A stretch of 64,000 bases of DNA, taken from Bradyrhizobium sp. ORS 278. GTDB taxonomy: Bacteria > Pseudomonadota > Alphaproteobacteria > Rhizobiales > Xanthobacteraceae. A program made the position numbers and the translations under genes. Positions 1 through 64,000 of this stretch are shown here, piece by piece. The stretch spans positions 6,168,501-6,232,500 of the forward strand of contig NC_009445.1 of the NCBI RefSeq assembly GCF_000026145.1, in the 5' to 3' direction. The notes beneath the pieces were generated by a model. The model did not search any database. It had not been told where the DNA came from and saw nothing but the letters and a program-made list of their open reading frames with translations. Every line of letters starts with the position of its first letter. The first letter of the stretch is position 1.

Positions 1-1
1 C

Positions 2-199
2 AGTCTCTACTTGCCGAACGCCATCATTCGCTACCTGCGTCCGCGTCTGAGGCAAAGACGCGACACGCTTGGCATCTACGACGGCTTTGAGTTCAGATCA
101 GGGCAAGCGAAACGCAATCAGGCCGCAACAGCGCTGATACGGATTGATAGTACCGAAATCCGAGACCTCGGACACGAATGGCGACTGATCTCAAGTTGA
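2..199 (+). CDS. possible 3-prime end of a gene entering from the left edge
   Basis: An open frame runs from the window edge to a TGA at 197-199 and would encode about 65 residues, rich in Arg and ending HEWRLISS. I recognise no family. Its third codon positions are visibly less GC-rich than those of the neighbouring genes, so it may be a transferred gene end or simply non-coding. Bases 200-370 downstream hold nothing I can identify. Confidence 0.22.
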   Translation, partial: SLYLPNAIIRYLRPRLRQRRDTLGIYDGFEFRSGQAKRNQAATALIRIDSTEIRDLGHEWRLISS

Positions 200-370
200 G
201 ACGCCATCATGATGATGAGCAGGACGGGACATGCGGCGTCATCCGCCGATGATCGCGGCTCGCAACAAAGGGCAGTCGCTCGCTCTTACCCTGATTCCTG
301 CGCCGTCAGGACGCGGTCACAGAACAGCGTCCTGACGATTCGCAACATCACGACAGCTGAAGCTGCCGCG

Positions 371-2041
371 TCAGCCCGAAGGCTGCATCACGATGGCCTT
401 GTCCTTCGGCCAGCGGACCCGCCAGGCGAACGAGATCTCCTTCGTCTCGCCGGGCTTCGCATCGACGACCCACTCGGTCACACCGCGCCGCTCGCGCACA
501 TTGGTCGCGGTCGGCGGCGTGGTCGCGGGCAGCATCTCGACGACGATTTCCTCATTCTCGCTGACCGGAAGCTGATCCTGGATGGCGACCTTGACCGGAA
601 AATCGTGCGCATTGCGAACCGTCGTCTTGAACGCGCGCTCGTCGATTTTCGCCGTGGTTACGATGAGACCGGCCGAGCCTTCGTTGCGCTTGATCACGCT
701 GCGCTCGACCTTGACCTTGTCGTCGGCGCCGAAGCCGATGCGAACCATCTCGTCCTTGCCCGCCGTCGCCAGCCGGCTGGAGCCGACGAACATGCCGTCA
801 CGGTAGATCGAGACCTTGCCCGGCAGCAGCGGCGCATCGTCTCCTTGCGTGAAGCCGGCCTCCAGATAGGCCGTGGGATCAGCGACCGGCACGGAGCGAA
901 TGATCAGCTCAGGCGCGATCGTCGTCGTCGAGATGCGCAGGCTCTTGGCGCCGTCATCGGTGGCGATGCTGACACGCCCGGGAAGGCGGAAAGCCGTCTG
1001 ATAGGCACCGATCTCGACCGCGGTCTCGCGCTCCTCCGCTCGTTTGGCCGCCTCCGGCGCAGCAGGGAGAGCTGCCTGCTGCTCCATAGCCCGCATTCTC
1101 GGCGCCCTGTCGGCCAACGTCCCGAATTGTGCGATCGGCGGAGCCGGCGGCGGCGGATACTGCGCGATCACCGTCCGCAATTCGGGGGCGCTGCCGCCAC
1201 GGCCGGTGCGCACCGTCGAAACGGAGAGCGCGACATCGGACCAGTCCTCGCCGGTCGCCTGCTGGATCTCCGCGCGCCGCACCAGCTCCATCGCCGGCTT
1301 ACGGTCCTTTGCCGACGTATCGAGGCGCGCGTCATAGAGCGGTACCCAGCGGGCATTGCGGACCGCATAGGTCACCCGCAATGTCGCCTTGGTCGCTGTC
1401 GCTGCCGACAGCTCGATCTGAACCTCCGTCCTGCTCGGCGGTTTGGCGGCGCGATCGGCCTGCAGCCGCGCGATCTCGCGATCGATGTCGCGCTGCTTGC
1501 GCTCGGCGTCGCGGATCGCCGCATCGGCCTGGCCGATCTCCTCCGCCACGGCCGCAAATGCATTGCGCCACTCCGCAATCGGCCGAGCCTCGCCCTTCTC
1601 GCCGAGTCCTGCCGGCGACGCCTCGGCAAATCGCTCCGCGAACTTCTTGCGCGCCTGGGCGGCAGCGATGGCGCCGTCGAGATTGGCGTGCTCGTCCTGC
1701 AGCGCCTCGATGCGCGAGTCTATCTCGGGCAGGTTGACCGGCGGCGCTGCGCGCGGCGGCTTGGCATCAACGGTGCCGATGGCGAGCTTCGCGCCAGCCT
1801 CGCCTTCGACACGCAGCGAGGCGGCATCAAAGCCGATCGGAAAATCCTTGGCGATGGCCGTGCTCTCGCCGGCCGGCAGGTCGAGCGCGATCACGCGCGT
1901 GACCGTCGCGCCGTCGGGATAGACCGTCACAGCATCGACGGTGGAGGTCGCATCGAGATTCGCGGCAACGCCCGGCCCAGCCGCCAGCGCGGCGCTGACA
2001 ACGACAGCCGTGGCCAACACGCCCTTGTTTCGCATGGTCAT
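371..2041 (-). CDS. MuiA-family protein (DUF4140/DUF4139), exported
   Basis: This is a protein of about 556 residues. An N-terminal signal segment (MTMRNKG, then an Ala/Val-rich stretch ending near AANLDA) suggests export. The DUF4140-like N-terminus (TVDAVTVYPDGATVTR) is followed by two coiled-coil stretches at roughly residues 90-130 and 155-195, then a beta-rich DUF4139 half. The family is named after a mucoidy inhibitor and its biochemical role is not established. The ATG at 2041 was chosen because a GGAG lies 6 bases upstream; ATGs at 2044 and 2035 are alternatives, and the frame stays open to 2092. It is separated from serA upstream by a strong terminator and appears monocistronic. The family call is confident; a specific function is not. 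Confidence 0.85.
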   Translation of the reverse strand: MTMRNKGVLATAVVVSAALAAGPGVAANLDATSTVDAVTVYPDGATVTRVIALDLPAGESTAIAKDFPIGFDAASLRVEGEAGAKLAIGTVDAKPPRAAPPVNLPEIDSRIEALQDEHANLDGAIAAAQARKKFAERFAEASPAGLGEKGEARPIAEWRNAFAAVAEEIGQADAAIRDAERKQRDIDREIARLQADRAAKPPSRTEVQIELSAATATKATLRVTYAVRNARWVPLYDARLDTSAKDRKPAMELVRRAEIQQATGEDWSDVALSVSTVRTGRGGSAPELRTVIAQYPPPPAPPIAQFGTLADRAPRMRAMEQQAALPAAPEAAKRAEERETAVEIGAYQTAFRLPGRVSIATDDGAKSLRISTTTIAPELIIRSVPVADPTAYLEAGFTQGDDAPLLPGKVSIYRDGMFVGSSRLATAGKDEMVRIGFGADDKVKVERSVIKRNEGSAGLIVTTAKIDERAFKTTVRNAHDFPVKVAIQDQLPVSENEEIVVEMLPATTPPTATNVRERRGVTEWVVDAKPGETKEISFAWRVRWPKDKAIVMQPSG

Positions 2042-2172
2042 CATTTTCTCCGCAGCCCAGCGCCCTCGCGACCGGATCAGCCGGCCCTTCAACGGGCGTT
2101 AGACGCGAGCAAACAAAGGCAGGTTCAATTGAGACCGCGCTAAGCGCGATCCGTCGAATGCCACGCAAAATC

Positions 2173-2211
2173 AAAAAAGGCAGCGCGGCGCGGTGCCGTG
2201 CTGCCTTTTTT
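2173..2211 (-). terminator. intrinsic terminator of serA
   Basis: An inverted repeat (AAAAAAGGCAGC paired with GCTGCCTTTTTT) gives a hairpin with a run of Us on the minus strand, 23 bases after the serA stop. The flanking A and T runs mean it could stop transcription from either direction. Confidence 0.85.
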
Positions 2212-2234
2212 GGTCGACCTGTGGGATCTTGCGA

Positions 2235-3824
2235 TCAGAACGCCAGCGCCTTGGCCTGCTTGACCTGGGGCAGCGCCTGGATCTTCGCAAGCAGTTCGGC
2301 CGGCACGGCGCCGTCGACCTCGACCAGCGCGATTGCGTCGCTTCCCGGCGCGACGCGGCCGAGGTGGAAGGTCGCGATGTTGATCTTGGCGTCGCCGAGC
2401 AGGCTCGCGAACTTGCCGATGAAACCCGGCTTGTCCTCGTTCGTCACGTAAATCATCGATTTGCCGAACTCGGCGTCGACGCGGATGCCCTTGATGTCGA
2501 CCAGCCGCGGCTTGCCGTCGGCATAGACCGTGCCGGACACCGCGCGTTCCTGCTGCCCGGTGGTGACCGCGACCGAGATCAGGCTCTCGTAGTCGCTCTC
2601 GCCCGCGCGCAGCACCTCGTCGACGATCATGCCGCGCTCCTTGGCGATGACCGGCGCGGACACCACGTTGACCTCGCCCAGCATCGGCCGCAGCAGCCCC
2701 GCCAGCACGGCGGAGGTCAGCGCCTTGGTCTTCATCTCCGCGACCTGGCCCTCATAGGTGATCTGGACCTTGGTGATGCTGCTCTCGGTCAGCTGGCCCG
2801 CGAACGAGCCGAGCTTCTCGGCCAGCGCGATGAAAGGTTTCAGCTTCGGCGCCTCTTCCGCCGTGATCGAGGGAAAGTTGATGGCGTTCGAGATCGCGCC
2901 CGTCAGCAGATAGTCCGACATCTGCTCGGCGATCTGCAACGCGACGTTCTCCTGCGCTTCGGTCGTGGAGGCGCCGAGATGCGGCGTGCAGATCACGCCG
3001 GGATGACCGAACAGCGGATTGCTGGTCGCCGGCTCCTCGGCGAACACGTCGAGGGCGGCACCCGCAACCTGCTTGGAGTTTAGCGCCTCGAGCAGCGCCG
3101 CCTCGTCGATCAGGCCGCCGCGCGCGCAATTGATGATGCGCACGCCCTGTTTCATCTTGGCGATCGCCTGGGCATCGATGATGTTGCGGGTCTTGTCGGT
3201 CAGCGGCGTGTGCAAGGTGATGAAGTCGGCGCGCTTGAGCAACTCGTCGAGCTCGACCTTCTCGACGCCGAGGTCACGGGCGCGCTCCTCGGTCAGGAAC
3301 GGATCGAAGCCGATCACCTTCATGCGCAGTCCTTGCGCGCGGTCGCAGACGATCGAGCCGATATTGCCGCAGCCGACGACGCCCAGCGTCTTGCCGGTGA
3401 TCTCGACGCCCATGAAGCGGTTTTTCTCCCACTTGCCGGCCTGCGTCGAGGCATCCGCCTGCGGGATTTCGCGCGCCAGCGACAGCATCATGGTGATCGC
3501 ATGCTCGGCGGTCGTGATCGAGTTGCCGAACGGCGTGTTCATCACGATGATGCCCTTGGCGGTCGCCGCGGGAATCTCGACATTGTCGACGCCGATGCCG
3601 GCGCGGCCGATCACCTTGAGCCGCTTGGCGCGCTCGATGATCTTCGCGGTCGCCTTCGTCGCGGAGCGAATGGCGAGGCCGTCATAGTCGCCGATGATGT
3701 CGGCGAGCTTATCCTTGTCCTTGCCTAGGTTGGGCTGGAAGTCGACCTCGACGCCGCGATCCCGAAAGATCTGCACGGCGGCCGGGGAGAGAGCGTCGGA
3801 AATGAGAACTTTGGGCTTGGTCAT
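2235..3824 (-). CDS. serA: D-3-phosphoglycerate dehydrogenase
   Basis: This cytosolic NAD-dependent enzyme oxidises 3-phosphoglycerate to 3-phosphohydroxypyruvate, the first step of serine synthesis. The 529-residue length fits the long form with catalytic, ASB and C-terminal ACT domains. Visible motifs are the dinucleotide fold GVVGCGNIG (about 148-156) and the catalytic residues Arg235 (NCARGG), Glu264 (FAEEP) and His282 (PHLGAS). The C-terminal 75 residues form the ACT domain, normally the serine-sensing part in related enzymes. It follows serC on the same strand after a 169-base gap that contains a palindromic repeat, and ends at an intrinsic terminator. The ATG at 3824 starts the canonical MTKPKVLISD. 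Confidence 0.97.
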   Translation of the reverse strand: MTKPKVLISDALSPAAVQIFRDRGVEVDFQPNLGKDKDKLADIIGDYDGLAIRSATKATAKIIERAKRLKVIGRAGIGVDNVEIPAATAKGIIVMNTPFGNSITTAEHAITMMLSLAREIPQADASTQAGKWEKNRFMGVEITGKTLGVVGCGNIGSIVCDRAQGLRMKVIGFDPFLTEERARDLGVEKVELDELLKRADFITLHTPLTDKTRNIIDAQAIAKMKQGVRIINCARGGLIDEAALLEALNSKQVAGAALDVFAEEPATSNPLFGHPGVICTPHLGASTTEAQENVALQIAEQMSDYLLTGAISNAINFPSITAEEAPKLKPFIALAEKLGSFAGQLTESSITKVQITYEGQVAEMKTKALTSAVLAGLLRPMLGEVNVVSAPVIAKERGMIVDEVLRAGESDYESLISVAVTTGQQERAVSGTVYADGKPRLVDIKGIRVDAEFGKSMIYVTNEDKPGFIGKFASLLGDAKINIATFHLGRVAPGSDAIALVEVDGAVPAELLAKIQALPQVKQAKALAF

Positions 3825-3885
3825 GACGATGGTCCTTCACGCCCTCTTGTGAGGGACGGCGCAACGCGCCGGCATAGGGAAAGCT

Positions 3886-3977
3886 GTAGGGTGGGCAAAG
3901 CGAAGCGTGCCCACCGCCCTCTCGCGTCAGGTGAAATAGTCGGTGGGCACGACGCTGCGCGCCTTTGCCCACCCTAC
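3886..3977. repeat. nested palindromic repeat between serC and serA
   Basis: The outer arms GTAGGGTGGGCAAAG (3886-3900) and CTTTGCCCACCCTAC (3963-3977) pair perfectly over 15 bases. Inner arms CGTGCCCACCG (3906-3916) and CGGTGGGCACG (3941-3951) pair over 11. The structure can fold on either strand. It resembles a dispersed intergenic repeat more than a terminator, because no T-run follows. Confidence 0.8.
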
Positions 3978-3993
3978 GAAGCTTCGATGAGGC

Positions 3994-5166
3994 TCAGGCC
4001 GCCTTCGGCAGCGCGGCCTTGGCTTCCGCGAACGCCCAGTCGATCCACTGCGTCAGCAGCGCGACGTCGCTCGCTTCCACCGTGGCGCCGCACCAGATGC
4101 GCAGGCCGGCCGGCGCGTCGCGGTAATGCGCGAAGTCGAAGCCGGCGTTCTCCTTCTCGACCAGCGCCACCAGCTTCTTGGCGAATTCGGCCTGGGCATC
4201 GGCCGTCAGCGATGTGATCGCGGGATCGACGACCTTCAGGCACACCGAGGTGTTGGAGCGGATCGCCGGATCCTTGGCGAGGAAATCGATCCACGGCGTG
4301 CGCGCCTTCCAGTCGGCTAGCACCTTGGTGTTGGCGTCGGCGCGCGCGATCAGCGCCTTGAGGCCGCCGATCGACTTGCCCCAGTTCAGCGCATCCAGAT
4401 AGTCCTCGACGCACAGCATCGACGGCGTGTTGATGGTCTCGCCCTCGAAGATGCCGGCATTGAGCTTGCCGCCCTTGGTAAGGCGGAAGATCTTCGGCAG
4501 CGGCCAGGCCGGCTTGTAGGTCTCGAGACGCTCCACCGCGCGCGGCGACAGAATGAGCATGCCATGCGCGGCCTCGCCGCCGAGCGCCTTCTGCCAGGAG
4601 AAGGTGACGACATCGAGCTTCGGCCAGTCCAACGGCTGCGCGAATGCGGCCGACGTTGCGTCGCAGATCGTCAGGCCTTCGCGTCTCGCGCTGATCCAGT
4701 CGGCATTCGGAACGCGCACGCCCGAGGTGGTGCCGTTCCAGGTGAAGACGACGTCGCTCGCCTGATCGACCTTTGACAGGTCCGGGATCTCGCCATAGCC
4801 GGCGTGCAGCTTGGTGACGTCCTTGAGCTTGAGCTCCTTGACGATGTCGCTCACCCAGCCTTCGCCGAAGGATTCCCAGGCGATGGTCGTGACGGGCCGC
4901 GCGCCGAGCAGCGACCACAACGCCATCTCGACGGCGCCGGTGTCGGACGCCGGCACGATGCCGATCTTGTAGTCGGCCGGCACTTCGAGCACGTCGCGCG
5001 TCAGCTCGATGGCCTGCTTCAGCTTGGCTTTGCCGACCTTCGCGCGATGCGAGCGGCCGAGGGGAGCGTCCTTGAGATTTTCGGCGGTCCATCCGGGGCG
5101 CTTGGCGCAGGGGCCGGAGGAGAAATGCGGCACGGCGGGCCGCTGCGAGGGCTTCGCTGCAGTCAT
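3994..5166 (-). CDS. serC: phosphoserine aminotransferase
   Basis: This PLP enzyme converts 3-phosphohydroxypyruvate and glutamate to phosphoserine, the second step of serine synthesis. In some bacteria it also serves pyridoxal phosphate synthesis. The 390-residue length and the opening [14 protein letters not shown] fit the alphaproteobacterial subfamily of class V aminotransferases. The PLP lysine is expected at Lys193 in [10 protein letters not shown]. It lies immediately upstream of serA on the same strand, so the two pathway steps are probably co-expressed unless the intervening palindrome interferes. A parallel 372-residue frame over the same bases is not coding. Confidence 0.96.
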
Positions 5167-5309
5167 CGTCTATCCTTCCAGATAGTAAGCCTCCCGTTGG
5201 GGGGAGGTGTCCCGCCGGCGTGATTAGGCGAACGCCCGTTCCGCGTCAAGGAACTTCGCGCGATGGCACCGAGCGGATCACGCAGACGTGGCTGGCATGC
5301 AAGCCACAC

Positions 5310-5603
5310 TCATTCTGGCGCAGCTCCGATCGGCGCCTGACCGCCCGGCGGACGATGCAGGAACGTCATCGATGCGTAAGCGCCGATCCACGAGCCGATC
5401 GCTGCAAAGCCGACATAGATCCAGTTTTCCGTGTAGCTGATCACCGCGAAGGACGACAGCGTGTACCAGATCGCGCTCCAGTTCGCGGCGGACAACCGTC
5501 GGCGCGAAACCACAGCCGACGTGAACATGACATAGACCGCATCGGTCGCCGCGGTGGCGAGCACGACGCCGAGCGCCGTCACTGGATTGATCGTCGACAT
5601 CAT
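5310..5603 (-). CDS. small integral membrane protein, unknown function
   Basis: This encodes about 97 residues starting MMSTINPVTALG. Hydrophobic stretches at roughly 8-30, 45-65 and 68-88 suggest two or three membrane segments. No catalytic motif is visible. The start was chosen at 5603, where GGAG lies 10 bases upstream; the frame stays open to 5717 but that extension would overlap the divergent reductase gene. I do not recognise a named family. Confidence 0.6.
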   Translation of the reverse strand: MMSTINPVTALGVVLATAATDAVYVMFTSAVVSRRRLSAANWSAIWYTLSSFAVISYTENWIYVGFAAIGSWIGAYASMTFLHRPPGGQAPIGAAPE

Positions 5604-5711
5604 TTCCCATGCTCTCCGTTGCCGTGTCGCACAACGCTCCAACGTTGTGTCGCTGCATCCGCTCATGCACAATGACGCGACCTGCACGCGCCCAACAACA
5701 AGGATAGAACA

Positions 5712-6695
5712 ATGCAACGCGTCCGTCTCGGGAGGAGCTCACTCGACGTCACCCGCCTGGGCCTGGGCACCGCCCCACTGGGCGGCCTGTTCGAGCCAGT
5801 CAGCGATGACGATGCGGAGGCGACGATCGCGGCCGCCTGGGAACGCGGCGTGCGCTTCTTCGATACCGCCCCGCTCTACGGCTTCGGCCTCGCCGAACAG
5901 CGGCTGGGCGCATTCCTGCGCCGGCAACCGCGCGACAGCTACGTCATCTCGACCAAGGTCGGCCGGCTGCTGCGGCCGGACCCGACGGCACCGGACGATC
6001 CGCACTACAAGGGCGCGCCGCCGCTGCGGCCGCAGTTCGACTATTCCTATGATGGCGTGATGCGGTCCGTCGAGGAGAGCCTGGTGCGGCTCGGCGTCGA
6101 CCGCATCGACGTGCTGCTCGTGCACGATCCCGACGATCACTATGACACGGCGGTGACCGGCGCCTTCCGCGCGTTGCAGCGGCTGCGCGACGACGGCAGC
6201 ATCAAGGCGATCGGGGCCGGCATGAACCAGTCGGAGATGCTGATGCGGTTTGCCGAGGCCGCGCCGGTCGACTGCTTCCTGCTCGCCGGACGCTACACGC
6301 TGCTCGATCAGGGCGCGTTGAACGGCCTGTTCCCGATCTGTCGGAAACAGCACATGGCGATCCTGCTCGGCGGCATCTACAACAGCGGCATCCTGGCCAA
6401 TCCGCATGGCCAGCCGAAGTTCAACTACGAGGATGCCGACGCCGCCCTGGTCGCCCGCGCTCGTCGGCTCGACGCACTCTGCAAGCAGCACGGCACCGAG
6501 CTCAAGGCCGCCGCGATCCAGTTCTGCCTCGCCCATCCCGCCGTCACCGTTGGCCTGCAGGGCGCCCGCAATGCACAGGAGGCGGCGGACAACATCGCCT
6601 TGGCGCAGGTCCCGATCCCCGCCGCCTTCTGGCGCGCGCTGCGCGACAGCAAGCTCATCGATGCGCGCGCGCCGCTGCCGGGAGATGCCGCATGA
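5712..6695 (+). CDS. aldo/keto reductase, probably an aldose 1-dehydrogenase
   Basis: This is a 327-residue aldo/keto reductase. The catalytic tetrad is visible as Asp51 and Tyr56 (FDTAPLYG), Lys82 (STKVGR) and His138 (LLVHDP). The sequence resembles the branch containing L-fucose/D-threo-aldose 1-dehydrogenases and pyridoxal 4-dehydrogenases. Its stop overlaps the start of the next gene by 4 bases. That gene encodes a fuconolactonase-like hydrolase, which supports a role in oxidising an aldose such as L-fucose, D-arabinose or L-galactose to its lactone. The substrate is inferred from family and neighbour only. Confidence 0.9.
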   Translation: MQRVRLGRSSLDVTRLGLGTAPLGGLFEPVSDDDAEATIAAAWERGVRFFDTAPLYGFGLAEQRLGAFLRRQPRDSYVISTKVGRLLRPDPTAPDDPHYKGAPPLRPQFDYSYDGVMRSVEESLVRLGVDRIDVLLVHDPDDHYDTAVTGAFRALQRLRDDGSIKAIGAGMNQSEMLMRFAEAAPVDCFLLAGRYTLLDQGALNGLFPICRKQHMAILLGGIYNSGILANPHGQPKFNYEDADAALVARARRLDALCKQHGTELKAAAIQFCLAHPAVTVGLQGARNAQEAADNIALAQVPIPAAFWRALRDSKLIDARAPLPGDAA

Positions 6696-7543
6696 GCCGG
6701 ACGATCGACGCGCATCAGCACTTCTGGGACCCCGCGCGCGCCGACTATCCGTGGATGGCTGGCGACGCGTTGGCGCCGATCCGGCGTCCGTTCGGTCCCG
6801 CAGACCTCGCGCCGCTGCTCGCAGGCAATGGGCTTCAGGCGAGCATCCTGGTGCAGACCCGCTCGTCACTGGACGAAACGGAAGAGTTCCTGCGCACGGC
6901 GGCTGCGACACCCTTCATTGCCGGCGTCGTCGGCTGGGCGGACCTCACCGATTCCGCGATTGGCAGCACGCTCGTTAGGCTGCGCGGTCTGCCGGGCGGC
7001 GACAAGCTCGTCGGCATCCGCCATCAGGTGCATGACGAGGCCGATGCGGACTGGCTGTTGCGCAGCGATGTCCAGCATGGCCTCGCCGGCGTCATCGCGC
7101 ACGAGCTCACCTACGATCTGCTGGTGCGGACGCGCGAGCTGCCGGCGGCGATCGCGACCGTTCGCGGATTTCCGCGCGGACGCTTCGTGCTCGACCACGC
7201 CGCCAAGCCGCCGATCGCAGCCGGCTTCGACCAGCTATGGGCCGATCGCATCGCGGAGCTGGCCGCCAACAAGAACGTGTGGTGCAAGGTCTCCGGCCTT
7301 GCGACTGAAGCGACCTGGACGGATTGGGATGCCGAGCGGCTGCAGCCCTATGTGGCGCATGTCGCGCGCTGCTTCGGCGAGGACCGGCTGATCTTCGGTT
7401 CCGATTGGCCAGTCTGCCTGCTCGCCGGCAGCTACGGCGTGATCAAGCACGCGCTCGAGACGTGCCTGACGCAGCTCGGCCCCGGCATCCGAGACAAGGC
7501 TTTCGGCCCGAACGCGGTCGCGGCCTATCGGTTGCCGGGCTGA
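6692..7543 (+). CDS. amidohydrolase, L-fuconolactonase-like
   Basis: This 283-residue member of the amidohydrolase superfamily resembles lactonases acting on sugar lactones. The metal-binding HxH is at His8 and His10 (DAHQHFW), and the C-terminal Asp is near residue 238 in FGSDWPV. Such enzymes open an aldonolactone to the aldonic acid. The ATG overlaps the TGA of the upstream dehydrogenase-like gene (ATGA at 6692-6695), so the two are very probably translated together as consecutive steps. No dehydratase, aldolase or transporter for the rest of a sugar-acid pathway is in the window. Confidence 0.88.
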   Translation: MSRTIDAHQHFWDPARADYPWMAGDALAPIRRPFGPADLAPLLAGNGLQASILVQTRSSLDETEEFLRTAAATPFIAGVVGWADLTDSAIGSTLVRLRGLPGGDKLVGIRHQVHDEADADWLLRSDVQHGLAGVIAHELTYDLLVRTRELPAAIATVRGFPRGRFVLDHAAKPPIAAGFDQLWADRIAELAANKNVWCKVSGLATEATWTDWDAERLQPYVAHVARCFGEDRLIFGSDWPVCLLAGSYGVIKHALETCLTQLGPGIRDKAFGPNAVAAYRLPG

Positions 7544-7549
7544 CGGACG

Positions 7550-8017
7550 TCAGAACCGCATCACCATGCCGAAATGGCTCTTGGCGAAGCCCAGCCGCTC
7601 GTAGAAGCGTTGCGCGTCGGTGCGGCTCTGATGCGTCATCAGCTCGATCAGATTGCAGCGGCGGCTGCGCGCCTGCGCTATCGCCCATTGCAGCAGTTGC
7701 TCGCCGATGCCGCGGCTGCGGCGATCGGTGGCGACGCGGACGTCCTCGACCAGCGCCCGCGACGCACCTTGCGAGCTCAAGCCAGGCAGGATGCACAGCT
7801 GCAGGCAGCCGACCACCCTGCCCGCCTCCTCGGCAACGACGAGAGTGATGTGATCGGCACTCGAAATGACATCGAAAGCGGCGAAGTACGCCGGCGGCAT
7901 CGGATCTTCGATGCGCTCGCGGGCGCGACCGAGATGATCGTCGGCGAGCATGGCGACGATGCTGCCGACATCGTCGCGCCGCGCCGGCCGGATGGTGATC
8001 GGCATCGCGTCGGCCAT
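7550..8017 (-). CDS. GNAT-family N-acetyltransferase
   Basis: A 155-residue GNAT domain with the acetyl-CoA loop RRSRGIGEQLL and the terminal FYERLGF strand typical of the family. The substrate is unknown. It starts 17 bases after the stop of the outer-membrane protein gene on the same strand, so the two may share a transcript. An internal ATG at 8005 (MPITIRPA) is an alternative start. It converges with the lactonase gene, leaving 6 bases between stops. Confidence 0.85.
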   Translation of the reverse strand: MADAMPITIRPARRDDVGSIVAMLADDHLGRARERIEDPMPPAYFAAFDVISSADHITLVVAEEAGRVVGCLQLCILPGLSSQGASRALVEDVRVATDRRSRGIGEQLLQWAIAQARSRRCNLIELMTHQSRTDAQRFYERLGFAKSHFGMVMRF

Positions 8018-8034
8018 CGTTCCGAGTGGCCCGA

Positions 8035-8862
8035 TTAGAACTTGTAGCCGAGGCCGGCCCGCACCGTGTTCACGCTGGTGTCGACGGTCGACGTGAAGCG
8101 GATGTACTCGTACTCCGCACGGGCGAATAGGCCGCCGACCAGATTGACATCGACGCCAAGGCCCGCGCTATAGCCATAGATCAGATGATTGTGCTGGATA
8201 TTGTTGGCGCTGAGTGGCTGCAGGGCCGTATAGGCGCCGAGCTGCGTCGCGCTCACCGAGTCCTGAACCGTCACGGTCTGGCCGATGTCGGCGTTGCCGA
8301 GCGCGAGGCCGAAGAACGCGTAGGGCAGGAAGCATCCCAGCGCGTAGCCGGCGCGGCCGCGAATGGTTGCCATATCCTTGATCGAGATCTGCGACGACTG
8401 CGTCGACGTCACGCTGTGGTAGTTGCCGTCGGTGAGCGCGGTGCCGCTGACGAGCGCGCGGGTCGACGAGGTCATGCCGCCGAATTTGCCGTGCAGATAG
8501 CTCGCCTCGACGCCGAGCACCACGTCATCCCACTGGCTGTTATAGCCGACGAAGCCGCCAAAACCCGACGAACGCGAGGATTGCTTGCCAAGATTCATGT
8601 TCCAGGAGGACACCTGCATCTGGCTCTCGATCAACGTATTCGCCAGCACGGCCGCCGTCATCGTGCTCGTCGAGCCGTTGAAGTTCTCGTCGGACGATCC
8701 ATAGCCGCCCTGGACGCCGGCATAGTAGCCGTCCCAGTTGACTCGTGAGCTGTTGAGGCCTTCGGTCATGCTGCCTCTCAGGATGGGCAGATCGGACAAA
8801 TCGGCGGCCTGGGCCACCGAGACCATGCCGCACACCGAAACCACCACCACCAGGCTACGCAT
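8035..8862 (-). CDS. outer-membrane beta-barrel protein (Omp25/porin-like)
   Basis: This encodes about 275 residues with a signal peptide ending at AQA before ADLSDLP. WDGYYAGVQGGYG opens the barrel and the protein ends with the aromatic GLGYKF typical of outer-membrane barrels. Alternating beta strands run throughout. The start at 8862 was chosen for GGAG 7 bases upstream and because it yields a clean signal peptide; the frame extends to 8904. The function is probably structural or a small pore. Confidence 0.85.
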   Translation of the reverse strand: MRSLVVVVSVCGMVSVAQAADLSDLPILRGSMTEGLNSSRVNWDGYYAGVQGGYGSSDENFNGSTSTMTAAVLANTLIESQMQVSSWNMNLGKQSSRSSGFGGFVGYNSQWDDVVLGVEASYLHGKFGGMTSSTRALVSGTALTDGNYHSVTSTQSSQISIKDMATIRGRAGYALGCFLPYAFFGLALGNADIGQTVTVQDSVSATQLGAYTALQPLSANNIQHNHLIYGYSAGLGVDVNLVGGLFARAEYEYIRFTSTVDTSVNTVRAGLGYKF

Positions 8863-8994
8863 TGCCACGCTCCAATCAGTACTGAACTCCATGGAAGCGA
8901 TCATCGCGCGTTAACCTTAATCATTCGTTGTCACGCGGCACTATGTTCCTATTCTTTTGCCAAAGCGCGCGAGTCCTCTCGCGGACCAAACGCA

Positions 8995-9022
8995 AAAACG
9001 GCGCGGACGTCCGCGCCGTTTT
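8995..9022 (-). terminator. intrinsic terminator after the second outer-membrane protein gene
   Basis: A perfect 14-base inverted repeat (AAAACGGCGCGGAC with GTCCGCGCCGTTTT) lies 33 bases past the stop at 9056. The arm ends supply a U-run on the minus strand. Confidence 0.8.
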
Positions 9023-9055
9023 GCCTTGTTGATGCGATCAGTATCGCCAGAAGCT

Positions 9056-9898
9056 TCAGCCCTTGCGGATCAGCGGCGGCATCGGAGGCGGCGGAGGATT
9101 GTCGAAATTCCAGCGCACGCCGAGCTTCAGGTCGTGCGAGGTGATGTCCTTGAACTTGAAGAAGTTGCCGGTTGTCGTTCCGGTGTAGGTCGACAGCACG
9201 CCGGTCTGTCCCTGCCCGAGATCGACATAGCTGTAGGCCAGCTCGAGCACGAGGTTCGGGTTGACGTTGTAGGCGAGACCCGCATGCGCCGCCCAGGCGA
9301 AATTCCACTTCGAGGACGTCGGCGCGGTCGCGAAGCTCGCGGTCGTGAACGGCAGGTTGTTGATGCCGGTGTCGGTGAAGTTGGAGATCGTCACGCGCGA
9401 GCCGCCGACGCCGGCGCCGATGAACGGGGTCACGCACCACCATGTGCCGAGGTCGACATAGGCATTGGCCAGCACGAGCCATTCGGACTTGCTAGCCGTG
9501 TAGTTGTCGATGCCGCTGTAGGGCACGCCACCCGCGGTCGCATTGAAGCGGTCGGTGGCCTTGAAGTTCGAATTGCCGCGATACTGCCCGGTGATGTCGG
9601 CGCGGAACCAGCTGTTGAAACGATAGCCGACGCCGACGCCGTAGATGCCGGCTGCGTCGAAGTCGGAGGTCTGCTGAAACGAGGTCATCGGCGTATAGGC
9701 CGACTCGCGCGTATAGTGAACGTCTTTGACCTTCTGATTGCTGAACCCGATGTCCCCGCGCAGGTACCAGCCGCCGAAATCAGCCGCCGGCGGCGGCGCG
9801 TAGACGGGCGGGGGCGCGATGGGCATGTCGGCCGCAAAGGCCAAGGTTGAAAACATAGAGGCCGCTCCGGCGGCGATCAAAGACTTAACGCTACGCAT
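9056..9898 (-). CDS. outer-membrane beta-barrel protein with proline-rich C-terminal tail
   Basis: This encodes about 280 residues with a signal peptide ending LAFA before ADMPIAPPP, followed by a short Pro-rich linker and GGWYLRGDIGFS, a typical barrel opening. The last barrel strand reads LKLGVRWNF and is followed by a tail DNPPPPPMPPLIRKG, so the usual terminal aromatic is internal. The start at 9898 (MRSVKSL) follows a GGGAC ribosome-binding site. It ends at an intrinsic terminator. It is the same general class as the neighbouring barrel but not a close paralog. Confidence 0.85.
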   Translation of the reverse strand: MRSVKSLIAAGAASMFSTLAFAADMPIAPPPVYAPPPAADFGGWYLRGDIGFSNQKVKDVHYTRESAYTPMTSFQQTSDFDAAGIYGVGVGYRFNSWFRADITGQYRGNSNFKATDRFNATAGGVPYSGIDNYTASKSEWLVLANAYVDLGTWWCVTPFIGAGVGGSRVTISNFTDTGINNLPFTTASFATAPTSSKWNFAWAAHAGLAYNVNPNLVLELAYSYVDLGQGQTGVLSTYTGTTTGNFFKFKDITSHDLKLGVRWNFDNPPPPPMPPLIRKG

Positions 9899-10367
9899 TG
9901 GCTTCGTCCCTTTGGCCGGTGAGGCGTTCGGAACCCGGCCCCACATCACAACTGACGGCTGTACAATGGCACCAAATACTTAAGCAGCGCTTAACCCTAA
10001 TAATTAGGGTTGATATTTCGTGTGCGCGTGGCAGCCGTTAATCTCCGTGCAACGTGTCCTAACGATTGGTTAGCGAACAGAAGATTACGAACTCATTAGT
10101 TGATCTCGACTGCCTCACGCAGCTCGCCGACTTCCTGGACGACTGACAACGTGACATGCGCCATCGTCGTAACAGACGACGGACTGCCTCGCCGTTCCTT
10201 ACGGGAATGGGACAAGAGTGCGGAAGCAGCCGCACGGCCGATGCAAACCGCTTGCACGAAATCATCAGCTGCCTGAGCCAACAATAAAGCGCGGACTCGT
10301 TCGTTGTCCGATCGACACGACCGTCTACGCAGACCCGATCGACCTTGGCCCGGGCACCATGCAAGAA
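9899..10367. other. 469-base stretch with no firm gene
   Basis: This stretch lies between the glmM terminator and the outer-membrane protein gene, and the part near 9950-10070 is AT-richer. It should contain the promoter of the barrel gene. The only coding candidate is the weak small frame listed separately. Confidence 0.5.
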
Positions 10368-10371
10368 GCAA
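10096..10371 (-). CDS. candidate small protein, unknown
   Basis: A 91-residue frame whose middle (RVRALLLAQAADDFVQAVCIG) reads like an amphipathic helix. There is no clear ribosome-binding site. The proposed start lies inside the glmM terminator hairpin, which argues against this start, and a shorter form is possible. I do not recognise it. Confidence 0.2.
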   Translation of the reverse strand: MLLAWCPGQGRSGLRRRSCRSDNERVRALLLAQAADDFVQAVCIGRAAASALLSHSRKERRGSPSSVTTMAHVTLSVVQEVGELREAVEIN

Positions 10372-10401
10372 GGCCCGCCATCAAAGGATGGCGGGCCTTG
10401 C
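10368..10401 (-). terminator. hairpin terminator after glmM
   Basis: A perfect 15-base stem (GCAAGGCCCGCCATC with its complement) around a 4-base AAAG loop, 22 bases past the glmM stop. The following U-tract on the minus strand is weak (TTCTTGC). Confidence 0.75.
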
Positions 10402-10423
10402 TGATTGACCGATCCGTTGACGA

Positions 10424-11773
<1,350 letters not shown>

Positions 11774-12193
11774 ATGACCCCCAGCACAGCATCTCAACGC
11801 GTTACCGAGGGGGGCGCGAATCACGACACCTGCCCCGTCCGGTCAGCCCGCGGGTTATAGTCGCCTTAAAGCTAAGATGGCTTCAAAAAATGTGATGAAT
11901 CATTACCACGAAACCGCCACCACCGGCATAAGCCTTTGTTAACGCTAATTTTTCGGCAGGCGACGGGACCACAATCAAGGCGCGCCTGACGCGCCGCGTC
12001 ATCTCCAGGACGGGAAAACGGCGCCATCGACATCCTCTCCGCTCGGAACGCAGCGTCCGATATCGCACCTGGCGAAGGGCCGCTCAGCGCCGGATGCTGG
12101 GCGGCCGATGTCGGATTTGGCAGCCGCTCCAAAGATGCTAGAGGACAGTCAGTCAAAGAAACGAAACCGTCGGTGGGGGAGCCGAAGACTGCG
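11774..12193. other. 420-base divergent intergenic region
   Basis: It separates the divergent glmM and lldD genes, so both promoters should lie here. The part around 11860-11960 is AT-richer than the surroundings. I see no confident coding frame or RNA gene. Confidence 0.5.
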
Positions 12194-13330
12194 ATGAAAC
12201 ACGTCACCTGCATTGAAGATCTGCGCCTGCTGCACAAGCGCCGCGTCCCCAAGGCGTTCTTCGACTACGCCGACCGCGGCTCCTACGCCGAAGAAACCTT
12301 GCGCGCCAACCGCGACGACCTGCAGAAGATCAAGTTCCGGCAGCGCATTCTGGTCGACGTCTCCAAGCGCGACCTGTCGACCACGATTCTCGGCGAGCCC
12401 TCGTCGATGCCGCTGGTCCTCGCGCCGGTGGGCCTCCTGGGTATGCAGCATGGCGACGGCGAGATCCACGCCTGTCGCGCCGCGCAGGCCGCGGGAATTC
12501 CATTCACCCAGAGCACGATGTCGATCTGCTCGATCGAGGACATCGCCTCCAGTGTCGAGAAGCCGTTCTGGTTCCAGCTTTACGTGATGAAGGACCGCGG
12601 ATTCATCAAGGCGCTGATCGAGCGCGCCATCGCCGCGAAGTGCACCGCGCTCTGCCTGACCGTCGACCTGCAGGTGATCGGCCAGCGCCACCAGGACATC
12701 AAGAACGGCATGAGCGTGCCGCCGGAATGGTCGCTGTCGAAACTGTTCGACTTCGCCACCAAGCCCGCCTGGGTGCAGGGCGTGCTGCAGGGCAAGCGCC
12801 GCACCTTCGGCAACATTGCCGGCCATGTGAAGAACACTGAGGATCTCACCAAGCTCTCCGCCTGGACCGCGTCGCAGTTCGACACCTCGCTGAACTGGAA
12901 GGACGTCGACTGGATCCGCTCGATCTGGCCGGGCAAGCTGATCATCAAAGGCATCCATGACATCGAGGACGCCAAGCTTGCCGCCGCGACGGGCGCACAG
13001 GCGATGGTCGTGTCCAACCATGGGGGCCGCCAGCTCGACGGCGCGCCGTCGTCGATCCACGTTCTGCCGGGCATTGCGGAAGCGGTCGGCGACAAGATCG
13101 AGATCATGTTCGATGGCGGCATCCGCTCCGGCCAGGACGTGATGCGCGCGCTGGCGCTCGGCGCCAAATCCTGCATGATCGGCCGCGCCTATGCCTACGG
13201 CCTCGGCGCCGGTGGCCAGGTCGGCGTCGCCAAGGCCATCGACATCATCCGCAACGAGCTGCTGACAACGATGGGCCTGTGCGGCGTCAACACCGTGGCG
13301 GAGATCGATCGCAAGGTGCTGGCGGATTAA
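12194..13330 (+). CDS. lldD: FMN-dependent L-lactate dehydrogenase / alpha-hydroxy acid oxidase family
   Basis: This 378-residue FMN-dependent alpha-hydroxy acid dehydrogenase would oxidise L-lactate to pyruvate and feed electrons to the respiratory chain. Recognisable elements are the N-terminal RVPKAFFDYADRGSYAE, FQLYVMKDR, the catalytic SNHGGRQLDGAP with its His and Arg, and the FMN phosphate loop DGGIRSGQDV. The ATG at 12194 was chosen. A GTG at 12173 in frame is possible, but GGGGGAG at 12175 overlaps it and so suits the ATG better. Oxidation of a related hydroxy acid cannot be excluded. Confidence 0.92.
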   Translation: MKHVTCIEDLRLLHKRRVPKAFFDYADRGSYAEETLRANRDDLQKIKFRQRILVDVSKRDLSTTILGEPSSMPLVLAPVGLLGMQHGDGEIHACRAAQAAGIPFTQSTMSICSIEDIASSVEKPFWFQLYVMKDRGFIKALIERAIAAKCTALCLTVDLQVIGQRHQDIKNGMSVPPEWSLSKLFDFATKPAWVQGVLQGKRRTFGNIAGHVKNTEDLTKLSAWTASQFDTSLNWKDVDWIRSIWPGKLIIKGIHDIEDAKLAAATGAQAMVVSNHGGRQLDGAPSSIHVLPGIAEAVGDKIEIMFDGGIRSGQDVMRALALGAKSCMIGRAYAYGLGAGGQVGVAKAIDIIRNELLTTMGLCGVNTVAEIDRKVLAD

Positions 13331-13527
13331 TTCGAGAGGCGGAGAGCAGAGAGCTCCGACTCATCAGTCGATGCGATCCGGACCGCCACTCCGCAAAGGC
13401 CGTTGTCCGGACAAATCGTGACGCGCGCCAGCGCGTCGCGACGGCGATCCGGGATCCACTCTGCGGCCGTCGTGCTTGGAAAAAGCCAATACACAGCGCG
13501 CCCAAACCACTCCCTGGGGGTTATCGG

Positions 13528-13545
13528 TCCCTGCGTTCGCAGGGA
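13528..13545. repeat. short REP-like palindrome
   Basis: TCCCTGCG and CGCAGGGA pair perfectly around a 2-base TT loop and are followed by ATGAC. The same layout (hairpin then ATGAC) recurs at 58530-58628 and 59475-59575, suggesting one dispersed family. Confidence 0.6.
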
Positions 13546-13594
13546 TGACACCGTGTGCGAGGGCGCAACCGAGCGCAGAGAATTCGGCCGTGCC

Positions 13595-14218
13595 TCACAT
13601 CGGCGGCGTCAGGCCGTCGCGGCCGACGCTGACGCGGCTGGTTTCGAGTGAGCCGTCGGGAAGCTGCTTGACGGTGGCCATGACCTTCGCGCCGGCCTTC
13701 AGCTCAGATTTGTCGCCGGGGACAAAGGTGACGATCGGCGTATCCGGCGAGATGTCGACGCGCTTCTCGCCGCCCTTGTACTTGACGAGGAGCGTATGCC
13801 CGTCGGTCGACACCGAGCTCTCCGACACGGTGGCGTTGGTCATGCTCGAATTCGGCTTCAGATCCCAGGACCGCGACCCCTCCCCGGTGCCGCGCATCTC
13901 CTCGGGGAAGATATGGATCTCCACCGCCTTCGGCGCGCCGTCCGGGCCGGGCACCGTGGTGGCGCCGATGAAGGAGCCGAGCTTGATGTCGGACAGCTCG
14001 GCCTTCACCACGCCCGACACGCGCAGATCGCCGGCCATGCGCAGCTTGAAGATCTCGCCGCTGCGCGCCTTCACCGTCATCGTCTCGCCGTCGACGCTTT
14101 CGATCGCCCCGCGCACGCGGGTCGGGACCGGGGCCTGTTGGCAGATTGCAAAGACGGATGTCGCCGCAACCATCGCGAGTGCAACGACGGGGCGGATCAG
14201 AACGGTACGGACGAACAT
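13595..14218 (-). CDS. exported protein, DUF5666-like
   Basis: A 207-residue protein with an N-terminal signal segment (MFVRTVLIRPVVALAMVAA) and a likely cleavage near FAICQQ. The mature part has two beta-rich segments. The first (GAIESVDGETMTVKARSG) resembles DUF5666 OB-fold-like repeats, and the second (KSELKAGAKVMATVKQLPDG) looks like a related half. No catalytic residues are apparent. It converges with lldD across about 260 bases holding a REP-like palindrome. The function is unknown and the domain match is from memory. Confidence 0.7.
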   Translation of the reverse strand: MFVRTVLIRPVVALAMVAATSVFAICQQAPVPTRVRGAIESVDGETMTVKARSGEIFKLRMAGDLRVSGVVKAELSDIKLGSFIGATTVPGPDGAPKAVEIHIFPEEMRGTGEGSRSWDLKPNSSMTNATVSESSVSTDGHTLLVKYKGGEKRVDISPDTPIVTFVPGDKSELKAGAKVMATVKQLPDGSLETSRVSVGRDGLTPPM

Positions 14219-14315
14219 GCATAAGCTCCGGGCTTTGGGCGAAAGCTCCGCGTGACTTAGTCGGGGCGCGGACGCATGACGAGTGAGACGCTCTGTTTTG
14301 AGACTTATTCCGGCT

Positions 14316-15158
14316 TCAAGCCTTTGTGAGATCCGCTTCCACCAGCGCCCTCAGCTCAGGGGTGACCTGCGGACGCCGGCCGAACCACAGTTCGAAGCCG
14401 CGCACGGCCTGATGCAGGAGCATGCCGAGCCCATCCGCCGTGCGCAGGCCTCGCGCCCGCGCGGCGCCGAGCAGTTGCGTCTCCAACGGCACGTAGACGA
14501 TGTCGGCCACAACGGCATGCGGCGACAACAGGTCGACATCAAGCGCGAGCGGCGGCTGACCGTGCATGCCGAGCGCGGTGGTGTTCACGAACAGACCCGC
14601 GCCCGGCAGCAGCGCGCCGACGCGGTCCCAGCCTTCTGCGACGACCCGGCTGCCGAACTGATCGGCCAAGGCTTGCGCGCGGGCGGCGGTGCGGTTGATG
14701 ACGTGGACGCGCCCGATGCCGCGCTCCAGAAGCCCGAATACGACGGCTCGCGCCGCTCCTCCGGAGCCGAGCACCAACGCCTCGTTGGTCCGATCCCAGC
14801 CCGGCGCCACCGCGTCGAGATTGCCGATGAAGCCTTCGACGTCGGTGTTGGTCGCACGCAACACCCCGCGCTCGTACCACAGCGTGTTGGCGGCGCCGAC
14901 GGCGCGCGCGCGCGCATCCGGCTCGGCCAATTCGAGCACCCGCTCCTTGTGCGGAATCGTGACATTGGCGCCGACGAAGCCGCGATGATGCAGATGCATC
15001 ACGAAGTTCGCGAGCTCCTCGGGCGGCACGGCCTCGATCGTGTAGCCGCCGGAAATCCCGAGCTGGTGCAGCCAATGATGATGGATGAGCGGCGAGCGCG
15101 AATGCGCGGCAGGCCAGCCGATCAGGCACGCGGCGGGGATTTTGGCGGCGGCGGTCAT
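14316..15158 (-). CDS. aroE: shikimate dehydrogenase
   Basis: This NADPH-dependent enzyme reduces 3-dehydroshikimate to shikimate in aromatic amino acid synthesis. It has about 280 residues. GWPAAHSRSPLIHHHW forms the shikimate site, the Lys in TIPHKE is the catalytic base, LGSGGAARAVV is the dinucleotide-binding loop and NRT the NADP-phosphate site. The ATG at 15158 is preferred; a GTG at 15182 in frame would also stay clear of the upstream DUF1275 gene. Neither start has a convincing ribosome-binding site. Confidence 0.94.
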   Translation of the reverse strand: MTAAAKIPAACLIGWPAAHSRSPLIHHHWLHQLGISGGYTIEAVPPEELANFVMHLHHRGFVGANVTIPHKERVLELAEPDARARAVGAANTLWYERGVLRATNTDVEGFIGNLDAVAPGWDRTNEALVLGSGGAARAVVFGLLERGIGRVHVINRTAARAQALADQFGSRVVAEGWDRVGALLPGAGLFVNTTALGMHGQPPLALDVDLLSPHAVVADIVYVPLETQLLGAARARGLRTADGLGMLLHQAVRGFELWFGRRPQVTPELRALVEADLTKA

Positions 15159-15189
15159 GGCCGTGACATCGGACAAGCTCACGCCGGAG

Positions 15190-15831
15190 TCAATGCTCGG
15201 GGTCGGCCGCCACCGCCGCGACGAAGGCGATCAGCAGCGCGACGCAGCCCCCGGCCCACACCGCGATGAGGCCGAGATGCAGGTAGGCGAACGCACCCGC
15301 AACAGAGCCGGCCACCAGCGCCGCCCATAGCAGCAGGTTGGATAGCCAGCCGAGACGCGGTCCACCGGCCAGGGCGACAGCCACCGCCTGACCGACCTTG
15401 ACAAGAGCGCCGGTGACATAGGTCAGCCCGAGCCCGCCACTGCCCTTGATCTGGAATGCCGCATTCTCCAGCCCCATCGCCAAAACGATCGCGGCCACGG
15501 CGCCGAACGGCACAGTGGCGAGATGGCAGAGAGTGGCCGCGATCAGCAGCGCGCCCTCGACCATCAGGAGCAGGCTCTGAACGTGGCGATTGCGCCTCTG
15601 CATGATCAGGCTGCCGACAGCTGCGCCGCCGACGAACAGCCCGATCAGGCCGAGCGCGCTGCTGGCCTCGGACCAGCGGCCCTCGGCGAGGCTGACGCCC
15701 ATGCGGGTCGAGTTGCCGCTCATGAACGAGACGAACAGGCCACCGAGATGCAGGAAGCCGATGCCGTCGATATAACCTGCGAGTGCGCTGAGGGCGCAAG
15801 CGAGCAGGATGTTGCGGCGGCTGTCGAGCAT
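15190..15831 (-). CDS. YoaK/DUF1275 family membrane protein
   Basis: A 213-residue protein with about six hydrophobic segments and the family opening GYIDGIGFLHLGGLFVSFMSGNST. DUF1275 proteins are integral membrane proteins of unknown transport or signalling role. It lies directly upstream of aroE on the same strand with at most 31 bases between, so co-transcription is likely though no functional link is known. Confidence 0.85.
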   Translation of the reverse strand: MLDSRRNILLACALSALAGYIDGIGFLHLGGLFVSFMSGNSTRMGVSLAEGRWSEASSALGLIGLFVGGAAVGSLIMQRRNRHVQSLLLMVEGALLIAATLCHLATVPFGAVAAIVLAMGLENAAFQIKGSGGLGLTYVTGALVKVGQAVAVALAGGPRLGWLSNLLLWAALVAGSVAGAFAYLHLGLIAVWAGGCVALLIAFVAAVAADPEH

Positions 15832-15895
15832 GCGACACAGCCAACCATGTCGCGGCCCGTCGGTTCAAGCCGGAGGCGCCGTCCGGGCCGGCCGG

Positions 15896-17659
15896 TCAGC
15901 TCGCCGCCAGGCCGTCGGCGATCTCCTCCCGCACGGGATCCTTGCCCTTGATGTCGGCCACCGCGCGCTCGATGGTCTCACGATAGCGCACCAGCGGCGG
16001 CCGCACGCCGTGGGTCAGCAGCGACCGCCGCACCGTCGGCGAGGCGCCTGTGATGAACAGAAGGATGCCCTGGCGCTTGGCCTTGGCGGCCACCCGGCTC
16101 ATGGCGTTGGCCGCGGTCGAGTCCAGGAACGGCACGGCCGCGAAATCGACCACGAAGGCCTTGCGGCGATCGGCGATCGAATCCAGCACCGTGCCGACGG
16201 TGGAGGCGGCACCGAAGAAGAATGCGCCGGTGATGCGATAGACGAGCACGTCCTTGTCGGCGCTGAGCTTGGGATTGTAGGGCACGCGCGCGCCGTCCTC
16301 GAAGTCGGCGCGATCCTCGGGCACCAGCGGCGATCCGTCCTCGACGCCGGTCATCTGCGCCATGCGGTTGATGAAGAGCACCGCGCCGAGCGCGAAGCCG
16401 ACCAGGATGCCCTCGGTGAGATCGCGGAAGATCGTGAGCCCGAAGGTCGCAAGCAGCACGGTCGCATCGCCCCATGACGAGCGGATCAGCGTGGCGAACT
16501 CGTGCTTCTCGGCCATGTTCCAGGCCACCACGACGAGCACCGCCGCGAGCGCCGACAGCGGGATGTAGCTCGCCAGCGGCGCCGCGATCAGCATGAAGAC
16601 GAGCAAAAAGAGCGAGTGCAGCATGCCCGACACCGGGCCGCGCGCACCGGCGCGGACATTGGTGGCGGTGCGCGCGATCGTACCGGTCACGCAGATGCCG
16701 CCGAACAGCGCCGAGCCGATATTGGCGAAGCCCTGCGCGACCAGCTCGCAATTCGAGCGATGCCGCCGCCCTGTCATGCCGTCGGCGACGACGGCCGAGA
16801 GCAGCGACTCGATCGCACCAAGCAGCGCAAACGCGATCGCGTCGGGGAACACCGCCTGAATCTTGGCGAGGGAAAACGCCGGCAGCGCCGGCGCCGGCAG
16901 CTCGCGCGGGATGCCGCCGAATTTGGTGCCGATGGTTTCGACCGGCAGATTGAACGCCCACGTGACGACGCCCGCGATGGCCACGGCGATGAGGATGCCG
17001 GGCCACGTCGGACGCAGCCGCTTGAGCCCGACAATGATCAGGATCGCGGATGCCGCGAGCAGCACGGCGGAGCTGTTGGCCGTCGGCGCGTCATGCGCAA
17101 GCGCGAGCAGCTTCGGGATCAGTTCACCGGGCTCCTTGGCCGCAAGCGTGATGCCGAACAGGTCCTTCAGCTGGCTCGCGAAGATGATGACGGCGATGCC
17201 GGCCGTGAAGCCGACCGTCACCGGATAGGGAATGAACTTGATGTAGGTGCCGAGCCGCAGGTACCCGGCAATCACCAGCATCACGCCGGACATCATGGTC
17301 GCGAGCAGCAGGCCATCGAGGCCTTGGCGATCGACCGTCGCCGCCACCAGCACGATGAAGGCGCCGGCGGGGCCGCCGATCTGAAACCGGCTGCCGCCGA
17401 GCAGCGAGATCAGGAAACCGCCGACGACCGCGGTGTAGAGGCCGCGGCCGGGCGCGACGCCGGAGGCGATCGCGATCGCCATCGACAGCGGCAGCGCGAC
17501 GATCGCGACCGTCAGGCCCGCGAGCGCATCGGCGCGGAAGTCGGCAAGGCCATAGCCTTCGCGCAGGACGGTGAGAAGTTTGGGAGAGTAGAGTTCGGCG
17601 AAGGTCGGCTGGTGCTGTCCGACCCGCCGCTGCGCGCCGTGCTCGCTTGCGATGCTCAT
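15896..17659 (-). CDS. SulP-family inorganic anion transporter with STAS domain
   Basis: A protein of about 587 residues. The N-terminal 430 residues contain the SulP transmembrane core, opening FRADALAGLTVAIVALPLSMA with later GGSRFQIGGPAGAF. A cytosolic STAS domain follows at roughly 450-560 (VVDFAAVPFLDSTAANAM). Substrates in the family include sulfate and bicarbonate; the sequence alone does not say which. No carbonic anhydrase or sulfur-assimilation gene is adjacent. The ATG at 17659 was chosen because GGGAG lies 10 bases upstream; the GTG at 17668 sits too close to it. An XRE regulator gene lies upstream on the same strand. Confidence 0.92.
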   Translation of the reverse strand: MSIASEHGAQRRVGQHQPTFAELYSPKLLTVLREGYGLADFRADALAGLTVAIVALPLSMAIAIASGVAPGRGLYTAVVGGFLISLLGGSRFQIGGPAGAFIVLVAATVDRQGLDGLLLATMMSGVMLVIAGYLRLGTYIKFIPYPVTVGFTAGIAVIIFASQLKDLFGITLAAKEPGELIPKLLALAHDAPTANSSAVLLAASAILIIVGLKRLRPTWPGILIAVAIAGVVTWAFNLPVETIGTKFGGIPRELPAPALPAFSLAKIQAVFPDAIAFALLGAIESLLSAVVADGMTGRRHRSNCELVAQGFANIGSALFGGICVTGTIARTATNVRAGARGPVSGMLHSLFLLVFMLIAAPLASYIPLSALAAVLVVVAWNMAEKHEFATLIRSSWGDATVLLATFGLTIFRDLTEGILVGFALGAVLFINRMAQMTGVEDGSPLVPEDRADFEDGARVPYNPKLSADKDVLVYRITGAFFFGAASTVGTVLDSIADRRKAFVVDFAAVPFLDSTAANAMSRVAAKAKRQGILLFITGASPTVRRSLLTHGVRPPLVRYRETIERAVADIKGKDPVREEIADGLAAS

Positions 17660-17751
17660 GCCCCTCACGCTCCCGTCGCGTCAGCAGGGCGCCCTGCCCT
17701 GCGATGCGCCTTGCACGGAGGCCTCAGCAACCGCCGTGCCGCGCGATGGGT

Positions 17752-18054
17752 CTAGCTCGCGCCATCGCGCGCAGTGTCAGTTTGACGACCCAAACGATTG
17801 GGCGGCCCGGGCTCCTTCAGGCGAACGCCACGCCCGCCATCCTCGCTGCGGGCATGCTCCCCGATGAGATCCACGCCCGCACGATTGAGCGCATCGACGA
17901 CCTTGGTCAGCGAGTCCACGACGCCGCGAACGTTGCCTGTGGAGGCTTCCATCCGCTGGATCGTCGGCAGCGACACGCCGGCCAGCTCGGCCAAGGTTTT
18001 CTGATCTATCCCGAGCAGCGCACGCGCAGCCCGCATCTGGAACGACGTGATCAC
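17752..18054 (-). CDS. XRE-family helix-turn-helix regulator
   Basis: About 100 residues. The helix-turn-helix covers roughly residues 6-40, with QKTLAELAGVSLPTIQRMEAS as the recognition part, followed by a short dimerisation region (VVDALNRAGVDLIGEHA). A GTG start at 18054 is proposed because GAGG lies 5 bases before it and VITSFQMRAAR is the usual opening of such proteins. A palindrome 48 bases upstream may be its own operator. It may control itself and the SulP gene 92 bases downstream. Confidence 0.8.
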   Translation of the reverse strand: MITSFQMRAARALLGIDQKTLAELAGVSLPTIQRMEASTGNVRGVVDSLTKVVDALNRAGVDLIGEHARSEDGGRGVRLKEPGPPNRLGRQTDTARDGAS

Positions 18055-18102
18055 GATGGCCTCACGTAACACACACCATAATTGACGCATGAGACAAATA
18101 CA

Positions 18103-18121
18103 ATGATGTAAAATACATCAT
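18103..18121. promoter_or_regulatory. candidate operator of the XRE regulator
   Basis: ATGATGTA and TACATCAT form a perfect 8-base inverted repeat with a 3-base spacer, upstream of the regulator gene. On the minus strand a loose promoter (TTGTAT, 17 bases, TATGGT) begins just after it, so a bound repressor would overlap the -35 region. Confidence 0.45.
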
Positions 18122-18188
18122 CCAGAGCCGATGGCAAGCGACCGCCTCGGTACCAAACCAGACTGCTTGCGATAGTCGCGCCCCACCG

Positions 18189-19214
18189 TCAGGCGGGCAT
18201 CACCTTGGGAAATTCCAGCTGAACCGTCGTTCCCGAGCCGGAGCTCGTGGTGAGCTTGCCGTGCATTTGCGCCGCGAGCCCCTCGCAGATCCGCAAGCCC
18301 AGGCTGTCGACCTTGCCGGGCTCGACACCGGGACTGAGGCCCTTGCCATTGTCCGAAATCGTGAGGCCGTAGCGCGCCGCATCGAGCGGCCTCAAGCTGA
18401 CCATGATCGTGCCGGCCTGCTCCGGCCCGAAGGCGTGCTTCACCGCGTTGGTGACGAGCTCGACGACCAGCAGCGACAGCGCGGTCAGGCGCGTCAGATC
18501 CAGCTCGGCGGGCGCGAAATCGACCACGCAGGCCACGTCGCGCGCTCCGCTCGATTGCAGCACGTCGTTGCAGATCGTCTGGAGGTAGGGCCCGATCTCC
18601 AGGTTCATGCGGCTCGGGTCATGCAGCATGCGATGGACGCGCGAGATCGTCTCGAGCCGCGTCTGCGCCTCGCTGAGGATCGCAGCGGCACGCGACGGAT
18701 CTGCGGCCGCCTGTCGCTTCTGCATCATCAGCAATCCGGAGATGAACTGGATGTTGTTGGCGACGCGGTGCTGCAACTCCTGAAACAGCACGCGTTCATT
18801 CTGATAGAGGCGCTCCGACACCGCGCGTTCCTGGCGAAGATGCCGCGCGGCTTCGTGCATGAGGTGGATCAGCGTGATGTCGACGGCGACGATGATGGCG
18901 TAGAAGCCGATCGCGAGCGCGCTTTGGTATCCAGTCGCGGGCATGAAAAAGTACCATGCCATGGCGCCGCACAGCGCCGCCGATACGACGCCGGGCCCGA
19001 CTCCGCAGAAGAAGGTCGTCAGAATGACCGCCGGGAAGAATGTCAAATAGGGGAAGCCATCCGGCAGCGTGTCGACCAGAGCCAGGCGAAGCGCGAAGGC
19101 CGCCAGGGCGCCACACACCGCGATCACGTAGCCAGGCAGAGCATGCCCGCGGAGTTTCTCCGTCGCCTCGGCGGCGCGCAAGTAGAACGGGGCTGACAAG
19201 CGCTTCTGGATCAC
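18189..19214 (-). CDS. membrane sensor histidine kinase (DUF4118, HisKA_2/HWE type)
   Basis: A 341-residue kinase. Residues 27-120 hold about four membrane helices of the DUF4118/KdpD-like type (FPYLTFFPAVILTTFFCGVGPG). A helix leads into the HisKA_2 phosphoacceptor region with His149 in FQELQHRVANN. The ATPase part shows an N-box (ELVTNAVKHAF) and DNGKGLSPG. Such kinases often act on general stress response regulators in alphaproteobacteria. No response regulator gene is adjacent, so its partner is elsewhere. It has no extracytoplasmic sensor domain beyond short loops. Confidence 0.9.
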   Translation of the reverse strand: MIQKRLSAPFYLRAAEATEKLRGHALPGYVIAVCGALAAFALRLALVDTLPDGFPYLTFFPAVILTTFFCGVGPGVVSAALCGAMAWYFFMPATGYQSALAIGFYAIIVAVDITLIHLMHEAARHLRQERAVSERLYQNERVLFQELQHRVANNIQFISGLLMMQKRQAAADPSRAAAILSEAQTRLETISRVHRMLHDPSRMNLEIGPYLQTICNDVLQSSGARDVACVVDFAPAELDLTRLTALSLLVVELVTNAVKHAFGPEQAGTIMVSLRPLDAARYGLTISDNGKGLSPGVEPGKVDSLGLRICEGLAAQMHGKLTTSSGSGTTVQLEFPKVMPA

Positions 19215-19348
19215 GGGACTTGGCTAAGCTGATGAGACTGGCGCGGCCCGGCGAGGCCTCCCTCCGGCGAGGAGCCGGCAACAGAGCACGTGGGCAGCAG
19301 CGGATCGAGGCCTTCGGGACGATGACGAAATAGCAGGTCCGGGAACCG

Positions 19349-19371
19349 TATGGCGTTATCATAACACCATA
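19349..19371. promoter_or_regulatory. 23-base near-perfect dyad upstream of the kinase gene
   Basis: TATGGCGTTAT, one central C, then ATAACACCATA: 10 of 11 pairs match. It sits in the 266-base gap between the end of tpsA2 and the kinase start, on an AT-rich patch. It could be a regulator site for the kinase promoter. It lacks the GC-rich stem of a terminator. Confidence 0.35.
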
Positions 19372-19480
19372 TTGGAACCCGAATGGTGCACAAGTGAACA
19401 TTGTCCCCCGAACGGTCGTTCGTGCACGACGGTGCGGCCGACAGCATCGGTCAGACGCCGGACGGACAGTGCCGGCCTCA

Positions 19481-22400
19481 TCATCGATCGGACACGCGGC
19501 TTCCGCAGATCGACCGCGTGGATCCCGATCCCAGGCTTGCGGCCGTGCAAACCCATTCGGCTGCGCCGGCGTGAAGGCCCGGCGTCGTGCTCGGCTTGTC
19601 CTGCGAGATGACGTACCAGGTCGCAGGCGAGATTCCGGCCACGACATAGTTCGGATTGGTCAGCGTCCCCGCGACGGACAGCGTGTAGCTGCCGACCGGC
19701 GTCTGAGACGTGATGCCGAAGCTGTTCGACAGGCCTGTCAGCGCGCTCACGGTGTCGCCGTTCTGAAGACCCGTGGCGGCGATCCCGGGATTGAACGATG
19801 TCTCGCCATAGAGGGAGGCTCCGCCGAGCGCCCGGACCATGACGGGCGCGGGAGCGACCGTCAGTGTCGCAGGACCGCCAAAGCCGAACGCGTAGCCGGC
19901 CGCTGAGACGAGCGAGCCCTGAGCGATGTTGACGGCGTAGGGCCCGCCGGCGACGCTGGCCGTCGCGGCCGCTCCGCTGGAGGTCAGCAAGGGGCTGCCG
20001 CCGAACACCGTTGCGGCGGTGTCTGCGAGGAACGCATGGGCGACGCCGGGCTGATATCCGGACACGGCATAGCTCGTCGCAAGCGTCGACGTCGCATCGG
20101 TGCCGTATGTCTTGGCGAGGCTGGTTGGCGTGAATGTCAGCGCCGGCTGCGTCGCGAACAGATAGCGGTTGCCGGCGGCGGCGATGCTGCCCGGCGGGCG
20201 GCTGGCATAGGTCGCGTTCCAAAGCGCGGTATTGCCGCTGTCGAGACCGCCGAAACTGTCGGAGCCCGGCGCACTGGAATAGATCAGCCATCGGCCCGAG
20301 GTCGCGGCAACGGCGCCCGCGCCAGCGTTGTTGATGAACGCATTGGCCGCCGCCAGCACCGGGCTGGCGCCACTCAGCGAGGCTCCGCTGGCCAGGGTGA
20401 GATCGTGGCCGCTGATCAGCAGCATTGCATTGCCCGAGGGATGAGAGCTGGAGACGGCTGCGCTGCCGACATTGAGATCGAACCCGCTTGCTGTCGTCAC
20501 CACGACCGGACCGGAGGAGGACAACGGACCGAGCGACAACGCATGCGCATCGTTGAACGTCAACGCGCCGATTGTGCCCGACGCGGTCAGCGTGCCCACG
20601 GCATTGTTGCCGGAGAGATTGACGGTGCCGGCGCCGCTGTCCGACAGCGTCGCGGCGGTCACGACGCCGGCGCCGGAGAGCGTCGCGCCGGAGGCCACGC
20701 TGGTCGTCGCAATTCCCGCGCCCACGTTCCAGGAGCCTGACAGGTCGAGGGTGCCGCCGTTCACCGTGGTCGGACCCGTATAGGTGTTGGCACCAGATAG
20801 GGTCAACGTGCCCGAGCCAGACTTGGCCAGCGCGCCGCTGCCGCCAAGACTGGAGCCGATCGTGATCGCATAGCCGCCATCGTTGATGAATGCACCGCCG
20901 GCCTGCACCACGGTCGACGTCAATCCCGTCATGAACGATGGGCTGCTCGCCGTGGCCTGCAGCCACCCGCCATTGAAGTTGAAGGACGCGCTCGCACCCG
21001 AGTTCTTCACGACCGACGGCGTCAGGATGGTGCCGCCATTCAGATTGACCGTGCCGATTCCTTCAGGCCCGGCGCCGCCGCTGATGCCGAGGCCGCCCGC
21101 CAGACTGGCGATGCCGCTGCCGGAGACATTGAGCGTTCCGGTCCCCTGCTCACCGACGATCAGTTGAGAGCCCGTGCCCGTTTGATTGAACTGGCCGCCG
21201 CTGAGATTGTAGACGCCGCTGCTGCCGACGCGACGGCCGACGATGGCCCACCACCCGGCATTGATCGTGCCGCCGCTCTGGTTGAGCGTTCCCGCGCCAT
21301 AGCCACCGACGTTGAAAATGCCGTTTGTCACCACAGCCGTCCCGCCGGACAGGTTGTAGGTGCCCATGCCGCCAACGGCCGAGCCGATGCCGAAGTTGGG
21401 GTCGTTGAGGGCCGTTGTGGTGAGCGTCCCGGCCGACTGGTTGACCGTGCCGATCGCACCATTGGCATTGCCGATGTAGACGTTGTTGGCAGTCAGGTTG
21501 GCACTGATCTGGGCCAGGCTTGCCTTGTCCGCCGACGCGGCGCCGACCACGAGATCGCCTGTGAGCGCGGTCGATCCGGAATTCACCACCAGCGTCGCGC
21601 CCGAAGCACCGCCGCCGACCAGGATGGATCCCATCGCCGAGGAGCCGGACGGGCTGAGCGCGAGCGTGCCGGCATTGACAGTGGTGGTGCCTGTCAGCGC
21701 ATTGGCACCGGAGAGCGTGATGGTGCCGGTCCCCGCTTTCGTGATGCTGGCGCTTGACCAACTGTCGGCAATGACGCCACTGAAGGTGCTGGAGCCATTC
21801 GCCGCTCCGATGGTGATCGCGTTGTAGCCGGATCCCGACCAACCGGACTTGATCGTGCCGGCCCCCGAGATCCGGTCAACGATCACGTTGGCTTCGACAC
21901 CGTCGAAGGTCGCACCCGCGGCGACGTTGAGGCTGGAAAGATTACCCGTCCACACGTCGTGTTGGTAGTGGCCCCCGACCAGCTTGCCAGCTTGAACGTC
22001 AATCAACCCGGCGCTCGACAGGCCCCAGGTGAAGGTGGCGCTCGACGAGGTGCCTGCGAACGCCACGGTGTTCGTGCCGGTCTTCTGCAGCGTTCCTGCA
22101 CCACTGATCGAGGAAGCAGCGGTGGGATTGAACGTGTAGTCGAACGACGAATTACCTACCTGAAGCGTGGCGCCGGATGCGACCGTGAATGCGGAGGACG
22201 ATGTCGTGTTACTCAGGGCAAGCGTGCCGCTGTTGACCGTCGTCGCGCCGGTGTAGGTGTTCGCGCCGGAGAGCGTGATGGTCCCGGTGCCCAGCTTGGT
22301 GATGGCGGCGTTGCCCCAACGGTTGGAAATGACGCCATTGAACGTGCTGGAGCCATTTGCTGCACCGATGGTCATCCCGCTGTAGATGGGGGCTCCCCAG

Positions 22401-25400
22401 CCGGATGTGATCGAACCAGAGCCAGTAATCCGGTCGAGGACCAGGTTTGCCTCGACGCCATCGAACACCGCGCCAGAGGCCACGTTAAGGCTGGAGAGAT
22501 TGCCAGTCCAAATGTCGTGCTGGTAGTTGCCCCCGACCAGTTTTCCGGCCTGGACGTCGATCAACCCGCCGCTCGACAGGCCCCACGTGAAGGTGGCGCT
22601 CGCCGAGGTGCCCGCAAACGTCACGATGTTCGTGCCAATCTTCTGCAGCGTTCCGGCCCCGCTGATCGCGGAAGCAGTGGTGGGATTGAAGGTATAGTCG
22701 AACGAGGAATTGCCCACCTGAAGCGTAGCGCCGGACGCGACCGTGAATGCTGAGGACGCTGTCGTGTTGCTCTGAGCGAGCGTGCCGCTATTCACCGTCG
22801 TGGTGCCCGTATAGGTATTGGCGCCCGCCAGGATGAGACTTCCCGGGCCGTCCTTTGTGAGGGAGTAGCCACCGGACACGGCACCTGAAATCGTGGCCGC
22901 ATCAGAGCCGTTGGGAGTGGATATCGTGCTGTTCCCCGTAAGTGGCAGCGGGGTGGTCAGCGTCCCCGTGCCGGAAAGTCCGAGCGTGCCGTTGAGGAGG
23001 ACGCCGGTGATGCCCACTTGCGAGCCCGCCCCCAGCGTCCACGTCCATCCCGTCATGTTCGAGTTCCAGCCATTGCCGTTGCTCGCGAGCGAAACATTGG
23101 CGTTCGCCAGCGTCGTCAGGTTGAAAGCGCCGTTGCTCGCTGACCAGGCATCGCTCCATCCGGGACTGTTGATGTTCCAGTTCTGCGTCCCTCCCAGCGT
23201 CAGCGTGTTGCCCTGTGGCGAAAAGCGTACGTCGCCGCCCGACTCCGCTATGTTGACCGTCAAGCCACCGGTCGCAGCGTTGATTGCGGCGTTGCCCGTG
23301 ACGATGAAGGCGCGGCGGTAGCCGGCCGTACCGGAGCCGCTCGCATTGAGCGTGACCGCGCCATTGGTCGTGACGTTCGCCCCCGAGGCGAGCTGGACGC
23401 CCCAGCTGTGCGTGCCGGAAGCGGAGCCATTGAGCGCGAGCGAACCTCCGGACGCGCTCAGCGTCGCATTTCCGGTCAATACGAGCCCGGCGGCGTCGCC
23501 ACCGCCGGCGTAATAGCCATAGAGCGTTCCATTGCCACCGACCGTTCCAGCCACGGTCGTCACGCCGGCGGTTGGATTGCTGACGGCTGCATTGTTCGAC
23601 AGCGACAAGGTCGCGCCGCTGGCAACGGTAACACCCGTGGTGCTGGCCTGATCGTGGGTGAAGCCGAGCGTGCCGGCATTGATCGTCGTCGCGCCCGTGT
23701 AGGAGTTCGTGCCGGACAGCGTCAGCGTGCCAGGTCCGTTGTAGACGAGGCTGCCGGAGCCGGAGATGGCGCCCGAATAGGTGCTTGAGCTGCCGGCGGC
23801 GGTGTTGAGGGTGAGCATGCCCGAATTGGCGAGAGATGCCGCGCCGGAGATGCCGGCGCTGCCGTTCGCTGTCAGCGTCAATCCGCTGGACGCGCCGGAG
23901 TTGGTAACGCCGGCATTAAGGATGATCCCACCAGCCGCATTCAAGGTCAGCAGCGTATTGGCAACCCACGACAACGAGCTGTTGAGCGTGATGTCGCCAG
24001 CCTCGGCGCCGGACGATCCCGTCGACACCGTCACATTGGCGCTGGCGAGCGCGTTCTGCAGCGTGGTCACGTTGATGATCGAGCCGCTGCCGGTCGCGGC
24101 AAAGCTCGCGTCATGATTGGTGTCGCTGCCGCTCGAGATGGTGACGTTGTAGGGATCGAGCAGCAGCGTGCCGGTACGGTCGCTCTGTGCGGTGACGTCG
24201 GTCGTGCCCTGGTAGTTCAGCACGCCGTGACTTGAGGTCTCGACCGCGCCACCATTACCGGCGCCGCCGGCGGTCGCACTGATCGTGCCGCGGAAGTCCG
24301 TGAACTGATCGGACCACAGCACGATCTTGCCGCCCTCGCCCTTGCTGCCATTGGCGGAGATCGTCGCGCCCTGCGCGACCGTCGTGGTCCGGGCATTCTG
24401 AACGTCGCCGCCAACCAGCTTGGCTGCGGGATCACTGCCGCCGCGCTGGTCGCCGCCGATCAGGATCGTACCGCCGCTCGTGCCGTTGGCGCTGATCTTC
24501 GCCGTCTCGGTCAGCGCCACCTTGCTGCCGCTGACGACGATCGTGCCGCCGGCCTGGCGCCGGCCGCCATTGGCAGCCAGACGGCCGGACACCGTAACGG
24601 CGCCACCGCCGCCGCCGAGCACGATGTTGCCGGAACGGCCCGATACCGAGCGCGCGGAGATCGCGCCGGAGACGTTGACGACGTCGCGTGCCGCCTGCTG
24701 CGCCGCCGCGGCGCGAATCTCGACCCGGCCACCGGCCGCCCTGATCTTGCCGGAGACGTCGAGCAGCGCCTTGCCGTCCGCCGCCTTGGCGCCGGTCGGC
24801 AACGCGACCTGCAGGAAGCCGTCGCCGCTCGGATCGAGCGTGACCTGCTCGCCGGCGCCGAGCCCGACCTTGCCGAGCGGCACATTGATAGTGCCGCTGT
24901 TGGACACCGAGCCGCCGATCAGGCCGACATAGGATCCCGGAGCGCCGCTGATCGTGCCGGCGTTGCTGACAGCGGCCGAGGCGCCCTTGCCGGTGAAGTT
25001 GAGACGGCCGGCATTGAAATCCGCATCGCTGATGTCGAGTGTCGAGGCGACGAAGCCGCCGCCGACCTGCACCGATCCGCTCGGCGTGATCGCGATGCCG
25101 TTCGGGTTGACCAGATACACCTGGCCGTTGCCGGTGATCTTGCCGGCGATGGTCGAGGACGTGTTGCCGGTGACGCGGTTCAGGATCGCTGCATTGGCAT
25201 TCGGCTGCGCGAAGTTTACGCTGGCATTGCTGCCGACCGAGAAGCTGTTCCAGTTGACGATGGCCTTCGCCGAGGTCTGGGTCACCGTCAGCGCATTGCT
25301 ACTCGGGTTGGCAAAGCTCACCTGGCCGGAGGCGACCGATGCACCTTGCGGCAGCACGCTCTGCGCGCCTGCACGGGACGCCAGCACCAGGATCGACGCG

Positions 25401-25483
25401 GTCCCCAGCAGCATCGTCAGGACGACGCGCCGGCTCCCGTATCGTTTACCGATATTCGGCTCTCGCTCAGACACTATCATCAT
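19481..25483 (-). CDS. two-partner secretion exoprotein (TpsA2), filamentous haemagglutinin-like
   Basis: A secreted beta-helical protein of about 2000 residues. After an extended signal peptide (cleavage near RAGAQ) comes the TPS/haemagglutination domain (QSVLPQGASVASGQVSF, with NPNGIAI), used for recognition by a TpsB pore. The middle holds passenger-type repeats (GTGTITLSGANTYTGATTVN), including a 186-residue tandem duplication. The C-terminal 250 residues carry MBG-like Ig repeats (LAKTYGTDATS). The start at 25483 was chosen because its ATG overlaps the TGA of tpsA1 (ATGA, 25480-25483). Likely roles are adhesion, biofilm or surface competition. No toxin domain or VENN motif is seen at the C-terminus. 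Confidence 0.92.
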   Translation of the reverse strand: MMIVSEREPNIGKRYGSRRVVLTMLLGTASILVLASRAGAQSVLPQGASVASGQVSFANPSSNALTVTQTSAKAIVNWNSFSVGSNASVNFAQPNANAAILNRVTGNTSSTIAGKITGNGQVYLVNPNGIAITPSGSVQVGGGFVASTLDISDADFNAGRLNFTGKGASAAVSNAGTISGAPGSYVGLIGGSVSNSGTINVPLGKVGLGAGEQVTLDPSGDGFLQVALPTGAKAADGKALLDVSGKIRAAGGRVEIRAAAAQQAARDVVNVSGAISARSVSGRSGNIVLGGGGGAVTVSGRLAANGGRRQAGGTIVVSGSKVALTETAKISANGTSGGTILIGGDQRGGSDPAAKLVGGDVQNARTTTVAQGATISANGSKGEGGKIVLWSDQFTDFRGTISATAGGAGNGGAVETSSHGVLNYQGTTDVTAQSDRTGTLLLDPYNVTISSGSDTNHDASFAATGSGSIINVTTLQNALASANVTVSTGSSGAEAGDITLNSSLSWVANTLLTLNAAGGIILNAGVTNSGASSGLTLTANGSAGISGAASLANSGMLTLNTAAGSSSTYSGAISGSGSLVYNGPGTLTLSGTNSYTGATTINAGTLGFTHDQASTTGVTVASGATLSLSNNAAVSNPTAGVTTVAGTVGGNGTLYGYYAGGGDAAGLVLTGNATLSASGGSLALNGSASGTHSWGVQLASGANVTTNGAVTLNASGSGTAGYRRAFIVTGNAAINAATGGLTVNIAESGGDVRFSPQGNTLTLGGTQNWNINSPGWSDAWSASNGAFNLTTLANANVSLASNGNGWNSNMTGWTWTLGAGSQVGITGVLLNGTLGLSGTGTLTTPLPLTGNSTISTPNGSDAATISGAVSGGYSLTKDGPGSLILAGANTYTGTTTVNSGTLAQSNTTASSAFTVASGATLQVGNSSFDYTFNPTTASAISGAGTLQKIGTNIVTFAGTSASATFTWGLSSGGLIDVQAGKLVGGNYQHDIWTGNLSSLNVASGAVFDGVEANLVLDRITGSGSITSGWGAPIYSGMTIGAANGSSTFNGVISNRWGNAAITKLGTGTITLSGANTYTGATTVNSGTLALSNTTSSSAFTVASGATLQVGNSSFDYTFNPTAASSISGAGTLQKTGTNTVAFAGTSSSATFTWGLSSAGLIDVQAGKLVGGHYQHDVWTGNLSSLNVAAGATFDGVEANVIVDRISGAGTIKSGWSGSGYNAITIGAANGSSTFSGVIADSWSSASITKAGTGTITLSGANALTGTTTVNAGTLALSPSGSSAMGSILVGGGASGATLVVNSGSTALTGDLVVGAASADKASLAQISANLTANNVYIGNANGAIGTVNQSAGTLTTTALNDPNFGIGSAVGGMGTYNLSGGTAVVTNGIFNVGGYGAGTLNQSGGTINAGWWAIVGRRVGSSGVYNLSGGQFNQTGTGSQLIVGEQGTGTLNVSGSGIASLAGGLGISGGAGPEGIGTVNLNGGTILTPSVVKNSGASASFNFNGGWLQATASSPSFMTGLTSTVVQAGGAFINDGGYAITIGSSLGGSGALAKSGSGTLTLSGANTYTGPTTVNGGTLDLSGSWNVGAGIATTSVASGATLSGAGVVTAATLSDSGAGTVNLSGNNAVGTLTASGTIGALTFNDAHALSLGPLSSSGPVVVTTASGFDLNVGSAAVSSSHPSGNAMLLISGHDLTLASGASLSGASPVLAAANAFINNAGAGAVAATSGRWLIYSSAPGSDSFGGLDSGNTALWNATYASRPPGSIAAAGNRYLFATQPALTFTPTSLAKTYGTDATSTLATSYAVSGYQPGVAHAFLADTAATVFGGSPLLTSSGAAATASVAGGPYAVNIAQGSLVSAAGYAFGFGGPATLTVAPAPVMVRALGGASLYGETSFNPGIAATGLQNGDTVSALTGLSNSFGITSQTPVGSYTLSVAGTLTNPNYVVAGISPATWYVISQDKPSTTPGLHAGAAEWVCTAASLGSGSTRSICGSRVSDR
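21713..22828. repeat. tandem duplication of 558 bases inside tpsA2
   Basis: Two direct copies, 21713-22270 and 22271-22828, are offset by 558 bases, exactly 186 codons. Matching landmarks are GAGCGTGATGGT at the start of each copy and the translated DVQAGKLVGG and YTFNPT segments. The copies differ at scattered positions, so the duplication is not brand new. Confidence 0.8.
24119..25372. repeat. shared 5-prime module, copy in tpsA2
   Basis: This stretch is nearly identical to 29044-30294 in tpsA1. It encodes the TPS domain and the following linker up to LLLDPYNVTISSGSDT. By eye only about a dozen residues differ over some 415, plus one extra glycine codon here (VGGG against VGG). Confidence 0.88.
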
Positions 25484-28400
25484 TGACGTGACACCCGCCA
25501 GCCGCAAAGAGGATGGTGTGCCACACTGCCCAGGTCAGCGGTCGCGCAGACCCATTTGCCTGCAGATCCGCCGCGAAGACTAGGCATCAAGTTCGGCGGC
25601 TCCGGTGGAGTGACGCGCCATGAGGCCGTAGATGTGCCGACCACGACATAGTTCGAATTCGTCAGCGTTCCCGCCACCGACAGCGTGTAGCTGCCAAGCG
25701 GCGTCCGTGGCGTGATGCCGAAGCTGTTCGACAGGCCCGTGAGCACACTCGCGCTCTCGCTGTTCTGCAGACCGGTCGCCGCAAGGCCGGGGTCGGAGGA
25801 GGGCACGCCGAACACCGACGTGCCGCCGAGCGCCCACACGATCACCGGCGCGGGGGTGACCGTCAGAGTACCGCTGCCGAAGCCAAACGCATAACCTGCG
25901 GCCGAGGCCAGCGAACCTGGGATAATGGCGATGGCATAGGGACCGCCGGCTACGCTTGCGGTCGCAGCAGCTCCGCCAGACGTCAGAGAGGGAGCTCCGC
26001 TGAACGCGATTGCAGCCGTATCACCGAGGAAGGAATTGGCGACGCCGGACTGATAGCCCGATACGCTGTAGCCGGCCGCGAGCGTTGCCGTCGCGTCGGT
26101 GCCATAGGTCTTGCTGAAGCTGTTCGGCGTGAACGTCAGCGTCGGCTGCATCGCGAACAGATAGCGGTTGCCGGAGGCCGTGACGCTGCCGGGCGGCCGG
26201 CTGGCATAGGTCGCATTCCAGATCGCGGTGTTGCCGCTGTCGAGGCCGCCGAAGCTGTCGGAGCTCGGCGTATTCGAATAGATCAGCCAGCGTCCCGATG
26301 TCGCCGCGACCGCATTCGCCCCGGCAGCGTTGATGAAAGCCATCGCGGTGGACAGAACAGGACTGACGGCGGAGACGGTCGCCCCGCTGGCCAAGGTCAG
26401 ATTCCCTGAGGTCACAACAGTGGCGCTGCCGCTCGCACTGATACCACTTGTTCCCTGCACGGAGCCGATCGTCAGAGCCCGCGCGTTGAAGAAGCTCAGC
26501 GAGCCTATTGCGCCGGCGGCGAGCGTGCCCACCAGATTGTTCGCGTTCAGCGCATAGCTCGCGGTCCCCACCAGCTTCAACGCTGTCGCCGTGATTGATC
26601 CGCCGCTCTGGGTCACTGTTCCGGTTCCACTGAGCACGACAGGTGCCGTATTCGATGCGATGCTAGCTGCAAGCTTACCGCCGCCGTTGCCCGTCAACGT
26701 GAGCACGCCCGCGCCGTTGTTGGCGATCGTCGTTCCGCTGGCGGACATGTCGTAGCCAAATGCGCCACCCGAGGACGTCGCTCCCGACAACGTCAACGCG
26801 CCTGACGTCGTCACGATTGCGTTGCCGCCACCGGTCGAGAAACCGGTCCCGTTGCTGCTGGAGCCCGACACCTGGACGCCGCCGCCGGTGGTGGTCAGCG
26901 AGGCCCCGTTTCCAACCACCAGCCCGGAGCCGCTGGCGCTGTTGCCAGCGAGCGTCACGAAGCTGCCGGTCTGATTGTCGACCGTCGTGCTCGCAAGATA
27001 GACCCCCGTGCCCGTCGTCGAGGATCCCACGAGGGTCGGCGCGCCGCTGGCGATGGTGAGCGTATTGTTGCCGAGCCAATACAGGCCGGCGCCGCTTGCG
27101 GATGTGCCGGACATGTTGACGCCGCCGGACAGCGACAAGCTGGTACTGCCGTTGAACGCGATCCCGCTAAGGCTGCTGCTCGAACCGCTGAGACCGAGCG
27201 TCCCGGCACCGGAATTGACCAGGCTCGAACTGCCGCTATTGAACCAGACACCCTGATTGGTCTGCGAGGTGCCGGACCACGTGGCGTTGCCAGAGCTGCT
27301 GGAAACGGTATTCATGCCGAGGAAATAAAGTCCGACGGCGCTGTTGGAGCTGCCAGCGATGCTGATATTGCCTGAAGTGGCGACAGTTGCGTTGAGGTAG
27401 TCGAAGATCCCCTGGCCGCTGGTGCTGCTGCCGCTCAGCGAAAACGTGCCCGTGCCGTCATTGGTGAGAGACGTTGTTCCGTAGAGAAAGGCACCAGACC
27501 CCGAACTCGACGATCCCGCCAGCGTCAGGTTGCCGGCATTGTTGGTGATGGTGTTCACCCCATTCAGCACCAGCCCCGTGCCGCTGGTCGACGTGCCGGA
27601 CATCGCCACGGCGCCGGAGGTGCCGATCGATCCACCCGACGTTAGATTGATGCCATCGGTCGAACTGCTCGTCCCCGACAGGGTCAGCGATCCCGAAGAC
27701 GCCGTGATGGTGTCGCCGCCGACGACGACCAGTCCTAGCCCGCTGGTGCTGGTTCCGGAGAGCTGCACGGCGCCACGGCTGGTAAGGTTCGCGCCGTTCT
27801 CGACCTTCAATCCATAGCCGCTGGAGCTCGTGCCTGAGACGGCGAACCCGATCCCGGACTGATTGTCGATCGTCGCGGCGCCCTGGAAGTAGACGCCATT
27901 TCCGGAGGTCGAGGTCCCTGTGAAGGTCGGCGTGCCACTCGCGACGGTGATGGTGTTGCTGCCTTTGAACGACAGGCCATCGCCGCTGCTGGACGTGCCG
28001 ATCAGCACGACCCTGCCCGCAGTTGTCAGGTCGGCGCCGGTGTTGAAACGAATGCCGCGGTTTGAGCTCGTGGTGTTGCCATTGATCTGGAGCGTGCCGG
28101 CACCGTTGTTGACCAGATTCAGGACGCCGTTGCCTTGGTCCCAGACCGCGTTGTTTCCTGTCGAACTGCCGCTGAGGGTCAGATTACCGGCATTGTCGGT
28201 GATGGTCGTGCCGTTGAGAAAAAGGCCATAGGCCGCATTCGTATTGTTGCCGGAGATCGTGACATTGCCCGAGCTGATCAGGTTGGAATTGATGGCGACG
28301 CCGTAATTCGTGGCAGCCGCGGAATTTCCGGTGATGGCGAACGAGCCTGCGCCGGAATTCGTCAGGGTGTTGGTGCCGGCAAAGAAGTAGAAGCCGATCC

Positions 28401-30399
28401 CCGACGTGCTGCCGCCGGTCACGGCGAGATTGCCCGTGACGTTGATGATGCTCGAGGACGTATCGGCATAGAGTCCGGTATTGGAGCCGGATGTACCGGA
28501 GAGCGAGACGGTCCCGGTGGTGGACAGTGACGCGGACGAGCCGAGATACACGCCATAGCCGGTCGTCGAGGTGCCGGACACCGAGAACGATCCCGCGCTC
28601 GACAGGCTCGTGACTCCCGCAAAGCTGAGACCGGACCCGCTCGACGATGTGCCGCCGATCGTGCTGGCGCCCGCGCCCGTCGTGACGCTGGCGCCAGTGA
28701 AGCTGACCCCGCTGCTGCTCCCGCCTGCGGTCGCCGTTGCGGTCAGCGTGCCGCCGAGATTGATCGAGCTGTTGAAGGATATCTGCGATCCCGTCAGCTG
28801 CAGGCTGCCATTGCTCGCCGTGACGCCAGCATTGAGCAGGATCGCACCGGCTGCGCTGAGCGACAGCGCGTTGCCGCTGGTCCAAGTCAGCGCATTGGCA
28901 AGCGTGATGTTGCCGCTCTGCGCACCCGAGCTGCCGGTATTGACCGTCACGTTGGCGCTCGCCAGTGCGGTCTGAAGCGTCGCGATCGAGAGGATGGAGG
29001 AGTTGCCGGTCGGCGAATAGGTGCCGCCGGAATTCGACATTGCGGTGTCGCTGCCGCTCGAGATGGTGACGTTGTAGGGATCGAGCAGCAGCGTGCCGGT
29101 AAGGCCGTTCTGCGCGGTGACGTCGGTCGTGCCCTGGTAGTTCAGCACGCCGTGACTTGAGGTCTCGACCGCGCCGCCATTACCGGCGCCGCCGGCGGTC
29201 GCACTGATCGTGCCGCGGAAGTCCGTGAACTGATCGGACCACAGCACGATCTTGCCGCCCTCGCCCTGGCTGCCATTGGCGGAGATCGTCGCGCCCTGCG
29301 CGACCGTCGTGGTCTGGGCGTTTTGGACATTGCCGCCAACAAGCTTGGCCGCGGGATCACTGCCGCCGCGCTGGTCGCCGCCGATCAGGATCGTGCCGCC
29401 GCTCGTGCCGTTGGCGCTGATCTTCGCCGTCTCGGTCAGCGCCACCTTGCTGCCGCTGACGACGATCGTGCCGCCGGCCTGGCGCCGGCCGCCATTGGCA
29501 GCCAGACGGCCGGACACCGTGACGGCACCACCGCCGCCGCCGAGCAGGATCGAGCCGGGGCGGCCGGATACCGAGCGCGCGGAGATCGCGCCGGAGACGT
29601 TGACGACGTCGCGTGCCGCCTGCTGCGCCGCCGCGGCGCGAATCTCGACCCGGCCACCGGCCGCCCTGATCTTGCCGGAGACGTCGAGCAGCGCCTTGCC
29701 GTCCGCCGCCTTGGCGCCGGTCGGGAGCGCGACCTGCAGGAAGCCGTCGCCGCTCGGATCGAGCGTGACCTGCTCGCCGGCTCCGAGCCCGACCTTGCCG
29801 AGCGGCACATTGATAGTGCCGCTGTTGGACACCGAGCCGCCGATCAGGCCGACATACGATCCCGGAGCGCCGCTGATCGTGCCGGCGTTGCTGACAGCGG
29901 CCGAGGCGCCCTTGCCGGTGAAGTTGAGATGGCCGGCATTGAAATCCGCATCGCTGATGTCGAGCGTCGAGGCGACGAAGCCGCCGACCTGCACCGATCC
30001 GCTCGGCGTGATCGCGATGCCGTTCGGGTTGACCAGATACACCTGGCCGTTGCCGGTGATCTTGCCGGCGATGGTCGAGGACGTGTTGCCGGTGACGCGG
30101 TTCAGGATCGCTGCATCGGCATTCGGCTGCGCGAAGTTCACGCTGGCATTGCTGCCGACCGAGAAGCTGTTCCAGTTGACGATGGCCTTCGCCGAGGTCT
30201 GGTTTACCGTCAGCGCATTGCTACTCGGGTTGGCAAAGCTCACCTGACCGGAGGCGACCGACGCACCTTGCGGCAGCACGCTCTGCGCGCCTGCCCGCGA
30301 TGCCAGCACCAGCAGGGAGGTCGTGCCCCACAACAGGGCCAGGCTGACATGACGCCTGATCCCGGCTTGCGATACCAGTGTCCTACACGCGCTCGTCAT
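25480..30399 (-). CDS. two-partner secretion exoprotein (TpsA1), filamentous haemagglutinin-like
   Basis: A 1639-residue secreted protein. A signal peptide ends near RAGAQ, followed by the TPS domain (NPNGIAI) almost identical to that of TpsA2. About 24 Ser/Thr/Gly-rich repeats of roughly 27 residues follow (pattern GxLTLSGTSSSGxGL, then a xxTIT turn), which should form a long beta-helix. The end carries the same MBG-like region (FSKTYGTDATA) as TpsA2. It lies 180 bases downstream of the transporter gene and its stop overlaps the tpsA2 start. It differs from TpsA2 mainly in the central repeats, which suggests the same export route but a different surface. Confidence 0.92.
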   Translation of the reverse strand: MTSACRTLVSQAGIRRHVSLALLWGTTSLLVLASRAGAQSVLPQGASVASGQVSFANPSSNALTVNQTSAKAIVNWNSFSVGSNASVNFAQPNADAAILNRVTGNTSSTIAGKITGNGQVYLVNPNGIAITPSGSVQVGGFVASTLDISDADFNAGHLNFTGKGASAAVSNAGTISGAPGSYVGLIGGSVSNSGTINVPLGKVGLGAGEQVTLDPSGDGFLQVALPTGAKAADGKALLDVSGKIRAAGGRVEIRAAAAQQAARDVVNVSGAISARSVSGRPGSILLGGGGGAVTVSGRLAANGGRRQAGGTIVVSGSKVALTETAKISANGTSGGTILIGGDQRGGSDPAAKLVGGNVQNAQTTTVAQGATISANGSQGEGGKIVLWSDQFTDFRGTISATAGGAGNGGAVETSSHGVLNYQGTTDVTAQNGLTGTLLLDPYNVTISSGSDTAMSNSGGTYSPTGNSSILSIATLQTALASANVTVNTGSSGAQSGNITLANALTWTSGNALSLSAAGAILLNAGVTASNGSLQLTGSQISFNSSINLGGTLTATATAGGSSSGVSFTGASVTTGAGASTIGGTSSSGSGLSFAGVTSLSSAGSFSVSGTSTTGYGVYLGSSASLSTTGTVSLSGTSGSNTGLYADTSSSIINVTGNLAVTGGSTSGIGFYFFAGTNTLTNSGAGSFAITGNSAAATNYGVAINSNLISSGNVTISGNNTNAAYGLFLNGTTITDNAGNLTLSGSSTGNNAVWDQGNGVLNLVNNGAGTLQINGNTTSSNRGIRFNTGADLTTAGRVVLIGTSSSGDGLSFKGSNTITVASGTPTFTGTSTSGNGVYFQGAATIDNQSGIGFAVSGTSSSGYGLKVENGANLTSRGAVQLSGTSTSGLGLVVVGGDTITASSGSLTLSGTSSSTDGINLTSGGSIGTSGAVAMSGTSTSGTGLVLNGVNTITNNAGNLTLAGSSSSGSGAFLYGTTSLTNDGTGTFSLSGSSTSGQGIFDYLNATVATSGNISIAGSSNSAVGLYFLGMNTVSSSSGNATWSGTSQTNQGVWFNSGSSSLVNSGAGTLGLSGSSSSLSGIAFNGSTSLSLSGGVNMSGTSASGAGLYWLGNNTLTIASGAPTLVGSSTTGTGVYLASTTVDNQTGSFVTLAGNSASGSGLVVGNGASLTTTGGGVQVSGSSSNGTGFSTGGGNAIVTTSGALTLSGATSSGGAFGYDMSASGTTIANNGAGVLTLTGNGGGKLAASIASNTAPVVLSGTGTVTQSGGSITATALKLVGTASYALNANNLVGTLAAGAIGSLSFFNARALTIGSVQGTSGISASGSATVVTSGNLTLASGATVSAVSPVLSTAMAFINAAGANAVAATSGRWLIYSNTPSSDSFGGLDSGNTAIWNATYASRPPGSVTASGNRYLFAMQPTLTFTPNSFSKTYGTDATATLAAGYSVSGYQSGVANSFLGDTAAIAFSGAPSLTSGGAAATASVAGGPYAIAIIPGSLASAAGYAFGFGSGTLTVTPAPVIVWALGGTSVFGVPSSDPGLAATGLQNSESASVLTGLSNSFGITPRTPLGSYTLSVAGTLTNSNYVVVGTSTASWRVTPPEPPNLMPSLRGGSAGKWVCATADLGSVAHHPLCGWRVSRQ
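26665..28690. repeat. about 24-25 degenerate repeats of roughly 81 bases within tpsA1
   Basis: The encoded units of 26-31 residues each carry a strand like LTLSGTSSSG, a GL or GV step, and a TIT or LTT strand. Nucleotide identity between units is modest, so the repeat is conserved at protein level. It looks like one beta-helix coil per unit. Confidence 0.75.
29044..30294. repeat. shared 5-prime module, copy in tpsA1
   Basis: Partner of 24119-25372. Similarity ends abruptly at the signal peptide on one side and at the first central repeats on the other. Confidence 0.88.
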
Positions 30400-30579
30400 C
30401 GATACTCAACCAATCGCGCTACGATGCTCGAAGCCGCGCTTCTGCGTCGTCGCGCGCGCGGCCGCCCGGATTGGAACCGGTTCGAACTGACATTTGATGA
30501 AATGTTTCGCCATTTCGGCAGCCTTCGCGTTAACGAAGGGGTCACCATGTGAGAGGGGCGGGCGGGGAGCGCGCGGAAA

Positions 30580-32310
30580 TCAGAACGACACGTTCAGCAA
30601 TACCGTCCCCCGCCATCCTGCCCTGACGCCACCGAGATCGGTAAAGCCGCGGGCGACCTCCAATGAGAGGTTCGCGGCTGTCCAGCCGGTCACCGCTCCG
30701 ACACCGCTGCGAATGCCGAGGCCCACGGACTCCGCGTTGAAGACGGGTTGCTCCGCAGCGGTTGCGTTGACGATCCAGCCCCGGCCATACGCACCGAACA
30801 GATACGGAGACAGACTCATATTCATCGCGCCGGCTGGAAGCGCGAACGAGCGTGACAGCTCGCCCCGCACAGTGACGCCTTGGTCGGCCGTGAACGTTCC
30901 CGTCGAGAAGGCGGTCAACGCATCGGTGCCATCCAGAGCGATCTGCTCCGGCCGCAACAGCGGCCGGTTCTGCGAGTACTGGCCAGCCATCAGCACGTCG
31001 AGTTGCAGCCCGCCTGCCAGCGGCTGCGTCAGCCGCGCGTTGGCCGACCATTTGACGAATTGCGAGCTCGCGCCCTGTCGCGACAACGGAACGCCGGACG
31101 CGTCGACGTCGAGCGGCCCGCGGCCCGCAAGTCCGAACGAGCCTTGTGCGCCGAGTTGCAGTCCGGCGCCCCATGGCAGCGTCGTCGCGTAATCAGGACC
31201 GAGGCGCAACGCACTGTAATGATCGTGATTCAGCGTGACACCGAACTCCGGGGCGTCCGACTTTTGGTCGATCAGTTCGAGCGCAGCGTTCGCATATAGC
31301 GAGCTGCTGCGCGTGAGCTGAAGCGGATCGCGGAATCGCACTGAATAACGTTCGAACGTGCCGTATGTCGCCGGGACATTCGCCGTGGCCGCAGTTCGCG
31401 TGATCGACCTCGTATATTCCGGATTGAAGGTGAGGCCATTGTTACCGAGAGGAACCACCACGCCCGCGCCGTAGAGCAGCAGCGGAGGACGGCCCGCAAC
31501 GAAATCATTGGGGTTCGTGCCGGAGCCGACCGAGGCATAGAACTGCTCGCCCCAGCCGAGCGCGCTGTTCACCGTGACCGCGTTCCGCGCCTGCCAGAAC
31601 CCGAGCGATTTGGACAGGCGGTTGTCGCCGCCGGTGGAGATCGCCACGACATGATGCTCGCCGTCCAGGATCAGGCCGACGCCTCCCTCCGCGACGCCGC
31701 GAGCCAGCGTACTCCTCAATCGCACACCGGGCACCTCGCCCGCGATCAGCAATGCGTTCTCGATCTGCTCCTGCGTGACATGACGACGGCCGACCAGCGT
31801 GGCGGTCCGTCTGCGGACCACCTCACGCACTTGCGCCGGCAAGGCCGACACGTCGACCCGTTCGACGAAGCCGTCGATCACGACCAGTCGCAGCGGACCA
31901 TGGTCGACCAGTCGCTGCGGCGGCACCACCACGCGGACCAGCGGAAATCCCGCCCGGACATAGGCCTGTTCGAGTTCTGCGGCCGCCGCATAAATGGCCT
32001 CGACGCTGACACGCTTGCCCGCAAGCGCGGCCACGAGTGTCTCGGCGGCGCTCGCGAGCTCCGCGAATCCGTCCTCGATGCGCACCGCGCCGACCAGCAC
32101 CGTCAGCTCACGCGCGCCGGCCGGCGCGTTCGGAGCGGACGAACGCGGCGTGACGATCACGGCGCCCGCGGGAGGCTGCGGCGGACGCAGGCTGGGCGGT
32201 GTCACCTGGCTTGGGGCGACGGCCTGGGCGTGCACATCCGAGGTCGCCGCGGTCATCATGACGATCGCAGCACCAACGTAGAAGACGGCGTTGCGCCACC
32301 ACCGACACAT
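30580..32310 (-). CDS. TpsB outer-membrane transporter (ShlB/FhaC/HecB family)
   Basis: A 576-residue protein exporting TpsA partners across the outer membrane. A signal peptide ends near DVHAQ, followed by a Pro-rich linker. POTRA-like domains come next, around residues 68-145 (VEAIYAAAAELEQAYVRAGFPLVRVVVPPQ) and on to about 215. A 16-strand barrel extends to the terminal GTVLLNVSF. The conserved loop-6 motif appears as TVRGE near residue 480. It is first in a same-strand cluster with two exoprotein genes, so it presumably serves both. The gap to tpsA1 is 180 bases without a strong terminator. Confidence 0.93.
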   Translation of the reverse strand: MCRWWRNAVFYVGAAIVMMTAATSDVHAQAVAPSQVTPPSLRPPQPPAGAVIVTPRSSAPNAPAGARELTVLVGAVRIEDGFAELASAAETLVAALAGKRVSVEAIYAAAAELEQAYVRAGFPLVRVVVPPQRLVDHGPLRLVVIDGFVERVDVSALPAQVREVVRRRTATLVGRRHVTQEQIENALLIAGEVPGVRLRSTLARGVAEGGVGLILDGEHHVVAISTGGDNRLSKSLGFWQARNAVTVNSALGWGEQFYASVGSGTNPNDFVAGRPPLLLYGAGVVVPLGNNGLTFNPEYTRSITRTAATANVPATYGTFERYSVRFRDPLQLTRSSSLYANAALELIDQKSDAPEFGVTLNHDHYSALRLGPDYATTLPWGAGLQLGAQGSFGLAGRGPLDVDASGVPLSRQGASSQFVKWSANARLTQPLAGGLQLDVLMAGQYSQNRPLLRPEQIALDGTDALTAFSTGTFTADQGVTVRGELSRSFALPAGAMNMSLSPYLFGAYGRGWIVNATAAEQPVFNAESVGLGIRSGVGAVTGWTAANLSLEVARGFTDLGGVRAGWRGTVLLNVSF

Positions 32311-32638
32311 CCGTTAAGGGCCCAAGGGAAACTGGAACAGGGGCATCGCGTCGCTGCAATGCCGGCAACATCTCGGGACCTTCGAGTTCCATGGTTAATG
32401 GGTGTTTAATTCGTGCGGAGCGGCAAGCCTGCGGTAACCACATCACGGCTTCGCAGGCGACATCGACGCGGGTTCCAACTCACTCGGATTGCTGATCATT
32501 CCGAGGCAATGCGGAGTGCTGCTCAGCACGCTCCCGTACAACTACGGCACCGTATCTGACCGGAGAAGCGATCGTTCGATCAGGCCAGACGTGATGAGCA
32601 TGCGGTCCCGAACGCCATGCGCTTGCGCGCGAGACATC
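32311..32638. other. 328-base region upstream of tpsB
   Basis: It holds the presumed promoter of the two-partner secretion cluster; an AT-richer stretch lies at 32390-32420. No open frame here looks coding and I see no palindrome of note. Confidence 0.45.
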
Positions 32639-32672
32639 GGCCCGCCAGTCCTCTCGTGGAGGTGGGCGGGCC
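32639..32672 (-). terminator. hairpin after the EF-G-like gene
   Basis: GGCCCGCC (32639) and GGCGGGCC (32665) pair, with an inner CCTC/GAGG pair around TCGT. It lies 22 bases past the stop. There is no clear U-run, so it is a hairpin of terminator type rather than a certain terminator. Confidence 0.5.
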
Positions 32673-32694
32673 GGCCCTGCTGCGGCGACGCGAT

Positions 32695-34743
32695 CTACGC
32701 CGCGTCGCGGTGCGAGGCGATGATGTGGTCGGCGGCGCGGCCCGTCACCTCGGCCATATGGTCGAAGGTCCGGGTGAAGCTGCCGGCGCCTGCGGTGGCT
32801 GAGCGCAGCTCGACGATCAGTTCGCCGATCTCGGCTTCCGGCATCATTGCGCGGACGCAATCCCAGCCCGGCCAGCCGTCGCGGGTGTCGAACGATAGGA
32901 TCTGGCCGCGCCGCGCCGCCAGGATCGCGTTGATCCTGGCGGTCGCGTCCGTCGGACAAACGATCTCCACGGTGTGGATCGGCTCCAGCAGCACCGGCGC
33001 ACATTGCGGCAGTCCCTCGCCGACGCCCGCCCGCGCCGCTGTGCGGAAGGCGAGGTCGGACGAATCCACGCTGTGATACGAGCCGTCAGTGAGCGTAACC
33101 TCGACATCGATTACCGGAAAGCCGAGCGGCCCCCGCGCCAGCGCGTCGACGACGCCCTCCTCCACCGCCGGGATGTAGTTGCGCGGCACGGCGCCGCCGA
33201 CCACCTTCTCGGCAAAGCGGAAGCCTTCACCGCGCGGCAGAGGTCTGATGTCGAGCACGACGTCGCCGAACTGGCCGTGGCCGCCGGACTGCTTCTTGTG
33301 CCGGCCGCGCTGCGTGATCGATTTGCGGATGGTCTCCTGATAGCCGATCGCCGGCGCATGCGATTTGACATTGACCCCGAAGCGGTCGCGCAGGCGCTCC
33401 AGGGCGACGCGCAGATGCATCTCGCCCTGTCCCCACAGCACGGTATCGTGCGTCCGCTGGTTCTGCACCATCGTCAGCGACGGATCTTCCTCGTTCAGCC
33501 GCAGCAGCGCCTGGCCGAGCTTGACGTCATCCTTGCGGTCGACGGCGGCGATCGAGAGCGCCAGCACCGGCGGACACGGAGCAATCTTCGCGAGCGCCGG
33601 AGGCGCGGCCTTGCCGGTGGCGATGGTATCGCCGGTCTTGACGGTATCGAGCTTGCCGAGCGCGATCGTGTCGCCAGCTTCCGCTGCCGCACGCTTGCTG
33701 TCATAGGCGCCGGTCGCGGCGAGGATGCCGGAGACGCGCGCCGCCTCGCCGGAGGCGGCATGCAACGTGGCGCCGTCGTCGAGATGTCCCGCCAGCACGC
33801 GCGTCAGCGACAGCTTGCCGCCATGCTGCAGATGCAGCGTCTTGAAGACGTAGCCGAGCGCCTCCTTGCTCGCTTTCACGCCGAGCCGCTGCGCGGTCTC
33901 GGCAATACCGGGCGCCTCGTGGCGCAGCGCCTTCATCAGTCGGAGCACGCCGTTCTCGCGCAAGGCGGAGCCGAGCAGCACCGGGCAGATCAGGCCCTCG
34001 CGCAATTCGCGGGCGAGATCATCGAACACGGCGTCGCGCGGCGGCGGGATGTCCTCGAGCAGTTGCTCCATCAGCGCGTCGTCGTGATCGGCAAGCTTCT
34101 CCAGCATCGAGAAGCGCGCCTCCTTCTCACGGTCGAGATCGCCGCCTTCGAGCGCGATCACCTCCGATGCCTTGTGCTCGCGATAGATGAAGGCGCGCTC
34201 CAGCGCGAGATCGACGAAGCCCTCGATCAGTTCGCCATGCCAGATCGGAATCTGCCGCAGCACCAGCGGTACGCGCGAGGCCGGCTGCAAGGTGGCGAGC
34301 GTTTCCCTGATCCGCGCATTGGCGCGATCGATCTTGTTGAGAAACAGGAAGCGCGGAATGCGCAGTTCCTCCAACTCGCGCAGGATGATCTGCAATTGCG
34401 GCAGCTTCTTCTCGTCCGCCTCGCAGACCACGATCGCGGCGTCCACGGCGGGCAACGCGGCGCGCATGTCGTGCGCGAACTCGATCGAGCCGGGGCAGTC
34501 GAGGAAAGTATAGCTGTCGCCCATGAAGGTCGTGGTCGCCGCCGTCATCGCGACGCTCATTTTGTGATGGCGCGCCTCCGGGCTGGCATCGCCGACGCAG
34601 GTGCCGGCATCGACGCTGCCGGCGCGCGGGATCGCGCCCGTCCGCGCCAGGATCGCTTCCAACAGAGTGGTCTTACCGCTTTGGAAAGGGCCCACCAGCG
34701 CGATGCACCGTGGACCTCGGGGACTTCTCAGGTCTTGTCCCAT
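32695..34743 (-). CDS. elongation factor G-like GTPase, divergent
   Basis: A 682-residue protein with the EF-G domain order and an EF-G-type domain IV (QRGRHKKQSGGHGQFGDV). The P-loop is GPFQSGKT (18-25) and the G4 motif NKID (136-139). The switch II motif reads DCPGSIEF (82-89) where EF-G has DTPGHVDF, so the catalytic His position is Ser86. The usual RGIT of switch I is replaced by KMSV. These differences point to an EF-G-like paralog rather than the translocase FusA. Its role is unknown. The start at 34743 has AGGAGG 6 bases upstream; a longer frame to 34824 is rejected. Confidence 0.9.
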   Translation of the reverse strand: MGQDLRSPRGPRCIALVGPFQSGKTTLLEAILARTGAIPRAGSVDAGTCVGDASPEARHHKMSVAMTAATTTFMGDSYTFLDCPGSIEFAHDMRAALPAVDAAIVVCEADEKKLPQLQIILRELEELRIPRFLFLNKIDRANARIRETLATLQPASRVPLVLRQIPIWHGELIEGFVDLALERAFIYREHKASEVIALEGGDLDREKEARFSMLEKLADHDDALMEQLLEDIPPPRDAVFDDLARELREGLICPVLLGSALRENGVLRLMKALRHEAPGIAETAQRLGVKASKEALGYVFKTLHLQHGGKLSLTRVLAGHLDDGATLHAASGEAARVSGILAATGAYDSKRAAAEAGDTIALGKLDTVKTGDTIATGKAAPPALAKIAPCPPVLALSIAAVDRKDDVKLGQALLRLNEEDPSLTMVQNQRTHDTVLWGQGEMHLRVALERLRDRFGVNVKSHAPAIGYQETIRKSITQRGRHKKQSGGHGQFGDVVLDIRPLPRGEGFRFAEKVVGGAVPRNYIPAVEEGVVDALARGPLGFPVIDVEVTLTDGSYHSVDSSDLAFRTAARAGVGEGLPQCAPVLLEPIHTVEIVCPTDATARINAILAARRGQILSFDTRDGWPGWDCVRAMMPEAEIGELIVELRSATAGAGSFTRTFDHMAEVTGRAADHIIASHRDAA

Positions 34744-34868
34744 TCGCCGCCTCCTGTTTCTGGAGCTCGGCCCGTGATTGGGTCGGCAAAGCCGAATGCT
34801 CTGCCTCGTCTGCCGCTTTGGCAAGCAGGGGTCCCGCGAAAAACGTCGCTGCAGTGCAGAGAACGGCT

Positions 34869-34898
34869 CGCTCTTCCCGCACGATGACGGGAAGAGCG
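34869..34898 (-). terminator. hairpin after the first DUF992 gene
   Basis: A perfect 11-base stem (CGCTCTTCCCG with CGGGAAGAGCG) around an 8-base loop, 22 bases past the stop at 34921. No U-run follows. Confidence 0.5.
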
Positions 34899-34920
34899 GC
34901 TGGTCACAGCGAAGGGAGGA

Positions 34921-35391
34921 TCAACGTCCCGGACGCAATTCGAGGCTTTCCAAGCCGGCCGAGACGGCGAGGCCGACCTGCCCCTGCACGCTGAGCGGCT
35001 GCAGCGCGATCGAATTGGAGGAGCCGCCGACCAGGACATTGCCGCCGAGTCCGACGCCCACCGCCGCGGAACCCTGCGCGCCCGCATAGTCGCCGGAGAG
35101 ATCGCCGGGCCCGAGCCGCGCCACGGGGGCATAGACCACCCAGGCGAGCAGCGATTCCTGGGTGATACCGAGATCAAGGCCGACCTTGCGGATGGTCGCG
35201 ACGTAACGATCCTCCGGCAGGCCGTCGGCGCGCAGCACGCAGCCGAGATGGGTCACCGAGCCGACGATGAAGCCGACGCTGGCGCCGCCGCGGCATTCGA
35301 GGACGCCGACCCGCACGCGGTCTTGCGCCTGGGCAGCGCCGGCAAGGCAGAGGACCGCAGCAGTGAGCCCGGCAAGGATGGTCGAGCGCAT
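34921..35391 (-). CDS. DUF992 family exported protein
   Basis: A 156-residue protein with a signal peptide cleaved after about residue 21 (AGAAQA). The mature part opens VRVGVLECRGG and contains VTHLGCVLR, the two-cysteine pattern of DUF992, which would form a disulfide in the periplasm. It ends with the paired phrase ALQPLSVQGQVGLAVSAGLESLEL. The family has no known function. The upstream neighbour on the same strand is a paralog. The start at 35391 was chosen for the signal peptide; the frame stays open to 35451. Confidence 0.85.
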   Translation of the reverse strand: MRSTILAGLTAAVLCLAGAAQAQDRVRVGVLECRGGASVGFIVGSVTHLGCVLRADGLPEDRYVATIRKVGLDLGITQESLLAWVVYAPVARLGPGDLSGDYAGAQGSAAVGVGLGGNVLVGGSSNSIALQPLSVQGQVGLAVSAGLESLELRPGR

Positions 35392-35558
35392 GAATAAACT
35401 CCGGCTGAAATGAAGGTGTGATGCAGACCCGTCGATCGGAGCGATGATCACGGGCGATCACATCTATGCCACAAGGCTTACAGCCGTACCAGAAGCGTCG
35501 CGCGTTCATCAGGCTGAACGAGCCACGGCCCCGCTGCTGCGAGGCATTGTCGCCGTAC

Positions 35559-36083
35559 TCAGCGATAATAGCGCGAGAAGTAGGATGAAGGCTGGCTCGG
35601 GCTCGGATGAATCGGCAGCAGCGGCATCAGCTCCACCTCGGTGATCCCTGCCGCAAGATTGAGCCCGGTCTGCCCCTGCAGACTGATGGGCTGCAGGGCC
35701 GCCGCACGGTCGGAATCGCGCAACAGGAAGCTGCCGCCGAAGCCGAACATCGCGGCCGCACTGGCGGACACACCGCCATAGCGCCCGCGCAGCTCGCTGC
35801 GGCCGAAATCATTGACGGGCGCGCTGACCGCCCAGGCCATCCGCGTCTCATCCGTGAGTCCGAGATCGAGCCCGTAGCGGCGCACCCTGGCGACATAGCG
35901 CTCCGGCTCGCGGCCCTGGCTGCGGAACACGCAGCGCAGGCGGGCCTGCGACATCACGATCTTGCCGGTGGTGCGGCGCCCCTCGCATTCCAGCACGCCG
36001 GCACGCATCGGCCGGCCCTGATGGGCCTGCGCGAACGGCATGATCATCACCATCGCCACGGTCGACAGCACAAGCAGCCGCAT
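35559..36083 (-). CDS. DUF992 family exported protein, paralog
   Basis: A protein of about 174 residues. A signal peptide ends near FAQA, followed by MRAGVLECEGRRT and QARLRCVFR, again two cysteines, and it shares QPISLQGQTGLNLAAGITEVEL with its neighbour. It is clearly more divergent than a recent duplicate. A C-terminal extension (LPIHPSPSQPSSYFSRYYR) is specific to this copy. The two genes are separated by 167 bases, so they may have separate promoters. Its function is unknown. Confidence 0.82.
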   Translation of the reverse strand: MRLLVLSTVAMVMIMPFAQAHQGRPMRAGVLECEGRRTTGKIVMSQARLRCVFRSQGREPERYVARVRRYGLDLGLTDETRMAWAVSAPVNDFGRSELRGRYGGVSASAAAMFGFGGSFLLRDSDRAAALQPISLQGQTGLNLAAGITEVELMPLLPIHPSPSQPSSYFSRYYR

Positions 36084-36125
36084 CGAACTCCAACCCCACG
36101 CAACCAACTTCACTCCGGACAGAAG

Positions 36126-36156
36126 AAAGGCGCCATGTTCAAAACATGGCGCCTTT
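36126..36156 (-). terminator. intrinsic terminator after the aminotransferase gene
   Basis: A 14-base stem (AAAGGCGCCATGTT with its complement) around a 3-base loop, followed on the minus strand by a short U-rich stretch (CTTTCTTCT). It lies between the aminotransferase and the DUF992 gene. Confidence 0.7.
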
Positions 36157-36202
36157 CGGCCTGGATATGGGCTTCTGGTGTTTCGAGGCAGCTGTTGCCC
36201 GA

Positions 36203-37414
<1,212 letters not shown>

Positions 37415-37624
37415 CTATGCAGGCGTCTTGGATAAGGTGTCTTGGATCACGCGTCGTGGATCACCCTTTTCGGGCCACGACCAGTCATGTCAGGGAAACG
37501 TCTGCTTTTAAGGCCCGAAGGCTTGCATCGCAAGAAGCTTGGGCACATGGCTCCCAAGACTTTAGGGAACGTTAAAGCGGCCGGGCTAGCGTGCGCCAAC
37601 GATTGTCCCAATTTTCAGGCCGAA

Positions 37625-38857
37625 ATGACCACACTCGGGTGCGCGCTCCGATCCGGCGGCTGGCTGACAGCCGCGCGGATCAAGTCTTACAGCTGGATCC
37701 TGCTCGTGGTCTCGATCGCGGCCATCGCCGGCTGGATCGCGCTGTCCGACGGCCTGATCGACCGCAACGGCAAGCCAATCGGCACCGACTTCTCCAACGT
37801 CTATGCGGCAGGCGTGCTGACCCTTCAGGGCAAGGCCGCCGATGCGTATGATCCGCCGCTGCAGCACGCGATGGAGAAGGCAGTGTTCCACGGCCGCGAC
37901 GTGCCGTTCTTCGGCTGGCACTATCCACCGTTCTTCTTTGCCATCGCCGCCATCACCGCGCTCCTGCCCTATGCGGGCGGGCTGGCGCTATGGGTGGTCT
38001 CGAGCCTGCTCGCCTATCTCGCCGTGATGCGCGCGATCCTGCCACGGCCCGAGACGCTGCTGGTCGCGGCCGCCTTCCCGGCCGTGTTCGTCAACATCGG
38101 TCACGGCCAGAACGCGTTCTTCACCGCCGCGCTGCTCGGCGGCGCCTTGCTGATGATGGAGCGCGGCCGGCCGTGGATCGCCGGCGTGCTGATCGGCCTG
38201 CTGGCCTACAAGCCGCAATTCGGCGTGCTGATTCCGATCGCGCTCGTCGCAGGCGCGCGCTGGCCGACGATTGCAGCCGCGGGTGCCACGGTTGCAGCGC
38301 TGGTCGCGATCAGCTTCGTCGCGCTCGGCCACGACGTCTGGCATGCCTTCTTCCAGTCGATGACCTTCACACAGACGGTGGTGCTCGAACAAGGCGGCAC
38401 CGGCTGGGAGAAGATCCAGTCGCTGTTCTCAGCGGCGCGCCACTGGGGCGCCGATGTCAAAAGCGCCTACGCGCTGCAGACGCTGCTTGGGCTCTTGCTC
38501 GCTGCCGGCCTCGCCTGGCTGTGGCGCAGCGAGGCCGCGTTCGACCTCAAGGCATCGGCGCTGGCGAGCGCGAGCCTTCTCGCGACACCCTATGTGCTCG
38601 ACTACGACCTCGTGGTGCTCGCCGTCGCGATCATCTTCTTCGTGCGCCACGGCCTCGCCCACGGCTTCCGCGACTACGAGCTCAGCCTGCTCGCTGCCGC
38701 CTGGATCGTGCCGCTGCTGTCGCGCAGCATCGCCGGGCTGACGACGATCCCGCTCGGCCTCATCGTGCTGATCGCTCTCTTCATGCTCACCTTGAGTCGC
38801 GCGATGACGGATCGCGCCACCGCGATCCACGGCCGCGCGCGCATCGCACAAGCGTGA
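37625..38857 (+). CDS. GT87/DUF2029-family membrane protein
   Basis: About 410 residues with around ten hydrophobic segments. GTDFSNVYAAGVLTLQG after the first membrane segment is the DUF2029 (glycosyltransferase family 87) signature with its catalytic-type Asp. The loop FFGWHYPPFFF and GLLAYKPQFG are also typical. Family members transfer mannose or arabinose from polyprenyl-phosphate donors in actinobacteria; the acceptor here is unknown. The ATG at 37625 gives a plausible N-terminus but has a weak ribosome-binding site; the frame is open from 37442. Confidence 0.85.
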   Translation: MTTLGCALRSGGWLTAARIKSYSWILLVVSIAAIAGWIALSDGLIDRNGKPIGTDFSNVYAAGVLTLQGKAADAYDPPLQHAMEKAVFHGRDVPFFGWHYPPFFFAIAAITALLPYAGGLALWVVSSLLAYLAVMRAILPRPETLLVAAAFPAVFVNIGHGQNAFFTAALLGGALLMMERGRPWIAGVLIGLLAYKPQFGVLIPIALVAGARWPTIAAAGATVAALVAISFVALGHDVWHAFFQSMTFTQTVVLEQGGTGWEKIQSLFSAARHWGADVKSAYALQTLLGLLLAAGLAWLWRSEAAFDLKASALASASLLATPYVLDYDLVVLAVAIIFFVRHGLAHGFRDYELSLLAAAWIVPLLSRSIAGLTTIPLGLIVLIALFMLTLSRAMTDRATAIHGRARIAQA

Positions 38858-39064
38858 TCTCGATCGCGTGATCTCGCTCGTTTGATTGTTTTGGAAAGTT
38901 GTTGTTCGCGCGTGCAGTGCAGTAGCGCTTTTCGACTTTTTCCACCCATCGGGTCTTGCAGGCCGGGCGCATCGGCATCATTGTCTGGCCGCATTGCGGG
39001 ACGATCTGGCGTCCCGATGCGCGATTCTCCCACGCGACGATTCCTCGAACTCGACATTGGCCGG

Positions 39065-39715
39065 ATGTACAAGCTCTATTCGATGCAGCGCTCAGGCAAC
39101 AGCTACAAGGTCCGCCTTGCGCTGGCGCTTCTGAACGCGCCCTATCAGGCGATCGAGATCGACATCCTCAGGGGCGAGAGCCGCACGCCGGATTTCCTCG
39201 CCAAGAATCCAAGCGGCCAGGTGCCGCTGCTCGAGGTCGGCGAGGATCGTTACATCGCCGAGTCCAACGCGATCCTGTGGTATGTCGCCGGCGGCACGCC
39301 GCTGGTGCCGGAGTCGCGCATCGAGCGCGCCGAAGCGCTGCAATGGATGTTCTTCGAACAGCACGCGCTGGAGCCGAACATCGGCGCCGCCTATTTCTGG
39401 CTGCTGCTGGTGAAGGGCGGACGCGACCTGCAGACCCACGCGCTGGAAGACTGGATGGAGCGCGGCTATGCGGCGCTGCAAGTGATGGAGAATCATCTGA
39501 AGAGCAACGACTACTTCGCCGCGAAGCAACTCACGGTCGCCGACATCGCGCTCTACGGCTACACCCATGTGGCCGACCGCTGCGAGTTCGACCTCTCGAC
39601 CTTTCCGAAGATTCGGAACTGGCTGCGCCGGGTAGAACAGACGCCGGGCTTCGTCGCGATGGATTGGCAGCCGGCGCTGATCGATTCGGCCGGCATCGCC
39701 GCCGACTACGATTGA
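39065..39715 (+). CDS. glutathione S-transferase
   Basis: A 216-residue two-domain enzyme. The thioredoxin-like N-terminal domain (MYKLYSMQRSGNSYKVRLAL) carries the catalytic Ser/Tyr region, the cis-proline in NPSGQVPLLE and the glutathione site ESNAILWY. The helical C-terminal domain ends with LTVADIALYGYTH. It could detoxify electrophiles with glutathione. The ATG at 39065 was chosen because it matches the family start; a longer frame from 38882 is non-coding. Confidence 0.9.
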   Translation: MYKLYSMQRSGNSYKVRLALALLNAPYQAIEIDILRGESRTPDFLAKNPSGQVPLLEVGEDRYIAESNAILWYVAGGTPLVPESRIERAEALQWMFFEQHALEPNIGAAYFWLLLVKGGRDLQTHALEDWMERGYAALQVMENHLKSNDYFAAKQLTVADIALYGYTHVADRCEFDLSTFPKIRNWLRRVEQTPGFVAMDWQPALIDSAGIAADYD

Positions 39716-39908
39716 GCGTTCACCGTAAGACTACCGACCGCCCGTAGAACAGCGGGGAAAATACACGCGAAGGCGGGAACAAATACCGCCAGCGCCATGC
39801 TTTGGCCATTTTTGGTCGTTCGCCGCCGCAATCCTGCCCAGCCCGACCTTAGAATTTACCTCTGCGAGTGATTCGCTCGCGGACGTACGGGTAAGGGATG
39901 ACGACTGC

Positions 39909-40163
39909 ATGTCCCGGTGGCGTGGTGCTTCCGTTGCAAAGTTCGACCAGATGAGCGGTCACGCGTCGTTGCTGGACTCCAGGCGGCGCGGGACGCCGTT
40001 GCAGGATCCCATCGGCGGCTTTCACCACGACGCGACGCTCACCCTCTCCCCCCGCCTGACCACTGCCGTGGCCGCGATCATCGTCGCCAGCACGGTCTCG
40101 GTGGGCGTGGGTGTGACCTTCGTCATCTGGTCGATCGAGGCCTTCCTCGCGATGCCCGCTTAG
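39909..40163 (+). CDS. small single-pass membrane protein, unknown
   Basis: 84 residues. A polar N-terminal half is followed by one membrane segment (TTAVAAIIVASTVSVGVGVTF) and a short tail ending FLAMPA. AAGGGA lies 10 bases before the ATG. I do not recognise it. It is followed by another small single-pass protein on the same strand. Confidence 0.5.
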   Translation: MSRWRGASVAKFDQMSGHASLLDSRRRGTPLQDPIGGFHHDATLTLSPRLTTAVAAIIVASTVSVGVGVTFVIWSIEAFLAMPA

Positions 40164-40230
40164 AACGAAGCCATTTTGACAACCCTTCGCGGTTTTCGCG
40201 ACAACAGGCGATGATTGTCTCGCGCTCCAA

Positions 40231-40425
40231 ATGGCGATGAAATCAACGGTCGTAATCGTTGCCGTGACCCTGGCCCTCGCGATCCTGCTGGCGGCGTCAC
40301 TGCTGATCCTGATCGAGCGGCGGGGCGAACTGTCGCTCTCCCCGATGACCGCGGAGGATCAGACCATCCATGTCCAGTTGCTGCGGCCGCCGGCCGCCGA
40401 CGCGGGCCTTCCTGTCCCCGATTGA
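40231..40425 (+). CDS. small single-pass membrane protein, unknown
   Basis: 64 residues. A membrane segment (STVVIVAVTLALAILLAASLL) is followed by a short soluble tail with a conserved-looking MTAEDQTIHVQLLRPP. The ribosome-binding site is weak. The start may be the second ATG at 40237. Function unknown. Confidence 0.45.
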   Translation: MAMKSTVVIVAVTLALAILLAASLLILIERRGELSLSPMTAEDQTIHVQLLRPPAADAGLPVPD

Positions 40426-40485
40426 TCTCGGATCGCACGGCCATTATCGAGGGCTTCGTACGACCTGATCAACGGTGAAGCTCCG

Positions 40486-40947
40486 ATGACCGACGCCCTG
40501 ACCATTCGCGCCATCGACCGCGAGGACTATGAGCGCTGGCTGCCGTTGTGGGACGGCTACAACGCGTTCTATGGTCGTTTCGGGCCAACCGCGCTGCCGG
40601 TGGAGATCACCGCCGCGACGTGGGAGCGTTTCTTCGATGCCGATGAGCCGGTGTATGCGCTGGTCGCCGAGAACGGCAGCGAACTGATCGGCCTCGCGCA
40701 TTATCTGTATCACCGCGCCACCACCGCGATCGCGCCGCTTTGCTACCTCAACGACCTGTTCACCAGCGAAGCCGCGCGCGGCAAGGGCGTTGGCCGCGCG
40801 TTGATCGAAGCAGTCTACGCGCAGGCGCGCCAGGCGGGCGCGCCTCGCGTCTACTGGCAGACCCACGAGACCAACACCACCGCGCAAGCGCTCTACGACA
40901 AAGTCGCCGAGCGCTCGGGCTTCATCGTCTATCGCAAGACGGTGTGA
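40486..40947 (+). CDS. GNAT-family N-acetyltransferase
   Basis: A 153-residue single-domain acetyltransferase. The acetyl-CoA binding loop is ARGKGVGRALIEAV and the C-terminal strand TAQALYDKVAERSGF is typical of the GNAT fold. The N-terminus reads ALTIRAIDREDYERWLPLW. The substrate is unknown. A strong intrinsic terminator follows about 90 bases downstream. Confidence 0.88.
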   Translation: MTDALTIRAIDREDYERWLPLWDGYNAFYGRFGPTALPVEITAATWERFFDADEPVYALVAENGSELIGLAHYLYHRATTAIAPLCYLNDLFTSEAARGKGVGRALIEAVYAQARQAGAPRVYWQTHETNTTAQALYDKVAERSGFIVYRKTV

Positions 40948-41037
40948 GGAGCGCCGTTGTCACTCAGCCGTCACGGCTCAAGCCTACGCTGTGACCGAGC
41001 GCTTGATCAGGCCCCCCGTCAAAGATCACGCGTGTCA

Positions 41038-41082
41038 GCGGTCCCCGTCAGTCGCCGTCTCTGACCGGGGCCGCGTTTTTTT
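41038..41082 (+). terminator. intrinsic terminator after the GNAT gene
   Basis: A 14-base stem (GCGGTCCCCGTCAG against CTGACCGGGGCCGC, one mismatch and one G-U pair) is followed by seven Ts at 41076-41082 on the plus strand. Confidence 0.8.
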
Positions 41083-41130
41083 GGGTCGGTCGTCTCCTAT
41101 GAGCAGGACTGTCCCGTCCTGCACCAGGTC

Positions 41131-43113
41131 TCACGCCACGTTCGTCCTCGGATCCAATTGCGCCGATGGGACCGGCGGAGACGTCTGCCCCTGCGCCGCC
41201 TCCACGCACGTCCTGACGGCCTCGCCCATGCCGGCCGCGACCAGGTCGGCCTTGGTGGCTTCCTGCAAGGCTTTCGCGGCGTCCTGGTCGACATCCGGTG
41301 CGCAGCAGACCAACATCACTTTGGCCCTCGGGAGCCGCCGCTTCAGGCGTCGGACGCTGTAGCGCATATGTGCGACGCCGGATTGTCCGAGATAAACCAG
41401 ACACGCGATGGCGACGCCTGCCGGCTCGAGCTTGATGACGTTCGCGGTGGACAGCGCCTCGGCTCCGGACACCTTCGCTCCCAGACCGTGCGCCGAGAAC
41501 AGCTGCGCGAGAAGCACGGCTGCGGCTTCATCGATCGGGGTTCGGCCCGCGACGCACAGCAGTGGCCGTTCACTCTGCCACCCCTCTGCTAGACGATCCT
41601 TGCTCAATATGGGGATCGCATCGACCGCACCGCTGCCCGCCGTGTCGTCTATCGCTGACGCCGCCTCCGGGTCGGTGGTCGCCTCGCCGACCATCGTCGG
41701 ACTGTCAATCTGATCGGAGAGATCGACGGTCAACTCCGCCACCGCGTCCCGGATCGTTGCAAGACGATCATAGGCGAGAGCGCCGCGATCGGCGTCGGCT
41801 TGGGCCAGTTGCAATCCCTTCACCGCCACCTCATCGCAATACGCGATCAGCGACCGCTCCTTCAAAAACTCCTCGGCTTTCTCGGCCGCTTCCGTCGGAT
41901 CGTTCGCGAGCATGCGCTGGTAGAAGATCTCGGGCGGGGACAGCGCCGGACGATCTCCGAACATCACATCGAGGAATTCGAGACTTTCCACATGCCGCCC
42001 GATGACGACGAGGCAGACCGTCAGCGGTGTCGCGAGCACCAGCCCGATGGGCCCCCACAGCGCGGTCCAGAACGCGGCGGAAACGACCACGGCCACCGGG
42101 GACAGGCCGGTGCTTCGCCCGTAAACCATGGGTTCGATGACGTGGCCGAGCAGCGGCTCCACCACGACGAACAAGGCCAGCGTCCAGATCAGCATCGTCC
42201 AGCCGGGATCGACCGCCGCGGCCAGTGCCAGCGGAAACGCTGCAGCGATGACGGCGCCGATATAGGGGACAAATCGCAGCGCCGCGGCGAGAATCCCCCA
42301 GAGAATGGCGCTGGGAATGCCGATGAGCCATAACCCCAGGCCGATCACAACGCCAAAGCCGCCGTTCAGGGCAAGTTGGGTCAGGAACAGTCGGCTCAGC
42401 CGGTAGGCTGCGTCATCGAGCGCCGCCGTGGTGCGCTGCAGGTCGGACGAGCCGGCGAGGCGAATGAGTCTGTTCCGGAGATCCTCGCGCTGAAGAAGGA
42501 TGAAGATCACGAAGATGATGATGATGCCGGTCGTCGCCAGGGGATGGATGAGCGGCGAGATCAGCGTTCGGAGACTATCCAGTGCTCCGGGATCGGGCTG
42601 GCGGACTTCCACGGGGATCGGAGCAACAGGCGTCGATGAATTCCCCCTTAGCCCGCCTGCCGGCCGAGGTGCCTCCGGCTCCTTCGGCTTGTCCAGTTCC
42701 TTGCCGAGGTCCCTGAGCATGTCCGACGCACGCTCGAGTGTCCCTCGACCGGCTTTGGTGTCGCGGAAGGACTGGATCTTGTTGCTCATCGTGGATTGAT
42801 AGTTCGGCAACTCGCTGGCGAGCTGGGTGAGCTGCGTGGCCAGCAAGCTGCCGAGAGCGAAAATCAGGACGAAGGCGAGAAAGACCACGCTGACGACAGC
42901 CAGCCCGCGCGGAGCGCGCAGCCGCTGCAGCTGCGCCACCAGCGGCGCCAGCACGAAGCTGAGCAGGATGGCCAGGGCGACCGGAACGAGGATATCGCGG
43001 CCGAAATAGAGGAGCGCGATTATGATGACAGCAAATAAAGCGACGGCCAGAGCGCTGATCAGCCCCAGGACTTCCTCGGTGGTGCGGGCCTTGAGCGGTT
43101 GTCGGCTGATCAT
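41131..43113 (-). CDS. AI-2E-family transporter with long cytosolic C-terminal region
   Basis: About 660 residues. Residues 10-375 hold the eight-helix PerM/AI-2E core (FGRDILVPVALAILLSFVLAPLV and PFLGHV-like PLLGHVIEPMVYGRSTGLSP). Residues 375-660 are an added soluble region. Its first part is helical (PTEAAEKAEEFLKERSLIAYCDEVA) and its last 120 residues (RPLLCVAGRTPIDEAAAVLLAQLF, ATVMLVCCAP-like) look like an alpha/beta fold. Family members export varied small compounds or ions; the AI-2 link is by name only. The start at 43113 was chosen as the family start (MISRQPLKA). A downstream plus-strand terminator bounds its 3-prime side. Confidence 0.88.
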   Translation of the reverse strand: MISRQPLKARTTEEVLGLISALAVALFAVIIIALLYFGRDILVPVALAILLSFVLAPLVAQLQRLRAPRGLAVVSVVFLAFVLIFALGSLLATQLTQLASELPNYQSTMSNKIQSFRDTKAGRGTLERASDMLRDLGKELDKPKEPEAPRPAGGLRGNSSTPVAPIPVEVRQPDPGALDSLRTLISPLIHPLATTGIIIIFVIFILLQREDLRNRLIRLAGSSDLQRTTAALDDAAYRLSRLFLTQLALNGGFGVVIGLGLWLIGIPSAILWGILAAALRFVPYIGAVIAAAFPLALAAAVDPGWTMLIWTLALFVVVEPLLGHVIEPMVYGRSTGLSPVAVVVSAAFWTALWGPIGLVLATPLTVCLVVIGRHVESLEFLDVMFGDRPALSPPEIFYQRMLANDPTEAAEKAEEFLKERSLIAYCDEVAVKGLQLAQADADRGALAYDRLATIRDAVAELTVDLSDQIDSPTMVGEATTDPEAASAIDDTAGSGAVDAIPILSKDRLAEGWQSERPLLCVAGRTPIDEAAAVLLAQLFSAHGLGAKVSGAEALSTANVIKLEPAGVAIACLVYLGQSGVAHMRYSVRRLKRRLPRAKVMLVCCAPDVDQDAAKALQEATKADLVAAGMGEAVRTCVEAAQGQTSPPVPSAQLDPRTNVA

Positions 43114-43462
43114 CAAACTCTCTTTTCCGAGCAAGGACGGGCAGCGCGCCAAGCCGTGGGCTGAGGCAACCGTGGAGGGATGGCGAACGCGGCCCGCCCG
43201 GCATCGGCGGAGACCTGTCTCCGACAGGCAATAACGAGGTCTCGTGGCTCTGGTTCCCGGGCGCCTCACACGGCATGCGCGTCAACTGGTCGCTTCGACA
43301 GTCACGCTGGTCCAGCCTTGAACGGCGTCCGACAACTGCGGCCGGTGATCAGGGCGCTTGTCGCGAGACGTTCACAGCAAGTACGTCCGCGCTCCCGCTC
43401 CCCGTTCTTCACGGGGAAAGGGAGCGCAGCGGCTTCGAGGCGGCATCAAGTTGAAAAGAGAG
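43114..43462. other. 349-base gap holding a REP-like palindrome
   Basis: It lies upstream of the transporter gene and downstream of the monooxygenase start region on the same strand. GCTCCC and GGGAGC (43391-43396 and 43420-43425) enclose CCCCGT and ACGGGG (43400-43405 and 43411-43416) around TCTTC. The same palindrome family occurs at 56903, 57861 and 57990. No coding frame is convincing. Confidence 0.6.
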
Positions 43463-43783
43463 CTACTTCTTCCCGCCCACCGTCTGCCTCACCTCGAACC
43501 CCTCGAACTGCGGCGGGCCGAGATAAAGGGGCTTGTTGTCGCCCGCGCCCTTGTGGGCCATGCGGAAGGCTTCGGATTTGGTCCAGTCCTCGAAGGCGGT
43601 CTTGGAGGCCCAGATGGTGTGCGAGGCGTAGAGCGTGTGGTCCTCGGCCTCCGGGCCCTTCAGCAGATGGAATTCGACGAAGCCGGGCACTTTGTCGAGA
43701 TGGCTGTCGCGCGACAGCCAGACCTGCTCGAAGGCGGCTTCCGAGCCCTTGGCAACGCGAAAACGATTCATGGCGATGAACAT
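43463..43783 (-). CDS. antibiotic biosynthesis monooxygenase-fold protein, HmoA/IsdG-like
   Basis: A 106-residue ferredoxin-like monooxygenase-fold protein. Asn6 (IAMNRFRV), Trp67 (FEDWTKS) and His77 (RMAHKG) fall at the positions of the Asn/Trp/His set known from IsdG-type haem-degrading enzymes. That suggests haem oxygenation with iron release. Some relatives lack this activity, so the role is inferred. No haem-uptake genes are nearby. Confidence 0.82.
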   Translation of the reverse strand: MFIAMNRFRVAKGSEAAFEQVWLSRDSHLDKVPGFVEFHLLKGPEAEDHTLYASHTIWASKTAFEDWTKSEAFRMAHKGAGDNKPLYLGPPQFEGFEVRQTVGGKK

Positions 43784-43915
43784 GCTGATCTCCTGGATAA
43801 TGTGCCGCGGGCTCCAGGAATAGCAGACTTCGGGCCGCGATGCGCTTCAAGACATCGTCGCGGGTGCGGCGATGTCACGAGCCTTTGGCGGCAGCCGAAT
43901 GCAGAGCAAAGGCGG

Positions 43916-45139
43916 CTAGGCTATCAGCCCCTTCATCGGCTTCACGGCTGCGCTCTCGGGAAACACCGTCTCGCCGAGGGCGCGTTCGCTCAGGCCGAGA
44001 TGATCGGCGAGCACGCCCTTGAAGACCGCGCGCAGATCGGTGGTCGGCGCGAGATCGCGGCCCTGATAGAGGCTCGCCGTCCTGAGCGAGGGCCAATCGG
44101 CGATCACGCGTCCGCCCTTCACCGCGCCGCCCGCGAGCAGCGCGATCGTTCCGGTGCCGTGATCGGTGCCCTGCGTGCCGTTGATCCTGGCGGTGCGTCC
44201 GAACTCGGTGGCGACCACGATCACGGTGTCGCGCCAGCGCGGACCGAGCCCGCTCTCGAATTCGGCCAGCGCGCCGTCGAGGCCCGACAGCGGCTGCGCC
44301 AGCCGGCCGACCGCGCCGCCTTCATTGGCATGCGTGTCCCAGCCATCGAACGCCAGCGCCGCGATCCGCGGACCGTCATCGGCTGCCATCAGCTTGGCCG
44401 CGCCGCGCGCCACCTGGCGCATCGCCGCGATCTGGTTGCCGCCGGGCTTCGGCTTCATGTCGTCGCCGAATGCGACCTTCTCCAGCTTCAACCCTTGCGA
44501 CAGCGCCGCGGCGAGCGCGGGATCGCGATGCGTGTAGAGATCGACCAGCCGCATTGCCGTCTCGTCGTCGGCCTGCGGCAAGGTCACTGGCGCCCAGCCC
44601 ACGGTGGGCGCCGCGCCACGCAGCACCAGCGGCGCGGTCGGACCGACCGCGAGCGCGCCGGCGACGCGCGGCCCGCGCGGCAGCACTTCGAGCGCACGGT
44701 TGAGCCAGCCGGATTGCACGCGCCCCGGCCCGGCAAATCCGCTTTCCAGCACGTCCTGCCCGTCGAAATGCGAGCGCTCGCGATACGGCGTCGCGACCGC
44801 ATGGAGGACAGCCGCCTGCTTGTCGCGAACCATCCGCGCGAATTCCGGCATCGCCGGATGCAGCGCGAAGAACGAATCGAGCGGCAGCGCCGCATTCGGC
44901 CCAGCCGTGGTGAGCGCGATGGCGCCGTGCAGCCCGGCGTAATCCGGATCGCCGACCGGCGCGACAGTGGCGAGCCCGTCGAGCGCGCCGCGCAGGATGA
45001 CGACGATCAGCCGCGGATCGCGCTGGTCGGCCGCGCGCGCGAATTTCGGCACGTAGCCCCATGCGGCGAAGGATGCGCCGGCCAGCAGCAGATGACGTCG
45101 CGAGGTCAGTAGCCGCGTCCTCATCGGATCCATCATCAT
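43916..45139 (-). CDS. DUF1501 domain protein, Tat-type signal
   Basis: A 407-residue protein. The N-terminus has SRRHLLLAGASFAAWG, a twin-arginine-like signal for export of a folded protein. The body is a DUF1501 domain of the alkaline-phosphatase-like superfamily, with LIVVILRGALDGLATVAP and TEFGRTARINGTQGTDHG near the C-terminus. The start overlaps the stop of the DUF1800 gene by 4 bases. DUF1501 and DUF1800 genes are often adjacent and their joint function is unknown. Confidence 0.9.
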   Translation of the reverse strand: MMMDPMRTRLLTSRRHLLLAGASFAAWGYVPKFARAADQRDPRLIVVILRGALDGLATVAPVGDPDYAGLHGAIALTTAGPNAALPLDSFFALHPAMPEFARMVRDKQAAVLHAVATPYRERSHFDGQDVLESGFAGPGRVQSGWLNRALEVLPRGPRVAGALAVGPTAPLVLRGAAPTVGWAPVTLPQADDETAMRLVDLYTHRDPALAAALSQGLKLEKVAFGDDMKPKPGGNQIAAMRQVARGAAKLMAADDGPRIAALAFDGWDTHANEGGAVGRLAQPLSGLDGALAEFESGLGPRWRDTVIVVATEFGRTARINGTQGTDHGTGTIALLAGGAVKGGRVIADWPSLRTASLYQGRDLAPTTDLRAVFKGVLADHLGLSERALGETVFPESAAVKPMKGLIA

Positions 45140-46650
45140 CTCCTCTGGAATTCAGGTGACATCATCAGCAGTGCCAGCGCCTGCTGGCGTGATTCCGCGC
45201 GCTCGATGGTGCGACGTGTCTCGGTCGAGCTGGCATCGCCCGCGACGAGTTCGAGCAGCTCGCGCGGATCGAGATTGTTACCGAGGCGCGCGCCGAGCTG
45301 GGAGGAGATGTCGAGCCGCAGCTTCATGCCTTCCGGCGCGGCCCACATCGCATTGCTGTCGCCGAATCCGTTCGGTCCGGCGGGCGCCCACAAGGGCTGG
45401 CCGAGCGTGTTGAGAGAATTGAGATAGAAGCCGGGATCGTCGGGGACACGCGCCAGCAATCGGCCGCCGGCGATCAGGAACTCATAGGGCGAGCGGATCT
45501 TGGTCAGTGGCGCCGACCAAGCCTCGTCGGACTCGACGAGCGTCGACGTCACCGCCTTCAGGTCGCCGTCGGTCTTCTTGAAGACGGCCTCGAGCCGCGC
45601 CACCAGAGCCGGCGGCGGATCGTCGGCGACGAAATGGCGCGTGAGCTTGGTGGCGATGAACTTGGCGGTCGAGGGATGGCGCGCGATGTCGGCGAGCGCG
45701 GCTTCGCCCTGCGCCAGACCATCGTCCTGATAGATCTTGCCGAGCAAGGTCTGCGGCCCCGGCTGGTGCGCATTGGCATTGAACACGAAGCTGCCCGGCG
45801 CGCCGTTGCGCGCATTGCGTCCGGCGAAGCTCCAGCCGGTGATGATGCGGGCGAGCGACGTCACGTCCTCGTGCGTATAGCCGCCGCCGACTCCGAGGGT
45901 ATGCAGCTCCATGATCTCGCGCGCGAGGTTTTCGTTGAGGCCGCGCTTGCGGCTCTGGCCGGCGCGCGAATCCGGGCCGAGCGATTCCTGATTGTCGAGA
46001 AAGAACAGCATCGCCGGATGCTGCTCCACCGCCTTGAGCATATCGGCGAAACGCCCCAGCACGTGCGGTCGGATCGCCTCGCGCTCGAATGCGCCGGCCC
46101 ACATCCGCGCCAGCTCGCCCTTGCCGGCGGAGATGCAGAAATGGTTCGACCAGAACGCCACCAGACGCTCGGTGACGCCGCAATCCGCAAGCACCGCGCG
46201 CTGCACTCGCGCCAGCGCCTCGGCGCGGAACGTCTTCTGGACAACGTTGGGAGGTTGCTGCGGCTGCGCCGGCTTCGTGGGTACAGCCTGCATCGCCGGC
46301 TCGGTGGCTGCCGTTGTGCCGTTGGCCGGAGGCGCCGCCATCTGCGGATCGGCGCCGTTCATCGATAGGCCGCGCGTCTGGCCGGGCGGCTCCGGCGGCG
46401 GCTCGGCTTTCGCCGCGGCTTCGCGCGCCCTCTTCACCTCGTCTTGATACGCGAAGACCGCGTCAGCGAGCGCAGGCGTGCCCTGCAGGCCCGGCACCTC
46501 GAGCAGCGCGCCCGTGGGCCGCGCGAGCTCGGCCTTGACGAAGCCGCGCGGATCCGCCGCCGCATTGACGAGATCGCCAGATGCCCCGCCCCGCGCGCCG
46601 AAGCCGAAGCGGTTCAAGGCGACGAGTGCGGCCTTCGGATCACGCGCCAT
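45136..46650 (-). CDS. DUF1800 domain protein
   Basis: A 504-residue protein opening ALVALNRFGFGARGG. A low-complexity Pro/Ala/Gln insert lies at roughly 75-140. Then come FRAEALARVQRAVLADCGVTERLVAFWSNHF-type core, NENLAREIMELHTLGV and YTHEDVTSLARIITGW, all DUF1800 hallmarks. It has no signal peptide, unlike its partner. It is the first gene of a two-gene unit with DUF1501, coupled by ATGA at 45136-45139. Confidence 0.9.
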   Translation of the reverse strand: MARDPKAALVALNRFGFGARGGASGDLVNAAADPRGFVKAELARPTGALLEVPGLQGTPALADAVFAYQDEVKRAREAAAKAEPPPEPPGQTRGLSMNGADPQMAAPPANGTTAATEPAMQAVPTKPAQPQQPPNVVQKTFRAEALARVQRAVLADCGVTERLVAFWSNHFCISAGKGELARMWAGAFEREAIRPHVLGRFADMLKAVEQHPAMLFFLDNQESLGPDSRAGQSRKRGLNENLAREIMELHTLGVGGGYTHEDVTSLARIITGWSFAGRNARNGAPGSFVFNANAHQPGPQTLLGKIYQDDGLAQGEAALADIARHPSTAKFIATKLTRHFVADDPPPALVARLEAVFKKTDGDLKAVTSTLVESDEAWSAPLTKIRSPYEFLIAGGRLLARVPDDPGFYLNSLNTLGQPLWAPAGPNGFGDSNAMWAAPEGMKLRLDISSQLGARLGNNLDPRELLELVAGDASSTETRRTIERAESRQQALALLMMSPEFQRR

Positions 46651-46785
46651 GCCAAATCCTCATCAGGTCCCGGGTCGGTGCGCCAGGTTCACGAGCAGCT
46701 CGATACCGCTGCGCTGGCGCAGGCTCCTGCTGCGCACTATACTTCTTCGTGCAGATGAACCGGACATGAAAAGGGCGCGCGGCGC

Positions 46786-47007
46786 GTGGTTCCGAACGTG
46801 ACAAATCGTTTAGCAAACGTTACCGCGCGCACGCTCAGCTGCGAAGCGTGCGGAACCGAATTTACCTGCGATCCCCACGGCAGCTGCTGGTGCTTCGACG
46901 AGTCCGTTCGTCTGCCGCTGCCGAAGGCCGGGCAGAGCGGGTTCAACGACTGCCTGTGCGCCAGATGCCTCGCAAAACTCGCCCGCCCATCGGAGGCGAC
47001 CTCGTGA
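46786..47007 (+). CDS. cysteine-rich CWC family protein
   Basis: A 73-residue protein with about seven cysteines (SCEACGTEFTC, GSCWCFDES, DCLCARCL), matching the CWC family and probably binding zinc. The start is GTG at 46786; another GTG at 46798 is possible. Its TGA overlaps the GTG of the HAD gene (GTGA at 47004-47007), indicating coupled translation. Confidence 0.85.
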   Translation: MVPNVTNRLANVTARTLSCEACGTEFTCDPHGSCWCFDESVRLPLPKAGQSGFNDCLCARCLAKLARPSEATS

Positions 47008-47687
47008 CCCGCTGGCATGTGGAGGCTGTCCTGCTCGACATGGACGGCACCCTGCTCGATACCGAGAAGGTCTATCTCGAAGCGTCGATCGCGGCGATGA
47101 AGGCACTCGGCTACACCGAGGGCATCACCGAGCTCTGTCACGCGATGATCGGCATTCCCGGGCCCGACAATGAGCGGACCCTGCGCGATCATTTCGGCGA
47201 CAATTTCCCCCTTGTCGAGGTCAACAGGCTGTTCGCCGCCAAGACCGCCGAGATCCTCCATGCCGGCATGCCGCTGAAGCGCGGAGTCGTCGACCTGCTC
47301 GATGCGATTGACGCAGCCGGTCTGCCGAAAGCTGTCGTCACCTCGTCGTCGCGCCACACGGCCGCAGAGCATCTGCGCCTGGCTGGCATCGATCATCGCT
47401 TCGACGCGGTGCTGACGCGCGACGATGTCAGCCGCGCCAAGCCGCATCCGGATCTCTATCTGCTAGCCGCGGAGCGGCTGCGGACGCGGGCGCCGGCCTG
47501 CGTCGCGATCGAGGATTCCAATCCCGGCGTCGCCGCGGCCCACGCCGCCGGCGCGATCACGCTGATGGTGCCGGACATCGTGCCGCCGACCGATCAGTCG
47601 CGCGAGAAATGCGTCGCCGTGCTGCCCGACCTCGACGCCACGATCACGCTGCTCGCCGAACGTTCGGTGCTTCCGGTCAGGACCTGA
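47004..47687 (+). CDS. HAD-family phosphatase, beta-phosphoglucomutase-like
   Basis: A 227-residue haloacid-dehalogenase-type hydrolase. The nucleophile is Asp12 with Asp14 (LLDMDGTLLDTE), motif II is TSSSR, motif III the Lys in AKPHPDLY, and motif IV IEDSNPGVAAA. The cap is the helical C1 type of phosphoglycolate phosphatases and beta-phosphoglucomutases. The substrate is unknown. The GTG start at 47004 was chosen because GGAGG lies 7 bases upstream and the codon overlaps the preceding stop. Confidence 0.9.
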   Translation: MTRWHVEAVLLDMDGTLLDTEKVYLEASIAAMKALGYTEGITELCHAMIGIPGPDNERTLRDHFGDNFPLVEVNRLFAAKTAEILHAGMPLKRGVVDLLDAIDAAGLPKAVVTSSSRHTAAEHLRLAGIDHRFDAVLTRDDVSRAKPHPDLYLLAAERLRTRAPACVAIEDSNPGVAAAHAAGAITLMVPDIVPPTDQSREKCVAVLPDLDATITLLAERSVLPVRT

Positions 47688-47777
47688 AGCGGCGGCGCCT
47701 TCATTCGCCATTGTCTTCAAAAGCTGCCGAAGCCGGTCACGATCTCTTCACGCCAATGCACGCATCCGGGGGCGCTG

Positions 47778-48482
47778 ATGGATGCATTAACCCGCATGAA
47801 CTACCTTGGGAACGTTCGTGGATGGGTCGGTTTCATGTTGCGATTTATTGGCACCGTGGGCGTGGCATTCGGTGGTGTGAGCTGGGCCGTAAGGGGCTTT
47901 CCGTTGCCGGGCGCGTCGACCTGGTCGGGCCCGATCGAAACGGTGTCGAACCTTGCTGGCGGGTCCGAGACGGTGGCCGTGGTGGCACCGCTGTCCGCGA
48001 CCGTGGACATGTCGTTCGGCGATGCCAGGTCCAGGGAAAAATTCGATCGCAAGGCGTGGCTCGCCAAGCACACCTCGCAGAGCGACAAGAACCCCAAGCT
48101 CGATGCGTTGCGCATGGACGCGCTGCAGGCCGCGACGGCCTACAAGCTCTCGCCTTGCGACAAGACCCAGAAGCAGAACCTCGTCGAGGCGCTCACCGCC
48201 TATACGCGCGCCTATGTCGCGAAGCTGGATTGCAAGCGCAACTTCCTCGGCATCAAGGTCTGCTCCGACAAATCCATGGAGGAGGCGGCGGCCAGCGTCA
48301 GCACGCCGCTCGATGAGCGCGTGAAGGAAGCGCTGTATGCGGCCTTCGACGAGCAGGGAATCACCAAGGCGGACTTCCCGGCCGACATCCGCGAGGACGT
48401 CCCGATGTTCGCCGGGCCCGGTCTGTGGTCGGACGAATCGTCGGTCTGCCGCATCCGGCAGGCCAATCGCGACCGGCGCTGA
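47778..48482 (+). CDS. uncharacterised membrane-anchored or exported protein
   Basis: Up to 234 residues. A hydrophobic segment (WVGFMLRFIGTVGVAFGGVSW) near residues 16-37 would anchor or export it. The mature part is helical with several paired cysteines (LSPCDKTQKQ, KLDCKRNF, IKVCSDK, SSVC). I do not recognise it. It is followed 13 bases later by a second gene of similar nature. ATGs at 47796 or 47835 are alternative starts. Confidence 0.65.
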   Translation: MDALTRMNYLGNVRGWVGFMLRFIGTVGVAFGGVSWAVRGFPLPGASTWSGPIETVSNLAGGSETVAVVAPLSATVDMSFGDARSREKFDRKAWLAKHTSQSDKNPKLDALRMDALQAATAYKLSPCDKTQKQNLVEALTAYTRAYVAKLDCKRNFLGIKVCSDKSMEEAAASVSTPLDERVKEALYAAFDEQGITKADFPADIREDVPMFAGPGLWSDESSVCRIRQANRDRR

Positions 48483-48495
48483 TCGAGAGCGGGCC

Positions 48496-48981
48496 ATGAA
48501 CCGGCTCCTCTTCATCATCGCCGCCATCGTCGTCTGGCAGGTCGCGGGACACGTCTTCCTGAAAGAGGCGCCGCCCCAGGCGAAAGCGTTTCCGCCAGTG
48601 AGCGGCGCGGAGTTCGAGGATCACGAGAAGTACACTCGCGACGCGCGGCAGTCGCAGCGCCAGGGCGCGCTGAAGGCGCTCGACCGCGCCTGGAGCGACC
48701 GCTGCGGCGAGAAGCGCAAGAGCTTCATCAGCAGCGTCGGCCACTACTACTATCACCGGCAGAACCAGAACGAGCGCTATCCCGAGATCTATGGACCGGC
48801 CGGCGCGACCTACATTGCCGGGGTCTGGACCTCGCCCGAGGATCGCCGCATCGACCGCCTCACCCAGGAGGCCTACGTCGCCGGCTACCTCAAGCCGTCC
48901 GATTTCGAAGCCATGTCCAGCCAGGTGGTGGCGACAGTCGTCCGCGGCGAGCAGGTCAGGGGCCGCGGCTGCGCCGGCTGA
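48496..48981 (+). CDS. uncharacterised exported or membrane-anchored protein
   Basis: 161 residues. An N-terminal hydrophobic segment (LLFIIAAIVVWQVAGHVF) is followed by a charged, Tyr-rich region (GHYYYHRQNQNERYPEIYG) and helical end. Two cysteines (DRCGEK and the C-terminal RGCAG) may pair. Close spacing to the upstream gene suggests one operon. It overlaps the convergent TetR gene by 26 bases. Confidence 0.65.
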   Translation: MNRLLFIIAAIVVWQVAGHVFLKEAPPQAKAFPPVSGAEFEDHEKYTRDARQSQRQGALKALDRAWSDRCGEKRKSFISSVGHYYYHRQNQNERYPEIYGPAGATYIAGVWTSPEDRRIDRLTQEAYVAGYLKPSDFEAMSSQVVATVVRGEQVRGRGCAG

Positions 48982-49579
48982 GTGTCTTGCGAGGGAGCGC
49001 CGCCGCGACCAGCGCGCGCGCCGCGTCGCCCGCCGTCGCCATGTAGCTCGCGTCCCGGTGCAGCAGCACGACGGCGAAAGCGCCGTCGAGCAGTAGCAGC
49101 ATCTGCCGCGCAAGCTCGCTTGCGCCTGCGATCCCCTGCTGCTCGAACGTCTGCCGCAACCAGGCCTCGAACTTCTTCTTGTGCGCCGCGCCGATCTTGA
49201 TCGCAGGATGGCCAGGCAGATTGGCGAGCTCGGCGGTGGTGCGCAGGAAACCGCAGCCGCGCCATTTCGGGTGACGTGCGGACACGGCGAGCTGGCTGAA
49301 GATCGCCGCGATCTTGTCCGGCAGGCCGCCCTTCGCCTCGTCGAACCAGCGCTTGAACAGCTCCAGGTTCGGCTGGTCGCGCGCATCAAGATAGGCGGCG
49401 ACGAGATCGTCCTTGCTGCGGAAATGATAGTACAGCGTCTTCTTGGTGATCCCGGCCTTCTCCGCCACCGCATCGACGCTGACCGCGCGGATGCCGTCGG
49501 CATAGAACAGTTTGTTGGCCGCCGCCAGAATACGGCTTCGGGTCGGATCGGAGGAACGGGGCATCACTGCGCTCGACAT
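48956..49579 (-). CDS. TetR-family transcriptional regulator
   Basis: A 207-residue regulator. The N-terminal DNA-binding domain spans residues 10-55 (ILAAANKLFYADGIRAVSVDAVAEKAG, KKTLYYHFRSKDDL). The C-terminal ligand domain includes GCGFLRTTAELANLPGHP. It is divergent from an enoyl-CoA hydratase gene with overlapping inverted repeats between, so it likely represses one or both. The start at 49579 was chosen to leave this operator upstream; the frame is open to 49636. Confidence 0.9.
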   Translation of the reverse strand: MSSAVMPRSSDPTRSRILAAANKLFYADGIRAVSVDAVAEKAGITKKTLYYHFRSKDDLVAAYLDARDQPNLELFKRWFDEAKGGLPDKIAAIFSQLAVSARHPKWRGCGFLRTTAELANLPGHPAIKIGAAHKKKFEAWLRQTFEQQGIAGASELARQMLLLLDGAFAVVLLHRDASYMATAGDAARALVAAALPRKTLSRRSRGP

Positions 49580-49580
49580 G

Positions 49581-49613
49581 GGTATACTGCCCAGTGAATA
49601 TACCTCGGGCAGT
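49581..49613. promoter_or_regulatory. candidate TetR operator
   Basis: Two interleaved inverted repeats lie just upstream of the TetR start: GGTATA (49581) with TATACC (49599), and ACTGCCC (49586) with GGGCAGT (49607). They fall in the 83-base gap between divergent tetR and the hydratase gene. Confidence 0.5.
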
Positions 49614-49662
49614 CCCGCGCCTAGTCTGGCTGGCAAGTCCTTCCAGCCCGCGAGGCGCCGTC

Positions 49663-50445
49663 ATGGCCGATCCCGTCCTGTGTCACGTCTCCGACCGCAT
49701 CGCCCTGCTCACGCTCAACCGGCCCGAGCGGCTGAATGCGCTGAGCTACGCGCTGATCGATGCGCTGATGGAAGCGCTCGACCGCATCGAGACCGATCCC
49801 GGCATCCGGGCCGTGATCCTCACCGGCACAGGCGAGCGCGCCTTTTCGGCCGGCGCCGATATCCATGAGTTCAGCGGCAGCGTCGCCGCGGGCCGCGACG
49901 CCGCGCTGCGCGACTTCGTCCGCCGCGGGCAAACGATGACGGCGCGGCTGGAGGCGTTCCGCAAGCCGGTGATCGCCGCCGTCAATGGCCTCGCCTTCGG
50001 CGGCGGCTGCGAGATCACCGAGGCGGTGCATCTGGCCGTCGCCAGCGATCGCGCGAGCTTCGCAAAACCCGAGATCCGGCTCGGCATGCCGCCGACCTTC
50101 GACGGCACGCAGCGGCTGCCGCGACTGGTCGGTCGAAAGCGCGCGCTCGAATGGCTGCTGACAGGTGATCCGTTCACCTCGCAGCGCGCGCTGGAGATCG
50201 GCCTCGTCAACGCCATCGTGCCGCATGACGAGCTGCTGCCGGCGGCACGCGCACTCGCCCAGCGCATCATCCGCCACGGCCCCGACGCCGTCGCCAGCGT
50301 CATCACCGCGGCCACGCGCGGTCTCAACATGGCCATCGGCGAAGGGCTGCAGGTCGAGAGCGAACAATTCGCGCGGCTGGTCGGCAGCCGCGATCTGGAA
50401 GATGGCCTGACAGCGTGGCGGTCGCGCCGGTCGCCTGCCGCCTAG
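49663..50445 (+). CDS. enoyl-CoA hydratase/isomerase family protein
   Basis: A 260-residue crotonase-fold enzyme that would hydrate enoyl-CoA esters. The oxyanion-hole loop is AFSAGADIHEF, and both catalytic-type glutamates are at Glu117 (GGGCEI) and Glu137 (AKPEIRLG), as in mammalian hydratase. The terminal helices read like the family. No other fatty-acid gene is adjacent. The substrate is unknown. Its last 4 bases overlap the convergent glutathione transferase gene. Confidence 0.9.
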   Translation: MADPVLCHVSDRIALLTLNRPERLNALSYALIDALMEALDRIETDPGIRAVILTGTGERAFSAGADIHEFSGSVAAGRDAALRDFVRRGQTMTARLEAFRKPVIAAVNGLAFGGGCEITEAVHLAVASDRASFAKPEIRLGMPPTFDGTQRLPRLVGRKRALEWLLTGDPFTSQRALEIGLVNAIVPHDELLPAARALAQRIIRHGPDAVASVITAATRGLNMAIGEGLQVESEQFARLVGSRDLEDGLTAWRSRRSPAA

Positions 50446-51137
50446 AGCGCGAAGCCCGGCGACTTGCGCGCCAGCCCATCGAAAGCATCGAGCAGCCGCT
50501 CGCGCCAGGCGTAGACGCTGTCGCTCCCCTCCAGCAGGCGGAACGGGCTGACCACCCGCGCCCATTGGAAGCCGCCGAACACGATGTAGTCGGCATAATT
50601 GGGCGCGTCGCCGCCGATGAAGGGTTGCGTCTTCAAGGTCTGGCGCAGCGGCTCGAGCGAGCGGCGGAAGCCGGTCACGGCCTGGTCGCGCGTCGCCATG
50701 ATGTCCTCGAGGCTCTTGCCGAACCGCGCCTCGCGCGACGCACGGAAATAGGCGGCGTCTTCCGCCGCCAGATTGTTCGGGATATCGGCGATGATCAGCG
50801 GGAAGATGCCGCCGACGATGGCGATGTCGCCCCAGGCGTTCATGAACCGCGCCATCGCACGGCCGCCGGCGCCGCCGAACAGCGACGGCCGGTCCGGATG
50901 ATTGTCTTCCAAATAGTTCGCGATGGCCCAGGAGTCCGCTACGGCGCGGTCGCCGTCGAGCATGACCGGGACCTTCTCCGAGCCGTGCGCCGCGATCGCT
51001 CCCTTCTCGGTGAAGCGCCAGGGGATGGACTCGGCGCTCAGGCCCTTGTGCGCCAGCGCCATCCGCGTGCGCCAGCAAAATGGGCTGAACGGACGCCCCG
51101 CGTCACGCCCGACGAGTTCGAACAGCTTCAACGCCAT
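50442..51137 (-). CDS. glutathione S-transferase family protein
   Basis: A 231-residue protein. The N-terminal thioredoxin-like domain (LFELVGRDAGRPFSPFCWRTRMAL) has SPFCWR at the active-site position, with a cysteine where classic enzymes have Ser or Tyr, and EKVPVMLDGD then DSWAIANYLE as the glutathione site. The all-helical C-terminal domain includes FIGGDAPNYADYIVFG. This resembles beta-etherase-like or omega-type transferases; the substrate is unknown. The ATG at 51137 follows GGAGGATGG. Confidence 0.88.
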   Translation of the reverse strand: MALKLFELVGRDAGRPFSPFCWRTRMALAHKGLSAESIPWRFTEKGAIAAHGSEKVPVMLDGDRAVADSWAIANYLEDNHPDRPSLFGGAGGRAMARFMNAWGDIAIVGGIFPLIIADIPNNLAAEDAAYFRASREARFGKSLEDIMATRDQAVTGFRRSLEPLRQTLKTQPFIGGDAPNYADYIVFGGFQWARVVSPFRLLEGSDSVYAWRERLLDAFDGLARKSPGFAL

Positions 51138-51169
51138 GCCCGGTCCATCCTCCCCTTGACGGACCGGTT

Positions 51170-51403
51170 CTAGCCCAGGACACGGCCGTTGTCGCGCAGC
51201 AGTCGCGCGCCGGCCTCGGTGACGACGATGCAGAGGCCTACCCCGGCGATCTGCTCGCGCGCGACGTAGCCGAGATCGGCGGCATCCTCCCACACCGTCA
51301 GCCGCGGACAGCTGGTGCGCCAGGTCGCGACCACCTCGGCGTGGCTGCGCGGCTCGCGCGCGATCCATTCGACGAAATCCAGCACCAGGGGATCTCCGCT
51401 CAT
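51170..51403 (-). CDS. small protein, possible winged-helix fold
   Basis: A 77-residue protein opening MSGDPLVLDFVEWIAREPRS, with TWRTSCPRLTVWEDAADLGYV and a short beta hairpin (GLCIVVTEAGARLLRD) resembling a winged-helix protein. GAGGGAC precedes the ATG. It lies 7 bases after the TauE gene on the same strand and is probably co-transcribed. Function unknown. Confidence 0.7.
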   Translation of the reverse strand: MSGDPLVLDFVEWIAREPRSHAEVVATWRTSCPRLTVWEDAADLGYVAREQIAGVGLCIVVTEAGARLLRDNGRVLG

Positions 51404-51410
51404 GCGTCCC

Positions 51411-52175
51411 TCATTCCGCTGCGACGGAGCGCTGCGCGAGCAGCAGCAGCCAGCCGCCATAGAGGATGTAGTAGCTCGCGACCGCCGTGATGATGCGGCT
51501 GGCCCAGGTCCGGAACTGCTGCTCACTCATCGCCTCCAGCAGGCGCCTTGCCAGCGTCGTGCCGAGCATCGATGCGGCGATCGCAACAGCTGCGAGCGCG
51601 GGATCGAGGCTCGCCGCCTGGTCGATGATGCCGCCGAAATAGATCAGCTTGGTGAGATGGCTCGCGACCTGGCAGGTCGCCTTGGTCGCGACGATCGAGC
51701 GCCGGTCGAAGCGCGCGCCGAGGAAGAAGGTGTCGAGCAGCGGGCCGGACACGCCGGTCATCAGCATCAGCCCCATGCAGATCATGCCGTAGGTCGCGCC
51801 CTGCCAGACGCTCTCCGGATCGGGCCTGAGCGAAGCCGGCAGCAGCCGCGCCATGAACGGCGTGACGCCGAGCATCAGCAGCGCGACCGGCTTGTCCGGA
51901 ACGTAGCGGATCAGCGACCACAGGCCGAGCGCCAGCGCGCAGCCGATCAGATAGACCGCAACCGGCCGCCAGCGGATGTGCCGGCGCCACAGCACCGCGC
52001 GCCAGCCGTTGGAGGCCATCTGCGTGATCGCGTGCAGCACCATCGCCGCCGGGAGCGGCATGATCGCGAGCAGCACGCCGATCAGGATCAGCCCTCCGGC
52101 CATGCCGAACAGGCCCGACAGGAACGCCGTCGCGACCATCAGCAATCCGAGCGCTGCAATCAGGACGGGCGTCAT
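51411..52175 (-). CDS. TauE/SafE family membrane permease
   Basis: A 254-residue protein with about eight hydrophobic segments. The signature begins FLSGLFGMAGGLILIGVLL and a related half is GVSGPLLDTFFLGARFDRRSIVATKA. Family members are thought to export sulfite, sulfoacetate or similar anions; the substrate here is not known. GAGAGGAGATC precedes the ATG at 52175. A LysR regulator gene is divergent 92 bases away and could control it. Confidence 0.88.
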   Translation of the reverse strand: MTPVLIAALGLLMVATAFLSGLFGMAGGLILIGVLLAIMPLPAAMVLHAITQMASNGWRAVLWRRHIRWRPVAVYLIGCALALGLWSLIRYVPDKPVALLMLGVTPFMARLLPASLRPDPESVWQGATYGMICMGLMLMTGVSGPLLDTFFLGARFDRRSIVATKATCQVASHLTKLIYFGGIIDQAASLDPALAAVAIAASMLGTTLARRLLEAMSEQQFRTWASRIITAVASYYILYGGWLLLLAQRSVAAE

Positions 52176-52267
52176 GGCTGATCTCCTCTCGCGGCCAACA
52201 TCTCGCACTGGCGGCGGCGGCGCAAACCGAGTTATCTTGCCCTCCATCAGTTTTCCTGAGGGCTCGC

Positions 52268-53191
52268 ATGCGGCGACTTCTGTTCCTGAACGGCATCAAG
52301 GCCTTCGAGGCGGCCGCCCGTACCGGCAGCTTCGCCGCCGCCGGAACCGAGCTCAACGTCTCCGCCGCCGCGATCAGCCGGATGGTCAACCTGCTCGAGC
52401 AGCGGCTCGGCGTCGTGCTGTTCGAGCGCAAGGCCAACCGGCTGGCGCTGACCACGGCTGGACGCGCCTATCAGAGCGGACTGACGCCGATCTTCGACGC
52501 CCTGTCGAGCCTGACCGCGCAGATCATGGCACCGTCGTCGATGCGGGTGCTGACGCTCGGCGTCGGCCCGACCTTTGCGATGAAATGGCTGATCCCGCGG
52601 CTCGCCGATTTCAGGAAGGTGGAGCCCGACATCGAGGTCCGCATCACCACGGGCGGCGCGGCGGTGCCGTTCGGCGACGACTGGAGTTGCGGCATCCGGC
52701 TCGGCGACGGCGCCTGGCCGGGCCTCGTGGCCGAACCGCTGTTCGCCGCCGACCTCGTCCCGGTGTGCACGCCGCGGCTGGCAGCGACGCTGAAGCGGCC
52801 GACCGATCTCAAGGGTCCGAGCCTGCTGCGCGTCTCGCATGCGGCCGAGGACTGGCCGCTATGGCTGAAGGCGGCCGGCATCACGCGCGTGACCGCGCGC
52901 GGCACCGAATTCCAGTACTACGGCCATGCATTGCAGGCGGCGATCGACGGCCTCGGCGTCGCGATGGGCATTCGTCCCTACATCGATGACGATCTCGCCG
53001 CAGGACGTCTGGTTGCACCATTCGCGCTGACCGTACCCAAAGGCGAGCGCTGGTATCTGGTCTATCGCAGCTTCCAGGCCGGACAGCGCGATTTCACCGC
53101 CTTCCGGCGCTGGATCATCCGCGCCGCCGCCCAATCCGCCACACGGAACGCGCCCCGCAAGGATACCGTCAAAAAAGACGCGAACGTGTGA
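52268..53191 (+). CDS. LysR-family transcriptional regulator, GcvA-like
   Basis: A 307-residue regulator. The helix-turn-helix lies at residues 8-65 (FLNGIKAFEAAARTGSFAAAG, AISRMVNLLEQRLGVVLFER). The C-terminal co-inducer-binding domain contains VLTLGVGPTFAMKWLIPRLADF and ends RWYLVYRS, as in the GcvA group that controls amino-acid and beta-lactamase genes. GAGGG precedes the ATG at 52268. It is divergent from the TauE/SafE permease gene, the likeliest target. Confidence 0.9.
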   Translation: MRRLLFLNGIKAFEAAARTGSFAAAGTELNVSAAAISRMVNLLEQRLGVVLFERKANRLALTTAGRAYQSGLTPIFDALSSLTAQIMAPSSMRVLTLGVGPTFAMKWLIPRLADFRKVEPDIEVRITTGGAAVPFGDDWSCGIRLGDGAWPGLVAEPLFAADLVPVCTPRLAATLKRPTDLKGPSLLRVSHAAEDWPLWLKAAGITRVTARGTEFQYYGHALQAAIDGLGVAMGIRPYIDDDLAAGRLVAPFALTVPKGERWYLVYRSFQAGQRDFTAFRRWIIRAAAQSATRNAPRKDTVKKDANV

Positions 53192-53256
53192 ACCCGTTCA
53201 CATCTGCCGAGACGTATTCATGCTGTCATTGCCGTTCGGGACATCGGGACTTGGCA

Positions 53257-53469
53257 ATGACGTATTTGTACGAGGACTTCGCCATCGAGCCGTTCGAAGC
53301 AGGAAGGGGCTTGTGGCACGCGCGGATCCGCCGCGCGGACATGACTCCGGTGGTGATCAATGGTGTGTCATTCCCCTCTCTCGAAGTCGGCTTCGCGTGG
53401 TCCGATGCAGACATGGCGATCGCTGACGCCAAGAGCCACATCGATCGGTTCCGCAAACGGTGGAGATAG
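53257..53469 (+). CDS. small hypothetical protein
   Basis: A 70-residue protein opening MTYLYEDFAIEPFEAG, with LWHARIRRADMTPVVI in the middle and a charged C-terminal helix (AKSHIDRFRKRWR). GGGAC lies 8 bases upstream of the ATG. It looks soluble, with a short beta sheet and a helix. I do not recognise a named family. Confidence 0.6.
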   Translation: MTYLYEDFAIEPFEAGRGLWHARIRRADMTPVVINGVSFPSLEVGFAWSDADMAIADAKSHIDRFRKRWR

Positions 53470-53671
53470 TGCGGCTTATTTGCAGCGAAGGGAGGATATT
53501 GCACAACCCCCGGGAAAAGACGGATAGCGCAGCGTGGAACAATCTCCGAGAGTGCGGGCACAGAGAGTCCACTGCAACGCTTGAAATCCAACTCTCCAAA
53601 TAACGCTCCAAGCCGACATTCAAATCGCCAATTCGAAATGCCGAGTGTATTCGTGATGCGGACTGCAATTC

Positions 53672-53854
53672 ATGGCTGAGCCTGCCCTCAAACACCTCAC
53701 CTACTCGGTTCGCACGCGATGCCCGGACTGCGATGCGGAACTGAGCATCCTCAGCGTCATCAATGGTCGCGGCGGCTCGGAATATTGGGCGCTGCAATGC
53801 ATCGCCTGCCACGGCGTTCATCTCGACATTGTCGATCCTCCAACGCGTCACTGA
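53672..53854 (+). CDS. small zinc-ribbon-like protein
   Basis: A 60-residue protein with two CxxC knuckles (TRCPDCDAEL and LQCIACHGVH), the usual pattern of a zinc ribbon. The ribosome-binding site is weak. Function unknown. Confidence 0.55.
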   Translation: MAEPALKHLTYSVRTRCPDCDAELSILSVINGRGGSEYWALQCIACHGVHLDIVDPPTRH

Positions 53855-54048
53855 CATCAATCGTCAGCAGTCGAGCGTGTCGGCGCCCACCGCTCTGCGG
53901 GCGCCCGGTTCCGGCGATCGACCCCAGGCGGTCGCCGGCGAGCTGGAGCGAATGATCCACAGGGGCTGCTGCCACCCTGCTGTCAGCAGTCCGTGGGCAA
54001 AGCGCGTTCACTCTTTCAAGTCGCGGCCATCGGTCCCATATTCGGGCC

Positions 54049-57000
54049 ATGGCGAAGACTCCCGACACCTCCAAGGACATCTCCAAGAAGCCCGGCCGCA
54101 CGCCGAAATCGAAGGCGCACCGCCCGGACGTGCAGCCGATCGCGCCGGCGCTCGCCGAGTTGCTCAATCCCGCGATCAACCGCGGCGAAAGCGGGATTGG
54201 TTCGTCGACGGGGCTGCAGCCGCCGCCGGATAATTCCTGGGACCGCCGCACCGGCGGCGAGGCCGCCGCGCACCGCGCGCGGGCGTCGACCCGGACCAAG
54301 AGCGCCGATGTGACCGCACGCGACAGCGGCGATCGCGCCATGCCGCTGCGACCGAATCCGCAGCCGGCCGGCGCTCGCGCCGGGAGCACGCCCGATGACG
54401 GCGCCGAGCTGACCGGCCTCTCCGAGGCGCCGCAGGCCAAATACGGCACATCGGCCACCATCCCGACGCTCGATCCGGAGCTGGCCCGCCAGCTCGGCCT
54501 GCCCACCGCCGAGGATGACGACGAAGCACTGGCCCGTCCGCCGCGCAGCAAGATGGAGGCGCTCGGCGTCAAGGCCACCGCAGAGGCGCTGGAATCGCTG
54601 ATCCGCGAGGGCCGCCCCGAGTTCCGCAAGGACGACGGCTCGCTGAAGGTCTGGACCCCGCACCGGCCGCCGCGGCCCGAGAAGAGCGAGGGCGGCGTCC
54701 GCTTCGAGATCAAGTCGGCCTATGAGCCGAAGGGCGACCAGCCGCAGGCGATCAAGGAGCTGGTCGAGGGCGTCGCGCGCAACGACCGCACCCAGGTGCT
54801 GCTCGGCGTCACCGGCTCGGGCAAGACCTACACCATGGCCAAGGTGATCGAGGCGACGCAGCGCCCGGCCCTGATCCTGGCGCCGAACAAGACGCTGGCC
54901 GCGCAGCTCTATGGCGAGTTCAAGAGCTTCTTCCCCGACAACGCCGTGGAGTACTTCGTCTCCTATTACGACTACTACCAGCCCGAGGCCTACGTCCCCA
55001 GAACCGACACCTATATCGAGAAGGATTCCTCGATCAACGAGCAGATCGACCGCATGCGCCATGCCGCAACGCGCGCGCTGCTCGAGCGCGACGACGTCAT
55101 CATCGTCGCCTCGGTGTCCTGCATCTACGGTATCGGCTCGGTCGAGACCTACACCGCGATGACCTTCGCGCTGAAGAAGGGTGAGCGCATCGACCAGCGC
55201 CAGCTGATCGCCGACCTCGTCGCCCTGCAATACAAGCGCACCCAGCACGACTTCACCCGCGGCACCTTCCGCGTCCGCGGCGACGTCATCGACATCTTCC
55301 CGGCTCACTATGAGGACCGCGCCTGGCGCGTGAACCTGTTCGGCGACACCGTGGAGAATATTGAGGAGTTCGATCCGCTCACCGGCCACAAGCAGGACGA
55401 GCTGGAGTTCATCAAGGTCTACGCCAATTCGCACTATGTCACGCCGCGCCCGACTTTGGTGCAGGCGATGAAGTCGATCAAGCACGAGCTGAAAATCAGG
55501 CTCGACCAGCTGCACGCACAGGGCCGCCTGCTCGAGGCGCAACGGCTGGAGCAGCGCACCACCTTCGACCTGGAGATGATGGAGGCGACCGGCAGCTGCG
55601 CCGGCATCGAGAACTACTCGCGCTATCTCACCGGCCGCCTGCCCGGCGAGCCACCGCCGACCCTGTTCGAATACGTGCCAGACAACGCGCTGGTGTTCGC
55701 CGACGAGAGCCACGTCACCATCCCGCAGATCGGCGGCATGTTCCGCGGCGACTTTCGCCGCAAGGCGACCTTGGCCGAATACGGCTTCCGCCTGCCCTCC
55801 TGCATGGACAACCGCCCGCTACGGTTCGAGGAATGGGACATGATGCGGCCGCAGACGGTCGCGGTGTCGGCGACACCCGGCGGCTGGGAGCTGAACGAGG
55901 CCGGTGGCGTGTTCGTCGAGCAGGTCATCCGCCCGACCGGGCTCATTGATCCTCCAGTGGACATCCGCCCCGCCCGGACCCAGGTCGACGATCTGCTCGG
56001 CGAGGTCCGCGCTACCGCCCAGAAGGGCTATCGCTCGCTGATCACCGTGCTGACCAAGCGCATGGCCGAGGACCTCACCGAATATCTGCACGAACAGGGC
56101 ATCCGCGTCCGCTACATGCACTCGGACATCGACACCATCGAGCGCATCGAGATCATCCGCGACCTCCGGCTCGGCGCGTTCGACGCGCTGGTCGGCATCA
56201 ATTTGCTGCGCGAGGGCCTCGACATTCCCGAATGCGCTTTGGTCGCGATCCTCGACGCCGACAAGGAAGGTTTCCTGCGCAGCGAGACGTCGCTCATCCA
56301 GACCATCGGCCGCGCCGCGCGCAACGTCGACGGCAAGGTGATCCTGTACGCCGACCAGGTCACCGGCTCGATGGAGCGCGCGATGGCCGAGACCGCGCGC
56401 CGCCGCGAGAAGCAGGTCGAGTACAACACCGCCCATGGCATCACGCCGGAGAGCGTGAAGAAGTCGATCGGCGACATCCTCAACTCGGTCTATGAGCGCG
56501 ACCACGTGCTGATCGAGACCGGCGGCGGCACCACCACCGACGACGTCATTTCGATCGGCCACAATTTCGAGGCCGTGCTCGCCGATCTCGAAACCCGCAT
56601 GCGCGAGGCCGCCGCCGATCTGAACTTCGAGGAGGCCGCCCGCCTCCGCGACGAGGTCAAGCGCCTCCGCGCCACCGAGCTTGCCGTCGTCGACGACCCC
56701 ACCGCCAAGCAGCGCACCGTGCAGGGCAAGGCGGGCTCTTACGCCGGCGCCAAGAAATACGGCGACGCCGCCAATCTGCCGACGGCTGCGATGAAGGGCC
56801 GCGGCACGTCCGCGCGAGGCAGCTCCAAGTCGCGCGAGCGCGATCCGCTGGCGCCTTCAATGGACGACATCCTTGGCTCTTCGAGCCGCGACGGCAGTGC
56901 CTCCTCACCCTCTCCCCGTTCTTCACGGGGGCGGGACGAGCGAAGCTCGCCCTTGGAGGGTCGGGGTGAGGGGCGCCCCACGGGGACTACCTCCACCTCC

Positions 57001-57207
57001 AAAGTCCACAAACCCCACCTCGACGAGATGCACGGCCCGGAGTCCCTCCCCTACCGCCCCAACGCCAAGCTGCCGCCAAAGCCCTTCGGCAGCAGCAGCA
57101 AGATCATTCAGCCGACCAACTCCCGCGAGTCCGGCCCGGAGTTCGGGCCCGCGCCGCGATCGACGGGTGGCGCGCCAGGCAAGCGCGGTGGATGGAAGAA
57201 GCGGTGA
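54049..57207 (+). CDS. uvrB: UvrABC nucleotide-excision repair protein B, extended
   Basis: UvrB verifies DNA damage after UvrA loading and recruits UvrC. At 1052 residues it far exceeds the usual 670. An N-terminal extension of about 218 charged, low-complexity residues precedes [11 protein letters not shown]. Conserved parts are Walker [11 protein letters not shown] (about 258), the beta-hairpin [41 protein letters not shown] and the C-terminal UVR domain ([15 protein letters not shown], about 860-880). A C-terminal extension of about 170 residues contains a translated palindromic repeat (952-976). The ATG at 54049 is the first in frame. Confidence 0.95.
56903..56974. repeat. REP-like palindrome inside uvrB
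   Basis: CCTCACCC at one end and GGTGAGGG at the other enclose CCCCGT/ACGGGG-type arms, as in the intergenic copies at 57861 and 43391. It spans 72 bases, a multiple of three, so the uvrB frame continues and reads [16 protein letters not shown] and onward. Confidence 0.8.
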
Positions 57208-57247
57208 GCATGCATGGTGCGAGTTGGCGCACAATGACTACGTCAGA

Positions 57248-57736
57248 TCACTTTCCATCTTTTTGAGCCGCAAGCAGCTCCATCTGCCTTTGCCAAAACT
57301 CACGGGACCAGGCCCGCATGTTGGATTCCTGAATTGCTACCAGTTCAACCCCGCGATGAGGATCAAGTCGAAGGCTTCCGGCGACAATGCCGAATCCGAC
57401 TCCAACCCTGCTGCAATCAGTGAGATAAGTAACTATTTTGAGTACGTCACCGCCAATCGATCCCTTAATAACCCGATCAACTCGTGCGCTCATCACAGCC
57501 ATCTGTCCCCCGCTCGAAGAATCGATAATATCGGCTTCCCTGCTCACGATCGTTACCTCGACGATAACGGGTGCACCAAGCTCAGTCGGGACACGTTCGT
57601 ATATGATATCTCGTTCTGAGCTTGGCCCGGGGCAAGCCGATGCCTGAGCGTGGGCAAATATGCTTACGACTAGAAGAAGCCCCGATATCCGCAGCGCACA
57701 GACTCTTGAACATGAGATTCGGTTAACCCGGTTCAT
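57248..57736 (-). CDS. exported protein, unknown function
   Basis: A 162-residue protein. A signal peptide of about 33 residues (ISGLLLVVSIFAHAQASA) precedes CPGPSSERDI. The mature part is beta-rich (APVIVEVTIVSREADI, MAVMSARVDRVIKGS), like small periplasmic OB-type folds, and has Cys in YLTDCSRVG that may pair with the first mature Cys. GAGGAG lies 5 bases before the ATG at 57736. It converges with uvrB across a 40-base gap. Confidence 0.65.
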   Translation of the reverse strand: MNRVNRISCSRVCALRISGLLLVVSIFAHAQASACPGPSSERDIIYERVPTELGAPVIVEVTIVSREADIIDSSSGGQMAVMSARVDRVIKGSIGGDVLKIVTYLTDCSRVGVGFGIVAGSLRLDPHRGVELVAIQESNMRAWSREFWQRQMELLAAQKDGK

Positions 57737-57860
57737 GCACACTCCTCTCCATCAGCCGCTCGGTCCGTTTTATTCCCGAATCTGCTCCGTGACAGCCGAA
57801 ATCAATCAGTGCGTAAGGCGGATCAGCCCAATCGGCCTACCGGACTGCCCGTGCGGCTGC

Positions 57861-57901
57861 CCCTCACCCCAACCCTCTCCCCGTGAAGGACGGGGAGAGG
57901 G
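57861..57901. repeat. REP-like palindrome
   Basis: CCCTCTCCCCG (57873-57883) pairs with CGGGGAGAGGG (57891-57901) around TGAAGGA, preceded by CCCTCACCCCAA. It is the same family as 56903 and 43391. Confidence 0.75.
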
Positions 57902-57989
57902 AGCGCACCGTTGTCGCAGCAATAGCTCGGACACGTTGAAAGATGGGCCGGTTCATTGGGGCAATTGTTGTCGGTGCAGCCGGTGCAAT

Positions 57990-58014
57990 CTCTCCCCGCT
58001 CTTGGCGGGGAGAG
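57990..58014. repeat. REP-like palindrome
   Basis: CTCTCCCCGC (57990-57999) pairs with GCGGGGAGAG (58005-58014) around a 5-base loop; a partner GTGAGGGGC lies just beyond. It may form a pair with the 57861 copy. Confidence 0.7.
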
Positions 58015-58082
58015 GTCGGATTGCGCAGCAATCCGCGTGAGGGGCATGGCACAAGCGCAACTCCGCGGAAGGTCCATCGGAC

Positions 58083-58375
58083 CTACGTGTCAGCCCCTCG
58101 CGCCACCAACCACCTTACTCCCTGAAAGTAGTCGTCGCGGTTAGTGCCGTCATAGCGTCCTGACTTCATACAGCAGGCCTTGAAACCTGCGTCCGGAGCC
58201 GCATGGGCATAGATCGTTGCGGCCGAGCTTCTCGCTCAGTTCGACGTCGCCGTGAACGAACCGCCGTCCACGCTTCACATACGTTTCCGAGGGATAGGAA
58301 TTCCGCCGCTTACGCGTGACGCTGAAAGCTGGGGAGGTTGTCGAGATCATGGATCTTGCGCATGATGGCCTCCAT
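58083..58375 (-). pseudogene. SEC-C metal-binding domain protein, broken by two frameshifts
   Basis: Three consecutive frames join into one protein-like reading: [21 protein letters not shown], then [22 protein letters not shown] to [14 protein letters not shown], then [15 protein letters not shown] to a TAG at 58083-58085. The SEC-C pattern CxCxSGxxFKxCC is complete only if one base is removed in the AAA run at 58183-58185. A further extra base near 58312 breaks the N-terminal join. SEC-C motifs bind zinc. The intact middle alone would encode 66 residues lacking the last two cysteines. A sequencing error is an alternative. Confidence 0.55.
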
Positions 58376-58529
58376 CGGTTGAGCGCGCGACCGACTGCCG
58401 CGCGCGTCTGGTATCAGATGGCGCTGGACTTGCAAAGCTCTGCGCAGCGCTACGAGCGGATCAGGTGAGGTTCGCACAAAGTTGGTCAGGGCGCGAGCCG
58501 CAGGAACAAATGCCAATCGTCCTCTCGCT

Positions 58530-58628
58530 GTCATGCCCGCGAAGGCGGGCATCCAGTACACCGTGACGTCTCGATGACGCATTGCTGCCGCAGAATACTG
58601 GATCGCCCGGTCAAGCCGGGCGATGACG
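58530..58628. repeat. paired REP-like hairpins in inverted orientation
   Basis: The first hairpin pairs ATGCCCGC with GCGGGCAT (58533-58552); the second pairs ATCGCCCGG with CCGGGCGAT (58602-58624). Outer motifs GTCAT...CCAGTA and TACTGG...ATGAC mirror each other, as in BIME-type pairs. Confidence 0.8.
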
Positions 58629-59347
58629 GCGGTTGTTGTCATTGCGAGCGGCGCGACAATGACAGTGTTTTGTTTGATCCGGAGCGACGCGCGTGCCGAG
58701 AGATCTGTCAGACGCAGTTTGCAGGCGGCGGCTTGTGTGACTTTTGGTATTTGCCCGCGCATTGTCGTGCCAGAGACGTCGGCAAATCGGGCGTTGCCGC
58801 GAAATTCCCGTCAACCCCTTCCGAAAAACGAAAATAGCTTGACGATTTAGCAAAATCAGCATTATTCTCCTCCCGTTCCGTTGCGTCGGAGGGGACGTAT
58901 CGCGGTCGTCACGGACGTCGGCAGCGGAATGCGGTGGGCATGTCGGGTCGCAGCGTGAAGTGATTTGCGCCGACGAACGATCCGGCCTGCACGGTCAAGT
59001 CGCGCGGTCCTGATACCCCGAAGCTGGTATCCAGTGCGATGCGCGTAAGCGCATTGTCGCGATACGGTGGCCAAAAGCCGGCGCACCGGGGAGAACGCGA
59101 AGCAGCCGTCAAAACCATCGCACGGGGAAGGCCGGGTGTCCTCGGCCAGACCTGTGGTGACTGCCGCCTGCTTTCTTTTCTGCAGGCGGGCCACGGGCGC
59201 GGCCAGCGCCCGGCCTTCCCTGCGCCCTTTGTGAGGAGGGCGGATCATTGGGCATAGCTCGGACGCAAAATGCGTCGCGGGATCGCTGAGGCTCATCTCC
59301 ACATGTCGATAGACAACGTTGCGATGAAAGGCATTGCGAGCGCATTC
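58629..59347. other. 719-base stretch without a supported gene
   Basis: A minus-strand frame of 241 codons covers much of it, but its reading is Arg/Pro-rich and low in hydrophobic runs and spans repeats. Such frames recur in Bradyrhizobium-type genomes as translations of dispersed repeats. The segment from about 58900 to 59270 may be such a repeat. I see no RNA gene. Confidence 0.4.
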
Positions 59348-59430
59348 GTAGCCCGGATGAGCGCAGCGATATCCGGGTTCAAGTGCACAGTTCGTGTGAA
59401 CCCGGATGTCGCTGCGCTCATCCGGGCTAC
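59348..59430. repeat. 34-base inverted repeat with 15-base loop
   Basis: Arms at 59348-59381 and 59397-59430 begin GTAGCCCGGATGAGCGCAGC and end with its complement. 33 of 34 positions pair. There is no T-run, so it is a dispersed palindrome rather than a terminator. Confidence 0.85.
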
Positions 59431-59474
59431 GGAGACGGCGCTCGCCGGGCGCGCTGATGGCCACACACTCTGCC

Positions 59475-59575
59475 GTCATCGCCCGGCTTGACCGGGCGAT
59501 CCAGTACGCCGAGACGTTCGTGATTGGATCGATGGGCCACGGCGTACGGGATTCCCCGCTTTCGCGGGGAATGAC
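59475..59575. repeat. paired REP-like hairpins, second copy
   Basis: GTCATCGCCCGG with CCGGGCGAT (from 59475) and GGGATTCCCCGC with GCGGGGAATGAC (to 59575) face each other. The first matches the second hairpin of the 58530 element in reverse orientation. Confidence 0.78.
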
Positions 59576-59699
59576 AGTAGGGCTCAAAGCGACGTTTTCA
59601 ATGTGGGGACGACCGACTGGGTCAGACGGCCTTGTTCTGTATAGTCAGCCGAAAGGCCTCGACCAGCCCGTCGCACGCGACAACCTCAGTCCATCAACC

Positions 59700-60653
59700 T
59701 CAATCGAACAGGCTCGACACCGACTCCTCCGCCGCGGTGCGGCCGATGGCTTCGGCGATCAGCGGAGCGATCGGCAAGGCACGGACGTTCGGGGCGCCGC
59801 GGACGGCTTCGGTCGGCAGGATGGAGTCGGTGATGACGAGCTCCTTCAGCCTGGAAGAGCTGATGCGGGTCGCGGCGCCGCCGGAGAGCACGCCATGGGT
59901 GATGTAGGCGTAGACGTCCTTGGCGCCGTATTTCAGCAGCGCATCGGCGGCGTTGACCAGCGTGCCGCCGGAATCGACGATGTCGTCGATCAGGATGCAG
60001 GTACGGCCCGAGACGTCGCCGATCACATTCATGACCTCGGATTCGCCGGGACGCTCGCGGCGCTTGTCGACGATGGCCAGCGGCGCGTTGATGCGCTTGG
60101 CGAGGCCGCGGGCGCGCGCCACGCCGCCGACGTCGGGCGAGACCACCATGACGCTGGAGAGGTCGAAACGATCCTTGATGTCGCGCACCATCAGCGGCGC
60201 GGCAAACAGGTTGTCGGTCGGGATGTCGAAGAATCCCTGGATCTGGCCGGCATGCAGGTCGAGCGTCATGACGCGGTCGACGCCGGCATGGGTGATCAGG
60301 TTGGCGACCAGCTTGGCCGAGATCGGCGTGCGCGAGCCGGACTTGCGGTCCTGCCGGGCGTAACCGAAATAGGGAACCACGGCCGTGATGCGGCGCGCGG
60401 AGGCGCGGCGCAACGCATCGGTGATGATCAGGAGCTCCATCAGGAGGTCGTTCGCCGGATAGGACGTCGACTGGATGATGAAGACGTCGGAGCCGCGCAC
60501 GTTCTCCTGGATCTCGACGAAGATCTCCATGTCCGCGAAGCGCCGAACCACGGCCTTCGTCAGCGCCAATCCCAATTCGCTGGCGATCGCGGCGGCGAGC
60601 GGCGGGTTGGAGTTGCCGGCGACGAGCTTGATGGAGCCGTTCTTGGCCGACAT
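59700..60653 (-). CDS. prs: ribose-phosphate pyrophosphokinase
   Basis: This cytosolic enzyme makes PRPP from ribose 5-phosphate and ATP for nucleotide, histidine and tryptophan synthesis. The 317-residue length is standard. Visible parts are [56 protein letters not shown] and the PRPP loop [18 protein letters not shown] lies 9 bases before the ATG at 60653, which excludes the longer frame to 60803. It lies downstream of a lipoprotein gene on the same strand, 165 bases away. Confidence 0.96.
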
Positions 60654-60818
60654 CGCGATTTCTCCTCGCGGTTCGCTGGAGACCTTGTTGAGCATATCGG
60701 GCAATCCGTGGAACCGGCGGTTTTCTACGGGCGAGGTGATATCAAGGACACTGCGCGCATGGCAACCCGCCGCAGGTGTTTTCCAGGTCAAAAAACGGCG
60801 CAAAATGCGCCTGTTTGC

Positions 60819-61484
60819 CTAATGGTCGGTGTAGCCGAGGGCGGCGACGCTGCTGCCGTCCGACATGGCAGATACGGAGCCTTGCGATGCAGGCTCGGCG
60901 GCGGCGACGGCAGGTCCGCGGGTGGCCGGAGCCGCCGGCGCGTTCCCGGCCGGCGCCGTGCCGTTCAGCATGCTGGCGAGCCCGCTGAAGCCGGCCTGCG
61001 CGATTTTCCGAAGCACCATGTCGTCGACCGAGGCCCAGGGATCGCGACCGCCATCGCGACCGCCACCGCGGCCGATCGGCTCCTCGCCGGACAGGCGCAG
61101 CGCGCGCTGCTGATTGCGGTCGTAGATGTCGAACACCCAGGCGACCACGCTCTTGCCGTTCACGACCTGCGCCGAGAGATAGGTGCGGACGCGATAGGCC
61201 GCGGGTGCCTCGCGCGATACGATGGCGAGGCTGCGCAGCTTGGACTCGCTGTCGAGCACGCCGACCATGCGATCGAAGATCTGCGGCGGCGGCCCGTCGA
61301 TCTGCTCGAAGGCGATGGTCGCGCCATCCGACGCCGGCGCCATCGCATAGGCGCTGGCCGGACCACCGTTGCCGCCGCTGGCGCAGCCGCCGAGCGATGC
61401 GGCGGAAACGATCACCACGGCGGCAACGCAGGCGTGCTGCGCGGCGCGGCTGATCAGTTCAAGTGTTGTCGACGCTCCCCTCAT
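60819..61484 (-). CDS. lipoprotein, unknown function
   Basis: A 221-residue protein. A hydrophobic signal ends in a lipobox ASLGGCASG, so it is probably anchored to a membrane by lipidated Cys. The middle resembles small periplasmic domains (MVGVLDSESKLRSLAIV, YRVRTYLSAQVVNGKSVVAWVFDIYD) and the C-terminal 60 residues are Ala/Pro-rich. I do not recognise a named family. Confidence 0.75.
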   Translation of the reverse strand: MRGASTTLELISRAAQHACVAAVVIVSAASLGGCASGGNGGPASAYAMAPASDGATIAFEQIDGPPPQIFDRMVGVLDSESKLRSLAIVSREAPAAYRVRTYLSAQVVNGKSVVAWVFDIYDRNQQRALRLSGEEPIGRGGGRDGGRDPWASVDDMVLRKIAQAGFSGLASMLNGTAPAGNAPAAPATRGPAVAAAEPASQGSVSAMSDGSSVAALGYTDH

Positions 61485-61610
61485 CGTCGGGAGCGATATC
61501 GTTAAAATCGATTAACGTCTAGGTCGCGGCTGCCACAGAACGGGACAGAGTGCACCCACTTGTAGAGAAAGGGTTAAGCAATCCACATGCGGCCACAATC
61601 GCGCCCCGCT

Positions 61611-62381
61611 TCAGCCTTCGAGCATGATCGCATGGACATGCCGCCCGTAGTCCGGTTCTTTCCGGTGTACCGAGCGGCGGTAACTGAAGAAGCGCTCGTC
61701 GGAATAGGTGTCGAGCCCGAGGTCGTCGATCAGCAAGATGCCGGCGGTCTCCAACCGCATCCGGATGAAGCCGCCGAGGTCGAACATCGCGTGTCCCTCG
61801 CGCGTCGAGGGCAGGAAGAAGCGCGCATGCTCGGCATCGTCATCGATGAAGCGGGTAACGAATTCGGCGCCCACTTCGTAGCTCGGCTGACGGATCAACG
61901 GACCGATCGCGGCGATGATCCGGCCGCGCTCGGCGCCGAGCTCTTCCATCGCCTGCAGCGTCGATTCGAGCACGCCCGTCAGCGCCCCCTTCCAGCCCGC
62001 ATGGGCCGCGCCGATGACGCGCCTTTCGGGATCGACGAACAGGATCGGCCCGCAATCCGCCGTGGTGACGCCGATCGCAAGGTTGGGCGTCGCGGTGACC
62101 AGCGCGTCGGCCTTCGGCCTGGCGGCGCCGTCCCACGGCCCGGTCGCGACCACGACGTCAGGCGAATGGATCTGGTGCACGCTCAGGAAGTGCTCCGGCG
62201 CGACGCCGAGTTGAGCCGCCATGCGGCGGCGGTTTTCGCGGACGCTGTCCGGCACGTCGTTCGATCCGAGCCCGCCATTGAGACCGGCATAGATGCCCTC
62301 GGACACGCCACCCTCGCGAGTGAAGAACGCGTGGCGCAGGCCCGGAATGGCGGACATCACATCCGATGACAGCAGCATCAT
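61611..62381 (-). CDS. pgeF: peptidoglycan editing factor PgeF (multicopper polyphenol oxidase family)
   Basis: A 256-residue protein. Zinc-binding residues are visible as VHQIHSPD, TTADCGPIL and AAHAGWKG, the signature of the YfiH/PgeF family. Family members remove mis-incorporated amino acids from peptidoglycan precursors in E. coli; other members act on purine nucleosides, so the exact activity is uncertain. The ATG at 62381 overlaps the stop of the methyltransferase gene (ATGA). Confidence 0.9.
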   Translation of the reverse strand: MMLLSSDVMSAIPGLRHAFFTREGGVSEGIYAGLNGGLGSNDVPDSVRENRRRMAAQLGVAPEHFLSVHQIHSPDVVVATGPWDGAARPKADALVTATPNLAIGVTTADCGPILFVDPERRVIGAAHAGWKGALTGVLESTLQAMEELGAERGRIIAAIGPLIRQPSYEVGAEFVTRFIDDDAEHARFFLPSTREGHAMFDLGGFIRMRLETAGILLIDDLGLDTYSDERFFSYRRSVHRKEPDYGRHVHAIMLEG

Positions 62382-63505
62382 GCGCCTCCGGTCTTCTCGC
62401 TGGTGTGCTCGTCGCTGATACCGGCGAGCACGGGAATCGACGGATCGGATACGCCGAGCACCTTGAACAGCGAGCCCATGCCGCCGCGGCCGCCGCTGGT
62501 CAGCCGCTTCAAGCCGCTGGCGATATCCTCGGAGACCTCCGGCGAGGCCTTCTGCATCAGGGTCAGCGCGCGGGTCTCGATGCCGAGCCGCTGCAGGAAC
62601 TCGCCTTGCGTGATCGGGCCGTGCACGCGCGCGCCGACCGCCTCCGCGGTGCGCGACAGCGCGTCGAAATCGACATGCGCGGTGATGTCGGCGAGGCCGG
62701 GCGTCTTCAAGGGATCGGCGAAGCTGTGCCGGGCGATCGCCTGGAACGTATCGCCGACGTCGCTGCGGACATGGCCGTAGTCGATGATGACGGCGGCGCC
62801 GCGCTGCTCGCGGAGACGGCGGGCGATCGCCATCATCTGGGTATCCGGCCGCCATTCGAAGATCGCGCCGGCCGGCGCCGCGCGCACCAGCGGCGACAGC
62901 AACAGCTCGAAGCCCGGCGTCGGATCGGCGGCCGTGCCGTAGACGAAGTTCTCGTCATCGTCGAGCTCGACCACGCGCTCGTGCCAGCCGGTCTCGCGCC
63001 TCACCATCTGGTGCACCGGCAGCACGTCGAAATATTCGTTGGCGAAGATGACGCTCGGCCCCTCCGGCACCTCGTCGAAGCTGTCGTGCCAGGTGACGTT
63101 GCGCAGGCCGGTGAGCGTGGCCTTCTGTTTTTCCCGCAGCACCGGATTGATCTCGACCAGATGCACCGAGATGGTCTGGTACAGCGGCGGCAGCACGCGC
63201 AGCGCGCGCAGCGCATCCGACATCATGGTGCCGCGGCCGGGCCCGAGCTCGATCAGCCGGAACTGCTGCGGCGAGCCCGCCGCCTTCCAGATCGAGGCCG
63301 CCCACAGGCCGAGCAGCTCGCCGAACATCTGGCTCACTTCCGGCGCGGTGGTGAAATCGCCCTCGCGTCCGAGCGGATCGCGCGAGATGTAGTAGCCGTG
63401 CTCCGGATGCATCAGGCACAGCTCCATGTAGCGCCACACCGGCATCGGTCCGGACGCCTTGATCAGCCGCTTGATCTCGGGTTGGAGCGGAGAAGTTTCG
63501 ATCAC
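62378..63505 (-). CDS. class I SAM-dependent methyltransferase, MidA/NDUFAF7 family
   Basis: A 375-residue methyltransferase. The SAM motif is [10 protein letters not shown], preceded by [26 protein letters not shown], which is diagnostic of the MidA family. The eukaryotic member methylates an arginine of complex I subunit NDUFS2; the bacterial substrate is not established. The GTG start overlaps the lgt stop (GTGA at 63502-63505) and its stop overlaps pgeF, so all three are coupled. Confidence 0.92.
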
Positions 63506-64000
63506 GGCTGGGCCTGCAGCGAGGGAGTGGCGTGATGGACCTCGGGCTGGCGCAACGCCCTGATCACCAGGATTGCACCGACGATCAGCATCGGCACCGA
63601 GAGCACCATGCCCATGGTGAGGCCGCGCCAGAGAAAGCCGAGTTGCACGTCGGGTTCGCGGAACAGCTCGCTGACGATACGCGCGATGCCGTAGAGGCCG
63701 ATGAAGCCGCCGAGGATCAGGCCCGGCCGCTTCAGCGCGCCGAAGCGGATCATGATGGCCAGCGCGATGAACAGCACGACGCCTTCGAGACCCGCTTCAT
63801 AGAGCTGGCTCGGATGACGCGGCAGATGGGTCGGATCGTGCGGGAAGATCATCGCCCAGGGCACGCTCGCATCGGCGGCGCGGCCCCACAATTCGCCATT
63901 GATGAAATTGGCGATGCGGCCGAGCAGCAGGCCGATCGGGGCCACCGCGGTGGTGATGTCGCCGAGCGACAGGATCGGCAGGCCGTTGCGGCGGGCGAAC
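63502..64000 (-). CDS. lgt: prolipoprotein diacylglyceryl transferase, partial
   Basis: The C-terminal part of Lgt, the inner-membrane enzyme that attaches diacylglycerol to the lipobox Cys of prolipoproteins. The visible 165 residues hold [18 protein letters not shown], the Lgt signature with its conserved Arg, Asn and Glu, followed by [12 protein letters not shown] and three membrane segments. The 5-prime end lies beyond the right edge. It is the first visible gene of the lgt-midA-pgeF run. Confidence 0.95.

Follow-up and report, generated by a model that had tools for sequence, protein, structure and literature searches.

We consider it likely that the 13.3-kb accessory block at 19404..32686 of the window (the whole 64,000-nt stretch of Bradyrhizobium sp. 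ORS 278 DNA that was analysed) is a two-partner locus whose single TpsB exports two alternative fibres, TpsA1 and TpsA2, both adhesin-like and anchored at the surface, with cassette exchange between the tpsA genes.

Gene content and domains

All three genes are on the minus strand, in the order tpsB, tpsA1 and tpsA2, the last two occupying slot 1 and slot 2, respectively. The tpsB gene (30580..32310) codes for an outer-membrane transporter of 576 aa with POTRA_2 and ShlB/FhaC barrel domains (Pfam E-values of 1.7e-9 and 1.8e-21, respectively, both above the curated cut-offs). TpsA1 (25480..30399, 1639 aa) consists of a TPS domain (7.6e-33), short SGTSTSG-like repeats and an MBG-like end, while TpsA2 (19481..25483, 2000 aa with the ATG at 25483 as start) consists of a TPS domain (2.1e-31), a PATR passenger (2e-38, in five stretches) and an MBG-like end, and the C-terminal pieces of the two proteins match MBG_2 with E-values of 1.7e-7 and 2.2e-5. 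The preliminary description of one TpsB followed by two tandem TpsA is borne out by these three reading frames.

The type-1 passenger of tpsA1 (26320..29049, minus strand) is the 910-aa centre of TpsA1, which matched no Pfam family, and is of the same type as those of slot 2 of Bradyrhizobium sp. STM 3809 and of protein P0004 of HKCCYLS20291. For the type-2 (PATR) passenger of tpsA2 (20321..24130, minus strand), the 5′ part was found in slot 1 of STM 3809. The relatives of the TPS domains with solved structures are EtpA, HxuA (4i84/4rm6) and the "Adhesin" of PDB entry 2odl, which we take to be the HMW1 pro-piece. Judged by the POTRA and barrel domains of TpsB and the TPS domains of both TpsA, the locus is a two-partner (type Vb) secretion system, of a known kind. 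A classical autotransporter (type Va), which has its own C-terminal beta-barrel, was rejected for the PATR protein: no autotransporter-barrel family was among the Pfam hits of TpsA2, which has MBG_2 followed by a cysteine tail at its C terminus.

Occurrence among related genomes

The block is missing at the same place in three relatives. Precisely, two of them (G065 and G161) join window position ~32.69 kb to 19403, and the third (G202) joins 32681 to 19219. In a comparison of histidine-kinase synteny, 4 of 265 genomes of the genus match at E <= 1e-110, namely ORS 278 and the three with the empty site. A viral carrier of the block was considered and rejected, since one scan of viral contigs returned two pattern matches and no relative. 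Rfam gave a single hit in the whole window, a serC leader at 5165-5217, and hence no known RNA element within the block. A GT87 gene lies outside the block, at 37442-38857 on the other strand.

The same B-A-A order was searched in related genomes, as the preliminary description had proposed, and two tpsA genes behind one tpsB were found only in STM 3809; elsewhere, none of the 42 loci of relatives where a second TpsA would fit had one, so that the arrangement is rare. Bradyrhizobium and Rhodopseudomonas also have tpsB loci with a single tpsA (e.g. in B. iriomotense and B. manausense). Their TpsB are 45-56% identical to that of ORS 278, and the TPS region of the nearest Bradyrhizobium TpsA is 59-71% identical; in two of these genomes (G167 and G017) the locus is in a different chromosomal place. 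Leaving out STM 3809 and ORS 278, there are eight distinct loci with a TpsB of at least 45% identity. In seven of them tpsA starts on the tpsB stop (TGATG), and in the eighth (L062) 370 nt separate the two genes.

In STM 3809 the order appears reversed, with the type-2 (PATR) gene in slot 1 and the type-1 gene in slot 2, as inferred from two contigs of a draft assembly that break within the PATR passenger.

The junction between the two tpsA genes

By direct reading, the TGA stop of tpsA1 (25482-25480) overlaps the ATG of tpsA2 at 25483 in the sequence ATGATGA, so that the ATGA overlap (25480..25483, minus strand) reported in the preliminary description was confirmed. The start of tpsA2 is, however, not certain. 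The mechanical open reading frame begins at a TTG (25507) and has 2008 aa, and the database entry (P0001) has 1977 aa, with a start 23 codons downstream of the ATG at 25483 that, if correct, would abolish the overlap. We favour the upstream ATG because the short form, as read directly, is without a basic residue before its hydrophobic stretch.

From this overlap it had been suggested that a single transcript and strict translational coupling produce the two fibres in a fixed ratio, which we regard as unlikely. The ATGATGA overlap itself and the TGATG that joins tpsB to tpsA in the seven related loci speak for coupling, as does the lack of a promoter-like or terminator-like site near the junction in a consensus scan whose matches (1 promoter-like and 4 terminator-like) did not exceed those in shuffled sequences (1.8 and 7.2, respectively). 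On the other hand, an overlap alone does not fix a ratio, the database start of tpsA2 is downstream of it, and the tpsA genes of STM 3809 do not overlap but lie 223 nt apart, with a copy of the element described below between them. The overlap is thus not conserved, and in the nearest single-tpsA loci it is tpsB and tpsA that overlap instead, which leaves the fixed ratio unsupported.

In ORS 278 the gap between tpsB and tpsA1 is 180 nt long and contains an element (30469..30502, minus strand) that, in alignments, recurs ahead of both tpsA genes of STM 3809, one of these copies being in the 223-nt gap. The ORS 278 genome has one copy at <=3 mismatches, against none for the reversed-pattern control. 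When 13 other loci were scanned with four short pieces of the element, neither ATCAAAT nor TTTCATC was found after the tpsB stop.

Upstream of tpsB there is a CtrA-type box, TTAA-N7-TTAAC (32394..32409, minus strand), a pattern with 2 matches in the window against 0.01 expected. STM 3809 keeps both half-sites, with a different spacer. This motif makes CtrA (cell-cycle) control of the operon possible.

Homogenisation of the TPS domains and probable passenger exchange

Alignment blocks and codon comparison delimit a tract that spans the TPS domain, at codons 45-445 of tpsA1 (29065..30267, minus strand) and about codons 47-447 of tpsA2 (24143..25345, minus strand). In this tract the two genes share 97% DNA identity, against 71% in the last ~350 codons. 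Among codons for the same amino acid, 20 of 389 (5%) differ in the tract and 127 of 291 (44%) outside it, the latter in the compared parts only. The earlier statement that the two TpsA have shared ends and unrelated centres stands for the TPS and MBG-like ends, which are common to both, but the likeness is greater than that of shared ends.

Across the TPS core, identity is 97.2% between TpsA1 and TpsA2, 86.4% within the STM 3809 pair and 86-89% across strains. The middles and tails of the ORS 278 genes pair instead by type with those of STM 3809: the part after the TPS domain and the C-terminal part are, respectively, 84% and 78% identical across strains for type 1 and 90% and 81% for type 2, and 65% and 71% between TpsA1 and TpsA2. 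Informative sites grouping the four genes by slot, type or strain numbered 8, 0 and 2 in codons 1-40, then 1, 2 and 44 in codons 61-440, 2, 59 and 1 in codons 461-545, and 14, 80 and 14 in the C-terminal part. On this comparison, recent homogenisation of the two TPS export domains by gene conversion in ORS 278 is strongly supported.

The first 40 codons track the slot and not the passenger type. This slot signal comes from those 8 sites and from the sequence of the gap (78% identity against 66-72%), and in the signal region only the slot-1 pair stands out, at 78%, the slot-2 pair (62.5%) being no closer than other pairs. Judging from these patterns, ORS 278 and STM 3809 apparently differ by a change of slot of their passengers.

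A recent tandem duplication (of tpsA1 into tpsA2 or the reverse), with the middle replaced or expanded by repeat evolution and no exchange of cassettes, would fit both the 97% identity of the TPS domains within the genome and the predominance of a single tpsA in related loci, none of the 42 having two. We consider it improbable and rejected it, in view of the 127 of 291 same-amino-acid codons that differ outside the tract and of the separate STM 3809 counterpart that each gene has, a pairing by type that largely contradicts it. The same two observations indicate that the duplication predates the split from STM 3809.

Exchange of this kind has parallels. The divergent binding domains of the Haemophilus influenzae paralogues HMW1 and HMW2 have likewise been swapped between loci, which the available text of the sources ascribes to gene conversion, and a C-terminal cysteine pair is conserved there as in the ORS 278 TpsA (PMC4849778, PMC8262952). 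Unlike the tandem tpsA genes behind one tpsB, however, the HMW genes are at two distant loci that both have a B and a C gene of their own, and the middles of the ORS 278 proteins are unrelated repeats, unlike those of HMW1 and HMW2. No third partner (a cytoplasmic glycosyltransferase of the HMW type) was found in the block, which is filled by tpsB, tpsA1 and tpsA2. Meningococcal tpsA genes with tpsC cassettes, as described in the excerpted source, also have a conserved N-terminal region (>98%) and recombination at the downstream part, but their cassettes are 5′-truncated with variable ends and small ORFs between them, whereas the ORS 278 genes are complete and their tails conserved (PMC3848433).

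Probable export through one TpsB and putative C-terminal anchoring

The genome holds two TpsA of the tpsA1/tpsA2 type and one matching TpsB, all other TPS or ShlB hits being distant. A second, dedicated TpsB was rejected, since the two remaining ShlB-family genes differ widely in sequence and lie far away (5.72 and 2.37 Mb). With TPS domains so nearly identical, TpsB would not be expected to discriminate between TpsA1 and TpsA2. That one TpsB serves both adhesin-like proteins, as first proposed, is thus supported at the sequence level.

The extra Bordetella TpsA are encoded away from fhaC. According to the available text of two reviews, most TpsB have one TpsA (PMC5422565, PMC3297439), in agreement with the preliminary description, but several TpsA per TpsB are already published: Bordetella FhaC has three (FhaB, FhaL and FhaS) and Neisseria meningitidis TpsB2 five, although a tandem overlapping pair, as in ORS 278, is not described for them in the excerpted source (PMC10449530).

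The cysteines of TpsA1 are at 5 (inside the signal peptide, by reading), 1618 and 1632, and those of TpsA2 at 1979 and 1993. Both proteins therefore have a cysteine pair in the tail (25480..25548 and 19481..19549, minus strand) and hardly any other cysteine, as in HMW1 and HxuA, and the spacing is identical in both STM 3809 proteins and in P0004. Since C-terminal cysteine anchoring has precedents among TpsA, as outlined in the available text of two reviews (PMC5422565, PMC3297439), the pair is a putative disulphide anchor by which both proteins probably remain plugged in the pore. Such an anchor would not be general in the family, because 64 of the 120 homologues listed do not have two cysteines in their last 50 residues. 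The structure model of the C-terminal part has a mean pLDDT of 32.6.

Contact-dependent inhibition by a C-terminal toxin of one or both TpsA, delivered to neighbours, is very improbable and was rejected: the sole PDB sequence match of TpsB is indeed a CdiB (6wim, E-value 8.1e-8), but this system has a variable C-terminal toxin and an immunity gene, whereas here tpsA1 and tpsA2 resemble each other in their MBG_2-like C-terminal parts, which are also conserved between strains (STM 3809 and HKCCYLS20291), in line with the earlier report of no toxin-like C-terminus, the tpsA1-tpsA2 junction has no space for an immunity gene, and just 77 nt separate the tpsA2 stop from DNA common with relatives lacking the block.

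Proposed mechanism and significance

The preferred reading of one TpsB exporting two alternative fibres can be set out as follows. Strong support from the sequence comparison is found for a tandem duplication of tpsA behind one tpsB before the split from STM 3809, and for the later gene conversion within the ORS 278 genome. Passenger-plus-tail cassettes would have been exchanged between slots in one of the two lineages, by recombination in the TPS domain and at the ends of the genes, all of which are conserved, either reciprocally or by import from another strain. This step is supported by two strains, one of them with a draft genome. From what is known of the family, the TPS domains of both TpsA would bind the POTRA of the same TpsB, each protein being threaded through copies of the pore, where a C-terminal disulphide loop may lock it. 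If so locked, TpsA1 and TpsA2 would compete one for one for TpsB, and the surface mix would follow synthesis and not a difference in affinity. The class of the proteins suggests a role in attachment or aggregation.

We also put forward, tentatively and as less likely than the reading above, a "slot and cassette" display, with one pore gene and two expression slots, in which gene conversion maintains the likeness of the export tags. A passenger would then reach the pore equally well from either slot, and could move from slot to slot and from strain to strain. If true, this would be a plant-symbiont counterpart of the HMW binding-domain exchange in a human commensal. The locus would carry passenger swapping from the Haemophilus adhesins to a tandem pair in Bradyrhizobium. 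With its near-identical export domains and different passengers, it is a compact natural setting in which to examine how the pores of a single TpsB are divided between two TpsA, and whether homogenisation of the TPS domain keeps both exportable, with a possible link between the cell cycle (CtrA) and surface attachment.

Gene layout and genomic context

The preliminary description placed one tpsB gene before two large tpsA genes overlapping by ATGA, and we found these on the minus strand of the window at positions 32310-30580 (tpsB, 576 aa, Pfam POTRA_2 and ShlB), 30399-25480 (tpsA1, 1639 aa, TPS) and 25483-19481 (tpsA2, 2000 aa, TPS and five stretches of PATR), with 180 nt between tpsB and tpsA1. 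Of the two exoproteins, only TpsA2 (A2) matched PATR, while Pfam found MBG_2 in the C-terminal pieces of both when these were searched alone. The closest solved TPS domains by sequence were those of EtpA, of the "Adhesin" 2odl, which we take to be the HMW1 pro-piece, and of the haem/haemopexin-binding protein HxuA. The database entry for A2 (P0001) begins at codon 24; TpsA1 (A1) had no entry of its own among the matches listed in its protein search and may be absent from the public protein set.

The ORS 278 genome is a single contig of 7,456,587 bases. The three genes lie in a 13.3-kb block (window 19404-32686), with an EF-G-like gene on one side and, on the other, a histidine kinase carrying HisKA_2 and DUF4118. 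As judged by sequence comparison the block is accessory, because three relatives (G065, G161 and G202) carry the flanks joined by 109, 112 and 282 bases, respectively. In the draft genome of Bradyrhizobium sp. STM 3809 the EF-G-like gene precedes the start of tpsB on contig C712, hence on this side the place is the same. A serC leader (Rfam, 68.7 bits) was also found in the window at 5165-5217, minus strand.

Occurrence of two tpsA genes behind one tpsB

The statement that most TpsB have one TpsA agrees with passages of two reviews (PMC5422565, PMC3297439), in which multiple TpsA per TpsB are an exception; a precedent for several TpsA through one TpsB appears in a part of PMC10449530. TPS domains of the A1/A2 type (E <= 1e-60) were present in 13 of 265 genus genomes, and two such domains only in ORS 278 and STM 3809. 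We also sought a second TPS-domain ORF in 54 loci of relatives, a set that leaves out two STM 3809 contigs and the repeat records L032-L034, L037 and L106. Two of these loci had no tpsA, and in ten tpsA was open or followed by less than 1200 bases of sequence. The B-A-A order that the preliminary description proposed to look for in related genomes had a counterpart, as two TPS domains, in STM 3809, but no second tpsA was found in the 42 remaining loci with enough sequence beyond the first (in one of them, L107, tpsB is separate from tpsA). Since loci were collected by TpsB or TPS similarity, this count is silent on remote TPS families.

ORS 278 also has a third TPS-domain ORF (4410 aa, G000:C1:2351091), with a distant TpsB of 600 aa about 20 kb away (loci L126 and L131, at G000:C1:2351091 and 2371641), and a third TpsB-like gene at G000:C1:5724877 (L129). 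The latter has no TPS partner by Pfam, since the only TPS matches in the whole genome were A1, A2 and the ORF at 2351091.

Probable gene conversion and inferred order of the tpsA genes

In 20-codon blocks, the DNA identity between tpsA1 and tpsA2 was 87-100% from codon ~45 to 445, and past codon ~445 it dropped to 75% and below, as low as 33%. Inside this tract, 20 of 389 codons for the same amino acid differed, vs 127 of 291 in the regions compared beyond it. Fisher's test on these counts gave p 8e-35, with codons that are not fully independent, and the lowest 300-codon window was equalled in none of 5000 permutations. A special synonymous constraint on the tract is ruled out, because 21-28% of same-amino-acid codons in the same region differ between the strains. 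The TPS core of the STM 3809 pair is 86.4% identical, and this pair is, by its sequence, without homogenisation. Gene conversion in the ORS 278 lineage, after the split from STM 3809, would best explain the tract.

On contig C711 of STM 3809, tpsB is followed after 176 nt by a PATR-type tpsA of which the contig has the 5′ part. Contig C318 opens with a PATR-type tpsA represented by its 3′ end, and 223 nt further on has a complete tpsA with the passenger kind of A1 (type 1). From this content, and because STM 3809 has just two TPS domains, we infer the order tpsB, type 2 (the PATR passenger kind of A2), type 1, vs tpsB, type 1, type 2 in ORS 278. An assembly chimera is unlikely to be behind the STM 3809 order, because the longest identical stretch between its copies is 44 bases, vs 158 between A1 and A2.

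Informative sites in the quartet of the four tpsA genes were scored by slot (position behind tpsB), type or strain. The counts, in this order, were 8/0/2 for codons 1-40, 1/0/2 for codons 41-60, 1/2/44 for codons 61-440, 0/6/2 for codons 441-460, 2/59/1 for codons 461-545 and 14/80/14 for the C-terminal part. The identity of the gap preceding the first tpsA was 78% between strains, vs 72% and 66% in the other comparisons. Passenger-plus-tail cassettes thus seem, from these patterns, to have changed slots, although the 5′ evidence is short and, in the signal region, the slot-1 pair reaches 78% but the slot-2 pair, at 62.5%, is no nearer than other pairs (59-63%), which counts against it. This resembles HMW1/HMW2, for which parts of PMC4849778 and PMC8262952 report that paralogous TpsA loci have exchanged their binding domains. 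A description of the present locus was not found among the papers listed for Bradyrhizobium two-partner secretion, ORS278 adhesins and tandem or gene-conversion TpsA in a mostly open-access literature.

Upstream elements and gene overlap

Of the four tpsA genes in ORS 278 and STM 3809, three are preceded by a conserved element, TTTCATCAAATnTCAGTnCnAACCGGTTCCAATC (window 30469-30502, minus strand; also in L039 and L104), which has a single copy in the ORS 278 genome. Upstream of tpsB, at 32394-32409 on the minus strand, a CtrA-type full site runs into a half-site (TTAA-N7-TTAACCAT); TTAA-N7-TTAAC (full) and TTAACCAT (half-site) are CtrA sites in a part of PMC3692519. STM 3809 retains both half-sites there, with a changed spacer. 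Two full sites were present in the window vs 0.01 expected, the second exact one being at 9980-9995, plus strand. The box is not family-wide, because among 61 other TpsB stretches (a number that includes duplicates) 2 had a looser pattern upstream, which does not exceed the 3% background.

A fixed A1:A2 ratio, which had been proposed from the layout, is unsupported: the ATGA overlap is missing in STM 3809. Overlap of tpsB and tpsA by TGATG was found in 8 of 52 rows with both genes, corresponding to seven distinct loci (L060 and L106 are one record); these seven are among the 8 distinct loci of relatives with TpsB identity of at least 45%. All four tpsA stops of ORS 278 and STM 3809 read TGATG, so that at the end of A1 this motif may be older than its use as a start.

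C-terminal cysteines

A1 has cysteines at residues 5, 1618 and 1632, and A2 only at 1979 and 1993. The two STM 3809 proteins and a TpsA of Bradyrhizobium sp. HKCCYLS20291 (P0004) share the -22/-8 spacing. P0004 is a third type-1 TpsA of 1843 aa, which aligns with 65% of A1 at 74% identity and has the same cysteine tail. Among the 120 homologues listed (A2 included), cysteines per residue were 0.02067 in the last 50 residues vs 0.00115 elsewhere, and 56 had at least two in this region; other tails, e.g. of the WRGFDPL type, are common in the family. According to passages of PMC5422565 and PMC3297439, a disulphide loop of such kind locks HMW1 or HxuA into its TpsB. If this putative anchor is true, each TpsB would hold one fibre, either A1 or A2, and both would compete for pores.
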